DNA from: Candidatus Woesearchaeota archaeon | Lineage (GTDB): Archaea; Nanobdellota; Nanobdellia; SCGC-AAA011-G17; GW2011-AR20 | Direction: 5' to 3' | Length of the DNA stretch: 53,614 nt | Assembly (NCBI GenBank): GCA_016203115.1 | Contig: JACQNJ010000031.1 | Location: 1-53,614, forward strand | Part shown: positions 1-53,614 of the stretch, one piece after another | How the letters are laid out: each line of letters starts with the position of its first letter | Numbering within the stretch: the stretch's first letter is position 1 | Made by a program: the position numbers and the translations under genes | The notes under the pieces: generated by a model | Databases searched by the model: none | What the model saw: only the letters and a program-made list of their open reading frames with translations | Told to the model about the DNA's origin: nothing

Positions 1-64
1 AGTCAAGGATTATCTTAATTAGTTCTTCCTTGCTCAAGTCATTTAGTTCTTTTGGGGTTTCCAT
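1..64 (-). CDS. N-terminus of a truncated (off-window) protein, possibly IS66-like transposase
   Basis: Reverse complement gives ATG start: METPKELNDLSKEELIKIILD..., resembling the N-terminus of IS66-type transposases; GGAGTGAGG upstream. Confidence 0.4.
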   Translation of the reverse strand, partial: METPKELNDLSKEELIKIILD

Positions 65-349
65 TCGTTCCTCACTCCAACCCCCAAGAGTTAGTAGTTG
101 AAACTACTATTTGTTATTTTCGGTTAACTAAACGGATACTTCTTTTAGATAATCTGAGAAACGTTTACTCATTTGTACACTTTCTGTTTGTACATCTCCA
201 TTTTCCATTATTAAGTATGACATTTTCTATTCACCCATAGTTGTTACTACTATTAGGTTTATAAGTTTTTCGGTGCGCTCACCTACCTATATCATAAGGC
301 GAAATTATCAATCGAAACCTTTAAATATAAGCATATATATCTAATATAT

Positions 350-499
350 ATGAGAAAACAAGATATAATCTTAAAATTGAAAGACATAACTGTTGCTGAA
401 GTGTTAGAGAGAGAAACTTCTACATTCGGAACAGGATGCCATGTTATAGTGCCTCAAAAACATAGAGGCAAGAAAGCGATTGTAATAATAAAAGATTAA
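350..499 (+). CDS. DUF2080-like transposon-encoded small protein (49 aa)
   Basis: MRKQDIILKLKDITVAEVLERETSTFGTGCHVIVPQKHRGKKAIVIIKD; pattern resembles DUF2080 transposon-encoded proteins; TATA-like tttaaata upstream. Confidence 0.55.
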   Translation: MRKQDIILKLKDITVAEVLERETSTFGTGCHVIVPQKHRGKKAIVIIKD

Positions 500-509
500 T
501 AAGAAAGCC

Positions 510-525
510 GAGAGCCGAAGCTCTC
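510..525 (+). other. Perfect hairpin GAGAGC-CGAA-GCTCTC just upstream of AGGAGG/ATG
   Basis: Read directly; 6-bp stem with 4-nt loop next to the DUF2080 ORF. Confidence 0.6.
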
Positions 526-626
526 AGGAGGAAAAAATGTCTTCTTTGGTCACAAATGTGTTCCACGCATCACAAAGTATTATTTTCATAGTTTAGAGAA
601 AAACTTTTAATACTTAACGCATTCAG

Positions 627-1190
627 ATGCACATTATGGCATTCTTAGCACAGGGTAAAAGAGGCAAAGTTTACTTAAAAGGGAACATAGCTACAAAGAA
701 ATCCCAGCCATTTAGAGTAATGAATGAAGTTTACTGGTTAAAAATTCTAAACAAACATAAAATCGGCCCAAAACTTATAGCTTACACAGAAGACTCATTT
801 TCTTATAATTTTGTAAAAGGAGAAGAAATAATAACTTGGACTGAAAAAGCAACTAAACTTAATATAATCAAAGTTCTAAAAAATATAATAAAACAATGTG
901 AAGTAATGGACTTATTAAACGTAAATAAAAAAGAAATGAACCATCCTTACAAGCATATTTTAATCTCTAATAATAAACCAGTTATGATAGATTTTGAAAG
1001 GTGTAAAATAACAGAAAATCCAAAAAATGTTAATCAGCTCTTTCAATTTTTCATAAACTCAAGAATGAGTTCCATATTAAAAGAAAAAGGAATAATAATT
1101 AATGAAAAAGAAATAAAACTATTATTAAAAGAATATAAAAAAACAAGGAGTAAAAAAGTTTTGGATGAATTAATTAGTCTTCTTAGCTGA
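627..1190 (+). CDS. Putative archaeal RIO/Bud32-like serine/threonine kinase
   Basis: Kinase-like lipid kinase fold: GKRGKVYLKGNIATKK, MNHPYKHILI, PVMIDFERCK (DFE). Confidence 0.6.
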   Translation: MHIMAFLAQGKRGKVYLKGNIATKKSQPFRVMNEVYWLKILNKHKIGPKLIAYTEDSFSYNFVKGEEIITWTEKATKLNIIKVLKNIIKQCEVMDLLNVNKKEMNHPYKHILISNNKPVMIDFERCKITENPKNVNQLFQFFINSRMSSILKEKGIIINEKEIKLLLKEYKKTRSKKVLDELISLLS

Positions 1191-2486
1191 TTTTCTTTTT
1201 TTCCTATTCTGATTTTCCATTCTTTTCTTTCTCAAAGAATAATGAACTGGGTTTTTAATAAACTTGCAAAAACCATCTGGATTGCATATATTTATTCCGG
1301 GATAATACTGCTGGTTATCGCAATTAGGGGGAAGGAGATTTCCTTTCTGCCTTTTATGCCAGCTTATTTGGGCATTGATGTAATTATCTCTTAAAGGCTC
1401 AGTATTTTTTTTATTCCACTCAGAAACAACTTTTTCAATTTGGGAATAATCATATCCTGTATTTCTCAAAAAATTAAGTAAAATAAATAAAAACCTCTTC
1501 CTTCCATCCTCTAATCCTTTCAATCCTAACAGCATGCAGGGAGGAAAAAATTCTTCGGATATCATATCTTTAACAGTTTCAAATTCTTTTTTTGTCTCAC
1601 TTACTTTCTCGCTGGATTGAGAGGGTAGTTTCTGATTCCAGTCAAAAGCCTGGGTTATTAAATTTCTTGCTTCCTCCTCTCCAAAATCATCATCATTCAT
1701 ATATCCCAAATCCGTCTTAACATTCTCAATTTTAGCACTATCTCTTGAAAAGCTTAAAACATCTTCAGAATTAATAGGTACAGAAACTAATCCTGATTTT
1801 TCATTTAATGAATAAGAAGCTCTGAACATATGCCTACTGGAGATTAGCACAGTATCAATATCAACCAATGAAAATGGATTAAATTTTCCATTTTCAATCA
1901 TTTTTTCTTTCTCAATTCCTATGTCTTCAGAAATCTTGTCTAAACTATTGTTTTCTAATAATCTAGCAGTTAAATGATCTTTTATGATATACTTTAAATA
2001 AGCAACAACAACTCTTGGTCCATCAGGGAATAATAGTCTAGTATCAACATCATTAACTTTTTTTGGAAATGCTTTAAATGGAATTCCTATATGGAATCCT
2101 CTGTTTCCCGAAAATTTAACAGAAATATTCTTTATATTATGAAACTTTAATGCCTCAATAATTAAAAAAGCTGCTTGTCTTGAAAACTCAAAATTCTTGC
2201 TGTCAACATCAATTATCAAATCCCAACCAACCCTTAATTCATCTAACTTTTTTTTCGTCATTCCAGCTTCCAATAAAAGAGGATTTGACCATTTCTCCTC
2301 GGAAAAATGAAATGAAGTAGCGCCAGACCTTACAAGTTCAAAAATATCATTTTCAAATGGGAGGATATCAGGTCTTTTGCCAAATCCCCTCTCCCCGAAT
2401 TTCACAGCCATTTCTCTATTCTTCGCAATATTAAAAATGTGCTTTTGAATATCCTTTCTAGAATAATATTCAAGTACTTTATTCAT
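1170..2486 (-). CDS. priS: DNA primase, PriS catalytic domain fused to a PriL-CTD-like Fe-S domain
   Basis: FSGNRGFHIGIP and LIIDVDSKNFE primase motifs; C-terminal region with four Cys (PPCM, PPNCD, NICN, GFCK) followed by KNPVHYSLRKK. Confidence 0.8.
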   Translation of the reverse strand: MNKVLEYYSRKDIQKHIFNIAKNREMAVKFGERGFGKRPDILPFENDIFELVRSGATSFHFSEEKWSNPLLLEAGMTKKKLDELRVGWDLIIDVDSKNFEFSRQAAFLIIEALKFHNIKNISVKFSGNRGFHIGIPFKAFPKKVNDVDTRLLFPDGPRVVVAYLKYIIKDHLTARLLENNSLDKISEDIGIEKEKMIENGKFNPFSLVDIDTVLISSRHMFRASYSLNEKSGLVSVPINSEDVLSFSRDSAKIENVKTDLGYMNDDDFGEEEARNLITQAFDWNQKLPSQSSEKVSETKKEFETVKDMISEEFFPPCMLLGLKGLEDGRKRFLFILLNFLRNTGYDYSQIEKVVSEWNKKNTEPLRDNYINAQISWHKRQKGNLLPPNCDNQQYYPGINICNPDGFCKFIKNPVHYSLRKKRMENQNRKKRKSAKKTN

Positions 2487-2497
2487 CTTCAGAGAAT

Positions 2498-3217
2498 TTA
2501 ACTATAAAGAGTTTCCTCAGAAGACTCTTCAGAGGGCAATTGGCTCGGTTTAATTCCAGATCCATTGTCTTTCTTAAACTTAAATACAAAAAAAGCAATC
2601 CCTATTAAACTTATCGGTATGATAATATACCATATGCTAATATCAATGCCTCCTTTATCGCATTTTTCTCCACCTTCACAGTCAGGATCACAGAGGCTAG
2701 GGTCTGGATTGCAAACTCCATCTTCTGCATCAGGTTTGCAGTCTTGTCTACAATTCATATAATTCTCATTTTTACCGCAGACTTTGTCAGAAACACATGT
2801 CACCAAAATGCTCACAGGTGTTCCTTGTATCTTAGTTGTAGTTTTAACATCAATAACCTTGGTAGGTGAAAGAGAGTAATAGCCAGAAGACAAGAGTTTC
2901 ATTCTATAATTAAAAGATGAAACGCTCTTTGGACCTATTGTTTTTTCCCATCTTAAGAAAGAAGCTTTAATTCCATTGAAAAATCTAGTTTCATGCGGCT
3001 CAGAAGGCTCGATCATTTGGATATCATTGGGTAATTTTTCTTCAATAGAAAGAACCCTTTCTTCAGGATAAGGGTTAAAGATATTTATTTGCACATTTAC
3101 AATGTCTCCCTCTCTTGCACTTTCCTGCACTTCCCTCACAACTTGAATTTCTTCTTGAGAAAACACAGGTAAAACTAAAACCAATACAGCTAGAATTAAC
3201 AAAAAACTCTTTTTCAT
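2498..3217 (-). CDS. Secreted/membrane-anchored Cys-rich protein with DUF11-like domain and C-terminal TM
   Basis: Signal peptide MKKSFLLILAVLVLVLPVFS; Cys cluster; TM IWYIIIPISLIGIAFFVF. Confidence 0.55.
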   Translation of the reverse strand: MKKSFLLILAVLVLVLPVFSQEEIQVVREVQESAREGDIVNVQINIFNPYPEERVLSIEEKLPNDIQMIEPSEPHETRFFNGIKASFLRWEKTIGPKSVSSFNYRMKLLSSGYYSLSPTKVIDVKTTTKIQGTPVSILVTCVSDKVCGKNENYMNCRQDCKPDAEDGVCNPDPSLCDPDCEGGEKCDKGGIDISIWYIIIPISLIGIAFFVFKFKKDNGSGIKPSQLPSEESSEETLYS

Positions 3218-5133
3218 CTCTTAGCCTCAAATGCCAGTTTTTCAATAATAGTTCCAATAACTTTTTTAGTCTTAAATGTTATACGTGATCCCTGCTTTAT
3301 AACACTTTCTTCAACTCTTTCACATCCTTTTATCTTGCTCATTTCAGGGCAAAGTGCCCTTCCATTGTCATTATAGCAGTTAGCAAGATTTTCACAGTAA
3401 GGATAATTCTGTGGCGGCAAACCTCCTAAAGTTATAGGGTCCGCATTGCCAGTAGTGTCCACAATAGTATACTTCCTGTCTAATGGGAACTTGACAAGAG
3501 TATATGCATGGCTAGTGGCCTCACCGAGATAAATATCACTGCTTCTAAACCCTAATTTTCTTAAGAGGGTAACTACAGCAGCACTATAATCTACACATGT
3601 TCCTGTTGACAAAATATTGATGCTTGCTCCAGTATGAACATCCTGTAATGCAATATTGTTTTTATCTAGCCTTGTATCAGAAAGCCATTCTCCTAACACC
3701 CTATTCTCAGATGTGCTCTTGCATTGTAGTAAGCTTAAATCCGTGTCAGTTATAGGCAAGGGTCTTGGGCTATACAAGGGATATTGTTCAGGGCATAATT
3801 CTCTTACCCCATAGCAGCACATTTCAGAATAAAAATAATCCTGCATATAAATTGCTCCATCACCAATGCTTTTAATGATATATAACGCTTGGCACGTTCT
3901 TACATCTCCGCCAGAATTAACATTAGCAAAAGAACAGGAACCAGATCGTTTCCTGTCTAAAAGAGGAGTCCCATCACAGCAGTTAATCGCATCCTCAATT
4001 ATGTAATCCAACCCATCATCGCACACTTCAAAAAGATCGCAGGAATTGCTTCTAGAATTTATTGCAAGAATTTCTCCCTCTTTAGATGGCCATTTCTTAG
4101 TGCAAATAGTGTCTTGAGGAGCATAAAAGGTTGGAGTTCCTCCACATTTCTCTTTTTTATTGACTCTAACATTCACAGTATCAGTTGAAATAGCTCCTTT
4201 AGTGTCTTTGACTTCCAAAGTTATAGTATACACTCCAGGCTTGGGAAACTTGGTTTTGATAATTCTTCCTTGTCCTAAATCATTCAATCCTTCTTTCCAG
4301 ACAAATGCACTGCTCAACGAAGGTAAATTTCCATCAGGATCATATGATTTTGAGCCATCCAATACGACCTCTTGGTTAATGAAAACAGTTTTATCGCTTC
4401 CAGCGTCAGCCTTAGGATGCACATTTGTTCCTGTATCTGCTTGGATCTGTAAAACATTAATCACAAAGCTCATTGTACTTGACTTTTCCCCATCGGAAAC
4501 AGATACATCGATAGCCTCAGAGCCTACCTGTTTAGGCAGGCAAGAAAATATATCATTAGCAACATCACATTGGATAACATCAGAAGCAAAGGAATTCAAT
4601 CCATTGCTGAAAGTAAATCTTAAGCTCTTCCCCTCAGGATCTTCTGCGTAAAGATTAAGGTCTATTGGATCAAAAGGTGCATTAAAGGGAGGTATTTGAG
4701 AAATAGTAGGAGGAGCATTCACTAAAGAGAGATCGGAAGATTCAGTTCCTCCTCCAGCAGATAAGCAAGATCCTTGAAAGCAATAAGCTCCACCAGGGCA
4801 TCCACAGATTTCACATGCAGGAATTAACTGCCCATTCTCGCAATATTTAGGCTTTCCAAGCCCTCCAGAGCTAAAGTCCGAACAAGCTCCGTAAGGGGTA
4901 CCATCAGAACAAGAAGATCCAGTAGCAAGATTATTCAATGCTTGAACATTAGATACACAGCATATCCCGCTATCACAAGGGGAAGTAAGTTCTAATTCAA
5001 TTTCATTAGCATCGCAAATATCTCTGCATCTCCCCCCAACTTGCTGGCAGCTTGTTTCATCCTGGGCATATACTGAATACATTAAAAAAATAAAAAATGC
5101 TAATAAAAAAAACCACCTCATATAAAACAACAA
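3214..5133 (-). CDS. Secreted protein with PKD-like domain and transglutaminase-like domain
   Basis: Signal peptide; PKD-like GSKSYDPDGNLPSLSSAFVWKEG...YTITLEVKDTKGA; Cys-His-Asp triad GTCVDYSAA...SHAYTLVKF...YTIVDTTGN. Confidence 0.75.
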   Translation of the reverse strand: MLFYMRWFFLLAFFIFLMYSVYAQDETSCQQVGGRCRDICDANEIELELTSPCDSGICCVSNVQALNNLATGSSCSDGTPYGACSDFSSGGLGKPKYCENGQLIPACEICGCPGGAYCFQGSCLSAGGGTESSDLSLVNAPPTISQIPPFNAPFDPIDLNLYAEDPEGKSLRFTFSNGLNSFASDVIQCDVANDIFSCLPKQVGSEAIDVSVSDGEKSSTMSFVINVLQIQADTGTNVHPKADAGSDKTVFINQEVVLDGSKSYDPDGNLPSLSSAFVWKEGLNDLGQGRIIKTKFPKPGVYTITLEVKDTKGAISTDTVNVRVNKKEKCGGTPTFYAPQDTICTKKWPSKEGEILAINSRSNSCDLFEVCDDGLDYIIEDAINCCDGTPLLDRKRSGSCSFANVNSGGDVRTCQALYIIKSIGDGAIYMQDYFYSEMCCYGVRELCPEQYPLYSPRPLPITDTDLSLLQCKSTSENRVLGEWLSDTRLDKNNIALQDVHTGASINILSTGTCVDYSAAVVTLLRKLGFRSSDIYLGEATSHAYTLVKFPLDRKYTIVDTTGNADPITLGGLPPQNYPYCENLANCYNDNGRALCPEMSKIKGCERVEESVIKQGSRITFKTKKVIGTIIEKLAFEAKR

Positions 5134-5160
5134 CTTTTGAATTTTTAAATACTTTTTCTT

Positions 5161-5610
5161 TTAAGAGGAATTATCCTCCTGAATCATATTTTCAAGTTCA
5201 TTATGGATTTTTTGCAGGGTAGCATAAGCTTCAGAAACTTTTCCTCTCATTAGGTTCCTAAGGTCTTCCAGTTCTTTAATCTGATTTGCAAGGAGTTCAG
5301 TAGTAGAATTAAAATTTTTTTTAACAAGAGTACCTGCCCCAACTCCAATTATAAAATCTTTGGCTTCATTGAGTCTTGCCTTAGTAAAGAGATTATGCCC
5401 TAAATGAATTAAAATTTCTGTATCTTTCTTTACATTTTTTAATTCACCAACAGAATTTTTTAAAAGCCCCAAGTCAACAATTTGCTCTTCAAGATTATTA
5501 AGTTGCTCTTCAAGTTGCCCCGCCTGTTGAGAAAGAAGCTGGAATTCAGCATACTTACTTTGGATTTCTGTCTTGAGATTCATCTGCCTTTTTGATTGAT
5601 GTTTTTTCAT
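5161..5610 (-). CDS. pfdA: Prefoldin alpha subunit
   Basis: Coiled-coil ends with central LIHLGHNLFTKARLNEAKDFIIGVGAGTLV; likely start is the internal Met at 5583. Confidence 0.85.
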   Translation of the reverse strand: MKKHQSKRQMNLKTEIQSKYAEFQLLSQQAGQLEEQLNNLEEQIVDLGLLKNSVGELKNVKKDTEILIHLGHNLFTKARLNEAKDFIIGVGAGTLVKKNFNSTTELLANQIKELEDLRNLMRGKVSEAYATLQKIHNELENMIQEDNSS

Positions 5611-5923
5611 TCTTTTTAATACTACTTTCCTTTTCCTTTCTTATCCTTATAGGTTTTGCTCCACTCTTTTTATCAGATTTTTTCTTTTCAATAATCTCAA
5701 TGCCCGCTATTTTCATAGCAGCATGAATCTCAGAGGTAGGTGCATCCTTTTTTATTTTTAGTGTAGTTCCAGAAATCTCAAGGTGTTCAAGATTGCATTT
5801 TCTCCTTCTTACATTCCCATCTATTAAAACAAAATTTCCTTCAAGCTCATCAGCTATAATGCAAGTCTTTCCCGCTTCTCTTCCTAAGAGTTTTATGCAT
5901 ACTTTTCCCAATAAACCTGTCAT
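5555..5923 (-). CDS. rpl14e: Ribosomal protein L14e
   Basis: GKVCIKLLGREAGKTCIIADELEGNFVLIDG; operon context. Confidence 0.85.
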   Translation of the reverse strand: MTGLLGKVCIKLLGREAGKTCIIADELEGNFVLIDGNVRRRKCNLEHLEISGTTLKIKKDAPTSEIHAAMKIAGIEIIEKKKSDKKSGAKPIRIRKEKESSIKKNEKTSIKKADESQDRNPK

Positions 5924-6193
5924 TTAAACAGTCCTCACATCTGATATTATTTTTCTTTTAGTGCAAGAAGGGCACAAAACCCCGCCATACTTTCTTTCAG
6001 GTCTCTTTTGAGACTTAGGCAGATTTTGCATCTTTGTAGGTCTTTCTCTCATCATTCCATGCAACACTGCCCCACATTTCCCGCATAAAGCTTTCTTAGG
6101 TTTACCCTTCTTATAAACAAGTTTTGATATGCCTGAAGGTATTCTAATATGTACTCTCCTCAATGATCTTGATCTTCTGCTTGGTCTTGGCAT
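5924..6193 (-). CDS. rpl34e: Ribosomal protein L34e
   Basis: MPRPSRRSRSLRRVHIRIP, CGKCGAVLHG, RPERKYGGVLC. Confidence 0.95.
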   Translation of the reverse strand: MPRPSRRSRSLRRVHIRIPSGISKLVYKKGKPKKALCGKCGAVLHGMMRERPTKMQNLPKSQKRPERKYGGVLCPSCTKRKIISDVRTV

Positions 6194-6194
6194 G

Positions 6195-6725
6195 TTAATA
6201 AACCTTCATTACTTTTCTTAGGATTGTGCTAAAGACAATGGACAACAATAAATATGCCCAAATCCAGCCAAAAAATCCTAAAATTTTCGGGTCACCAAGG
6301 TTTTTAAATATATCTGTGAACCACCTTATAAGTAAAACAAAAGGGATTGCAGTATAAACTAAAGGAGTCATAGAGTGTTCAAAAGTTTTAGGAATTTGCT
6401 CAAACTGTTTCTTTTGGAATTCTATCATCTTAGCAGGGTCATCTTTATACTTCTTCATATCTTCCTGAATTTTTTTTTGTTCATCTTTTAGTGTTTTTAA
6501 AGCCTCTTGGTCAGAGCCATACTTTTGTACTAGGGTAGTCAAAAAAACAATAACAAAAACAACAAAAATAAACCCTATATTTAAATTAATTTTCATGATG
6601 TAGCCAAAAGTGGGGTCAAGAACAGCATGGACACTTTTTCCAATTATAGGAACAGTATTCCATAAGCTAGCAATAACTAAGCTCACAACCATGACAAGAA
6701 AGATTAATAAAAATCCTTTCTTCAT
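6195..6725 (-). CDS. EMC3/TMCO1-family (DUF106) membrane protein, YidC/Oxa1 superfamily
   Basis: Membrane protein with cytosolic coiled coil between SecY and L34e, the usual archaeal position of DUF106. Confidence 0.85.
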   Translation of the reverse strand: MKKGFLLIFLVMVVSLVIASLWNTVPIIGKSVHAVLDPTFGYIMKINLNIGFIFVVFVIVFLTTLVQKYGSDQEALKTLKDEQKKIQEDMKKYKDDPAKMIEFQKKQFEQIPKTFEHSMTPLVYTAIPFVLLIRWFTDIFKNLGDPKILGFFGWIWAYLLLSIVFSTILRKVMKVY

Positions 6726-6726
6726 T

Positions 6727-8112
6727 TTAGCTTCCTCCCATCATCTTTCTCATTGCAGGATGCATGTCAAGCATATGATCTTGCGCAATTCTCTCATAGA
6801 ATGTATAAATTATCATGACTGTTAAAAGAATACCCGTACCATTAGATAAAGTTCCAGAAACATCTGCAAAAGCCGCTAAGAATGCTACAGTAAGCGCCCC
6901 CATAATAGTTAAAGGAAAAATATATCTTTCCAATATCCTCTCCAGCACCCTCTCATCTCTCCTAAATCCTGGAATTTGCAAGCCTGAAGCCATCAGCTGT
7001 TTTGCCTGAGATGCAGCATCCATTCCAGAAGTTTGTACCCAAAAAATAGAAAAAATAACAGAACCTACCATTAGGAAGATAGCATAAGAAGCAGCATATG
7101 CTAGGTTGATAGGATCAAACACTCCATTAATAAGCGTGCTTACAATGTTTGGTGGGAAAACCCACATAACAAACCCGGATGTAGGGGTATTCCCAGAGAA
7201 TGTTCCTAAAAAAGGATGCCCGCTTTTCTGAAGTAAACTCGCCCATAGTTGAATATTGGCTAATAAAGCTGCAATGAGAATAACAGGGATATTAGATGTA
7301 TATAAAAATTTAAGGGGCCATCTTATCCCATATCCTCTTACCTTTCCAAAAGACAAAGGAATCTCTACTTTCATTGATTGCGCATAAACTGCAATAGCAA
7401 AAACAATAATAGTTGCTAAAATAGCACTAGCAGCTAACATAGCTCCGTTGACATTCCCATTTGCTAAAGAATAGAAAAATACTAAAAGCTGCCCTACAGG
7501 AGCTTGACCAGAACCAAAAGCAATATCTCCTAAAGAATTCAAAGGAGAGAACATTCTTATAAAAATTTGTGATGATACTCCTGCAGCAATGAATAGTGAT
7601 ATTCCAGATCCAAATCCCCATTTATTCATAACTTCATCCATATAAAGGATTAATATTCCTCCAATAAACAATTGGAAAACCAAAATCCATGGAGAAAATC
7701 CAACAGCCGGAGTTAATCCCCCCAAGAAAACAAAAATAATTGCTTCAAAGATAATGAAGAATATAGATAAAACTTTCTGTAGCCCCTGAAAAAATTTCCT
7801 TCCATCTTTAGTTGTTGTGTCAATCTTTAAGATGCCAGATCCAGATAGCAGCTGCAAAACTATAGATGCAGTAACAATTGGCCCTATGCCCAAAGTAGTT
7901 AAAAATCCAAACTGCGCACCTAAGATGATGGATAAAAATTCAAAGTTAGCCAATGCAGCTTCTTCTAGTCCATAAAGTGGCACAACACCTAAGATAAAGA
8001 AAGCAATAAGTATAATTAATGTCCACTTAAGCTTTTTATTGAAGGGTAGATGTTTTTCAGTTGGACCTATTACTTCGGGTAAGGTAGATATGATTGAATT
8101 AAAAAATCCCAT
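6727..8112 (-). CDS. secY: Preprotein translocase subunit SecY
   Basis: Multi-TM protein; plug/TM regions LLSGSGILKIDTTTKDGRKFFQGLQK, YGIRWPLKFLYTSNIPVIL; operon position. Confidence 0.97.
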   Translation of the reverse strand: MGFFNSIISTLPEVIGPTEKHLPFNKKLKWTLIILIAFFILGVVPLYGLEEAALANFEFLSIILGAQFGFLTTLGIGPIVTASIVLQLLSGSGILKIDTTTKDGRKFFQGLQKVLSIFFIIFEAIIFVFLGGLTPAVGFSPWILVFQLFIGGILILYMDEVMNKWGFGSGISLFIAAGVSSQIFIRMFSPLNSLGDIAFGSGQAPVGQLLVFFYSLANGNVNGAMLAASAILATIIVFAIAVYAQSMKVEIPLSFGKVRGYGIRWPLKFLYTSNIPVILIAALLANIQLWASLLQKSGHPFLGTFSGNTPTSGFVMWVFPPNIVSTLINGVFDPINLAYAASYAIFLMVGSVIFSIFWVQTSGMDAASQAKQLMASGLQIPGFRRDERVLERILERYIFPLTIMGALTVAFLAAFADVSGTLSNGTGILLTVMIIYTFYERIAQDHMLDMHPAMRKMMGGS

Positions 8113-8113
8113 C

Positions 8114-8563
8114 TTAATTACTTAAACTTCCACCTGCTTTTTCTATCTTTTCTTTTGCTCTCTTGGAAAACAAAGAAACTTTAATGTCTAAGGCCTTAGT
8201 CACTAAACCAGCACCAAGGACTTTATTATACCCCAAGTCAGACAAATCAATGATGTATTTGTCTCTATCTTTTTTTACAAGATTTTTGGCAACATAAAAA
8301 TCAAGTTTTTTCTCTAAATCAAAAACATTTATCGCATGAATTTTCTTAACAACCTTTTTTGGCCTATGAAATCCGCTCTTTCCATAATATGCATTCCCTA
8401 CAGTAGTAAGTATGCTTGGCTTTTTTTGCCCAGCTCTCTTTCCAGTTCCAGCCATACCAAATCCCCCTCTGTTTCCAGAGCCTCTTCTTTTCTTTTTAGC
8501 ACCGCCTCCGTGTGTATGGCTTCCTCTGTAGCGTACAGCTTTTTTTTGTTTGTTAATTGGCAT
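8114..8563 (-). CDS. rpl15: Ribosomal protein L15
   Basis: RYRGSHTHGGGAKKKRRGSGNRGGFGMAGTGKRAGQKKPS. Confidence 0.95.
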   Translation of the reverse strand: MPINKQKKAVRYRGSHTHGGGAKKKRRGSGNRGGFGMAGTGKRAGQKKPSILTTVGNAYYGKSGFHRPKKVVKKIHAINVFDLEKKLDFYVAKNLVKKDRDKYIIDLSDLGYNKVLGAGLVTKALDIKVSLFSKRAKEKIEKAGGSLSN

Positions 8564-8564
8564 A

Positions 8565-9035
8565 TTAAATCATCCTTTGTAATAGACTATTAATCTTATC
8601 TTTTCTATATCCTAAAACTCCACCCATAGAAAAAGGTTTTTTTATCCCTCCTCTTTCAAACCCCCTTAAAGGAGGCCTTAGCTTAAAAAAAGATTTTAAT
8701 CCAGGAACATCTTTAAGATTCCTTTTTCCTTCATACAGCTGTTCAGCAAAACCTTGAATGTCTACATTTATTTTTTCTTTTATATAGGCGTTATCAAGTT
8801 TTTTATTCCCAGGTAGTTTTCCTCTTTCATCTAAAAGCTTAGTTAAAGTAGCCTTATCAATCTCTCCCCAGGTAGTATAGTCTTTAATCTTTTTTAGCAT
8901 CCCTATGATCTCTTTATTATTATCCACAACGATACAATGATATTTATTATAAATTTTAAGAATGTGCATAGCACTTTCTATTCTTCTGTTGACACCAGCT
9001 CTTCCTCTCACGCGAATCACAGCAAGTTTACTCAT
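8565..9035 (-). CDS. rpl30: Ribosomal protein L30
   Basis: MSKLAVIRVRGRAGVNRRIESAMHIL; C-terminal LRPPLRGFERGGIKKPFSMGGVLGYR. Confidence 0.95.
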   Translation of the reverse strand: MSKLAVIRVRGRAGVNRRIESAMHILKIYNKYHCIVVDNNKEIIGMLKKIKDYTTWGEIDKATLTKLLDERGKLPGNKKLDNAYIKEKINVDIQGFAEQLYEGKRNLKDVPGLKSFFKLRPPLRGFERGGIKKPFSMGGVLGYRKDKINSLLQRMI

Positions 9036-9777
9036 TTCTTCCTCTTATTATCCCTAAATGTTCTACATCTTTGTTTGATATTTTGGTTTTGGACAACTCT
9101 TTGAAAGCATTAAAACAGGCTGTTACAAGATTTAGTCTATTCTTAGAATTCATGGCATTTGCATAAATGTCTTTTATGCCCGCCAAATCCAAAACTTTCT
9201 TGCATTCTTCTTCAATGCATAATCCAGTACCCATAGGAGCAGGAATCAATTCTATTTGAGCAGAACTGCATTTCCCTGTAGTTTTAAAGGGTATAGAATG
9301 GGAAGCCCCACATCCACATGCCCAGCTTCCGCATCCTCTTCGGATGTTCATCAAATTTAATTTAGCAGCTCTCAATGCTTTTTCTCTTGCAGGCATTGTT
9401 TCTTTGGATTTCCCAAAGCCTATCCCTACATAGCCGTTTTTATTTCCAACAACAGCTAGACAGGCAAAGTTGGGTTTATTCCCTTCTTTAGTTTTCTTTT
9501 GAGTTTGTCTCCAGATGCTTTTCTTCCCTCCACCAAACTTTCCTTTTGATTGCCCTATAGATAGTAAAGTAGACTGTAAATCAGGAACAAGCATGTCAAC
9601 AATTTGGGGTTCCAGAAGTTTGACTCCTTTAGTGAGAATCTCTTCAATACTTTTAATTTCCCCAGATTTTACTTTTCTGCCTATTTCCGTCTTAGGGGCC
9701 CATCCTTCTTTATCAAATCCTTTTATAACAACTCCTTCAGGAGGCTCTACAACAATGACTTTTTCTTCTTCTACCAT
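9028..9777 (-). CDS. rps5: Ribosomal protein S5
   Basis: Conserved GNKNGYVGIGFGKSKET, APMGTGLCIEEECKKVLDLAGIKDIYA. Confidence 0.97.
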   Translation of the reverse strand: MVEEEKVIVVEPPEGVVIKGFDKEGWAPKTEIGRKVKSGEIKSIEEILTKGVKLLEPQIVDMLVPDLQSTLLSIGQSKGKFGGGKKSIWRQTQKKTKEGNKPNFACLAVVGNKNGYVGIGFGKSKETMPAREKALRAAKLNLMNIRRGCGSWACGCGASHSIPFKTTGKCSSAQIELIPAPMGTGLCIEEECKKVLDLAGIKDIYANAMNSKNRLNLVTACFNAFKELSKTKISNKDVEHLGIIRGRNE

Positions 9778-9778
9778 T

Positions 9779-10357
9779 TTATTTGTTCTCTATTTTCTTC
9801 TTGATATTTTCAAAATTTTTACCAATCTCTTCAGGTTTGACATTCTGCTTGATGTATCTTGAAAATTGTCTATTGTATTTCTCGGAATTACCTATTTTTA
9901 AAGCATACTCTTGTATATGTTTTCCCATAATCCTGCCCTCAGAAGGCAAAACATCTTCATTCACAGGAATTTCTAAACCTGCATCAATAGCTCCCTTTAG
10001 GGTAGCATAAAGTGAAGAGCCTTTAAGAGAAGAATGTAGGCCAATATCTAAGATAGCAGCCTTGATTTTGTGAGTATGAGCTTTATAACCAAGTAAATAT
10101 CCAAGCAAATAAGAAGATGGCAAATTATTAGTGTGATACCCCCACCCAAGTTTCTTCAGATCCGCTGTTGTAGCAGATACAATCACCCTATCTCCTTCAG
10201 GAACATACTGAATAAGCTGGGCAATAACAACATTTGATTTCTTTCTTATAACAAATCTTATCTTTTTTGAAGTGAGAAGCTTTAGTCTAGCTTTATAATC
10301 TGTTTTTCCTTCTCTTTTTCTTCTCAAGAGAACTGTATATTTTCTACTGTGTGCCAT
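9779..10357 (-). CDS. rpl18: Ribosomal protein L18
   Basis: RRKREGKTDYKARLKLLTSKKIRFVIRKKSNVVIAQLIQY. Confidence 0.97.
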   Translation of the reverse strand: MAHSRKYTVLLRRKREGKTDYKARLKLLTSKKIRFVIRKKSNVVIAQLIQYVPEGDRVIVSATTADLKKLGWGYHTNNLPSSYLLGYLLGYKAHTHKIKAAILDIGLHSSLKGSSLYATLKGAIDAGLEIPVNEDVLPSEGRIMGKHIQEYALKIGNSEKYNRQFSRYIKQNVKPEEIGKNFENIKKKIENK

Positions 10358-10802
10358 GTTTTATAAGCTCATGCTCCTCCATATACATCTTAATATGTCT
10401 TCTACTTCTAAAGAATCCACCTTTAGATTTTAAGTATATTCCTTTGTAAGTTTTTGAGTCAATTAACCCTTTATCGTGGAGTAATTTCAGGAACGCTCTT
10501 TGGATTCTTACTCTTCTAATCCACTGTGTTTTCCCAGGTGTTCTAGAATTTTTCGATCCTTTTCTAGAACCCATTCCTTTTCTTCTTCCTTTTTTCTTCT
10601 GAACCAAATTTTTTCTTGCCCTTACGCGGGATTGCAAGTTTATACTCTTCTTGGCAATAATACTCTTTCTAATAAGAGCTTTAACATCACTGCTAGTGAT
10701 AGCATCTTTTATTTGAGATAGGGAATTAACATCAAACACTATCTTGCTTACGCTCGTTTTTAGAATCCTTGCTGCCAATCTTTTCTGCAATCCGAGATCC
10801 AT
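10344..10802 (-). CDS. rpl19e: Ribosomal protein L19e
   Basis: MDLGLQKRLAARIL, KGRRKGMGSRKGSKNSRTPGKTQWIRRVRIQRAFLK. Confidence 0.97.
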   Translation of the reverse strand: MDLGLQKRLAARILKTSVSKIVFDVNSLSQIKDAITSSDVKALIRKSIIAKKSINLQSRVRARKNLVQKKKGRRKGMGSRKGSKNSRTPGKTQWIRRVRIQRAFLKLLHDKGLIDSKTYKGIYLKSKGGFFRSRRHIKMYMEEHELIKHGTQ

Positions 10803-10803
10803 C

Positions 10804-11301
10804 TTACAATCCCTTCTCCAGTACTTTTCTCTTTTCTTCTTTTTCCCTTTCTTTCTTTTCTTCTTCAGTTAATATTTTCTTCTTTTCCTCAGCTACTACT
10901 TGTTTCTTTTTTTCTTCCTGCTTTTTCTTATTCTTCTTTTCTTCAACATTCCTGAGAAACAAAACAGAGTCTTTTATATTCAAAAATTTAATATGAAGCT
11001 CATGTGCTTTTTTCACAAGTGCAATTTTTTTCTTCATCCCTACACCAGATGCAATTACGCCTATTTCTTTTTTAGTGTCTAATGCATTTAATTCTTTAAT
11101 AGCATGAATCAAAACAAGCTTCATTCCATTGATAAGACCCTTTCTATCTTTGCTTAAACCATACCCTATCTTAGGGGTTAATCCCTGCCCTCGTTTACAG
11201 AGCCTTAATTTAGAATGAATTCCGCGTGGTCTTCTCCATGCACTTCCTAAGCTCTTAAAATGCACAGATTCATGCCTTACAAACTTTCTTTTTGTGTTCA
11301 T
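10804..11301 (-). CDS. rpl32e: Ribosomal protein L32e with long Lys/Glu-rich C-terminal extension
   Basis: FVRHESVHFKSLGSAWRRPRGIHSKLR core; charged tail EEKKNKKKQEEKKKQVVAEEKKK... Confidence 0.95.
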   Translation of the reverse strand: MNTKRKFVRHESVHFKSLGSAWRRPRGIHSKLRLCKRGQGLTPKIGYGLSKDRKGLINGMKLVLIHAIKELNALDTKKEIGVIASGVGMKKKIALVKKAHELHIKFLNIKDSVLFLRNVEEKKNKKKQEEKKKQVVAEEKKKILTEEEKKEREKEEKRKVLEKGL

Positions 11302-11879
11302 ATGACAGATTTTCCCCCCTTGCTGACTATGTAAATTCCATCTTGAAAAACTCTTCTGTCTTTATCAGTAATCCTTGTGCATTGCTCAATATTAGCCGCA
11401 GTTTGCCCTGCAATTTCTTTATTAACACTAGTAACTGTAACTTCATCTCCCTTAATAACAACTGTAGATCCCTCTACAATTCTAGCTTTCCTCGGTACTT
11501 TTTCCCCGAGAAAATTTTTTACAATAATGCTATTTTTTTCTAATGAGACATTCATAGGAAAATGCCCGGAGCATATTTTTAATTTGTACTCGTACGGCTT
11601 CAAAGTACCTTTAATCATATTCCTAATGTGCGCTGCATTTGTATTTATCAGTCTTTTCTCTCTTTTAGTAAAATCTCCCTTAGAAAAGAGGATAATAGAA
11701 CTATTTTCTTTTTTAATCCCAATAACAGCATTTCGAATAGTCAAAATGTTTTCCCCTATAGGCCCAACTACTTTAATTGTTCTTGCATCTATTCCAACGT
11801 CGACATTTTCTGGAATACTAATTTTTTTCTCAGGAGTTTTAGCCATATTAATAGACGTAAGATAGTAATCTTCCTCCAT
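11298..11879 (-). CDS. rpl6: Ribosomal protein L6
   Basis: [58 protein letters not shown]; true start probably MAKTPEKK at ~11846. Confidence 0.95.
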
Positions 11880-12240
11880 ACCCTTTTTCTTTTGATTCTG
11901 AATGAGTCATAATGCCTTTAGGAGTGGAAACAATTATAATGCCAAAGTCTTTTGCAGGTAAATACCTTTTCTCATATTTTTCTATACTCTCTTTTTTAAA
12001 TGAAAATCTGGGTTTAATTACTCCGCACTTGTTTATCCTCCCTAAAAGGTCAATGTGTATGATCTTAGATTTTCCATCTTCAATTATTTTAGATTCCCCC
12101 AAATATCCATTGTCCTGCATGATACTTAGAACTGCCTTTACAGTTTTTGACATAGGTTTCACTATACAGTCCTTCTTTCCTACCTTGTCACAATTATGAA
12201 TTTTTGACAATACATTTGCTAATGGGTCATTCATTGACAT
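11848..12240 (-). CDS. rps8: Ribosomal protein S8
   Basis: [46 protein letters not shown]. Confidence 0.97.
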
Positions 12241-12241
12241 T

Positions 12242-12472
12242 TTAGTTATATTTCCTGAATCCTATTTTCTTTGCATTTTCTCTGAAGCATTGTCTACAGA
12301 GATTTATGCCATATTTTTGAATGTGCGCACCTGATCTATCGCATATGCCGCATCTCTTGACATTTCTCCCGAAATCTCTCTTTTTAGGCGTATTGTGCTT
12401 GATAAATTTCTGCAGCTTTGCAGGCTTTACTTCGAGCTGCTTAAACACCTTTGTATGGCTGCTATATGTCAT
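12242..12472 (-). CDS. rps14: Ribosomal protein S14 (zinc-binding)
   Basis: [35 protein letters not shown]. Confidence 0.95.
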
Positions 12473-12998
12473 TTTTCGTCTTGCTCTCCTTAGGTATAAT
12501 AGTCACATTGAACTTATTCTTAATGAACATCATGGCATCTTCCCTTGAAACCATATGGTGCAAAGGTATCTTAGTCCTCATCATTCTTCTATGCTTTATT
12601 CTAAAACCAGGCCTTTTTAAAGTAACCGCAGCCTCTAAGCCAATGATGCCTATCTCTGCATTGTATTCTACTTCTGGAATGTCAATGTATTCAGGAATAC
12701 CAAATGAAAAATTGCCAAATTTGTCAAATTTAGATTCTGCCAATGTATTATTTGCAGCAGCCAATAATCTCCTCAATACATTTTCAGCAATTTTCCCTCG
12801 TAAAGTTACCTTGGTTGCAATTTCTAATTTAGGTCTTACTCCCCAAGTAGGAATTCTTTTCATTGTTCTTGTTTTTACAGGTTTAGTCTTGGTAATAGTA
12901 GTAAGAAGCCTAGTAGCTTTCTCTAATTTGTCCCCTGTCCCTCCAACTCCGATATTCAAGGTGACTTTCTCTATTTGTATCTCTTGCATGAGGTTCAT
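12462..12998 (-). CDS. rpl5: Ribosomal protein L5
   Basis: VTLNIGVGGTGDKLEKATRLL; FSFGIPEYIDIPEVEYNAEIGIIGLEAAVTLKRPG. Confidence 0.97.
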   Translation of the reverse strand: MNLMQEIQIEKVTLNIGVGGTGDKLEKATRLLTTITKTKPVKTRTMKRIPTWGVRPKLEIATKVTLRGKIAENVLRRLLAAANNTLAESKFDKFGNFSFGIPEYIDIPEVEYNAEIGIIGLEAAVTLKRPGFRIKHRRMMRTKIPLHHMVSREDAMMFIKNKFNVTIIPKESKTKNDI

Positions 12999-13687
12999 TT
13001 TTCTATGAATTTATTTTCAATAACAAATACGTATTTTTTTAAAGTTTCAAACTGTGAATCTTTAGTCTTAACCAAAACTCTATCTTCATTCAAATTTTTT
13101 TCTTGGATTATCTCTGTTACTTTGCCATAGGCTCCCATATGTTTTCCTCCAAGAAGGAAAACCTCGCAGCCTTTTTCAAGCTTTAAATGATCATGTATAG
13201 AACTCTTGCTAATATCAAGAACAACAGTATCTCCTGTTTTATACACATCTTTATCAACAAGAAGGTTCCTGCTGTCAATAAGGTTTAATTGTATTTTTTT
13301 GCCTTTCAAAATTTTCTTACCTATAATCTTAGAAGGTTTTAAGTTTTCTAAATCTTTCTTTAATTCTATTAATTCAAACTTTCCATCTTTATTAATCGTC
13401 ATCCTATAAACTTCTTTAGACTCTGGAATTTCAATAATGTCCATAAAACCAATTCCTAGATGAGAATCACTAACCGGCTTCTTATTAACGAAAATAGACT
13501 TGCTGTTTAAAATATATCTAACTTCTCTAGTCGTAGAAGCATAATGCAGCATTTCTTTAACCATTAATGTGGAAGTGATGCATCTATATGTGGGATGTGC
13601 ACCTGAATTCGGTCTCGCAGTCCACTTAGTTTCCTTTCTTTTGATTGGCCAATTTTTTGGCGCTCTGCTTCTTGATAGGTGTGCCAT
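12995..13687 (-). CDS. rps4e: Ribosomal protein S4e
   Basis: MAHLSRSRAPKNWPIKRKETKW; KHMGAYGKVTEI; operon position. Confidence 0.95.
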   Translation of the reverse strand: MAHLSRSRAPKNWPIKRKETKWTARPNSGAHPTYRCITSTLMVKEMLHYASTTREVRYILNSKSIFVNKKPVSDSHLGIGFMDIIEIPESKEVYRMTINKDGKFELIELKKDLENLKPSKIIGKKILKGKKIQLNLIDSRNLLVDKDVYKTGDTVVLDISKSSIHDHLKLEKGCEVFLLGGKHMGAYGKVTEIIQEKNLNEDRVLVKTKDSQFETLKKYVFVIENKFIEK

Positions 13688-14096
13688 TTTTTCTAGCTAA
13701 TGCCTTTTTTCTCCTTTCATCTGATAAATTTAATTCACTTATTAACAAGTTTGATGGGTGTACAGGATAAAACGATTTTGAGCCATCTCTCTTGGTCCTA
13801 TTTACCCCTTCAATCCATACTCTTGTTTTCTTAACAAAGACTTTTTCAATCTTTCCACTCTTGCCTTTAAACTGCCCTCTTAACACTTTTACAGTATCTC
13901 CTTTTCTAACAGGGATGCTTCTTTTTCCGTATTTTTTTATCAACTCTTCTGATAAGTGAGCAGCTAAAAATTTATACTTGATATGTAAAGGAGCATTATA
14001 CTGGTATTTTCTTTTCTTTCTAGGTTGTTTGCTCGATTTCCAGTAATTAGAAAATAACTTTTTCATTTTAAACAACAATAGAAGCAATTTTAGCAA
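13626..14096 (-). CDS. rpl24: Ribosomal protein L24
   Basis: KYGKRSIPVRKGDTVKVLRGQFKGKSGKIEKVFVKKTRVWIEGVNRTKRDG; start probably MKKLFSNYWKSSKQPRKKRK. Confidence 0.95.
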   Translation of the reverse strand: MLKLLLLLFKMKKLFSNYWKSSKQPRKKRKYQYNAPLHIKYKFLAAHLSEELIKKYGKRSIPVRKGDTVKVLRGQFKGKSGKIEKVFVKKTRVWIEGVNRTKRDGSKSFYPVHPSNLLISELNLSDERRKKALARKNGTPIKKQSAKKLANQKKGN

Positions 14097-14469
14097 TACC
14101 CGGCCATCGCTCTGCTACCTCCTTTGCAATAGCCCCTTTTACGATAGTTCCTTTAGGATTTCCTTTGTCATCCTTCAAAACAACTGCAGCATTATCTTCA
14201 AATTTTATTCTCTCTCCATTAAGCCTTCTGTATTCCCTCCTCTGCCTTACAATTATTGCTTGAACGACCTGGCTTTTCATTCCAGGTTTTCCTTTTACAA
14301 TAGAAGCATTTACCATATCTCCAATTCCAGCTGCAGGAACCTTTCCTTTTCTAGTCTTCAATCCCTTTACAGAGAATATTTTGATTATTTTAGCTCCTGA
14401 GTTATCACAAACAGGAACCTTAGCCTCCAAATTTAATCCTCGGGTTATTTTAGCAGTAAGTGATTTCAT
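14068..14469 (-). CDS. rpl14: Ribosomal protein L14
   Basis: VCDNSGAKIIKIFSVKGLKTRKGKVPAAGIGDMVNASIVKGKP; GPIAKEVAERWPGIAKIAS-type C-terminus. Confidence 0.97.
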   Translation of the reverse strand: MKSLTAKITRGLNLEAKVPVCDNSGAKIIKIFSVKGLKTRKGKVPAAGIGDMVNASIVKGKPGMKSQVVQAIIVRQRREYRRLNGERIKFEDNAAVVLKDDKGNPKGTIVKGAIAKEVAERWPGIAKIASIVV

Positions 14470-14789
14470 TTTTTTACAACCTCTAAAATGACAAAGTGCT
14501 TTGTTTTAGAAATCGGTTTTGTTTCGCCAATAAGTACAATATCTCCTATACCTGCATCAATGCATGGGGGATTGTGTACCTTAAGCTTACTCTGCCTTTT
14601 TTCATATCTCTCATATTTTGAGATATAGTGAAAATGATAGAAAGATACAGTAGCTGTTTTTGAAATATTCTTTTTAATAACTTCAACTTGCATTAACCTT
14701 CCTCTAACTCTTTGAATACCGTGAAAAGGACATTGCTTATCCTCACATGGTTTCTCTGGTAATTTAACATTAATACCTATTGTTTTCAT
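14466..14789 (-). CDS. rps17: Ribosomal protein S17
   Basis: DKQCPFHGIQRVRGRLMQVEVIKKNISKTATVSFYHFHYISKYERYEKRQSKLKVHNPPCIDAGIGDIVLIGETKPISKTK. Confidence 0.97.
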   Translation of the reverse strand: MKTIGINVKLPEKPCEDKQCPFHGIQRVRGRLMQVEVIKKNISKTATVSFYHFHYISKYERYEKRQSKLKVHNPPCIDAGIGDIVLIGETKPISKTKHFVILEVVKK

Positions 14790-15010
14790 ATTAATTCTTC
14801 AGGTCTTCTAATGACACTTTCTCCTTTTATGATATTGGTACCCATCTTGAAAGTTATTTGAGACTTTACTAATCTCTTGACTCCATTTTGTGTTTCAATC
14901 ACAAAAATATTTTTTGTCTCATCAATAACCTTGCCTGATAAACCAAGTAGACTTCTGTTTTGAGAGTCTACTATTTCTATCTTCATGCCAATCAAGGTGT
15001 TTTTTATCAT
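14786..15010 (-). CDS. rnp1: RNase P protein component 1 (Rpp29/Pop4 family)
   Basis: LIGMKIEIVDSQNRSLLGLSGKVIDETKNIFVIE; canonical operon position next to SUI1. Confidence 0.9.
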   Translation of the reverse strand: MIKNTLIGMKIEIVDSQNRSLLGLSGKVIDETKNIFVIETQNGVKRLVKSQITFKMGTNIIKGESVIRRPEELI

Positions 15011-15013
15011 TTT

Positions 15014-15307
15014 TTATCGAACATGCATAAAACCAAGTTTCGCAAGTTCTTCCTTAACTTTTGCTATGTGTTCCCCTTGCAATTCAATTTTGCCATCTTT
15101 AGTTGTTCCGCCGCAAGCAAGTTTTGCTTTTAAGGTTTTAGCAAGATCTTTAAGATTGATGTCTTTTTGATCCAAACCTTCAATAACTGTTGTCAACTTG
15201 CCAAATCTTCTTTTGACGGTCTTAACATTGATGTGTTGGTCTTCCTTTGCTATTGATTCGCAAACACATAGTTCCTTTGAAAGGCCGCATTTAGGGCATA
15301 TGTTCAT
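15014..15307 (-). CDS. Translation initiation factor SUI1/eIF1 homolog
   Basis: N-terminal Zn ribbon [31 protein letters not shown]...[19 protein letters not shown]. Confidence 0.95.
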
Positions 15308-15528
15308 ATCTTCTTAGTCTGACCTCCTTCCAGTTTTAATTGTTTGTAAGTAAGTATTCTTGCAATGTCTTTTTTTAAAGACTTGATAAGCCCAGGGCTT
15401 TCAAGAGTGGCTCCAACAGCTCTCTGAGACTCTAGTCTTAACCTCTCTCTTCTCATCTCAAAGAGTTTCTTACTCAATTGCTCACTGTCCATCTGTTTCA
15501 CTTGGTACTTCTTCATTTTTTTCCTCAA
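15304..15528 (-). CDS. rpl29: Ribosomal protein L29
   Basis: [44 protein letters not shown]. Confidence 0.93.
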
Positions 15529-16222
15529 TTACTTCTTTTTTCTTTTTTCTCCCTTTTTTTGTTGTGCTTTTTGCCTCTTTTTGTAAAGGCTCTTCACTCT
15601 GTTCTTCTTTTACTTCAATGGTAGTGTCAATAAACTTTACTTCATCTGGCAATTTGGTATCAGGAGTTAAAATGCTAACCTTAACCCCTACTGATCCAGA
15701 TTTAAGATGAGCCACAGCAATTCCTCGTTTAACAAGATTCTCAGAGACATTGCCTGATTTTTTTAAATGCCCTGCAAGGAATCTCCACGTTTTAGCCCTG
15801 CTACTAGGCACACCTCTTCCCGAAATAACAATTTCAGCTCCAAGGGCGCCAGCATCAATAATATCCTGTAACGTTCTATACCCAGCAGACTTGAATCTCT
15901 TTGGTCCGAACCTTTCAAAAGAAGAGACAATTCTTTCTGCAACAGATGTAGGATCAAGATTAGGGCTTTCAATTTCAGCAATTTCTACTTCTGGATTTTC
16001 CATCTTAAACTCAGATTTCAATGCTCTATTCAACCTGTTAATATTGGCTCCTTTTGCTCCAACAACTAAACCCGGTCTTGAAGTGTAAATAATGATTTTT
16101 TCTCCAAGAGGGGTTTTCTTAAGCTCTAATTTACTATAACTCCCACTAGGCAATTCTTTTGCAATATGCTCTTGAAGGAGGTACTCCTTAATTTTTTTGT
16201 TTAGTATCTGCTTTTCTATCAT
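15482..16222 (-). CDS. rps3: Ribosomal protein S3 with charged C-terminal tail
   Basis: KH domain KIIIYTSRPGLVVGAKGANINRL; VAHLKSGSVGVKVSIL. Confidence 0.97.
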   Translation of the reverse strand: MIEKQILNKKIKEYLLQEHIAKELPSGSYSKLELKKTPLGEKIIIYTSRPGLVVGAKGANINRLNRALKSEFKMENPEVEIAEIESPNLDPTSVAERIVSSFERFGPKRFKSAGYRTLQDIIDAGALGAEIVISGRGVPSSRAKTWRFLAGHLKKSGNVSENLVKRGIAVAHLKSGSVGVKVSILTPDTKLPDEVKFIDTTIEVKEEQSEEPLQKEAKSTTKKGRKKKKEVIEEKNEEVPSETDGQ

Positions 16223-16640
16223 TTTTTTCTTCTTTTAATTCCTTTACAATTAATTTGACATGTGCTCCCTTCTGTTTTTGTCTTCTCTTCCTTCCATAAT
16301 GCCATTGCAAGGGAGCTTTATGAGCTGAGATGTGATCAATAACTAAATTTGAAGACAATCCTTTATGCTGGGCATTTGCCTCAGCACTTTCAATAAGCCT
16401 CAAAAATTCTTGTGAAGTTTTCACAGGGTATTTTCCAGGTCCTATCCCCACTTTATGTGGTGTATCCTGATTATATCTTTTGTAAGGAACTGCCTGCTCT
16501 AGTTTCATCACTCTCTTCAAAATAATTTTAGCAGTTTTAGTAGTTTTGTTTCTCAGGAGATTGCAAACTTCAACAGACTTCTTCCTAGAAATAGGAAGGT
16601 TAATCCCATTTACAATTGCAACATTTTGTTTGATTTCCAT
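16188..16640 (-). CDS. rpl22: Ribosomal protein L22
   Basis: PYKRYNQDTPHKVGIGPGKYPVKTSQEFLRLIESAEANAQHKGL. Confidence 0.97.
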   Translation of the reverse strand: MEIKQNVAIVNGINLPISRKKSVEVCNLLRNKTTKTAKIILKRVMKLEQAVPYKRYNQDTPHKVGIGPGKYPVKTSQEFLRLIESAEANAQHKGLSSNLVIDHISAHKAPLQWHYGRKRRQKQKGAHVKLIVKELKEEKNDRKADTKQKN

Positions 16641-16641
16641 T

Positions 16642-17037
16642 TTATCTTACTGAAATTGCTGAACTAGACCGTGTAGCTCCAACACCTGGTGCAGAATGTT
16701 TAACTCTGTTTCTAGTTAACACTAATTCCCCAAGGTACATCCCAATCATCTCAGGCTCTATCATTACAGGGACGTATCTATTCCCAGCATGAACATGGAT
16801 CATCAAGCCGACCATTTTTGGCAGCACAATAGTATCTCTGTTCTGCGTCTTAATTATCTTTTTATAAGATCCTGCCAATGCCTTGTCAATCTTTTTCATC
16901 AAGGCTTTTTGATCTTCAGGAATTCCTCTCTTCAATGATCTTGTTTTTCTTGAAGGTAACAAGTGAATAAACTCCTTGAATTCCATCTCCTTTAACTCTT
17001 CAAGAGTCTTCCCCTTATACTTAAATTCTCTTGCCAT
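16642..17037 (-). CDS. rps19: Ribosomal protein S19
   Basis: NRDTIVLPKMVGLMIHVHAGNRYVPVMIEPEMIGMYLGELVLTRNRVKHSAPGVGATRSS. Confidence 0.97.
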   Translation of the reverse strand: MAREFKYKGKTLEELKEMEFKEFIHLLPSRKTRSLKRGIPEDQKALMKKIDKALAGSYKKIIKTQNRDTIVLPKMVGLMIHVHAGNRYVPVMIEPEMIGMYLGELVLTRNRVKHSAPGVGATRSSSAISVR

Positions 17038-17753
17038 TATCTCTTCATCCCCGTTCTCCTGGCCCTTATTAAACCTACCTTTCTTCCAGGAGGTGCATTC
17101 CTAGGTGCTGTTGCAGGCTTACCCATATGTCTTCCTCTTCCAGAACCAAAAGGATGATCGACTGCATTCATAGCAACACCTGAAACAATAGGATACAATT
17201 TATTTTTAGCTTTCATCATATGGTGGTGTTTTCCTGCCTTTACTATTGGTTTTTCTAATCTTCCAGAGCCAGCTATAACCCCAATAACTGCCCTGCATAG
17301 TGGATTAAACTTTTTCTGTTTTTTACTTGGCAATTGGACCAGCACATATTCTTTAGTTCTGCTGATAATCTTTGCTGAAGACCCAGCAGTTCTACAAAAA
17401 CCAGTAACATTTCCTTTAGGTAGTTTTTCAATATTATAAATAGAAGTTCCTTCAGGTATGCTTACTAAGGTCATAATGTTCCCAGATTTAATCGGAGCTT
17501 CTCCTCCACAAGTAACAACTTCTCCAACCTTAACATTTTCAGGAGCAGGAATGCAAAATAACTCCGTATTATTTAATTTCACTATAGCAACAGGAGAAGA
17601 TCTTGCCTGATCATGCACAATATCAACTATTTCACCAGTCAAAGCTTCATCACTATAATTAGGGTATATCATTTCAAATTGATAGCGATGACTAGGAGCT
17701 TTATACCTTGGAGTTCCCCTCCCTCTTCTCTGTTGAATTAAATTCTTTCCCAT
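17037..17753 (-). CDS. rpl2: Ribosomal protein L2
   Basis: GSGRLEKPIVKAGKHHHMMKAKNKLYPIVSGVAMNAVDHPFGSGRGRHMGKPATAPRNAPPGRKVGLIRARRTG. Confidence 0.98.
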   Translation of the reverse strand: MGKNLIQQRRGRGTPRYKAPSHRYQFEMIYPNYSDEALTGEIVDIVHDQARSSPVAIVKLNNTELFCIPAPENVKVGEVVTCGGEAPIKSGNIMTLVSIPEGTSIYNIEKLPKGNVTGFCRTAGSSAKIISRTKEYVLVQLPSKKQKKFNPLCRAVIGVIAGSGRLEKPIVKAGKHHHMMKAKNKLYPIVSGVAMNAVDHPFGSGRGRHMGKPATAPRNAPPGRKVGLIRARRTGMKR

Positions 17754-17754
17754 T

Positions 17755-18015
17755 TTACATAATTCCTAATTGTGTTGCAACATCAATTGCTGGTTTGTCT
17801 TTGGTTAGTTTAACATAAGCCTTCTTTTTCCCTTCAGGAGTTATGAATGTTCTGACTGAAGTTATGTCAATGCCAAATCCTTTCTTCAAAGAATCTTTAA
17901 TTTCTTTTTTTGTAGCTCTCAAGTTTACAATGAAAGTCAATTTGTTATCAGCCTCCATTAATCTAACTGCTTTTTCAGTTGATACAGGATATTTGATAAC
18001 TTTAAACGGTTCCAT
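17755..18015 (-). CDS. rpl23: Ribosomal protein L23
   Basis: VIKYPVSTEKAVRLMEADNKLTFIVNLRATKKEIKDSLKKGFGI. Confidence 0.96.
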   Translation of the reverse strand: MEPFKVIKYPVSTEKAVRLMEADNKLTFIVNLRATKKEIKDSLKKGFGIDITSVRTFITPEGKKKAYVKLTKDKPAIDVATQLGIM

Positions 18016-18016
18016 C

Positions 18017-18817
18017 TTACATGAATAATCTCTCCTTTTCTAACCTTTCAATTGCTTTATCTGTAAAAAGCGTCAATCTTCCAGCAACAGTTCCAGGGGC
18101 TAGCACTTCAGCATTTAACTTGTCAACAACTGTAATGTCTATTCCTTCAATATTTTTGGCAGCCTTCAGTAAATGGCAGGTTCCAGAAACAACCAGCAAC
18201 AATCCCTTTCTGCTCATAGTTTTTCTTCCTCTCATTTTTCCTTTTCCAGCCCTTATCCTTTTTTCATGCACTCTTGCCAATTCTTCTTTTAATCCAAGGC
18301 TCTCCAAGGCTCTCTCAACATCTTTGGTTTTATTGATATTTTCAATTTCAGAATCAACAATGAAAGGAAAAAACTTAGGTAGAACATGATTTCTCGCTTC
18401 AACTAGCTCCTTGTCTAAAGTAGCGGCCAAAGCAGATCTAATAGCTTTTCTTCTCTCTTTAATATTAATCTTCAACTCCCAAACTTTTTCAGATTTTGGA
18501 GGATGAGCCTTCCTGCCTCCTTTTGTTCCAGGAGCATAAGCGCCTTCCCATCCAAATTGTCTCCCTCTTCTCCACATAACTTTTCTCGGAACTCTGCTGA
18601 TTCCATGCCCATAAGAAGTTCTGTACTCTCTTCTCCTTTTTGAAATTTTCACAGTAGTTTTTTTTCCTGCTAAAGGATCAGCACCATACCTTTGTCTTTT
18701 ATGAGATTGGATAGCAAGCACAGCTCTCCTAATAACATCAGGATGATATTCTTCACTAAATTGCATCGGGGTATTTACACTCCCTACCTTTTCTGCTTTT
18801 AAATTATAAATATTCAT
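18017..18817 (-). CDS. rpl4: Ribosomal protein L4
   Basis: RRREYRTSYGHGISRVPRKVMWRRGRQFGWEGAYAPGTKGGRKAHPPKSEKVW. Confidence 0.97.
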   Translation of the reverse strand: MNIYNLKAEKVGSVNTPMQFSEEYHPDVIRRAVLAIQSHKRQRYGADPLAGKKTTVKISKRRREYRTSYGHGISRVPRKVMWRRGRQFGWEGAYAPGTKGGRKAHPPKSEKVWELKINIKERRKAIRSALAATLDKELVEARNHVLPKFFPFIVDSEIENINKTKDVERALESLGLKEELARVHEKRIRAGKGKMRGRKTMSRKGLLLVVSGTCHLLKAAKNIEGIDITVVDKLNAEVLAPGTVAGRLTLFTDKAIERLEKERLFM

Positions 18818-19764
18818 AGTACAATTCTCTTGATCTCATGTGCATAAACTTTTTTGTTTCTCATTGGCTGAGTTAAAGTAAGTAATCTTTTTCTTGGGCC
18901 AAAAACAGATCCCTTTAAGATTAGATAAGCGTTTTTAATCATGCCATAATGTCTAAAACCCCCTTTAGGAACAGTTTCCTTAGAGTAGAGTTCAATTTTT
19001 AATATCTGTTTATTGACTTCAGTTCTCAGATGGTATCCCATCTTCCCTGCCTGAGGAACAGTATACAAAACCTTGCTCGGAGTTACAGGTCCTAGGTTTC
19101 CAGTAGATCTTTTCTTTTTCTCTGATTTTTTTGCTTTTAATGACAATCCAAATCTCTTAATAGTACCCTGAAATCCTTTACCCTTAGTGACCCCATGAAC
19201 ATCAACTAGCTGATTTCCCTTGAAGACATCGCTAATATTAATTTCCTTATCAAAAAAAGATTTTCCATATTCTGATTTGCTTTCTAATGGTCCACCAATG
19301 CCTATCTCTAAAACCTCTGGTTTTTTCTTTCCTATAGAAGTTATCTTAGGCTGTGTAGAACAGATAAGTCTCACTTCATCATATTCTTTGGGAATATCAG
19401 AGGGCAATTGTTTTTTAGGCAATACCAGTTTTCTTGCTAAATCTTTGTCTAAATTTTTATTGAGGATTTCAGAAATAGCTTTTAATCCATAAGGTGTTTT
19501 TTTGTAAAATCTTAAAGAAAAAGGTTTTATTGAGGGGCACTCAAGAATTGTCACAGGAATTGAAAACAAATCATTTTTGAGTCGAGAGTGAGGGTTGTTG
19601 ATTTGAACTTGAGCGTGAGTCATTCCAACCTTATAAGCAGGAAATCCTAACAGCACAGTCTTATCTGTTTTAGGCCAACCTTTAACCCGAGCAGTCTCTT
19701 TTTGAGCCCTCTTTCTAGGCCAATATTGCAAACTTCCACTTCTTGATTTATGTGCTCTTGGCAT
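18814..19764 (-). CDS. rpl3: Ribosomal protein L3
   Basis: KSRSGSLQYWPRKRA; DVHGVTKGKGFQGTIKRFG; GYHLRTEVNKQILKI. Confidence 0.97.
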   Translation of the reverse strand: MPRAHKSRSGSLQYWPRKRAQKETARVKGWPKTDKTVLLGFPAYKVGMTHAQVQINNPHSRLKNDLFSIPVTILECPSIKPFSLRFYKKTPYGLKAISEILNKNLDKDLARKLVLPKKQLPSDIPKEYDEVRLICSTQPKITSIGKKKPEVLEIGIGGPLESKSEYGKSFFDKEINISDVFKGNQLVDVHGVTKGKGFQGTIKRFGLSLKAKKSEKKKRSTGNLGPVTPSKVLYTVPQAGKMGYHLRTEVNKQILKIELYSKETVPKGGFRHYGMIKNAYLILKGSVFGPRKRLLTLTQPMRNKKVYAHEIKRIVL

Positions 19765-19997
19765 ATTTTTTTGCTATTGCTAACACTATTTAAGCTTTAT
19801 TAAATGGCTTTACTTAAATTGAATCTAAAGACATCAGATCATCGCCTTTAGAAAAAGTCGCTAGATCCCTAGCCACCATTTCGCTATATAATTTTCCTTA
19901 TAGAGGTATTTATAAAGTTTTTTATTCTTTTTTCAAGGATTCATTCGATAATCTTAAAAAGCCTTTTTCCTCTATATTTTCAATAAACAAGGTCAAA

Positions 19998-20216
19998 ATG
20001 GCAAGAACTATTATATCATTGTCTTCAATGGAAAAACTTCTAAAAAAATATGGGGCCCCAAGAGTATCAGAAGATGCTAAACAAGCCTTATCTGAAGCAT
20101 TAGAAGAGGTAGGTAAAAAAATAGGAGAGAAATCTCTTCGTTTTGCTACTCATTCTGGCAGAAAAACAATAAAAGCCAAAGATATTAAGTTAGCTGTGAA
20201 AGAAACTAATTTCTAA
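19998..20216 (+). CDS. Archaeal histone
   Basis: MARTIISLSSMEKLLKKYGAPRVSEDAKQALSEALEEVGKKIGEKSLRFATHSGRKTIKAKDIKLAVKE (histone fold). Confidence 0.95.
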   Translation: MARTIISLSSMEKLLKKYGAPRVSEDAKQALSEALEEVGKKIGEKSLRFATHSGRKTIKAKDIKLAVKETNF

Positions 20217-20219
20217 AAA

Positions 20220-20720
20220 ATGAAAAGAAAAGAATACATTATTTGGGATTATAAAAAGTTAAAAAAATCAGAGAAAACAATTAGAAAATTCTTATTGAAA
20301 AATTCAGATACATTAAGGTTAACAGAACATCATTGGGTGCATATAAAATTCTTTAAACTTAAAAGACACGGAGGAGAAAAAGACGATAGGTTTGTTTCGA
20401 TACTTGAAAAACTTAAACAACATTTCATCAAAAAAGTAACAAGTGATAAAAAGTTTAATGATCTTAAACAACCAGGTAATTTCAAGTTTAATCATTATTT
20501 TTACAAGCTTTCACCGAAACTAAAAAGTTTATTGAATGAAGAAACACTTCTATGGCATCATTGCTTTGAATCAAAAAATTTTTATGGGTTTGAAGACCCA
20601 ACTTTTTATAATAAAAAAAATATGCTCGCTTGTATAGTTACTCATGAACCTTACATTATTCTTTACTTGACAGAACAAGAAAAGAAATCATTAGAAAAAC
20701 AAGGTGTTTTATTTAATTAA
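20220..20720 (+). CDS. Hypothetical protein
   Basis: 166-aa ORF directly downstream of histone; no family recognised. Confidence 0.55.
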   Translation: MKRKEYIIWDYKKLKKSEKTIRKFLLKNSDTLRLTEHHWVHIKFFKLKRHGGEKDDRFVSILEKLKQHFIKKVTSDKKFNDLKQPGNFKFNHYFYKLSPKLKSLLNEETLLWHHCFESKNFYGFEDPTFYNKKNMLACIVTHEPYIILYLTEQEKKSLEKQGVLFN

Positions 20721-21103
20721 ACTTCTAAAATTTCTAATCCTTTTATTCTTTCAAAATGTTTTTTATTTAACGTAACAAGAGAGCACTTATTCTCTATGCA
20801 TGTTGCAGCAATGAATATATCCCTAAACTCAATTAACAATCCAGATTTCTTTAAACTTTTACTAATTGCTGAAGCTTCTTTAGCAGTTATTACGCCAAAG
20901 GGTAGAATGTTAAAATCAACCAATAGTTCATTTATTTTACCTAAATTTGTTTCTCTTAAATAAAGCTCAAACACTGTTATGGAAGAAACAAAAATTTCTT
21001 TGTCTAGTATGCTATTGATTATTCCTTTACCATTTGGCCTCTCATTAACAATCTCTATGCACACATCTGTGTCTAGGCATACCTTTTGTTCCATCTCTCC
21101 CAT
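20717..21103 (-). CDS. vapC: PIN-domain ribonuclease toxin, VapC-like
   Basis: CLDTDVCIEIVNERPNGK; FRDIFIAATCIENKCSLVTLNKKHFERIKGL. Confidence 0.85.
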   Translation of the reverse strand: MGEMEQKVCLDTDVCIEIVNERPNGKGIINSILDKEIFVSSITVFELYLRETNLGKINELLVDFNILPFGVITAKEASAISKSLKKSGLLIEFRDIFIAATCIENKCSLVTLNKKHFERIKGLEILEV

Positions 21104-21327
21104 CCCTTTTTGGCTTCTTTCATTACATTGTCATACTCCTTGTCTCCTTTTAAAACACCTAAATGTTTAATCAGCCCTGCTCCTGTCTTTTTTTTATTTT
21201 TTTCTAAAGACTCAAGAATAACCTCGCTATAGCTCTTATTTTCTTTCTCTTTTATAGCTTTTAAACTGTTATACACGTCATTTGAAACCATAATTGTTTT
21301 TGCCATAGTATCCATATGAATATACAT
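21073..21327 (-). CDS. vapB: VapB-like antitoxin
   Basis: AKTIMVSNDVYNSLKAIKEKENKSYSEVILESLE; overlaps and precedes PIN toxin. Confidence 0.8.
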   Translation of the reverse strand: MYIHMDTMAKTIMVSNDVYNSLKAIKEKENKSYSEVILESLEKNKKKTGAGLIKHLGVLKGDKEYDNVMKEAKKGWERWNKRYA

Positions 21328-21354
21328 ATATATAAAATTTTCTAAAAATAAGAA

Positions 21355-21825
21355 TCACTTCATCTTCTTCGTAACATCTATTTTCTCATTACACTTCTCA
21401 CATAAAAATCTAACAGCTTCAACAGTTTCTTTTTTTCCAGTTTCTTCATCAATTCTTTGAACTTTTTTTCTTTTAAAAGGAACAGAAATTTCACTTGCAT
21501 GATTACATTTATGACATGTATACTGTATATTCATTGCTAAAGTATCTTCATATTCTGTTTGGGGAACATTATACTTGCATTCAGGGCATTCATATTCCTC
21601 CTTTCTAATCTTAGCTCTTCCAGTTTTAGGGTCTTTAGGTTTTCCCATCACTCCTTTATCGCATTTTGGGCAATTCCCTCTAAAAACCCACGCTCTAATT
21701 TTGCCTTTCCCAACAGCCCGATTAGTAAAATAAACACATTCATCCATAGACTGTGGTTCTCTTAATGTCATAATTATCACTTTCCTTAAGCTGTTTATAA
21801 AATTTACTTTTAATAACTTAAGCAA
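21355..21825 (-). CDS. Multi zinc-ribbon protein
   Basis: CPKC...CPEC, CHKC...CEKC pairs; start probably MTLREPQ. Confidence 0.7.
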   Translation of the reverse strand: MLKLLKVNFINSLRKVIIMTLREPQSMDECVYFTNRAVGKGKIRAWVFRGNCPKCDKGVMGKPKDPKTGRAKIRKEEYECPECKYNVPQTEYEDTLAMNIQYTCHKCNHASEISVPFKRKKVQRIDEETGKKETVEAVRFLCEKCNEKIDVTKKMK

Positions 21826-21865
21826 TCAAAAAGCATATAAGGTAAAAATAAATCCCAGCTATTAT

Positions 21866-21982
21866 AGCCCCGTCGTCTAGCGGTCTCTTAAAAGCCGTAA
21901 AAGGATATCAGGCTCTGGACCTGGTGACCGAGGAGCCTTTCAAATATAGTAAAGGTCCGGAATTCAAATCCTCGCGGGGCTA
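21866..21982 (+). tRNA. tRNA-Gln(CTG) with two insertions (D-loop and T-arm) consistent with introns
   Basis: Acceptor AGCCCCG/CGGGGCT; anticodon arm TCAGG-CTCTGGA-CCTGG; T stem CGAGG/CCTCG; extra ~16 nt (21886-21901) and ~29 nt (21934-21962). Confidence 0.8.
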
Positions 21983-22020
21983 ATACATATCTTTTTATTT
22001 TTTGTGATATAAATTACTAC

Positions 22021-22566
22021 ATGGAATTATTCATGCCTTCTGAGAGGATGTTAAAAGAAATAGGGTGGGATGAAAATGGACAAAGAATCTATTTTACTAA
22101 TGTAGCAAATGCATCAGAATCTGTTTTGAGAGGAACTGTTGCAAGTGCAAAAACAATTATTACAGATGTTTATAAATTCCAATTTGAAATAGCAGATCTT
22201 GGTGACGGTTTTCTACTTAGACCGGTGGTCAGATTAATATGGGAAGCCCTAAGAAATGCATCTGTACACGGTTCAAAAAGAGGATTGCCTTTTACATATG
22301 GTTTATTCATTGCGACAAACGGTATTTGTCATGGACTCCAAGATGGAGATAGATATTTTGCTAGAGAAGATATTAAACAACTTTTCGAGAACAAAATTCC
22401 CTTAACGGAATTTGATATGGATGTTAGTAGCAGGAGGGTGGGAGTGAAAGATTATATCTACAAGTTGAGTGATATCATAGAAGTTGATACAGCTAATGGA
22501 ACCCTCTTTTGTGCGCAGTATTTTGGAAATTTTCGTGAGTGGCAAAACCATAAGCGCCCAGAATAA
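22021..22566 (+). CDS. Possible stand-alone GHKL/HATPase-like protein
   Basis: N-box-like RLIWEALRNASVHGSKRG, G1-like IATNGICHGLQDGD, C-terminal ANGTLFCAQYF. Confidence 0.45.
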   Translation: MELFMPSERMLKEIGWDENGQRIYFTNVANASESVLRGTVASAKTIITDVYKFQFEIADLGDGFLLRPVVRLIWEALRNASVHGSKRGLPFTYGLFIATNGICHGLQDGDRYFAREDIKQLFENKIPLTEFDMDVSSRRVGVKDYIYKLSDIIEVDTANGTLFCAQYFGNFREWQNHKRPE

Positions 22567-22616
22567 AGACCAAAGGCAAGACTTTTAAATTCATTAATAA
22601 AAATTAATTTAGTAAT

Positions 22617-22728
22617 GCCCCTTTAGTCTAGCCCGGTCAAGGACGCGGCCCTCTCAAGGAAACTTTTTAAAAAAGTTTCATCAAAACAGGGATAGGCCGA
22701 AACCCGAGTTCGAATCTCGGATGGGGCA
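22617..22728 (+). tRNA. tRNA-Glu(CTC) with intron at 37/38
   Basis: GCCCCTT...ATGGGGCA, D stem GTCT/GGAC, anticodon arm CGGCC-CTCTCA|intron 22657-22693|A-GGCCG, T arm CCGAG-TTCGAAT-CTCGG. Confidence 0.85.
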
Positions 22729-22789
22729 TAAGCCTATTTTGTATATGCTCATAATTCTATAAAACAGAAATATTTAAATACTACAAAAA

Positions 22790-22817
22790 ATGTATAAAAT
22801 TATACATAAAATGTATA
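22790..22817 (+). promoter_or_regulatory. Inverted/direct repeat ATGTATA-aaat-TATACAT-aaa-ATGTATA over the start of the HTH-MNT gene; putative operator
   Basis: Read directly; perfect 7-bp inverted repeat plus a third half-site; TATA-like tatttaaata ~20 nt upstream. Confidence 0.5.
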
Positions 22818-23401
22818 ATTTATTAAACAAAGGAAAAGAGAAAATTTTGGAATGTTTCTATAGAAATAGAAAAGAATTGTATTTTAGCGAAATTTTAAGA
22901 GAGACAAAATTAACTCCTAATACAACATTAAAACATTTAAATAATTTAAAAGACTTGATAATCTCAACTAAAACTAAAGGAAATACTTTTTATAAAATAG
23001 ATAATAAAAATTTACAAGTATTTTCAGTATTCTCTTATTTTGACTATAAAAGGTTTAATGAATTAGATAATATAAGGAAAAGAGCAATTAGTGAGTTTAT
23101 AGAAAATTTAAACGTTAAACCATTAATAATCTTAATTTTTGGCTCAACAGCTAAGAAAACTTACACTAAAAAATCAGACATAGATATTTTATTAATTTAC
23201 AATAAGAAAGAAGAGGAAGATAAGAAATTAAAGAAGGATATTGAGGCAACTACTGGATTGAATATTCAGACATTTATTATAGATTATGATTATTTTAAAG
23301 AACAATTGCTTAAAAAGGAAGACAACTTAATAATTCATGCGATAAAAACAGGCTTTGTTATTACGGGAGGATATTATTTTTACAAGGAAATTTTAAGATG
23401 A
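22790..23401 (+). CDS. Winged-HTH + MNT-type nucleotidyltransferase (antitoxin-like)
   Basis: IILIFGSTAKKTYTKKSDIDILLIY (GS-x-DxD); N-terminal HTH ILRETKLTPNTTLKHLNNLKD; overlaps HEPN gene. Confidence 0.85.
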   Translation: MYKIIHKMYNLLNKGKEKILECFYRNRKELYFSEILRETKLTPNTTLKHLNNLKDLIISTKTKGNTFYKIDNKNLQVFSVFSYFDYKRFNELDNIRKRAISEFIENLNVKPLIILIFGSTAKKTYTKKSDIDILLIYNKKEEEDKKLKKDIEATTGLNIQTFIIDYDYFKEQLLKKEDNLIIHAIKTGFVITGGYYFYKEILR

Positions 23402-23913
23402 AGGAATTCTGGAAAAGATGGATTGAGGATGATAAAAAGTTAAATAATGATTTTAAGAAATATTTAAAATCTAAGAAAATTAAAGTTGAAGGAGAGAAGG
23501 ATGAATTAGTAAAAGGTCACTTAGATAAAGCAGACCATAATTTAAAATTCGTAAAATCTACTTTAGAATTGGAAGAATTTAATGACTGGGCTATTGTTTC
23601 TGCTTATTATTCTATTTATCATGCTTCTTTAGCTTTATGTGTTTTAAGGGGGTTTTCTACTAAAGACCATAGCGCCACTTTGTTGATTTTAATTAAAGAG
23701 TTTTATAAGAAAGAATTAACAAAAGAAGAAATTGAATTGATTAAGGATTCTACTATTGAAAAAGAGCATGTGCTTTATTATGTTAAATTAAGAAAAGAAA
23801 GGTCTAAAGCAAGTTATTCAACTAAAATTAGTTTTACTAAACAAGAAGCTGAAAGTTTGAGATTAAAAGCAATAGAGTTTGTTAATAAAGTTAAAGAGAT
23901 TGTTGAAGGCTAA
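23398..23913 (+). CDS. HEPN-domain protein (toxin-like)
   Basis: HLDKADHNLKFVKSTLELEEFNDWAIVSAYYSIYHASLALCVLRGF; ATGA overlap with MNT gene. Confidence 0.8.
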   Translation: MKEFWKRWIEDDKKLNNDFKKYLKSKKIKVEGEKDELVKGHLDKADHNLKFVKSTLELEEFNDWAIVSAYYSIYHASLALCVLRGFSTKDHSATLLILIKEFYKKELTKEEIELIKDSTIEKEHVLYYVKLRKERSKASYSTKISFTKQEAESLRLKAIEFVNKVKEIVEG

Positions 23914-23918
23914 AATAA

Positions 23919-24725
23919 TTATATTACCATAGCTATAGACTCAAAGTGTTTTCTTCTTGCTGTTCTACATTTATAATTTTCAACTACCCCATCCAAAGAA
24001 GAAGAGTCTATAAATAAAGTAACACTACTATCCCCCACCAAGCTTCCAACTAAAGCTGCCCCCATTTCTGGCTGAATAATCCTGATCTCACATCTTCTTC
24101 CATTATATCCAGATACATTTCCACTATGTCCGTCAATCATCATAGTATTAAATGAATTGGATAGATTACGTGCAGAATAAAAAAAAGTATTCCAATCTCC
24201 TGTCCAAGAGGTTATTTGATCATGAATAAATTCTTCGCCAGGGCGTATTGTATTATAATTAGTCCTATTAGAAGAAAAACTAATTCCAGCTCTACCCCCA
24301 TTTACAAAACATGAAAAACCTTGAACAGCATTACCAAATAGTTTTACAAAGGCTTGATACGGATCTTTACTTTCTACAAATTCTGGAGAGGAATACTCTC
24401 CACCTTCGGGGCCATAAAAATATTCAACTTCACATCCAGCAGGAGATGCCCCTAACAAGGAACGGAACCTCTGGAAAGTTTCCCACCATTTTCTATTTCT
24501 ATCCTCCTCATTACAGGCGCTAATTCTCCCAGCAATGTTCCTAAAATAAACTAAAATTTCTCTTCCATCAAGAATACAAAGTTCAGTAAGAGCTCCCCTT
24601 AAAGCATTAGGGTTAAAAAAAGAAGAAGGATCTAAAATTCCAGGTTGATAAACTCTGGTTATAGGTGTAACCCTCTCAAACTCAACTTCTCTTCCAAATA
24701 TTTCATGTTTTGGCTCAACATCCAT
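23919..24725 (-). CDS. Hypothetical protein
   Basis: 268-aa ORF, divergent from MutS-like gene; no family recognised. Confidence 0.55.
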   Translation of the reverse strand: MDVEPKHEIFGREVEFERVTPITRVYQPGILDPSSFFNPNALRGALTELCILDGREILVYFRNIAGRISACNEEDRNRKWWETFQRFRSLLGASPAGCEVEYFYGPEGGEYSSPEFVESKDPYQAFVKLFGNAVQGFSCFVNGGRAGISFSSNRTNYNTIRPGEEFIHDQITSWTGDWNTFFYSARNLSNSFNTMMIDGHSGNVSGYNGRRCEIRIIQPEMGAALVGSLVGDSSVTLFIDSSSLDGVVENYKCRTARRKHFESIAMVI

Positions 24726-24784
24726 ACGATAGATGTAACCTATAGATTAATAAATCTTCCCCAATAAAATTCTATAAAAATAAA

Positions 24785-26332
24785 ATGGCAAAACCACCGA
24801 AGCTAGAAGAAATATTTTCTCCAGAACCAAATCGTGTAAACCTTACGGGTTTTTCTCATAAAGATGCTCCTGTTTTAAGAGAATTAGAGGAGACTCTCGG
24901 AAAAGAGCCGCTTCTAAGAGGTTCCAAAAGAATAAAAAGAGCTGCAGAACCAATAAGTTTAGGTTTTAATCCTGAATTCATAGAGCAAAGACAGGCATTT
25001 TTTAGAAAAGCATATGGAATAAGCCAACCAATCAGAAGTCATTTTCTAGAAAGAGGGCTAGAAGAGATAGATGAGAAGTATAAAAGAGGACAGACTAAAA
25101 GAGGGTTTCTAGAAATATGTAGGGTTGTTTCTGGGTTATTGGAATCTTCAAGAGAAGAGTTAAGACCTTTTACTTCTTTTGCAGAGACTAGAAGAGTTCT
25201 CGGAAGAATTAATGAATTTGATTCAAATTTGGAGGGAATGCTAAGAACATTAAGAGCAATTGGAGAAATTGACAAATTTGCAATTGATGTAAGCACAGGT
25301 ATATTTGCTCCAATAGAAGAAATTCCTCCTAAGACTACTGAATATCTTCCATCAGAGAAGGAGATGCAGATAGACATGAGACAGTTATTGAGAGATATCA
25401 GATTCGGCTTAAAGAAAAATGCAATATCCCTTGTGGAGGGAATGGGAGTAAATTTTGAAAGAAGAATAAGAGAGTTTGTAAGAGATGAGTTAAGAGTTAG
25501 ACCTGGTGAAGATAACCTCAGAAGAGCGTACGAAATTCTTGCACTTCCAATTCGATTAGGGATTCGCTATCAAAGGTTTCTAGATTCATGTGAAAGCTAT
25601 AATTTTCATGACTCTGAAGATGAAGAGTTGTTGGAAGATGAAGAATATTTAGACCTCCTACCAAAACTTCCATCCATCCCTGATTCAACCTATCCAGAAT
25701 TCAGAAGTCATTATGACATAAGAAACTTATTCCCTCCAAAACTCATGACTCGATGGGAGTTAGATGGAAGGGCAGTCCCAATGAACTTTAGATCAGGGAG
25801 AAGTGAAAGAAAATTTTTGCTTGCGGGGCTACATAGTGGAGGAAAAAGTTTCTTTTTGGACAACATAATATTAATTTCAGTTCTTGGACAAGCAGGTTTC
25901 TGTCTTCCAGGCGAAAAAATAGTCTTGCCAACCTACGAAAGGATATCCTACTACAGAAATCCAGATAATTCATCAAAAGGACTAGGAAAACTTGAAACAG
26001 AAGTAAAAAAAATAGGGGAAATAGCACGCACAGCTAGAACAGGAGACCTTATAGTTGTAGATGAATTCTTAGATTCAACAACTACTGAGATAGCAGGAAG
26101 CTTGGGAGAATTGATGATTGATAGGTTAGGAGAGTCTAAAGCTACAGTTATGATTACAACCCACAAAGACACAGACTATAGAAGACATGAAATAAGAGGC
26201 TGGACAATAATGTCACCAACATACTCTATATCAGGAGGGAAAGTTAAATTAGGAAGGTCTCTAAAAAGAGGACCACCAGAGGAAGGTGTCAATAAAAGAT
26301 ATGTTCTGGAAAGGTACAGAGGTCTGTTTTAA
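24785..26332 (+). CDS. MutS-family ATPase (diverged MutS domain V)
   Basis: Walker A LLAGLHSGGKSFFLDNI; Walker B/signature DLIVVDEFLDSTTTEIAGSLGELMIDRL; TVMITTHKD. Confidence 0.8.
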   Translation: MAKPPKLEEIFSPEPNRVNLTGFSHKDAPVLRELEETLGKEPLLRGSKRIKRAAEPISLGFNPEFIEQRQAFFRKAYGISQPIRSHFLERGLEEIDEKYKRGQTKRGFLEICRVVSGLLESSREELRPFTSFAETRRVLGRINEFDSNLEGMLRTLRAIGEIDKFAIDVSTGIFAPIEEIPPKTTEYLPSEKEMQIDMRQLLRDIRFGLKKNAISLVEGMGVNFERRIREFVRDELRVRPGEDNLRRAYEILALPIRLGIRYQRFLDSCESYNFHDSEDEELLEDEEYLDLLPKLPSIPDSTYPEFRSHYDIRNLFPPKLMTRWELDGRAVPMNFRSGRSERKFLLAGLHSGGKSFFLDNIILISVLGQAGFCLPGEKIVLPTYERISYYRNPDNSSKGLGKLETEVKKIGEIARTARTGDLIVVDEFLDSTTTEIAGSLGELMIDRLGESKATVMITTHKDTDYRRHEIRGWTIMSPTYSISGGKVKLGRSLKRGPPEEGVNKRYVLERYRGLF

Positions 26333-26357
26333 AAACTTAGAGTAACTCTCCAGCAAT

Positions 26358-27494
26358 TTATTTCTTAAAATACTTCTTTATTTTCTCTAGTCTATCCCCA
26401 ATAACATTATCAATTAAACTATAAGAACTGTCGAATATTGCTAAAAAAGTATCCAAAACTTTTGTAGGTCTTACAATAATTGACTGTAAAACTTCTTTAT
26501 TCAAGATCATCTCAGCATTTAATGCATGCATTTCATTTTTATCTTGCTTGAAGTGCAAAACAGAAAACATGACCTCATCAGCGTCAATTTTTGATTTCAA
26601 CCTAACAGAAAATACAACTCCGGGATGCTCAGCTTTAATTTCCTTTTCTCTGTCATTCTCAGGGTCATAAAGAGTGGCAATAATTTCTCCTTCATTAACA
26701 GCATCACCAAGCTCAATTTTTACGTCTAATATTCCGGAAAAAGGCGCCTTATACCCATATCTGTAATCCAAAACGAACTGTCTTATAGGAACATCAATTA
26801 AGCCATTAAGCATTTTTTTGTAAATAAGAACATTTTTTATCCCTCTAATTCCCTCTAAAACATATTTATCCCAAACCTTAACTCCTCCCCCGATTTCAAC
26901 AGTTAGAACTGGAATCTTATACTCCCTGTAAGCTTCAATAGCTAACATTCCTTCTTTGCCTTCTCTTTCCAATATCAAGTCAGTCCCGAAAATTCTGCTA
27001 AGTTCAGCAATTTCAGGAGCTTCCTTCCTGCTCAGGACTCTAGAATGAGGTAATAGTATATTTTCAGCATTGGAGTCATGGCAGTCAATTCCAAAATCAC
27101 ATTTCCTTACAACTTCCTCAAAAAAAGCATGAGCAATTAATTCAGAGGCAGTTTTAGGATTATTTTTGTTAAACTGTCTGTTAAGATCTTGATCATCTAA
27201 AGGAACAGTTCTTTTGCTCTCTTTAAACCCTAAAGTGTTAACAACTGGAACAATAACCAATCTTCCGCTAAGAGACTCAGGAGTTATAGATTCTTTAATT
27301 TTCTTAACTATATGTATGCCATTAACTTCATCTCCATGCATACCTGCAGAAATAAATGCAGTAGGTCCATCTTTAACTCCAGATATAATAAAAACGGGAA
27401 TTTTGATTTTCAGGCTGTCTAAATTAATCTCTAAATGCCCCTTAGTTTTCTCCCCCTTTACTCCTTTACAGCTTCCTACTTGCAGATTCTCCAT
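26358..27494 (-). CDS. Succinylglutamate desuccinylase/aspartoacylase family protein
   Basis: FISAGMHGDEVNGIHIVKKI; DLNRQFNKNNPKTASE; DFGIDCHDSN; TVEIGGG. Confidence 0.85.
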   Translation of the reverse strand: MENLQVGSCKGVKGEKTKGHLEINLDSLKIKIPVFIISGVKDGPTAFISAGMHGDEVNGIHIVKKIKESITPESLSGRLVIVPVVNTLGFKESKRTVPLDDQDLNRQFNKNNPKTASELIAHAFFEEVVRKCDFGIDCHDSNAENILLPHSRVLSRKEAPEIAELSRIFGTDLILEREGKEGMLAIEAYREYKIPVLTVEIGGGVKVWDKYVLEGIRGIKNVLIYKKMLNGLIDVPIRQFVLDYRYGYKAPFSGILDVKIELGDAVNEGEIIATLYDPENDREKEIKAEHPGVVFSVRLKSKIDADEVMFSVLHFKQDKNEMHALNAEMILNKEVLQSIIVRPTKVLDTFLAIFDSSYSLIDNVIGDRLEKIKKYFKK

Positions 27495-27573
27495 AAAGTA
27501 CAGCTTTTTAAATTAATATAATAATGTTTTGTTTAACCATAATAATTAAATATGGCCGAATATTAAAAGATAT

Positions 27574-27969
27574 GTGAAAAAAGAGACATTCTACAAGATA
27601 TGCATCACTGTAGGCGTATTCTGGATTCTAGACTTTGTCATACATTTTACAGGTGTCGGAGAAACAACCTATTATTACTTGTCAAAGTTTGCAAATGCAG
27701 CATTATTTTCTTTTATATGGTTCTCATTATATAATAAAAAAGAGCATGTTAAAAAATTATTATTCTCAATATTTTTTGGGGCATGGATATCTTTCTATTA
27801 TCTAGTTTTTTCTTATTCAGGTTTAGTTCAAATACTCGGAGTTTATGCTAGAAATGCTCCTCCTGCATTTGTAATATTTGGTTTGGTCTTATCTCCTTTC
27901 TTTTGGTGGATATTCCATGTACTTGCATTTTATCTAGGATTAGAAATCTCAAGTAAATTAAAAACATAA
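27574..27969 (+). CDS. Hypothetical membrane protein (4 TM)
   Basis: Hydrophobic segments; GTG start. Confidence 0.55.
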   Translation: MKKETFYKICITVGVFWILDFVIHFTGVGETTYYYLSKFANAALFSFIWFSLYNKKEHVKKLLFSIFFGAWISFYYLVFSYSGLVQILGVYARNAPPAFVIFGLVLSPFFWWIFHVLAFYLGLEISSKLKT

Positions 27970-28338
27970 TTATTCAACAATAATTCTTGCTTTCATAGAA
28001 GGATGAGCATTACAATGGTATTCAAATGTTCCAAAATTAGCAAAAGTATGTGAATATGACTCTGATTTTGAAAGGAAATTTGAATTTAGTTCATTACCTT
28101 TATCAGACGTTACAGTGTGTTTTACACTGTCTTGATTTATCCATGTAACAGTATCTTCTTTCTTTATCCTTAACTCTGGCTGCGAAAACCCGAGATCTTT
28201 TATTTCAATAATTTTTGCTCCAACTGGTTCAGGATTAATTACATTAGTGTTACCTTGACTTTCAATTTTATTATTAGAATTACATCCAAATAAAAGTAAT
28301 AAAGTAAAAATACCAAAAACAAAAAAGAGTTTTTTCAT
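27970..28338 (-). CDS. Cupredoxin-like (type 1 copper) lipoprotein
   Basis: Lipobox LLLFGC; DTVTWINQDSVKHTVTSD ... FEYHCNAHPSMKARIIVE. Confidence 0.85.
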   Translation of the reverse strand: MKKLFFVFGIFTLLLLFGCNSNNKIESQGNTNVINPEPVGAKIIEIKDLGFSQPELRIKKEDTVTWINQDSVKHTVTSDKGNELNSNFLSKSESYSHTFANFGTFEYHCNAHPSMKARIIVE

Positions 28339-28426
28339 ACGTCTGGTAGTAATTCCGTATATTTAAAATTTCTTATTATGTCAGAATAAAGGAACGCTTT
28401 TAAACTAAAATAATTCAATTTTATTT

Positions 28427-29140
28427 ATGAAACTAGAACAGCATTTTATGATTAATGAAGAATTATGTAAGAGAATAGTTTCATATCTGGAAATCCAGCT
28501 CAATGAGGTAGTCTTGGAAATAGGTCCGGGAAGAGGAGCTTTAACAAAATATTTAATAAAAGAGACTAAAAAAGTTGTTGTCATAGAAATAAGCTTTGAC
28601 TTGACAAGTGAATTAATAACTAATTTTAAAGGGATAAAAGTAATAAATGATTCTATAACCAGTTTTAAGGAATTAAATTTTGACAGAATAATTGGGAATA
28701 TCCCTTATTCAGTATGTGAGCCTTTAATGAGTATCTTAGTCTCAAGTAAATTCAAAACAGCAGTATTTACAGTTCCAGCTAATTTCATGAAAAAGGGGCT
28801 GTTAAACTTGATAATGCAAAAGTTCTTTACAATAGAAATTTTAGAAGAAATAAATAAAAATGCATTTGATCCAAAGCCAAAAGTAAAATCTAAAGTTATA
28901 AGAATAAGGCATAAAGAAATGAGTGAAAAAGAGAAAATAATAAAAGAAATTTACTTGCAATCAGACAAAAAATTTGATAATGCATTTAGGGAAGCTTACT
29001 GCAAAGTTTTAAAATTAACAAAAAAAGAAGCTAAATCTAAACTTCCTGAATTAAGTTTTTTAAATAAAAAAGTCTATACTCTAAGTTTAGAAGAATGGAA
29101 AGAAGTAATTGAAGAAATTGAAAAAGAATTTAAGAATTAG
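28427..29140 (+). CDS. ksgA: 16S rRNA adenine dimethyltransferase (KsgA/Dim1)
   Basis: LEIGPGRGALTKYLIKETKKVVVIEISFD; IIGNIPYSVCEPL; FDPKPKVKSKVIRI. Confidence 0.92.
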   Translation: MKLEQHFMINEELCKRIVSYLEIQLNEVVLEIGPGRGALTKYLIKETKKVVVIEISFDLTSELITNFKGIKVINDSITSFKELNFDRIIGNIPYSVCEPLMSILVSSKFKTAVFTVPANFMKKGLLNLIMQKFFTIEILEEINKNAFDPKPKVKSKVIRIRHKEMSEKEKIIKEIYLQSDKKFDNAFREAYCKVLKLTKKEAKSKLPELSFLNKKVYTLSLEEWKEVIEEIEKEFKN

Positions 29141-29158
29141 TGTCCTAACAGGTAATAA

Positions 29159-29250
29159 GCGCCAATAGTCTAGTGGTTAAGATTGGGGCTTCCCAAGAAA
29201 CTTGGTTTCGGATTTAGCCTCCGACCGGGGTTCAAATCCCCGTTGGCGCA
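29159..29250 (+). tRNA. tRNA-Gly(CCC) with 20-nt intron at 37/38
   Basis: GCGCCAA/TTGGCGC; D stem GTCT/AGAT; anticodon arm GGGGC-TTCCCA|intron 29196-29215|A-GCCTC; T arm CGGGG-TTCAAAT-CCCCG. Confidence 0.9.
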
Positions 29251-29290
29251 TTCAAAAGTTTTAAATAAGTAAAATAAGACTCCTATTAAA

Positions 29291-31135
29291 ATGAAAACGT
29301 TCTACATAACAACTGCAATAGATTATGTAAATGCTAAGCCTCATATTGGTCATGCATACGAAAAAGTTACTGCAGATATCATAGCAAGATGGCATCGCTT
29401 AAAAGGGGAAGATGTTTTTTTTTTAACTGGAACAGATGACAATGCACAAAAAAATGCGCAAGCTGCAAAAGAAGCAAATCTTCCTACAATGGAATTTGTA
29501 GACAAAAATGCAAAAAACTTCAAAGAAATGTGTGATATATTTAACATATCTTATAACTGTTTTATAAGAACAACTGAAAAGAGGCATATAAAAGTAGCTC
29601 AGGATTTATTTTCAAAAGCCTTCAAGTCTAAAAATATTTACAAGGGATTTTATGAAGGTTATTACTGTTTGGGTTGTGAATCTTTTAAAACAGAAAAAGA
29701 GTTAGTAGAGGGAAAATGCCCCGAGCATAATAAAGAACCAGAACTAAGAAAAGAAGAAACTTATTTTTTTAAGTTAGGAAAATACAAAAATAAAATAATA
29801 ACCCTTGTATCATCTAAAGACTTCATAATTCCTAAAGAAAGGAAAAATGAGATCTTATCAAGACTAAAATCTGAAGATTTAAACGACTTATCAGTTAGCA
29901 GGCAAAAATCAGAGTGGGGGATCACAACACCAATAGACAAGAATCATACAATTTATGTTTGGTACGATGCATTAATAAACTATATTTCTGCTTTAGACCC
30001 CCCTAAAGGAAAAAATTTCAAAAAATATTGGCCAGCAGATATTCATTTAATTGGAAAAGGAATAAATTGGTTCCACTCCGTTATATGGCCGGCTATATTA
30101 TTCTCAGCAAGTATTAAGCAGCCCAAGCAGGTAGTCGTCCACGGTTATCTCACAATGAATGGACAAAAGATATCCAAATCTTTAGGAAATGTAATAGACC
30201 CGGTAGAATTAGCTAAAAAATACTCTGTCGATTCTATAAGATACGTTTTCATAAAAGACATTCCATTTGGCCAAGATGGAGACTTCTCAGAAGAATCATT
30301 AAAAGCCCGCCATAATAATGAACTGGCAAATGACTTGGGAAATTTAGTTTCAAGAGTTTTAACTTTAACAGAAAAGAATTTTCCAAAAGGGTTAAAAAAA
30401 TCCCCATTAGATAAAAAATTAACTTCTAAATTAAATATTAAGAAAATAGATTTCCACATGCAAAAATTGGAATTGCAGCAGGCATTAAATGAAATCTGGA
30501 AGTTCATTAATGAATGCAATAAGCATATCAATGATGAAAAGCCTTGGGAATTAAAAGGTAAAGAACTAGAAAAACATCTTTACACTCTAACAGAATCGGT
30601 AAGAATAATTGCCATATTAATTTCACCATTTATCCCAGAAACATCAGAAAAAATATTTAATCAATTAGAACAGAAAAAAGGAACATTAAAAGATGCAGTT
30701 TTCGGTAAAGTAAAAATATATAAAGTTAAAAAAGGTGAGATTCTTTTTAAAAAGATTGAAATGAAGGAAAAAACAATACAACCGGAAAAAATAGAACAAA
30801 ACTTAGATAAGGTAGATATTGAATACTTTAAAAAAATAGATTTAAGAGTTGCAAAAATAAAGGCAGTTAGCGATCATCCTAATGCTGAGAAGTTATACTT
30901 ATTAGTTCTAAACTTGGGAAAAGGAGAGCACGAACTTCAAGTTCTTTCAGGATTAAAAGGAGATTATACAAAAGAAGACTTACTAGGAAAAAAAGTTGTG
31001 GTTATTAGAAATCTTAAACATGTAGTTATTCGTGGTGTTGAAAGCCAAGGAATGTTATTAGCAGCTGTTTTCAAAAATAAAGTAAGTTTAATCGAACCTG
31101 ATTCTGATATTGAGGTTGGTGCTAAAGTTATGTGA
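29291..31135 (+). CDS. metG: Methionyl-tRNA synthetase with C-terminal tRNA-binding (EMAPII/Arc1p-like) domain
   Basis: PHIGHAYEKVTADIIARWHRLKGEDVFFLTGTDDNAQK; NGQKISKSLGNVID (KMSKS-like); C-terminal IDLRVAKIKAVSDHPNAEKLYLL. Confidence 0.95.
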   Translation: MKTFYITTAIDYVNAKPHIGHAYEKVTADIIARWHRLKGEDVFFLTGTDDNAQKNAQAAKEANLPTMEFVDKNAKNFKEMCDIFNISYNCFIRTTEKRHIKVAQDLFSKAFKSKNIYKGFYEGYYCLGCESFKTEKELVEGKCPEHNKEPELRKEETYFFKLGKYKNKIITLVSSKDFIIPKERKNEILSRLKSEDLNDLSVSRQKSEWGITTPIDKNHTIYVWYDALINYISALDPPKGKNFKKYWPADIHLIGKGINWFHSVIWPAILFSASIKQPKQVVVHGYLTMNGQKISKSLGNVIDPVELAKKYSVDSIRYVFIKDIPFGQDGDFSEESLKARHNNELANDLGNLVSRVLTLTEKNFPKGLKKSPLDKKLTSKLNIKKIDFHMQKLELQQALNEIWKFINECNKHINDEKPWELKGKELEKHLYTLTESVRIIAILISPFIPETSEKIFNQLEQKKGTLKDAVFGKVKIYKVKKGEILFKKIEMKEKTIQPEKIEQNLDKVDIEYFKKIDLRVAKIKAVSDHPNAEKLYLLVLNLGKGEHELQVLSGLKGDYTKEDLLGKKVVVIRNLKHVVIRGVESQGMLLAAVFKNKVSLIEPDSDIEVGAKVM

Positions 31136-31148
31136 AATTCTAAAGGGT

Positions 31149-31252
31149 TGGGCCCGCTGTGATTTGAACACAGGACCCCTGCCTTATCAGACTCACTTTC
31201 TCCCACAAATATGGAAAAATGCAGTGCTCTAGCCAGGCTGAGCCACGGGCCC
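31149..31252 (-). tRNA. tRNA-Ile(GAT) with ~29-nt intron inside the 5' anticodon stem (~30/31)
   Basis: GGGCCCG/CGGGCCC + A73; D stem GCTC/GAGC; CTGC|ATTTTTCC...GTGAG|T CTGATAA GGCAG; T arm CTGTG-TTCAAAT-CACAG. Confidence 0.85.
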
Positions 31253-31522
31253 CTAAGAATAGGATTCTTTAACCAACTTTTTAAAGGTTTTGAACGTTAC
31301 TTTTAACAAATTTCCACTCTAATTTTTCCTGCACAAAAGCTTTTTATAGGTAGTATTTTTATCAAAATTATGCAAAATAAAAACCAACTACCCAAGATGA
31401 ACTTATTTCTATTTAGTTGGGGCTATCTTTATCATCATAGGTTTGCTTAAGGAAATTATTTTGCTTTAAGCCTTTTATTTTTAATCTTTATCTTCAGCAC
31501 TATAATCTCTTTTTTCACTAAA

Positions 31523-31849
31523 ATGACTCAAAAAATAAGACTATCCAACGGAGAACTAAAGAGCCTCAAAAGAGGCCTGATTTATCTAGCTAGTGCCAAG
31601 CTTACAAAAAAACAGAAGCAAACTCTGTTAATGGTAAGCAGTAAAGAGTTAGGTATAAACGCAACAGAGCTAGTTATCAATATTTCAAAAGAATTAAATT
31701 GTTCGCAATCAACAGCATGGAATAATCTTCGTTCTCTAAGGAATTTTGGTTTGATAGAATCTGGCTGTAAAGAAAACAAGGGTCAGAAAGTTACACTAAC
31801 CTCAGCAGGAGAATTAATCAACACGGAGGTAAATAAAAATGATATCTGA
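31523..31849 (+). CDS. Winged-HTH protein
   Basis: KKQKQTLLMVSSKELGINATELVINISKELNCSQSTAWNNLRSLRNFGLIESG. Confidence 0.65.
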   Translation: MTQKIRLSNGELKSLKRGLIYLASAKLTKKQKQTLLMVSSKELGINATELVINISKELNCSQSTAWNNLRSLRNFGLIESGCKENKGQKVTLTSAGELINTEVNKNDI

Positions 31850-33023
31850 ACGGTGGACTAGTGAAACAATTAAGGAATTGGATTTATCTGGAAATCGAGT
31901 AGAGAAGCCAGTAAGGTTTGTAGATATAGATGTAACATCTAGCTTTGCACACCTCACTCCAAATATCACAATAGACGAAGTACTAGGATACAGAAGAGCA
32001 TCTACTTTAGAACTTGCTACTGAAGAAAAAGCAATTATAATATTAATGGATTATGATGGAATAATCCCTTCTAGAGAAAAACCTTCAGCAGACACATTAG
32101 AAACTATCTTTAGAACAAATGACAAATCAAATTCTCCTCAAGTTCTTCTAAGAGACGATATACCAATTTCACTTCAAACTTTCGACAAAGAGATAATATT
32201 AAGAGAAATAGATAAAGATTGGAAAAGCATAATCAAGAACACTATATCTGGAAAAAAAGAGAGAATAATATTTGCAAATAGATTTATTGCACTTGTGGAG
32301 GCTATGGAATTATCAGCAGCCACATCTTCATCTGCATCAGAATTTTTGCAAGATTTAAGAAGAAGATTTCTTAGTATGCTTGAGATAAACGCATACCCCA
32401 TTCCTGAATCTACAGCACTTTCTCTATTCACCCAAAAATTACAAGAAGATTTGGAAGCGGGATTTCCATATTGGAAGATGCAGGTTCCTGAAAAATTTGA
32501 AGCTAAGCACAAATCTAACCAAGGAACATATTTAGTTTACGGCATATGTAAAAAAGGGGAATTAGCAAATGTATCTTTCTACGAAAACCCAGGAAGATTT
32601 GAATTTAACAGAAGAGAAGACGAAAGAGTTGTAATATTAGCAGAAGATTCAATACAAGCAATAGTAAAAAGAGAACTAATGCCCACTACCACCTTGTTAA
32701 ATTATATTGTCTTGAGCCCAGCAAGAAAGAAAAGAGATAATGAAAGAACAAAAAGAGTTCACATAGCTGGAAATTTTATGGCTGGAAGAAATGGTTATGC
32801 TTTGGAACTACTTCCATTTTTCAACGCAATACCTGGTTATGATGAAGTTAGTCTAGTTTGTACAGGCTATGACGGAAGATGTACTATAAAGGGCAAACAA
32901 AGAAATTGGATTGGTTTTGGTACAGTTTTTCCACACTTTGGAAAAAAAGGATTAGAGAAATATCTTGAACAAGAAGCTCCATTTAGCCTAGACAAAGGAA
33001 TAGTGTTGGGTGAAGAGATATGA
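31839..33023 (+). CDS. Hypothetical protein (394 aa)
   Basis: Long ORF overlapping the wHTH gene upstream and the DapF-like gene downstream. Confidence 0.65.
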   Translation: MISERWTSETIKELDLSGNRVEKPVRFVDIDVTSSFAHLTPNITIDEVLGYRRASTLELATEEKAIIILMDYDGIIPSREKPSADTLETIFRTNDKSNSPQVLLRDDIPISLQTFDKEIILREIDKDWKSIIKNTISGKKERIIFANRFIALVEAMELSAATSSSASEFLQDLRRRFLSMLEINAYPIPESTALSLFTQKLQEDLEAGFPYWKMQVPEKFEAKHKSNQGTYLVYGICKKGELANVSFYENPGRFEFNRREDERVVILAEDSIQAIVKRELMPTTTLLNYIVLSPARKKRDNERTKRVHIAGNFMAGRNGYALELLPFFNAIPGYDEVSLVCTGYDGRCTIKGKQRNWIGFGTVFPHFGKKGLEKYLEQEAPFSLDKGIVLGEEI

Positions 33024-33697
33024 AGACAGAACTATGGCATGGAGCTCATAACAACTTTGTAGTTATGTATTATGAGAAAGATGTTCCAAGATTAAAAAAA
33101 TGTAAGATTCAGGAAATGAATAGATATTACAATACAGACGGTTTGATACAGATAACAATCAAGAAAAATATTGTAATGAGATTCTTTAATCCAGATGGTT
33201 CTTTGGATAACTGTGGCAATGGACTAAGAGTTACAGCATCTTTTTGTTTTAAAAATAATCTCTGTAAAGATAAAGGGGTAATCGAATCACTAGGCCTAAA
33301 ATTCCCATTTTTGATTAAAAAAGAGGTCCCTAAGATATTTTTTAACAACTTTAAGAAAAAAGATGGATTGTGGTCAATAGGAAATGTTGTTCACAAAACT
33401 ATAATTGTAGAAAACTTCGAAAAATCTAAAAAAGTTGCAAAGTCGATTAGAAATAAACTAGACTGTAATGTAACAATAATAAAGAAACTAGACAAAGGAA
33501 TTTTCGCGCAAACATTTGAAAGAGGCGTAGAAAATTTCACAGCAGCATGCGGAACAGGAGCAATTGCCGCTTCATTGCAGACAAGAAAAAACAAGGTATT
33601 TATGCCTGGAGGTTTATTAGAGATAAGCAAGCGCAAAGGTTCTATAGCTCTATCGGGACCAACAAAAATGGTAGGATTAATTGAAAATGAAATTTAA
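33020..33697 (+). CDS. Diaminopimelate epimerase-like protein
   Basis: RFFNPDGSLDNCGNGLRVTASF and ENFTAACGTGAIAASL, the two catalytic Cys motifs of the DapF family. Confidence 0.85.
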   Translation: MKTELWHGAHNNFVVMYYEKDVPRLKKCKIQEMNRYYNTDGLIQITIKKNIVMRFFNPDGSLDNCGNGLRVTASFCFKNNLCKDKGVIESLGLKFPFLIKKEVPKIFFNNFKKKDGLWSIGNVVHKTIIVENFEKSKKVAKSIRNKLDCNVTIIKKLDKGIFAQTFERGVENFTAACGTGAIAASLQTRKNKVFMPGGLLEISKRKGSIALSGPTKMVGLIENEI

Positions 33698-34340
33698 GCC
33701 TAATTGTGTAGCGGATGAAGAATTAATGAAGATCCCAGTAAAAGAGGCTAATGAGAAATTAGTTAATTTAAGAGATTACAATAAAGATATCATAATAGAA
33801 ATAGAAGAAGAAAGTAAGAAAGCTCAAAATTTAAAAGAAAATGAATGTTTTGTAAGGGAAAGCGTTGCTATAATGTTATCTCAAGTACAATCTTTATTGC
33901 CAAAAGGAATTTGTCTTAAAATAATAGACTGTTATAGGCCCATGGAAGCGCAAAAAAGGATATATGCGCAGGTTTTCTCAGAGTTAAAAAACAAATTACC
34001 AAATCTAACAGATAAAGAGCTTGAAAAAGAAACAGACAAGTGGGTGGCTAACCCCAAAATAATCCCCCCACACACAACTGGTGGAGCTGTAGACCTTATC
34101 TTAGTAGACAAAAATTTGAAAGAACTAACCTTTGGCACTAAGATAAATGCAGTTTCAATAAAAGCAGCTACAGAATTTCCTTTTAAAAATGAAATAAAAA
34201 ACAACAGACTTTTTTTAATTAAGATAATGACAGAAGCAGGGTTTGTTAACTACCCCTTAGAGTATTGGCATTGGTCTTATGGAGATAGGATATGGGCATT
34301 TTATAAGAAAAAACATTTTGCAATTTATGATAGTATTTAG
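33681..34340 (+). CDS. D-alanyl-D-alanine dipeptidase-like protein (VanX/DdpX, peptidase M15)
   Basis: LKIIDCYRPMEAQKRIYAQ; PPHTTGGAVDLILVD; LEYWHWSYGDRIWAF. Confidence 0.85.
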   Translation: MKMKFKPNCVADEELMKIPVKEANEKLVNLRDYNKDIIIEIEEESKKAQNLKENECFVRESVAIMLSQVQSLLPKGICLKIIDCYRPMEAQKRIYAQVFSELKNKLPNLTDKELEKETDKWVANPKIIPPHTTGGAVDLILVDKNLKELTFGTKINAVSIKAATEFPFKNEIKNNRLFLIKIMTEAGFVNYPLEYWHWSYGDRIWAFYKKKHFAIYDSI

Positions 34341-34365
34341 AAAAATGTAACCGCCCTAACGGAGC

Positions 34366-34382
34366 TTGATACATCGTATCAA
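34366..34382. terminator. Perfect inverted repeat TTGATAC-ATC-GTATCAA between convergent genes
   Basis: Read directly; overlaps the LAGLIDADG gene stop; function uncertain. Confidence 0.35.
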
Positions 34383-35185
34383 TAGTAGGAATTAACATCA
34401 ATTGTCTCATCTAAAATCTTTTGTCTTTCAAGAATATTGGTATAAGGAGGACAAAAGCCAAATCTCTTCCAAATATCATATTTGGTTAAGTGCTTTGAAG
34501 AATTAAATCCAATTTCATTAAACCACATTTCTACATAGTTTTCCCCATAAATATCAATTTCATGTCTTATGAAAACTTTTCCATTTCTGCTACTCTCTGT
34601 ATCATAGCTCACGCAAGCTTTAATTTTACAATCATCTAAAAATGTTTTAACAGTTTTAATCAAATTTTTACTTTGACTAGCAACAGCAATGCAGGGATAA
34701 TAATGTTTTTGCCTATACCTTCTTTTAAAAGTCATACACCCTTCAGTGTCGAAAAATCCCATTAAAAAATACTTTTTAATTTTCATGCTAGACAATTTTA
34801 TTTTTTCTGGAACATTTATATTTCTCTTAGAACCATTAGGTAAATTTATGACTCTGTTTAAAAAACAAAACACGGCCTTTGACCTAAAGTAGGTTTGAAC
34901 GGTAGATCTATTTCCAAATCTAACAAATGCATCAATATTAAATAATTTCTTAATCAATGGAACAATGTATTCTTTGTGAAATTCTATCTCATCTATTTCA
35001 TGACCACAGCATTCAATATTATAATCAACCCTTTTACAAATTTTTCTTTTATAACAACGAAGATATCCATCTCCAACATGAATGCCAATAAAATAAGCCA
35101 ACTCTTTTGTCAAATAGGAAGGAATTGTTACTTGTCTTTTAATATCATTTTTACTATATTCTACTTTAGAAAGATCTAGTTTCAT
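34379..35185 (-). CDS. Freestanding LAGLIDADG homing endonuclease
   Basis: LAYFIGIHVGDGYLRC and YFLMGFFDTEGCMTFKRR (two LAGLIDADG-like motifs). Confidence 0.85.
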   Translation of the reverse strand: MKLDLSKVEYSKNDIKRQVTIPSYLTKELAYFIGIHVGDGYLRCYKRKICKRVDYNIECCGHEIDEIEFHKEYIVPLIKKLFNIDAFVRFGNRSTVQTYFRSKAVFCFLNRVINLPNGSKRNINVPEKIKLSSMKIKKYFLMGFFDTEGCMTFKRRYRQKHYYPCIAVASQSKNLIKTVKTFLDDCKIKACVSYDTESSRNGKVFIRHEIDIYGENYVEMWFNEIGFNSSKHLTKYDIWKRFGFCPPYTNILERQKILDETIDVNSYY

Positions 35186-35205
35186 ACTACTTATGATAAA
35201 ACTTT

Positions 35206-35261
35206 ATTTAAAAAGCTGGCGCGTGAAGTTGTCCGATTGACTAGTGAATGCGATATATATT
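35206..35261 (-). promoter_or_regulatory. Conserved ~55-nt element upstream of the LAGLIDADG gene (copy 1)
   Basis: Reverse complement ATATATATCGCATTCACTAGTCAATCGGACAACTTCACGCGCCAGCTTTTTAAAT matches 51610-51665. Confidence 0.65.
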
Positions 35262-35283
35262 TTAGAGAATATGTTAAAAGCCA

Positions 35284-35356
35284 CGCCCCGGAAGGGACTT
35301 GAACCCCCGACCTTTTGGTTAACAGCCAAACGCTCTACCAGCTGAGCTACCGAGGC
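35284..35356 (-). tRNA. tRNA-Asn(GTT), no intron
   Basis: GCCTCGG TA GCTC AGCTGGTA GAGC G TTTGG CTGTTAA CCAAA AGGTC GGGGG TTCAAGT CCCTT CCGGGGC G. Confidence 0.95.
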
Positions 35357-35394
35357 TTATAATAAACTATTTAAGAGACAATTTAAAAGAATTT

Positions 35395-35940
35395 CTATTC
35401 CTTTTCAATAATAACTTTCCCTCTTTTATTAGGCTTTATCTTTAATTTAGCATTTGAAAATTCATGGTAAAATTCTTTCCCTTCTTTCAACATATGCAGG
35501 AAAATAGCCAAAGCAGCAACTTCACTGTGTGGTTGATTCGTAACAGAAATATTGTAATCAGCAAGTTCATAGTATTCTGGCTCAACTCTCTCACTTCCTA
35601 AAATTATCAAAATATTTTTATAGATTTTAATCTTGGAAATTACTTTATCTAATAACTCTCCATACATTGTTGCATGCACAATCAAAAATCCCTGCTCCTT
35701 CCTCTTTTGAACGAACTTAACAGCATCTTTAACATAAAGAATTTCAAAATTTCCTCCAAACCTGTTAACAGTATTGTTTATGGAAGATTCAAAAGCAGTA
35801 TCATGATCTCCAGAATAGTAAACCTTGTCAGCTAAAAAAGCTCTTGCAGTCAAGGCAACATGCGAACTTAGCCTAGGATCCCTTCTTATCCTATGTGTCA
35901 ATCTTAAAATTTCTATCATAATTATTTGACAATGTAACAA
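35395..35940 (-). CDS. trm56: tRNA (cytidine(56)-2'-O)-methyltransferase
   Basis: IEILRLTHRIRRDPRLSSHVALTARAFLADKVYYSG; LIILGSERVEPEYYELADYNISVTNQPHSEVAALAIFL; start likely ~35919. Confidence 0.92.
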   Translation of the reverse strand: MLHCQIIMIEILRLTHRIRRDPRLSSHVALTARAFLADKVYYSGDHDTAFESSINNTVNRFGGNFEILYVKDAVKFVQKRKEQGFLIVHATMYGELLDKVISKIKIYKNILIILGSERVEPEYYELADYNISVTNQPHSEVAALAIFLHMLKEGKEFYHEFSNAKLKIKPNKRGKVIIEKE

Positions 35941-36027
35941 ATTATAAATCTTATTTTAACAACTCATATTTATAAAGTAGTAACAAATCCAAAAACTTTT
36001 TAAGATAATCACTTTTTCAATGAGCCT

Positions 36028-36681
36028 ATGACAAATCTCATTGTAGATATAAAACCAAGATTAATCTATTCAGCACATATCTATGCTCCTTTCGATAGAG
36101 GAAAAGAAGAATTGGAGAATGCAGTATACAAAATTATTTCTTTGCAAGAAAATGCTCAATTAAGAATGGAGGGAGGAAAAAATGCTTTTGTTTCTCAGAA
36201 TGGAAATTGGACAAGGGAGGGATTTATTTATGTCCCTAAAAGAGGTATTTTCTTAACCAGAAATTCTCCAATAATGGCAAATGCACAAGAAGCAACAGAT
36301 TGCCATAGAAATCAAAGAGAATTTTACTTAACAGATGTACAGGTTGAACAATCTTTAGTAGATTCTATTTTATTATCTGGTCAACCAATACCAACTAGCC
36401 GGTTTAGAGAATCTCCTATAGCTGTTTATGCTTTTGGAGATATAGCAGAACAGTATGGTCTATTTTTAAGAGGGATAAACCTAAAAGAAATGCCTATTTT
36501 ACTGGCAGATTTGCAAGACAGACCCTTTGCGAGGCAATCATGGTTTCGTAGGCTTGATGTGGGCAGCAGGTCTAGTCTTTACGGCAATTACAAAGACTTG
36601 GATGTTAGCCTTAGGGTCCGTGGGATACGTCAAGTTAACGAAGACACTGAAAAAAATCCGGGTTTAGTTAGCAAATTATAG
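36028..36681 (+). CDS. Hypothetical protein
   Basis: 217-aa ORF; no family recognised. Confidence 0.5.
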   Translation: MTNLIVDIKPRLIYSAHIYAPFDRGKEELENAVYKIISLQENAQLRMEGGKNAFVSQNGNWTREGFIYVPKRGIFLTRNSPIMANAQEATDCHRNQREFYLTDVQVEQSLVDSILLSGQPIPTSRFRESPIAVYAFGDIAEQYGLFLRGINLKEMPILLADLQDRPFARQSWFRRLDVGSRSSLYGNYKDLDVSLRVRGIRQVNEDTEKNPGLVSKL

Positions 36682-36756
36682 CTGAATAAATTTTTCTTAA
36701 TTCTTATCAAAATTTAAATAATAAACTATATAAATCCTGTTTCAGGTCTTTTTAAA

Positions 36757-37632
36757 ATGGAAGAAAAGATAGAAGCATTTTACGACAAAAATTACAAAAA
36801 AATAATGATAATACCTGCATTAATTCTTTTATTAAGCTTAAGTTTTCTAGTCTACAACTATTCAACAACAGGGGAAATAATCAAAAGAGATGTGGAGTTA
36901 AAGGGAGGAATAGAGATAATGCTAGACAAGGAAGGCTTAACAGCTCAAGGGGTAGAACAAGTATTATCAGAAAATTATGAAGATTTTTCAGTCAGGGAAT
37001 TAAGCGATTTTTCATCGAGAAAAAGCTTGGGGGTAACAATAAAAATTAGCAATGCAGATGAAAAAGAAGTGAAATCCTATTTGGCTTCAAAAATAGATTT
37101 TGCTGAGGATCAATACAGCTCAAGGACAATAAATGCAGCATTTGCCTCAAGCTTTTATAGATCTTTGATTTTGGTTTTGATAATGTCCTTTGTCCTAATG
37201 GCCTTAACAGTTTTCATTTCATTTAAGACGTTTATACCTTCAGTTGCAGTAATAAGCGCAGCAGTTATAGACTTAACCGTAACTCTTGCAATAGTAAGCT
37301 TTCTAGGCATGAAGTTAAGTGCTCCAGGAATCACAGCTTTCCTGTTAATAATAGGTTACAGCATAGATACAGATGTTTTGCTAACAACAAGAATGATTAA
37401 AAGATCAGATTCAACTTTATTGAAAAGGATGATGTCTGGAATTAAAACAGGATTAACAATGAGTTTTGCTACAATAATAGCAATGATAGCAGCATTAATT
37501 TTTACAGTAAATCCAGTATTGCAGGAAATTTTCACAATAATATTAATTGCAATAATAATAGATATAATAGCTACTTATCTTGGAAATGGCCCAATGTTGA
37601 TGTGGTATGCTAAAAAGCGAGGTCTGCAATGA
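36757..37632 (+). CDS. secF: Protein-export membrane protein SecF
   Basis: DVELKGGIEIML; ITAFLLIIGYSIDTDVLLTTRMIKR. Confidence 0.95.
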   Translation: MEEKIEAFYDKNYKKIMIIPALILLLSLSFLVYNYSTTGEIIKRDVELKGGIEIMLDKEGLTAQGVEQVLSENYEDFSVRELSDFSSRKSLGVTIKISNADEKEVKSYLASKIDFAEDQYSSRTINAAFASSFYRSLILVLIMSFVLMALTVFISFKTFIPSVAVISAAVIDLTVTLAIVSFLGMKLSAPGITAFLLIIGYSIDTDVLLTTRMIKRSDSTLLKRMMSGIKTGLTMSFATIIAMIAALIFTVNPVLQEIFTIILIAIIIDIIATYLGNGPMLMWYAKKRGLQ

Positions 37633-39173
37633 TAAGCTCATTAATTAAAAGGCCTAGGATATTGATATTGTTATTTTTCCTTCTTTTAGTATTAGTTTCT
37701 ATAAATCCAAGTTTTAACAAAGAAGGAGTCTCAATAAAGAGTGTTGAAGCTTTAAGTGAAGCAGCGCAGTCAGGAATATCTGTTCCTCCTAATACCAACC
37801 CAAAAAACAGGGAAATAATTCAATCGTTGAATGGCATAGAAGTAAAAGACATTGATTCTTACATTCAGGAGCTTGAAAAGGCCAAGATTAATCAGAGTGT
37901 AAAAATTATAACTAATAAAAATGAGTATATTCTGGTAAAAAAAACAGATAATCTCGGCATTTCCGTAGGAAAAGTTGTAAGCTCTAACTTAAGAAAGGGT
38001 CTTGATTTGGAAGGGGGAAGCAGAGCGATTTTAGAGCCCCAAGAAAAGTTAACTGATTCAGAATTCAAGACATTAATGCAGATAATGGAGAATAGGTTAA
38101 ATGCTTTTGGCCTGTCTGATGTTCAAATAAGAGAAGCTTCTGATTTACTTGGAAACAAATTTGTGATAATTGAAATAGCCGGGGCAACTAGAGAAGACGT
38201 TGAAGATTTAATTGCAAAGCAAGGTAAGTTTGAAGCAAAAATTGATAATAAAACAGTCTTTACAGGAAGTAAAGAAGACTTGGTTAATGTATGTAAAGAT
38301 GATGGAACTTGTTCAGGCATAAGGAGCTGTATTCCTCTAGAGAATCAATATCAGTGTACTTTTGAATTCTCGATATCTTTATCGCCTAAAGCAGCTAAAA
38401 GCCAGGCAGATGCAACCTCCAAACTGGATATAAATGCCTCATCCTCTCTTACCATCAGGTACCTGAGCAAGCCTCTTGATCTTTACATTGATGATAAGCT
38501 GATAAGTAGTTTGCAAATAGCCTTAACATTAAAAGGAGTAGAAGCAACACAAATTAGCATTTCCGGTCCAGGTTATGGAGCAACCCAGGAAGATGCAATA
38601 AAAGATGCTACTCGCGAGATGAGCAAGCTCCAGACAATATTATTAACAGGAAGTTTGCCTGCTAAGCTTGATCTCCTGGAGTTAAGATCCATCAGCCCTG
38701 TTCTAGGAGAATCATTCCTTAGGAATGCAGTGCTTGTAGGTTTAATATCACTGTTGGCAGTTTGCTTATTTATATTTATCAGATACAAAAAATTCAAAAT
38801 AATCATCCCAATGGTTATAACCTTGGTTTCTGAAATCTCCATAATACTGGGATTTGCAGCTTTATTTAAGCAAAACATTGATATAGCAACAATTGCAGGA
38901 ATTATTGCAACAATAGGTACAGGGTTAAATGACCAGATTGTTATAACAGATGAAGTTCTAAAAGGCCAGCAATCTTCATTGAAGCAAAGCATAAAGAACG
39001 CGTTCTTCATAATTTTAGTGGCCTATGCCGCGATATTTGCAGCAATGCTTCCATTATTCTGGGCAGGAGCAGGTTTATTCAAGGGATTCGCTTTGGCAAC
39101 AATTGTAGGAGTAACAGCAGGTATATTAATTACAAGACCGGCTTTTGCAGCAATGCTTGAAGAAATTATATAG
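37629..39173 (+). CDS. secD: Protein-export membrane protein SecD
   Basis: LRKGLDLEGGSRAILEP; MENRLNAFGLSDVQIREASD; IIATIGTGLNDQIVITDEVLKG. Confidence 0.95.
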   Translation: MISSLIKRPRILILLFFLLLVLVSINPSFNKEGVSIKSVEALSEAAQSGISVPPNTNPKNREIIQSLNGIEVKDIDSYIQELEKAKINQSVKIITNKNEYILVKKTDNLGISVGKVVSSNLRKGLDLEGGSRAILEPQEKLTDSEFKTLMQIMENRLNAFGLSDVQIREASDLLGNKFVIIEIAGATREDVEDLIAKQGKFEAKIDNKTVFTGSKEDLVNVCKDDGTCSGIRSCIPLENQYQCTFEFSISLSPKAAKSQADATSKLDINASSSLTIRYLSKPLDLYIDDKLISSLQIALTLKGVEATQISISGPGYGATQEDAIKDATREMSKLQTILLTGSLPAKLDLLELRSISPVLGESFLRNAVLVGLISLLAVCLFIFIRYKKFKIIIPMVITLVSEISIILGFAALFKQNIDIATIAGIIATIGTGLNDQIVITDEVLKGQQSSLKQSIKNAFFIILVAYAAIFAAMLPLFWAGAGLFKGFALATIVGVTAGILITRPAFAAMLEEII

Positions 39174-39927
39174 TAAATTTATCAACCCATATGCTATTTG
39201 CTTCTTTATAAGATTCAGGAGTTCCAATATCCAGCCATGTCCACTCAGAACTATTATAAGTGTAGGCAAAAACGTTTTCTTCATGGATAAACCATTCTAT
39301 AAAATAACCCATTGCATCCGTGTTATTTTCTCCTTTTGATAAATATTTACTGAATCTTTTTAAGCTTGTTTTAGGAAGGAAATAGATTCCTGTGGAGCAT
39401 AAGGTTGAAGTGGGGTTATCGGGTTTTTCAGTAAAACTCATCACCCTGTCATCAGGACCAGTGCTTAAAACTCCAAATTTCTTTGCTTTTTCAAAATCTC
39501 CAACATCATATGCAACTAAAAAAGCATATTCTGAATACCTTCTCCTAAACTTTCTTAAAGCATCTTCTAAGTTAAAATCAAACAAATTATCAGGAAAAAC
39601 AATCATTACATCATCAGAAATTTTAGATCTTTCTAATACTAAACCTATGTCTCTTATTGTTCCTCTTCTGTCCTCATTTGATTTGGAGCCATCGTTCAAT
39701 ACTTCAATAGGCTTTCCTATTCTTATTGCAGTATGATTTGCAAAATGTCGATAAAATCTGTCATTTGTAATTAAATAAATCTTATCTATCTCACCTATCC
39801 TGTCAATTTTGTCTAAAGTATAATCAAGAATAGGTTTTCCTAAAACAGGGAGTAGTTGTTTAGGAACGCACTCTGCAACTTCTCCAAATCTTGTAGCATA
39901 TCCCGCAACAGGCAAAATTGCTTTCAT
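39166..39927 (-). CDS. Sugar-phosphate nucleotidyltransferase
   Basis: MKAILPVAGYATRFGEVAECVPKQLLPVLGKPILDYTLDKI; VFPDNLFDF. Confidence 0.9.
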   Translation of the reverse strand: MKAILPVAGYATRFGEVAECVPKQLLPVLGKPILDYTLDKIDRIGEIDKIYLITNDRFYRHFANHTAIRIGKPIEVLNDGSKSNEDRRGTIRDIGLVLERSKISDDVMIVFPDNLFDFNLEDALRKFRRRYSEYAFLVAYDVGDFEKAKKFGVLSTGPDDRVMSFTEKPDNPTSTLCSTGIYFLPKTSLKRFSKYLSKGENNTDAMGYFIEWFIHEENVFAYTYNSSEWTWLDIGTPESYKEANSIWVDKFTI

Positions 39928-39975
39928 ATATTATAAGTTTAAACAAAAACAATTTAAATGTTACTTAAAAATATT

Positions 39976-40086
39976 CGCGGGGACTGGGATTTGAACCCAG
40001 ATATCCAAAGGAAACCGGTTTTCACAACTCGATTCGAGATTCGCCTATTAGAAATCCGGCGCAATACCGAGTTATGCGATCCCCGC
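39976..40086 (-). tRNA. Intron-containing tRNA, Arg(TCT)-like anticodon arm with a long (14-nt) variable region; identity not fully resolved
   Basis: Acceptor GCGGGGA/TCCCCGC; CCGGATTTCTAAT|28-nt insertion 40019-40046|CCGG gives CCGGA-TTTCTAA-TCCGG; T arm CTGGG-TTCAAAT-CCCAG; G73; variable region TTTCCTTTGGATAT. Confidence 0.7.
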
Positions 40087-40119
40087 ACATTTTTTATAAA
40101 TTATGTATCTTAAAAAGAT

Positions 40120-40515
40120 ATGGATCTATCCAGGCATTTTCTTATTAGCTGTATATTAAGTATTTTGCTATTCCCTCTTTATGGGGCATCTTCTTTTTTA
40201 GTTTTCCTATCGGGGTTTTTAATAGATATAGATCATTATATCTGGTATGCTTTAAAATTTAGAGATTTAAATCTAAAAAATTCCTACGTCTTCCACAAAA
40301 AAAGAAAACAATTAATAGAAATAGACCGATTGCATATATTTCATGTTTTTGAGTTTTGGTTATTAATATTGATAATTTCTTTAATATTTTATATCCCAAC
40401 AATAATGATTGGATTAGTAATTCACTTGATTATGGACTTTTCGGAAATGCCTATCACAAGTAAAAACCTAAGAAGCACTTCATTAATTTTATGGTTGTAT
40501 AAATACAAAGTTTAA
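40120..40515 (+). CDS. Small membrane protein, possibly DUF457-like metal-dependent hydrolase family
   Basis: GFLIDIDHYIWY, VIHLIMDFSEM; TM segments. Confidence 0.5.
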   Translation: MDLSRHFLISCILSILLFPLYGASSFLVFLSGFLIDIDHYIWYALKFRDLNLKNSYVFHKKRKQLIEIDRLHIFHVFEFWLLILIISLIFYIPTIMIGLVIHLIMDFSEMPITSKNLRSTSLILWLYKYKV

Positions 40516-41477
40516 TCCTCAATCTTTTCAATGTACGCTTTCACGAAAGTGGCAAATATCGCCAAGATCCATGGCCCAAATACAACTCCAATAAGCCCCA
40601 TAAATTTAATTCCCCCTAAAACCCCCAGCACAACAGCTATTGGGTGTAGTTTAGACTTATCCCCTATTAATTTCGATTTTAAAATAGATTCAATAGGGGT
40701 CACAATTAAAACACCAATTAATACAATGCCTAAAGCAGCTATATTATTCCCATCAAGATATTTTATAACAGCAGCAGGAGCCCACACTAAAACAGGGCCT
40801 AATGCAGGCAGCAGTGAAAATATTAAAACAACAAACCCCCATAAGAAAGGAGCCGGCACGTCAAATATGTAAAATGTTATCACAATCACAATGGCCTGTA
40901 ATATCCCAGTTAACAATAAACCATAAACAACAGCATGTGTTATATTCTTGAATTCATCAATAAACAAATTCTTATCTTTTCTGCTTAAAGGGATCATGCT
41001 TTCTATTTTGTCTAGTAAAGTTTCTCCATCTCTAAAAAAATAAAATAGCACAAATAAGGTTATGAACAAGTTTAGCAGGAAATTAGGTATGGTTAAGAAT
41101 AATTCTGGCGCCTTTCCCAAAAACAAGGGTGCAATTCTATCAATAATAGGAGAAAATGACTGTAGTATAGGCAGAGAAGACTGGTTTAATCTAGAAAACA
41201 GCAGCAAGGATTCCTTTACCAAGGAGTTAATAGCAAAATAGGAGGGGACAATAACCAAAGCACATAGCAAAATCACCATAATAAAAGAGCTTAAGGTATT
41301 ATTCTTTATCCTGCTGTTTATTGCATTGTATACTGGATAAAACAAATAAGCTAAAAGTAGGCTGGACAGCACGGCAATAATAAATGGCTTGATAACCGTA
41401 AAAGATAATATTGACACAAGTAAAAAAACAGCAAGTATTATGTAAGAATAATACTTCTTCGGGGATATAGCCTCCAT
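40512..41477 (-). CDS. AI-2E family transporter (PerM/YdiK-like)
   Basis: PFLWGFVVLIFSLLPALGPVLVWAPAAV; LHPIAVVLGVLGGIKFMGLIGVVFGPWIL. Confidence 0.9.
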   Translation of the reverse strand: MEAISPKKYYSYIILAVFLLVSILSFTVIKPFIIAVLSSLLLAYLFYPVYNAINSRIKNNTLSSFIMVILLCALVIVPSYFAINSLVKESLLLFSRLNQSSLPILQSFSPIIDRIAPLFLGKAPELFLTIPNFLLNLFITLFVLFYFFRDGETLLDKIESMIPLSRKDKNLFIDEFKNITHAVVYGLLLTGILQAIVIVITFYIFDVPAPFLWGFVVLIFSLLPALGPVLVWAPAAVIKYLDGNNIAALGIVLIGVLIVTPIESILKSKLIGDKSKLHPIAVVLGVLGGIKFMGLIGVVFGPWILAIFATFVKAYIEKIED

Positions 41478-41615
41478 AAATTATTTTACTCTTTTTGAAT
41501 ATATAAAATTACCTATGAAACTTATGAAGGTTTAAATCTTTAAAAAATTTCTTTTTTTAGCTCTACCCTGCAATTTTTAGAAACACTTAAAAAAGCCTAA
41601 AACTCCTTTATCTCA

Positions 41616-41963
41616 ATGAAAACAGAAGTTCTAAGGAAGAGAGAAATAGTAGGCCTAGTTGAAAAGGTTAAAATAGAAGGCAAAGAAGTTCTGGCAAAAA
41701 TAGATACTGGAGCCAATAGATCTTCAATAGATATTAACCTAGCAGCAGAATTAAAGTTAGGACCAATAATAGCAGTTAGGGATTATACGAATGTGCATGG
41801 AAAAACATCAAGGGTCGTTTTAAAGGCAAAACTAGAAATAAAAGGCAGAAAATTCAATGGGATATTCAATATTATGGATAGGAAAAGATTAAAATATAGG
41901 GTGTTACTCGGAGATTCTATACTTAAGAAAGGAAAATTTATAATCGATCCGCTGAAAAAATGA
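41616..41963 (+). CDS. RimK-associated retropepsin-like/ATP-dependent zinc protease family (RimB-like)
   Basis: VLAKIDTGANRSSIDINLAAEL; YRVLLGDSILKKGKFIIDPLKK. Confidence 0.85.
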   Translation: MKTEVLRKREIVGLVEKVKIEGKEVLAKIDTGANRSSIDINLAAELKLGPIIAVRDYTNVHGKTSRVVLKAKLEIKGRKFNGIFNIMDRKRLKYRVLLGDSILKKGKFIIDPLKK

Positions 41964-43039
41964 AATTAGCAATAATAAGCTTGAGCAGTATCAGTAGCCA
42001 GATGATTGCTGAAAAAGCAAAATCTTTCTTTGATGAAGTAGATATGCTTAATATAAAAAAGATAGAGGTGCATTTGGGCTCTAAAAACAAGCATCAGATA
42101 ATCTACGAAGGTAAGCCAATAAAAGACTATGACTGTGTTTACTGTAAAGGCTCATATAAATACGCGCTGTTATCGAGAAGTGTTATAGCAGTTTTAGAAG
42201 ATAAATGTTATACTCCATTATTGCCAGAATCCTATACTCTGGGCCATGATAAATTCTTAACGTTAATAGAATTGCAAAAGTCAGGCATTGAAATTCCAAA
42301 AACATATTTAGCAGGAACAGTAGAGGAAGCAAAGAAACTTGTTGCAAGCTCTCATTTTCCGGCAATTATAAAGATTCCATCAGGAACACATGGCAAAGGG
42401 GTCATGTTTGCAGATTCTGTAGAAAGTGCAAACTCAATCTTGGATGCCTTAGAGGTTTTCAAGCAGCCTTATATTATACAAGAATATGTAGAAACAGGAG
42501 CAACAGACTTAAGAGCCTTAGTTTTAGGTAATAAAGTTATAACAGCGATGCAGAGAAAAGCTCCAAAAGGGGAGTTAAGAGCCAATATCCACATGGGTGG
42601 TAAAGGCAAAAAAATTGATTTAGATCCTGACACAGAATACATTGCTGTGAAAAGCGCTAAGAGTGTTAAGGCAGAGATATGTGCAATTGATATATTAAAG
42701 GGCTTAAGGCCTTATGTAGTTGAAGTAAATGTAAGTCCAGGCATTCAGGGTCTGACAAAAGCAACAAAAATGGATATAGCTTATGAAATCGCAAAATTCC
42801 TTTTTGATAGGACAAAAGAATTTCAGGCTATGAAAACAGACAAGGATTATAAAAAAGTAATGAAAGAGTTAAAGCAAAAAGAGTCCAACGAATTCTTAGC
42901 AACTCTGAGCATTAAAGCTGGGATTATAAGGTTGCCAGAATCAGTAACTGCTTCAACCAATTTCAAGCCGGATGATGAAGTAGTCATAAAAGTGACGGAA
43001 GGAAAGGTTTCTATTGAAAAACATGACATAGAAAAATGA
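41960..43039 (+). CDS. rimK: RimK-family ATP-grasp ligase with C-terminal AbrB-like segment
   Basis: PAIIKIPSGTHGKGVMFADS; YIIQEYVETGATDLRALVLGNKVITAMQR; VEVNVSPGIQGL; C-terminal AGIIRLPESVTASTNFKPDDEVVIKVTEGKV. Confidence 0.88.
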   Translation: MKLAIISLSSISSQMIAEKAKSFFDEVDMLNIKKIEVHLGSKNKHQIIYEGKPIKDYDCVYCKGSYKYALLSRSVIAVLEDKCYTPLLPESYTLGHDKFLTLIELQKSGIEIPKTYLAGTVEEAKKLVASSHFPAIIKIPSGTHGKGVMFADSVESANSILDALEVFKQPYIIQEYVETGATDLRALVLGNKVITAMQRKAPKGELRANIHMGGKGKKIDLDPDTEYIAVKSAKSVKAEICAIDILKGLRPYVVEVNVSPGIQGLTKATKMDIAYEIAKFLFDRTKEFQAMKTDKDYKKVMKELKQKESNEFLATLSIKAGIIRLPESVTASTNFKPDDEVVIKVTEGKVSIEKHDIEK

Positions 43040-43728
43040 TTCAGGAAAATATTCACTCAAAGATTCTTGAAATAAAAGAAATAGCAGAATTTACAAAAGC
43101 ATTTGTTCTTGAAAAGCCTAAAAACTTTGATTATCTCCCTGGTCAACATGTATTCATAGAAATAGCTCCTGAAAATGGAAAGCCCTTTTCTCTGGTTTCA
43201 TCACCAACAGAAAATTTTTTGGAGTTTGCAACAATCATCCGTAATGACAGCCCATTCAAGCAGGAGTTAAATGCTTTGCATCCAGGAGATAAATTGATAG
43301 TATCTGGTCCTTATAGTAAAAAATTTTATTATGAAGATGAAGAGAAAGATATAGCTTTCATAGCAGGAGGAATTGGCATAACTCCTTTTATCGGAATTCT
43401 AAGGTATTTGACTTTTAAAAATATGAATACAAGGGTTACTCTGCTTTATTCAAATAAAACCTTCAAGAACACAGCTTTTAGAAAAGAATTAGACTCATTA
43501 GTAGAAAAAAATAATAATATAAGAATAGTCTCCACAATGACAGAAGATCCAGCTTACAAGGGCAATAAAGGCAGGATTGATAAAAAATTTATTCAGGATC
43601 ATATAGAAAATATCCAGGATAAAACCTGGTATATTGCAGGAGCTCCAAAGATGGTAGAAATCATGTATAAAATATTAAAAGAGTTTAATGTTAAAACTAT
43701 TAAACTGGATTCTTTTACTGGTTATTAA
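43036..43728 (+). CDS. FAD-binding oxidoreductase (ferredoxin-NADP reductase family)
   Basis: PGQHVFIEIAPENGKPFSLVSSP; IAFIAGGIGITPFIGIL; WYIAGAPKMVEIM. Confidence 0.88.
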   Translation: MIQENIHSKILEIKEIAEFTKAFVLEKPKNFDYLPGQHVFIEIAPENGKPFSLVSSPTENFLEFATIIRNDSPFKQELNALHPGDKLIVSGPYSKKFYYEDEEKDIAFIAGGIGITPFIGILRYLTFKNMNTRVTLLYSNKTFKNTAFRKELDSLVEKNNNIRIVSTMTEDPAYKGNKGRIDKKFIQDHIENIQDKTWYIAGAPKMVEIMYKILKEFNVKTIKLDSFTGY

Positions 43729-43765
43729 GCAAAACCTTTAAAAATCTATAGAATCAGGAGGTCTT

Positions 43766-44470
43766 ATGGACGTCGCAGTATTATACTCGGGGGGAAAAGA
43801 TAGCACCTATGCTATTGACTTCTGCAAAGAAAAAGGGTGGAATATTAAATACCTATTAAGTATTAAACCTACAAGAAGGGATTGCTATTTATTCCATTAT
43901 CCAACTGTTGAATTTACAAAAGAGTTTGCTAAGATATTAAACATTCCACATATTTACACAACTTGTGATGTAGCAGATCCAAAACAAGAAGCTGAAATAG
44001 TAAAAAATATTATGGAAAAGAACAAAGTAGATGCTTTAGTTTTAGGTGGAATAGGATTGCAAGAGACTCAAATAGCCAGTTTGCAAAAAGCATTACTTCC
44101 TTTAAAGGTAGAGGTATTTGCAGCACATGCAGGGTATGATCACGAAGAGTTAGTTCAAGAGATGTTAGACAAAGGCTACAAATTTATAATCTCTCAAGTG
44201 GCAGCAGATGGTTTAACAGAATATTGGCTTGGTAAAGAGATAACAGAAGATTCTTTCAAGGACTTAAAAAAGTTGTCACAAAAACATGGGTTTCATATAG
44301 GCTTTGAAGGAGGTCATGCAGACTCTCTAGTAATTGATGGTCCAATTTTCAGTAAGAAATTAACCATCTTAGAAGGAAAAAAAATTATGGAAAAGGAATT
44401 TGACGGTTATCTGGAAATTACTAAGTGGCAATTTGCGAAAAAAACTGCTTCTCAAAAATTAAATCTTTAA
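43766..44470 (+). CDS. dph6: Diphthine--ammonia ligase-like (Dph6 family ATP pyrophosphatase)
   Basis: VAVLYSGGKDSTYAIDFCKEKGW; LGGIGLQETQIAS; EYWLGKEIT; FEGGHADSLVIDGPIF. Confidence 0.9.
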   Translation: MDVAVLYSGGKDSTYAIDFCKEKGWNIKYLLSIKPTRRDCYLFHYPTVEFTKEFAKILNIPHIYTTCDVADPKQEAEIVKNIMEKNKVDALVLGGIGLQETQIASLQKALLPLKVEVFAAHAGYDHEELVQEMLDKGYKFIISQVAADGLTEYWLGKEITEDSFKDLKKLSQKHGFHIGFEGGHADSLVIDGPIFSKKLTILEGKKIMEKEFDGYLEITKWQFAKKTASQKLNL

Positions 44471-45106
44471 GAATCTGGGTAATTCCCTGATTGATTTTAA
44501 AACAGCAGCAGGTTTATGCTTCATTAATACCGTTTTACTGTAGTGTCCAGTCAAAACTCCAATGCCTTTGACCTTGGCTTTCCTTGCAGCAATGATGTCA
44601 TAAACAGAATCTCCAACCATATACTCTGGTTTATGTTTTAGCAATTTTTTAGCTTTCAAAATTTCATCAGGATAGGGTTTAGAATGTTTTACTTTATCGC
44701 TTCCTATTATCAAATCAAAGAGTTTTGGGTCAAGCTTGCTGCCCTTTAGCAAGTACATCACACTTCCCTGCTCTGTATTAGAAAGGATAGCAATTAAATA
44801 CTTCTTTTTTAGTCTTTTAAGAGCATTCTCGACACCACTTATTTTTTTTGCGTATTTGTAAGAAAAGTGGATAAGATATCTATTATGCATCCTTATTAAT
44901 TCCTTTCTTTCAATTAAATTGCTCCCAGGCATTAATATCTCGGCTATCTCGAGCTTCGGCCTTCCAAAGAACTTAACAATATGCCTTTCATCGCACCCAT
45001 TGTACCCTAATTTTTTCAAGGCATAACTATAAGCTTCTACATGGGATTTATCAGAAAGAATCAATGTATTATCTAGATCTAGGCATATTAACTTCTTTTT
45101 GTCCAT
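44459..45106 (-). CDS. HAD-superfamily hydrolase (phosphoglycolate phosphatase-like)
   Basis: KKLICLDLDNTLILS; IAILSNTEQG; MVGDSVYDIIAARKAK. Confidence 0.9.
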   Translation of the reverse strand: MDKKKLICLDLDNTLILSDKSHVEAYSYALKKLGYNGCDERHIVKFFGRPKLEIAEILMPGSNLIERKELIRMHNRYLIHFSYKYAKKISGVENALKRLKKKYLIAILSNTEQGSVMYLLKGSKLDPKLFDLIIGSDKVKHSKPYPDEILKAKKLLKHKPEYMVGDSVYDIIAARKAKVKGIGVLTGHYSKTVLMKHKPAAVLKSIRELPRFLKI

Positions 45107-45148
45107 ATTCTATCAACAATATAAATAGTATATAAACTTTTACAAAAT

Positions 45149-45979
45149 TCAGGTAATAACAAAATTAATTATACCTAGTGAAAAAAATATCAATAGTACA
45201 CCTAAAGCTAGCATAACAATCCCTGTAACCAGCCTCATCCATCTTCTTCCAGACTGTTTCCACTCTTTAACTTTTTTAGTACTCATGCCAAAATAAGTTA
45301 ATCCTAAGATTGTAATAAGAGGCAATACAAATATAAAATTATAAAATAATAAATACGAAACAATAGTAAAATTTAGTCCTATTTTAGAAAGTAGGGTGGT
45401 GATGGCTAGATAAGGGCCCCCTGTACAGGGCAATTCAACACCAGCAACAAATATGCCTAATAAGATAGTTCCAGGAATGGTAACATTTTTGATATATTTC
45501 TTTATTCTCTTGGCATTTTTAGGAGAGATGCTCAAGCTAAAACCTTTGCCATACCAGAAAAAATCTTTAATTTCAACTAATCCTCCTAGAATAACAATAA
45601 GAGCAACAATGACGCCTATAAAATTAGAGACGGAAATAGCGCCGAGTAAAGGGACTGTAAAAATTAAGGCTCCAATTTTCTGCAAAAAAAACAATAACCC
45701 AATTCCAGCTAGAAAATAAGTAACATAAACAGCAGTAATATAGATAAGTCCGACCCTCAGCATCTTTTTTTTGTCATGGGATAAAAGCAATAATGTCCCA
45801 ATCAATAAAATCAAAACACCAATAGCGCAAGGATTGATGCTGTCAATTAGAGCAGTAGTAATCACAACAGGCAATGTAGGCAGTTCTACTGTAACCATGC
45901 TGGTTAAACCATTTCCTAAAATCATGCCTATTAAAGCAAGAAATCCTCCAGCAATTAAAGCAAGGTAAAAATGTTTCAT
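45149..45979 (-). CDS. CcdA/DsbD-like transmembrane electron-transfer protein
   Basis: ALIDSINPCAIGVLILLIGTLLLL; FVAGVELPCTGGPYLAITTLL (paired Cys in TMs). Confidence 0.88.
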   Translation of the reverse strand: MKHFYLALIAGGFLALIGMILGNGLTSMVTVELPTLPVVITTALIDSINPCAIGVLILLIGTLLLLSHDKKKMLRVGLIYITAVYVTYFLAGIGLLFFLQKIGALIFTVPLLGAISVSNFIGVIVALIVILGGLVEIKDFFWYGKGFSLSISPKNAKRIKKYIKNVTIPGTILLGIFVAGVELPCTGGPYLAITTLLSKIGLNFTIVSYLLFYNFIFVLPLITILGLTYFGMSTKKVKEWKQSGRRWMRLVTGIVMLALGVLLIFFSLGIINFVIT

Positions 45980-46413
45980 AAGGTACAGCCGCTTTTTTGA
46001 GCTAAGACTTCAAACTCCTGTACTCCAATTAAAACTTCGTCATTAGGAAATTCCCAAGTTGGATATTTTTCTACTTTTTTCTCTAAGCACAACTCTGATT
46101 GAGGATCATCACCTCTCGGATCGCATTCAACATAAACTCCTTCTTTAATAATATCATAAGACTTTCCAAACATTTTCTGCTGTTTCGCACAGTTAGGGCA
46201 CCAAAATGCTCCATATTCCTTAACACCTTTTTCCTTTAAACAAGTAGCCAATCCATCAAGTTGTTCCCGGGTATATTTACTCCCATTGCATCCAGCTATA
46301 ATCAATAGCCCAATTAAAAGAACAATAATTAAGACCTTCATTTTTTCTCCTCTTTCATAAGAATATAAGAAACAATTAATGTAATAATAATTAAAATATC
46401 CCCAATCAAACAA
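45976..46413 (-). CDS. Thioredoxin-like protein, membrane anchored
   Basis: YGAFWCPNCAKQQKMFG (CPNC); signal/lipobox LLIIAGC; start likely MKVLIIVL. Confidence 0.85.
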   Translation of the reverse strand: MFDWGYFNYYYINCFLYSYERGEKMKVLIIVLLIGLLIIAGCNGSKYTREQLDGLATCLKEKGVKEYGAFWCPNCAKQQKMFGKSYDIIKEGVYVECDPRGDDPQSELCLEKKVEKYPTWEFPNDEVLIGVQEFEVLAQKSGCTL

Positions 46414-46874
46414 AAAATACAGAAGCTATAAAGCACGAATGCTTCAATATAAACAAGGTATAATGCAAACAATAGGCTGGCAGCAGAGACCCAGAAAATT
46501 GTTTCAATCATGAACTTAGAATCAAAAATAAAATAATAGCTAACTTTTTTTTTATAATTTTGTAATGATAGCCTGCTCAAGATGAATACCGCTAAAAAAG
46601 TTAATGCGCCTAGCAAAGAAACAGGTATGCCAAATATCTCAGAATATATGCTTTTATTTACAATATCGCAATTAAAACCCTCGCCAAAATTGCAGAATTT
46701 GCTCTCACTGGGTTTATAATGAATATAAAGAAGATAAGAAAAAACAAGGATTGCAAGAATTGAAACAACTGAAATTATCTTTAAGCCTCTTTTTTTATCC
46801 ATAATTTTATTATGCTTCTCTTGTTTATATATGTTTCTTCCATAAACTTCCTCTGGTAGTACTATCAGCAGCAT
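46338..46874 (-). CDS. Vitamin K epoxide reductase (VKOR) family protein
   Basis: ESKFCNFGEGFNCDIVNKSIYSEIFGIPVSLLGA; YSFCIFCLIGDI (CxxC). Confidence 0.88.
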   Translation of the reverse strand: MLLIVLPEEVYGRNIYKQEKHNKIMDKKRGLKIISVVSILAILVFSYLLYIHYKPSESKFCNFGEGFNCDIVNKSIYSEIFGIPVSLLGALTFLAVFILSRLSLQNYKKKVSYYFIFDSKFMIETIFWVSAASLLFALYLVYIEAFVLYSFCIFCLIGDILIIITLIVSYILMKEEKK

Positions 46875-46931
46875 TTGCCATACTCATCACAGCATCAAAA
46901 TTAATATAAAGCCTATCCTTTCTTTAAACAC

Positions 46932-47300
46932 ATGGAAAAATATGCCAAAGTATTGCAGTCAAAGAAATACAAGGAAGATAAAGATTTATGTGGTTACAAG
47001 CCAGTTTACATAATTAGAAATATAAAAACAATAAAAGCCAGATCCTGGAGTGAAGATGATATAAATCTCGATCCAAAAGGCTATTTCTTGATAAGAATTT
47101 ATAAAAATAAAATCCAGGCGGGTCTGGTAAATAAAAAAAATGAAATGATTAAGATAATAGAAGGAAAAAAAGCAACAGATATCCTTCATGAAATAATAAA
47201 AAGAAAAATGATTTCAAGACTGGACCATGCATATTACATGGGTATAAAACTGGAACGAGCTGAATATTGCTTAAAAAATAAAAAGAAATTTATTCAATAA
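46932..47300 (+). CDS. DUF4346-like hypothetical protein
   Basis: DPKGYFLIRIYKNKIQAGLVN...ATDILHEIIKRKMISRLDHAYYMGIKLERAE. Confidence 0.5.
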   Translation: MEKYAKVLQSKKYKEDKDLCGYKPVYIIRNIKTIKARSWSEDDINLDPKGYFLIRIYKNKIQAGLVNKKNEMIKIIEGKKATDILHEIIKRKMISRLDHAYYMGIKLERAEYCLKNKKKFIQ

Positions 47301-47514
47301 ACTCTTCCCCTTACAAATATAATAAAAAACATAAAATTTGGATATATGTAAGGGTATAACATCCTATGATAATGATTGAAATATTACTATAAGGCATTTG
47401 GAGGAGATGAAAACAGATTTTTTAATTATTTTGTTAGAAGATACTTAAGCGTTCATAAAAAATATTGGAAAAAATTAAAGATAAGTATATAAACCAAAAC
47501 AAATTCTTTAAAAT

Positions 47515-48339
47515 ATGGTCTTAGAATCTTTAGTCGGCCCTAAAAAAGCAGAAAGAAACAAGATGTGGTTGTTTATTTATGGGCTTGTATATGCAGTTAT
47601 TGGCGCATTTGTATCCCTCTGGGTTTTCAAATCGCAAGCTTCTATGGTCATGGTTTTCTTAACTGTTCTAGCTGCATTCCCTCTATTTTATAAAACCTTA
47701 AGATACGAAGAAAAAAAAGATTTGAATAAGAATTTACCAGAAAGAGTTCTTATTAAAGAGCATGGAAAAGCACTGGCCTTCTTAATGTACTTATTTTTGG
47801 GGTTTGTAGTTGCATACACAATAATCTTCCTTGTTCTTCCAGAATCAACGACAAGCAACCTATTTTCCGCACAGGTAACAACAATAAATTCAATTAATTC
47901 AAACATCACAGGTAATGCGTCAATAGGAGAGGTATTTTTCAAAATTTTATCAAATAACCTAAGAGTGTTATTCTTCTGCATATTTTTCGCATTTTTCTAC
48001 GGTGCAGGAGCGCTGTTTATCTTAGCATGGAATGCTTCTGTCATAGGTGCTGCAGCAGGAAGCTTTGTTAATAATAGGGTTTCAGAATTCGGGAGCTATT
48101 TCATTGCAGTCCCAATATCTCTCCTAAGGTATATGACACATGGGGTTTTTGAGATAGCAGCATATTTCGTTGCAGGATTAGCCGGAGGAATAATTTCAGT
48201 AGCTGTAATTAATCATAAAACAACTTCAGAGCAGTTTAAGCATATAGTAATAGACAGCCTTGATTTAATTCTTTTAGCTGTTGGAACACTGGTTTTTGCA
48301 GCACTTGTAGAAGTTTATTTTACCCCCTTGTTCTTTTAA
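47515..48339 (+). CDS. SpoIIM/DUF95-family membrane protein
   Basis: Multi-TM; ILAWNASVIGAAAGSFVNN; SLLRYMTHGVFEIAAYFVAGLAGGIIS. Confidence 0.85.
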   Translation: MVLESLVGPKKAERNKMWLFIYGLVYAVIGAFVSLWVFKSQASMVMVFLTVLAAFPLFYKTLRYEEKKDLNKNLPERVLIKEHGKALAFLMYLFLGFVVAYTIIFLVLPESTTSNLFSAQVTTINSINSNITGNASIGEVFFKILSNNLRVLFFCIFFAFFYGAGALFILAWNASVIGAAAGSFVNNRVSEFGSYFIAVPISLLRYMTHGVFEIAAYFVAGLAGGIISVAVINHKTTSEQFKHIVIDSLDLILLAVGTLVFAALVEVYFTPLFF

Positions 48340-48484
48340 AATATTTATAAACCAAATAAGAGATAAATAGAAAAATTCCAAGGATAAACCCAATAAAAAC
48401 ATCTTTTAATTCAAAATTGCCAATTAAAACATTTATTACTAAAAAAGTTATTAAAGCACTTATGATAAAAAGTCTAATTCCCAT
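48320..48484 (-). CDS. 54-aa two-TM microprotein coupled to alaS
   Basis: MGIRLFIISALITFLVINVLIGNFELKDVFIGFILGIFLFISYLVYKYFKRTRG; TAATG overlap with alaS stop; not in ORF track. Confidence 0.55.
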   Translation of the reverse strand: MGIRLFIISALITFLVINVLIGNFELKDVFIGFILGIFLFISYLVYKYFKRTRG

Positions 48485-50223
48485 TATTCCAAAACAGCTT
48501 TAATCCTCCTGATTCCAGCTGCAATTCCCTCTTCCTTGACAATTTTAAATTTACCAAGCTCAGAGGTATTCTCAACATGGGGTCCAGTGCAGAATTCTTT
48601 GGAAAATCGACCAATGGAGTAAACTTTTACTTTATCGGGATATTTTTGGTCAAAGAAATGCAAAGCTCCGCTTTTTTTAGCTTCATCCAGGGGCATCTCT
48701 TCATAAACAACTTCTATGCTGTCATTAATCTGTTTATTCACTAGATTTTCAACTTTTTTTATTTCTTCTTTAGTCATTTTGCCATGATGAGTAAAATCAA
48801 ACCTTAGTCTTTCTGGGGTAATGTTGGACCCTTTTTGCTGTACCTGCTCCCCTAAAATTAATCTTAAAGCCTGATGTAGTAGATGTGTGGAAGTATGCAG
48901 TTTTTTAGCCCCATAAGAATGATCAGCCAATCCTGAAGCAAATCTCCTTTCAGTAGAAGCTCTGCTTAAACTTTGATGTTTAGTTAATTCCTTATAGAAT
49001 CCAATCTCATCAACTTCTAATTTTTTCTCTTGAGCCAAATCTTTGATTATTTCTAAAGGAAATCCGAAGCTCTGATACAAATCAAAAGCAAATTTTCCAG
49101 GTATAACTCTCTCAACCCCCCCAATATTCCTTTCAAATTCTCTCAACCCTTTTTCTAAAGTAGCTTGAAATTTTTCCTCTTCTTTCTCCAACTCTCCAAA
49201 AATAAAATGCTCATTACCGTTTAGCTCGGGGTAAGCATCTGAATACTGTTTGATGACAACCTCAGCAACACTAGACAATGAAACCTCAATTCCCATATTT
49301 TTTGCATGCCTGTAAGCTCTTCTTATCAGTTTTCTTAGGACATATCCTTGCTCAACATTACTAGGCAATACCCTCTCAGCTAAAATAAAACTTACTGCTC
49401 TCACATGGTCAGCAATAATCCTTTCAGATCTTTCATTTTTAGTTTTAGCAAGAATTCTTATTCTTTTGATTATGGGCTCGAACAAATCAGTCTCATAAAC
49501 AGATTTTTTATTTTGCAAGACAACACACACCCTCTCAACGCCCATACCAGTATCAACATTTTTTTGGTTTAGTTGCACAATTTTGCCCTCTTCTAGTTTG
49601 TTATACTCCATAAAGACATCATTCCATATTTCTACGAATGTTTTGCAATTTTCAGGGTCTTGGGTTTTTCTCGGTTTTTCATCAGAATTCCAGTAAAACA
49701 TCTCAGAATCAGGTCCGCAAGGCCCGGTTTTTCCAGCAGGCCCCCACCAATTATCTTTTTTTCCTAAAAAGAAAATGTGATCCTTTTCTACCCCTACTGA
49801 ATTCCAAATTTTTGCAGCCTCTTCGTCTTTCGGAGCATCATTATCTCCTTTAAAGCAAGTCACATACAGCTTACTCTTAGGAATCTTAAGCTCCTTTGTC
49901 AAAAACTCATATGACCAGCTTAGGGCTTCTTTTTTAAAATAGTCTCCTAAGCTCCAATTTCCAAGCATCTGAAAAAAAGTTAGATGATTCTCATCTCCAA
50001 CTTCATCAATATCTACAGTTCTTACGCACTTCTGTACATTAACTAACCTTTTACCCTTAGGGTGCGGCTCTCCTAGTAAAAAAGGGACTAAAGGATGCAT
50101 TCCAGCAGTTGTGAACAAGACAGTAGGATCATTTTCAGGGACTAAAGGAGCAGAAGGAATAATAGAGTGTCCTTTAGACTTGAAAAAGTCCAAATATTTC
50201 TTAATAACTTCATTTGATTTCAT
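48484..50223 (-). CDS. alaS: Alanyl-tRNA synthetase, bacterial (CPR-like) type, short form
   Basis: [64 protein letters not shown]; editing motifs [19 protein letters not shown]. Confidence 0.95.
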   Translation of the reverse strand: [579 protein letters not shown]

Positions 50224-50258
50224 GGAAATACCTCACTCAAAAGACTTTAAATAAGTTA

Positions 50259-50280
50259 TGGGATGAAATACCCCATCCCA
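50259..50280. promoter_or_regulatory. Perfect 7-bp inverted repeat TGGGATG-N8-CATCCCA between divergent alaS and nreA
   Basis: Read directly; just upstream of a TATA-like ATTTAAAG for alaS. Confidence 0.45.
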
Positions 50281-50377
50281 GGCATAGTAATTTTTTAAAA
50301 AATTAAGTTTTTCAGGTTATAGGAATATATTATAATGGTTGGAAACATATTAATACTTTCTTATCTTATAATACATA

Positions 50378-51610
50378 ATGCCCGTCTATCCAAAATTTAT
50401 CTCGAAAAAAGAACTCCAGAAAATTATCCAGAATAATTACATTGGATTTGAAAAGATTATAAAGTGGGATAAGCAGGATTTTTTCGGCTCAAGTCCGCCC
50501 ACAATCTTCATCGGAAGTAAATTAAGTTATCCTAAAGTAAACGTAGGGATTCTAAGCCCTCCAGAAGAGACAGAAGATGCATGGATACATGATGCGCAGA
50601 CTTTCTGGCCTCAAACAGATTTCACAATTAATGACATAATAAGGTTAAGGTCTGCCTTAATTAACTCTAGGTTCACAACAAATGTAAAAGCCTTCAAAAG
50701 TGGCAGTAAATTCTTAGATATTGCCCAGGAAATAGGCATTGGCAGCAAGCCTGTTGATATTGAGGTCTATCTTAAGAAAAAACCAAACTTAACAACAAGC
50801 TTTGATAATGTACGATTGCCAATGGGTCCTTCTGTTGGATTGGAAAAAGTAAAAATAACAGAGAATGTAAAAGTAAATCCAAAAGTAGAAAAGGTGATAT
50901 CAGACACAGATTTCAAGGCAAATGAAGCTTCATACTATCTTTTCAATAAAGGGATTGATGAGCATGCAATATCCCAATTATTAACCATTGGAGTTCTAGG
51001 ATTAAAAAAGAACAGAAAACTAGTTCCAACTAGATTTTCAATAACTGCAACAGATGACAATATAGGGAAAAATATAATAAATGAAATAAAAGGTTATAAT
51101 CCAATAGAGGATTTCAGAATTTACGAAGGAAATTATTTTGGAAATTATTATTACATTCTGATGTTTCCAGGTGTTTTCAATTATGAGTTGTTTGAAGGAT
51201 ATATGCCAAGGAGCAGCTGGAATCCTAATTCAGAAGAAATAAAATGGGCAACAGATTCTGAAACTCATTTTGGAAGAAAAACCTATGCTTCTAATTGTGT
51301 TGGCGGCTACTATGCAGCTCGTCTTCCGATTTTACAATTTTTAAAACAAATGAAAAGACAAGCATCAGTTTTAGTAATAAGGTTTGAAACAGAAGAATAT
51401 TATGCTGCACTTGGAGTCTGGGTTGTAAGGTCAGCAGCAAGAAAAACATTAAGCAACAAAGAAAGAACTTTTGATTCCAAAGAAAACATGTTAAAATATC
51501 TAAAAGCAGTTATCTATGGAAAGTTTAATTATGATCTTAATATTATTCTTAAAAGAAGTATAATGATAAATAGCATCTTAAAACAAAAAAATCTTTACCA
51601 ATTTGTATAA
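50378..51610 (+). CDS. nreA: Archaeal DNA repair protein NreA-like (DUF650/DUF651)
   Basis: SSPPTIFIGSKLSYPKVNVGILSPPE; SLFWPQTDFTINDIIRLRSALI-type core; C-terminal PIP-like QKNLYQFV. Confidence 0.88.
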   Translation: MPVYPKFISKKELQKIIQNNYIGFEKIIKWDKQDFFGSSPPTIFIGSKLSYPKVNVGILSPPEETEDAWIHDAQTFWPQTDFTINDIIRLRSALINSRFTTNVKAFKSGSKFLDIAQEIGIGSKPVDIEVYLKKKPNLTTSFDNVRLPMGPSVGLEKVKITENVKVNPKVEKVISDTDFKANEASYYLFNKGIDEHAISQLLTIGVLGLKKNRKLVPTRFSITATDDNIGKNIINEIKGYNPIEDFRIYEGNYFGNYYYILMFPGVFNYELFEGYMPRSSWNPNSEEIKWATDSETHFGRKTYASNCVGGYYAARLPILQFLKQMKRQASVLVIRFETEEYYAALGVWVVRSAARKTLSNKERTFDSKENMLKYLKAVIYGKFNYDLNIILKRSIMINSILKQKNLYQFV

Positions 51611-51665
51611 ATATATATTACATTCACTAGTCAACTGGATAACCTTGCGTACCAGCTTTATAAAT
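51610..51665 (+). promoter_or_regulatory. Conserved ~55-nt element (copy 2) upstream of BRO-family pseudogene
   Basis: ATATATATTACATTCACTAGTCAACTGGATAACCTTGCGTACCAGCTTTATAAAT; matches 35206-35261 reverse complement. Confidence 0.65.
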
Positions 51666-51676
51666 GTTAATATTTT

Positions 51677-51963
51677 ATGAATTAAAAACTGGAATCAGAC
51701 AAAGCTTTAGTTGTTTTTCAGGGAAAACAAATAAGAAGAACCTAGTTTAATGAGGAATGGTGGTTTGTATTAGGGGACATTGTGCTTGTTCTAACAGATT
51801 CAAAAGACCATAACAGTATATTAATAAGATGAGGGAAAGAGACGAAGAGCTTTCTAAAGGGTGGGTACAATTTGTACATACCATTCCAATAACCCCAAAA
51901 GAAAATTATCTTGAAGAGCCGGAAATTCATAAAAGAAAAGGACTAAAAAATAGAATTATTTAA
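51677..51963 (+). pseudogene. Degenerate BRO-N/DinD-like (prophage antirepressor family) gene
   Basis: Frame pieces KLESDKALVVFQGKQIRRT*FNEEWWFVLGDIVLVLTDSKDHNSILIR and, after frameshift, MRERDEELSKGWVQFVHTIPIT. Confidence 0.75.
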
Positions 51964-52183
51964 TTTCTATTAACTTCTCCTTACTTCTTAACCCAGAAAC
52001 TATCCTTACTTTTTTGCCACTTGTTTTACTTAAGAATTTAATAATTTCTTTATTAGCTTTATTGTCTTCAGCCTTTGCTTTTATTCTAACATTATAACCT
52101 TTTTTTAGTTCATCATATCCAATAACCTCATTTTTCTTAGAATTAGCCTTAACAATTATTTTAAACTTACTAGGAAATTCCAT
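51956..52183 (-). CDS. DUF167 (YggU-like) protein
   Basis: KIIVKANSKKNEVIGYDELKKGYNVRIKAKAEDNKANKEIIKFLSKTSGKKVRIVSGLRSKEKLIEI. Confidence 0.9.
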   Translation of the reverse strand: MEFPSKFKIIVKANSKKNEVIGYDELKKGYNVRIKAKAEDNKANKEIIKFLSKTSGKKVRIVSGLRSKEKLIEIK

Positions 52184-52255
52184 AACAAATAAAACAGAAA
52201 TCTACTTAAATATTATTCTATAATTAATAATAACGATTTAAGGGGGGATAAAAAT

Positions 52256-52660
52256 ATGTGTTTAAGTAAATTAGATAAGTACAGTACATGGGCTCCTTTA
52301 TTCTTAAGGCTCGCATTAGGTGCAGTCTTTATAGCACATGGAGCAGATAAACTATTTGGTGGAATCCCAGGAACAGCCCAATTTTTTGCAGGTTTGAGTA
52401 TACCTTTACCAGGAATAGCAGCTTGGGTAGTAGCATTAGTAGAATTCTTTGGAGGTATAGCTTTAGTAATTGGATTGTTCACAAGATACGCTGGTTTATT
52501 GTTGGCAGTAAATATGTTAGTAGCTCTATTTACAGCTCATTTAAAGGATGGAGTCTTTACAAACTACGAGCTTCCAATGGTGCTCTTAGCAGGAGCTATT
52601 GCCTTAACTCTTAGAGGTTCAGGCAAACTAGCAATAGACAATTATCTAAAAATAGGCTAA
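52256..52660 (+). CDS. DoxX family membrane protein
   Basis: APLFLRLALGAVFIAHGADKLFGG; VALVEFFGGIALVIGLFTRYAGLLLAVNML. Confidence 0.9.
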   Translation: MCLSKLDKYSTWAPLFLRLALGAVFIAHGADKLFGGIPGTAQFFAGLSIPLPGIAAWVVALVEFFGGIALVIGLFTRYAGLLLAVNMLVALFTAHLKDGVFTNYELPMVLLAGAIALTLRGSGKLAIDNYLKIG

Positions 52661-52788
52661 AAGCCTTTTTTTCTTTTTTTAATCTAATCTTATCAAAGAG
52701 AAATAGAAAAAAGTTTTTTGTTTGTTACTGGAAATAAAGCATTTAAAAATAAAAAAGGAGTATTGTTTATAGAAAAATAAAAGAGAGT

Positions 52789-52875
52789 TTAGCAAAACTC
52801 ACAAACATTTTTTTTCTTGCTCTTCATAGTCTTTTTCTTTGAAGAAGATTTTTTCATAGTTTTAACCTTTGGCAT
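52789..52875 (-). CDS. 28-aa Lys/Ser-rich basic microprotein ending CEFC
   Basis: MPKVKTMKKSSSKKKTMKSKKKNVCEFC; GAGGTGAT Shine-Dalgarno-like upstream; below ORF-track cutoff. Confidence 0.5.
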   Translation of the reverse strand: MPKVKTMKKSSSKKKTMKSKKKNVCEFC

Positions 52876-52938
52876 TAACATCACCTCTTAAATTTGTAAG
52901 GTTATTTTGTTTAAATATTTATGCCTTGACTCCACGTA

Positions 52939-53475
52939 TTATTCTCTATATCCTCCTTTAGTCGTCATTTGGCTTACCAGACTTACCAAACTGCGATACT
53001 CATTTCCTTCTGGGGTATCAAAAGAGCAGTATTCTGAAACTACATGGTATCTGTCATCTAGGCTTATAGTTAGACTGGTTTCAGAAGCATCATAACAGTC
53101 AAGTCTCTTTAACTCTTTAGGGAGATTAAAGAAATTACCCGATTCTATCCTGCTAACCAACAATAACATATCTTCCTTGCTTAGTCTTCCCTTTTCTATT
53201 AACACTTTTCCAAGTGGATTATAACTACCCATTTCTTTCTCAAAAGTTCCATCTCCGTTTATTTGGATAGTTAGTCCCCTCACCTCAAACCCACCAGATC
53301 TTGTATACCTAAAGACGAATTCACGATCTATAAATTCTGTAGTAAACTCTTCTTCGGAAATGCAACAAAGAGTGTAAATTCTAGGATTAAAATAATATGC
53401 ATAAGCAATAAAAGCAGAGAATACAATTACTAGTAATCCTAAGCCAATCAAGCCTATTTTTAGGTATTTATTCAT
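52939..53475 (-). CDS. Hypothetical secreted/membrane-anchored protein
   Basis: N-terminal TM IGLIGLGLLVIVFSAFIAYAYYF; extracytoplasmic domain. Confidence 0.55.
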   Translation of the reverse strand: MNKYLKIGLIGLGLLVIVFSAFIAYAYYFNPRIYTLCCISEEEFTTEFIDREFVFRYTRSGGFEVRGLTIQINGDGTFEKEMGSYNPLGKVLIEKGRLSKEDMLLLVSRIESGNFFNLPKELKRLDCYDASETSLTISLDDRYHVVSEYCSFDTPEGNEYRSLVSLVSQMTTKGGYRE

Positions 53476-53614
53476 GCGGTTCTGTTAACTTAAATAATGA
53501 TGATTAATCATTACTTATGGAATTTTGATAAAATTCTTAGATTATTTGATGTATGCTGATAACTTCATGAGGGATAACTCTCGGCCTCATTAGATTCCTT
53601 CTTGGGGCTTACCC

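Follow-up and report, generated by a model that had tools for sequence, protein, structure and literature searches.

The D-cycloserine cluster brings together the racemase DcsC, an ATP-grasp protein and Ddl. VanX binds zinc through His116, Asp123 and His184, and VanX-type dipeptidases act on free dipeptides and not on the wall. The roles of VanX Arg71 and Glu181 are described in PMC5778951; the list of residues with which Haemophilus DapF grips the distal carboxylate of diaminopimelate (DAP) comes from PMC8225329, as does the description of PddB, a DapF-like diaminobutyrate racemase in which Arg209 is replaced by Val. The window, by which we mean the whole 53,614-nucleotide stretch of DNA analysed, is contig C20 of a 763-kb MAG (~89% complete) and carries at 31523-34340, on the plus strand, four ORFs with overlapping ends:

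31523..31849, plus strand: wHTH protein, 108 aa, operon gene 1; weak family match only, no sensor domain seen
31839..33023, plus strand: 394-aa orphan family protein; ORF without Pfam or NCBIfam match
33020..33697, plus strand: DapF-superfamily racemase/epimerase, 225 aa; PF01678 at 2.6e-12, both catalytic cysteines present
33687..34340, plus strand: M15 (VanX-like) dipeptidase, 217 aa; PF01427 at 1.4e-18, zinc/catalytic site complete

Consecutive genes overlap by 11, 4 and 11 nt, the third overlap being measured from ATG 33687. The original prediction of one coupled operon of four overlapping genes holds, with all ORFs in place and the set co-conserved in relatives. The starts of the first three genes also stand, whereas the M15 start at TTG 33681 (219 aa) is probably two codons too early, and ATG 33687 (217 aa) is to be preferred because relatives begin at the matching ATG. 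Upstream lie metG and a divergent tRNA gene (31149-31252, minus), missed by the default tRNA scan, which bears a 29-nt intron and has an uncertain anticodon (the ARAGORN proposal is Ile tat). Downstream, the minus strand carries a LAGLIDADG gene and Trm56; the former (34379-35185), homing-endonuclease-like and immediately 3' of the operon, has no counterpart at the syntenic site in the same-genus genome G001 (contig C6) and could aid cassette movement or conversion.

The DapF-like protein resembles PddB, DcsC, CntK and Fusobacterium HisR in its alpha-site residues and in two-cysteine, cofactor-free inversion of the alpha-carbon, which is predicted here. It differs from them in being shorter and in its pairing with an M15 protein and an orphan, and the window copy keeps the distal clamp; the Arg209-to-Val replacement of PddB is also found in the DapF-like proteins of the related genomes G015 and G007. 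The M15 protein has the same five catalytic and zinc residues as VanX and DdpX and no export signal, but it scores below the family cut-offs, stands without VanH and VanA partners and shares the motif HWSYGDxxWA with a wider bacterial group. Both VanH and the VanA/B ligase of Van resistance operons are absent from the window operon, and a single-family search gave no Ddl match in the genome (MAG ~89% complete). Like the D-cycloserine cluster, G007 has a DapF-type gene beside an ATP-grasp/Ddl-type gene; within the operons, where this comparison was made, the other D-cycloserine enzymes were not seen, and M15 and GNAT are present instead. A plasmid locus of Streptomyces sp. NBC_00015 (DapF, ATP-grasp, C39 peptidase, MurE-like) likewise has overlapping genes for a DapF-like protein, non-canonical and with a GVE insertion, and a Ddl-like ATP-grasp; unlike the window and G007, this locus is actinobacterial and without M15, and its ATP-grasp shares only 23% identity with the G007 protein. 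Other Streptomyces plasmid loci (L071, L073, L074) hold two methyltransferases, a phosphotransferase, fxlM (FxLD system) and overlapping GNAT and M15 genes.

Distribution of the operon among relatives

The full quartet recurs in G015, a genome of the same order but a different family. Its genes there overlap by 8, 35 and 11 nt, and the protein identities to the window are 42% (wHTH, in the equivalent position at L015 1289-1591), 44% (394-aa protein), 52% (DapF-like) and 59% (M15). In G001, a copy near Trm56 (G001:C6) comprises a 394-like gene truncated by the contig end (62% identity), a 147-aa gene, DapF-like (82%) and M15 (88%). Conservation of the quartet, the neighbourhood comparison on which the original prediction had been made to depend, is therefore complete in G015 and partial, at a contig edge, in G001:C6. 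Between the window and G001:C6, dN/dS (NG86) is ~0.11 for the DapF-like gene, ~0.10 for M15 and ~0.16 for the 394-aa gene, at dS of 0.8 to 1.7; these genes are real and under strong purifying selection. The 147-aa gene, which separates the 394-like gene from the DapF-like gene (L014 7397-7840, minus), encodes an orphan without a family match, and between the cassette and Trm56 (L014 3325-5861) G001 has a 244-aa lipoprotein-like ORF and nucleotidyltransferase-like genes that are absent from the window. A second G001 copy (C45 ~32990-36186, L054) matches window positions 31360-34556 with one mismatch in ~3.2 kb and extends to the contig end, while the genes flanking this near-identical stretch are only 73-92% identical. 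Either the assembly is chimeric here or the sequence was exchanged very recently; we left this copy out as evidence, not counting it as independent.

Within the order, 4 of 103 genomes (G000, G001, G007 and G015) have the DapF-like gene, and among 145 relatives a close M15 relative occurs in the same four only, always in the same cluster; a fifth M15 match, in G095, was set aside as a different, weakly matching protein. The two genes are adjacent in the clusters, or one gene apart in G007. If two sets of four were drawn at random from 103 genomes, they would coincide with a probability of ~2e-7, or 6e-6 without the same-genus G001, with relatedness ignored. The 394-aa family was found in three genomes only, as three distinct sequences. 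These counts come from DPANN genomes that are mostly fragmented and incomplete, and at 89% completeness absence is weak evidence. The genome neighbourhoods of the G015 and G007 clusters are unlike that of the window. The DapF-like/M15 pairing is specific to these operons and not general across the phylum, and most other DPANN M15s of the wider group are missing a racemase neighbour. Searches of viral contigs found no M15 or DapF-like relatives, and phages gave no M15.

The G007 operon consists of a Ddl-like ATP-grasp, DapF-like, GNAT and M15 genes with gaps of 10, 15 and 1 nt, and the 394-aa protein is absent from it. Its M15 and DapF-like proteins do not resolve as sisters of those of the window, so the pairings may differ in function. 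G248, of the same class, has a further operon (L040 7831-10316) of a 341-aa orphan, an Asp/Glu racemase and M15, joined by a 4-nt overlap and then a 6-nt gap, which is another candidate D-amino-acid module. This racemase belongs to a family unrelated to the DapF-like proteins, and comparison of the 341-aa orphan with the 394-aa protein gave no detectable relationship. The G248 racemase scores close to the cysteate racemase CuyB. Other M15 genes have different company: a methyltransferase and a radical SAM/SPASM protein in the same direction in G283 (L042 8399-11179, minus), and a NodU-like carbamoyltransferase (identified from sequence) with an SGNH-like protein nearby in G235 and G174 (L039, L043).

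The racemase, the dipeptidase and the orphan

Window-type DapF-like proteins are 221-227 aa long. The window copy carries DNCGNGLR and AACGTGA, both catalytic-cysteine motifs (CGN and CGT/SG) are present in all copies, and the alpha-site residues Asn11, Cys73, Gly74, Asn75, Glu208 and Cys217 are invariant. Against TIGR00652, the window (77.8 bits), G001:C6 (65.0) and G015 (81.3) copies all fall below the equivalog cut-off of 114.65; the G007 protein passes it (155.2 bits), and four canonical DPANN DapFs reach 256-331 bits. In a tree of 21 sequences with long branches, the window-type clade (100/100) lies outside the canonical clade of 14 (94/96). Window-type and G007 proteins have a one-residue deletion before Cys73 and a one-residue insertion before Cys217, the latter also present in Haloarcula, G103 and Streptomyces proteins. 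At the distal-carboxylate positions Asn64/Asn157/Asn190/Arg209, the residues are N/N/N/R in the window, D/K/N/K in G001:C6, N/N/N/V in G015 and D/L/H/V in G007. The window copy keeps every DAP-contacting residue tested except Gln44, where most aligned DapFs have Gly, and because those four distal residues are retained, DAP may be a substrate of this copy.

The lysA gene adjoins 9 of the 11 canonical DPANN DapFs examined (NCBIfam confirmed lysA in 9/9), whereas single-family searches of the window genome, in a MAG ~89% complete, detected neither DHDPS (DapA) nor a Mur ligase. The sole PF02784 match in that genome adjoins a deoxyhypusine-synthase-like gene, this neighbour being identified from sequence only. 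The earlier remark that no other lysine/DAP gene lies in the window also holds for the genome within the families searched (DHDPS, Mur ligase and Ddl), and no ordinary lysine pathway is detectable around the DapF homologue, DHDPS not having been detected. Judged by its sequence and setting, the window protein is probably not a lysine-pathway enzyme. The DapF of G103 (L112 4825-5664, minus), which has a GVEAET insertion, lies outside the canonical clade and away from lysA, passes the DapF cut-off and is perhaps another non-DAP racemase.

In the M15 protein, R86, H131, D138, E194 and H197 align to VanX Arg71, His116, Asp123, Glu181 and His184 and are invariant in the four cluster copies, so that the catalytic site, whose integrity the original prediction had required, is intact with its full zinc/catalytic set. 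The protein remains below both the NCBIfam VanX cut-off (33.7 bits against 320) and that of PRK10178 (73.2 against 176), and it groups with bacterial M15s sharing the C-terminal HWSYGDxxWA and not with those of G204 and G371. None of the four operon proteins has a signal peptide-like start or membrane segment (KD19 maximum <0.4, first 40 residues), and Pfam found no wall-binding domain in them. The lack of a recognisable export signal on M15 argues against an attack on bacterial walls.

For the 394-aa protein, singled out earlier as the unknown component, no match was obtained from Pfam, NCBIfam, PHROGs or the sequences of the PDB, viral contigs and plasmids held no relatives, and two AlphaFold runs on 3-row alignments (pLDDT 33.6 and 33.5) yielded no usable fold. 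Comparison with the 44%-identical relative shows dozens of charged and aromatic residues kept, together with Cys341 and Cys348, a pattern that looks enzyme-like. Visual inspection likened the C-terminal half to class IV aminotransferases and the N-terminal half to class I tRNA synthetases, but neither likeness was upheld by profile comparison. Weak matches in G077 (inside a Fic-like protein, as read from sequence) and in G106 and G132 (frames with stops) were dismissed.

A candidate D-amino-acid module and its rivals

Given the pairing of racemase and M15 and the ligase and GNAT of G007, we favour, at somewhat less than even confidence, a cytoplasmic module for a small D-amino-acid-containing compound, with salvage as the main rival. 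In this model, the DapF-like protein, with its intact two-cysteine chemistry, would invert the alpha-carbon of an amino acid, probably not diaminopimelate. The 394-aa protein would then activate, join or decorate that amino acid, a probable role read from gene position only, since its place in the operon matches that of the Ddl-like ligase and acetyltransferase in G007 or of the other orphan in G248. M15 would hydrolyse a D-residue-containing dipeptide or amide to edit, turn over or mature the product, and the wHTH protein would control the operon. Racemases of two unrelated families adjoin M15, which points to a D-residue in the M15 substrate, and the Ddl-like ligase and GNAT of G007 suggest that an acylated or peptide-bonded product is synthesised. 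The bacterial DapF-like/ATP-grasp and GNAT/M15 pairs, in small-molecule-like or modified-peptide-like loci, fit this module. A D-amino-acid function, as originally suggested, is the best reading of a co-conserved operon with complete M15 residues and no detectable lysine pathway. On a more specific proposal, speculative and rather doubtful, the 394-aa protein would be the first member of a new family of enzymes that form amide bonds or activate amino acids, and DPANN would pair it with a dedicated racemase for producing a D-amino-acid metabolite in a cell without a visible peptidoglycan pathway.

In the salvage alternative, which is possible though we think it unlikely, M15 would cleave bacterial D-Ala-D-Ala or other D-dipeptides and the DapF-like enzyme would convert the D- to the L-residue for an auxotrophic archaeon. 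The M15 site is complete, export signals are absent from both core enzymes, either of which could run in the salvage direction, and a cell in whose genome DapA, Ddl and Mur ligase were not found may have to import amino acids; since the window operon has no known ligase, a purely catabolic module is possible. However, a Ddl-like ligase that spends ATP is encoded together with an acetyltransferase in the equivalent operon of G007, a better fit to synthesis, and the two-step scheme leaves no obvious place for the 394-aa protein and finds no transporter in the operon. A relic or passenger cassette, moved horizontally and held together by mobility instead of joint function, would explain the patchy distribution and the differing neighbourhoods in G015 and G007, and a LAGLIDADG gene adjoins the window copy, of which G001:C45 holds a near-identical version; with purifying selection strong on the 394-aa, DapF-like and M15 genes relative to G001:C6 and overlaps kept across families, we consider this quite improbable.

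Two further explanations receive far less of our confidence. One holds that the operon serves an attack, secreted or injected, against bacterial peptidoglycan in the course of host interaction; in its favour, peptidoglycan hydrolases are known from archaea, prominently from Nanoarchaeota (PMC12352652). We judge it very unlikely here, as the four proteins lack signal peptide-like starts, membrane segments and wall-binding domains, M15 is closer to dipeptidases (PRK10178, VanX) than to wall-binding hydrolases, and the racemase would have no role. The link to peptidoglycan and a bacterial partner in the original prediction is accordingly not borne out: neither an export signal nor a Mur ligase or Ddl was found, a VanX-type enzyme implies free dipeptides, and the label 'peptidoglycan-related' came from family names, whereas the wider groups of both enzymes also occur in bacterial small-molecule-like clusters. 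That a shortened DapF serves ordinary DAP/lysine metabolism would agree with the DAP-contacting residues kept in the window copy, all of those tested but Gln44, yet it deserves hardly any credence in a genome without detected DHDPS or Mur ligase whose only PF02784 match sits beside a deoxyhypusine-synthase-like gene, for a protein that scores under the DapF cut-off, lies outside the canonical clade and has relatives with the same operon in which the DAP clamp is partly lost.

For short archaeal DapF-like proteins in general, a lysine-pathway annotation needs a check of context. If the D-amino-acid module is real, archaea with reduced genomes would keep a dedicated set of genes for D-amino acids without a wall to build, which would point to a small molecule with a role in signalling, as an osmolyte, in protection or in antagonism, and the racemase, dipeptidase and orphan would form a small, complete and testable set.
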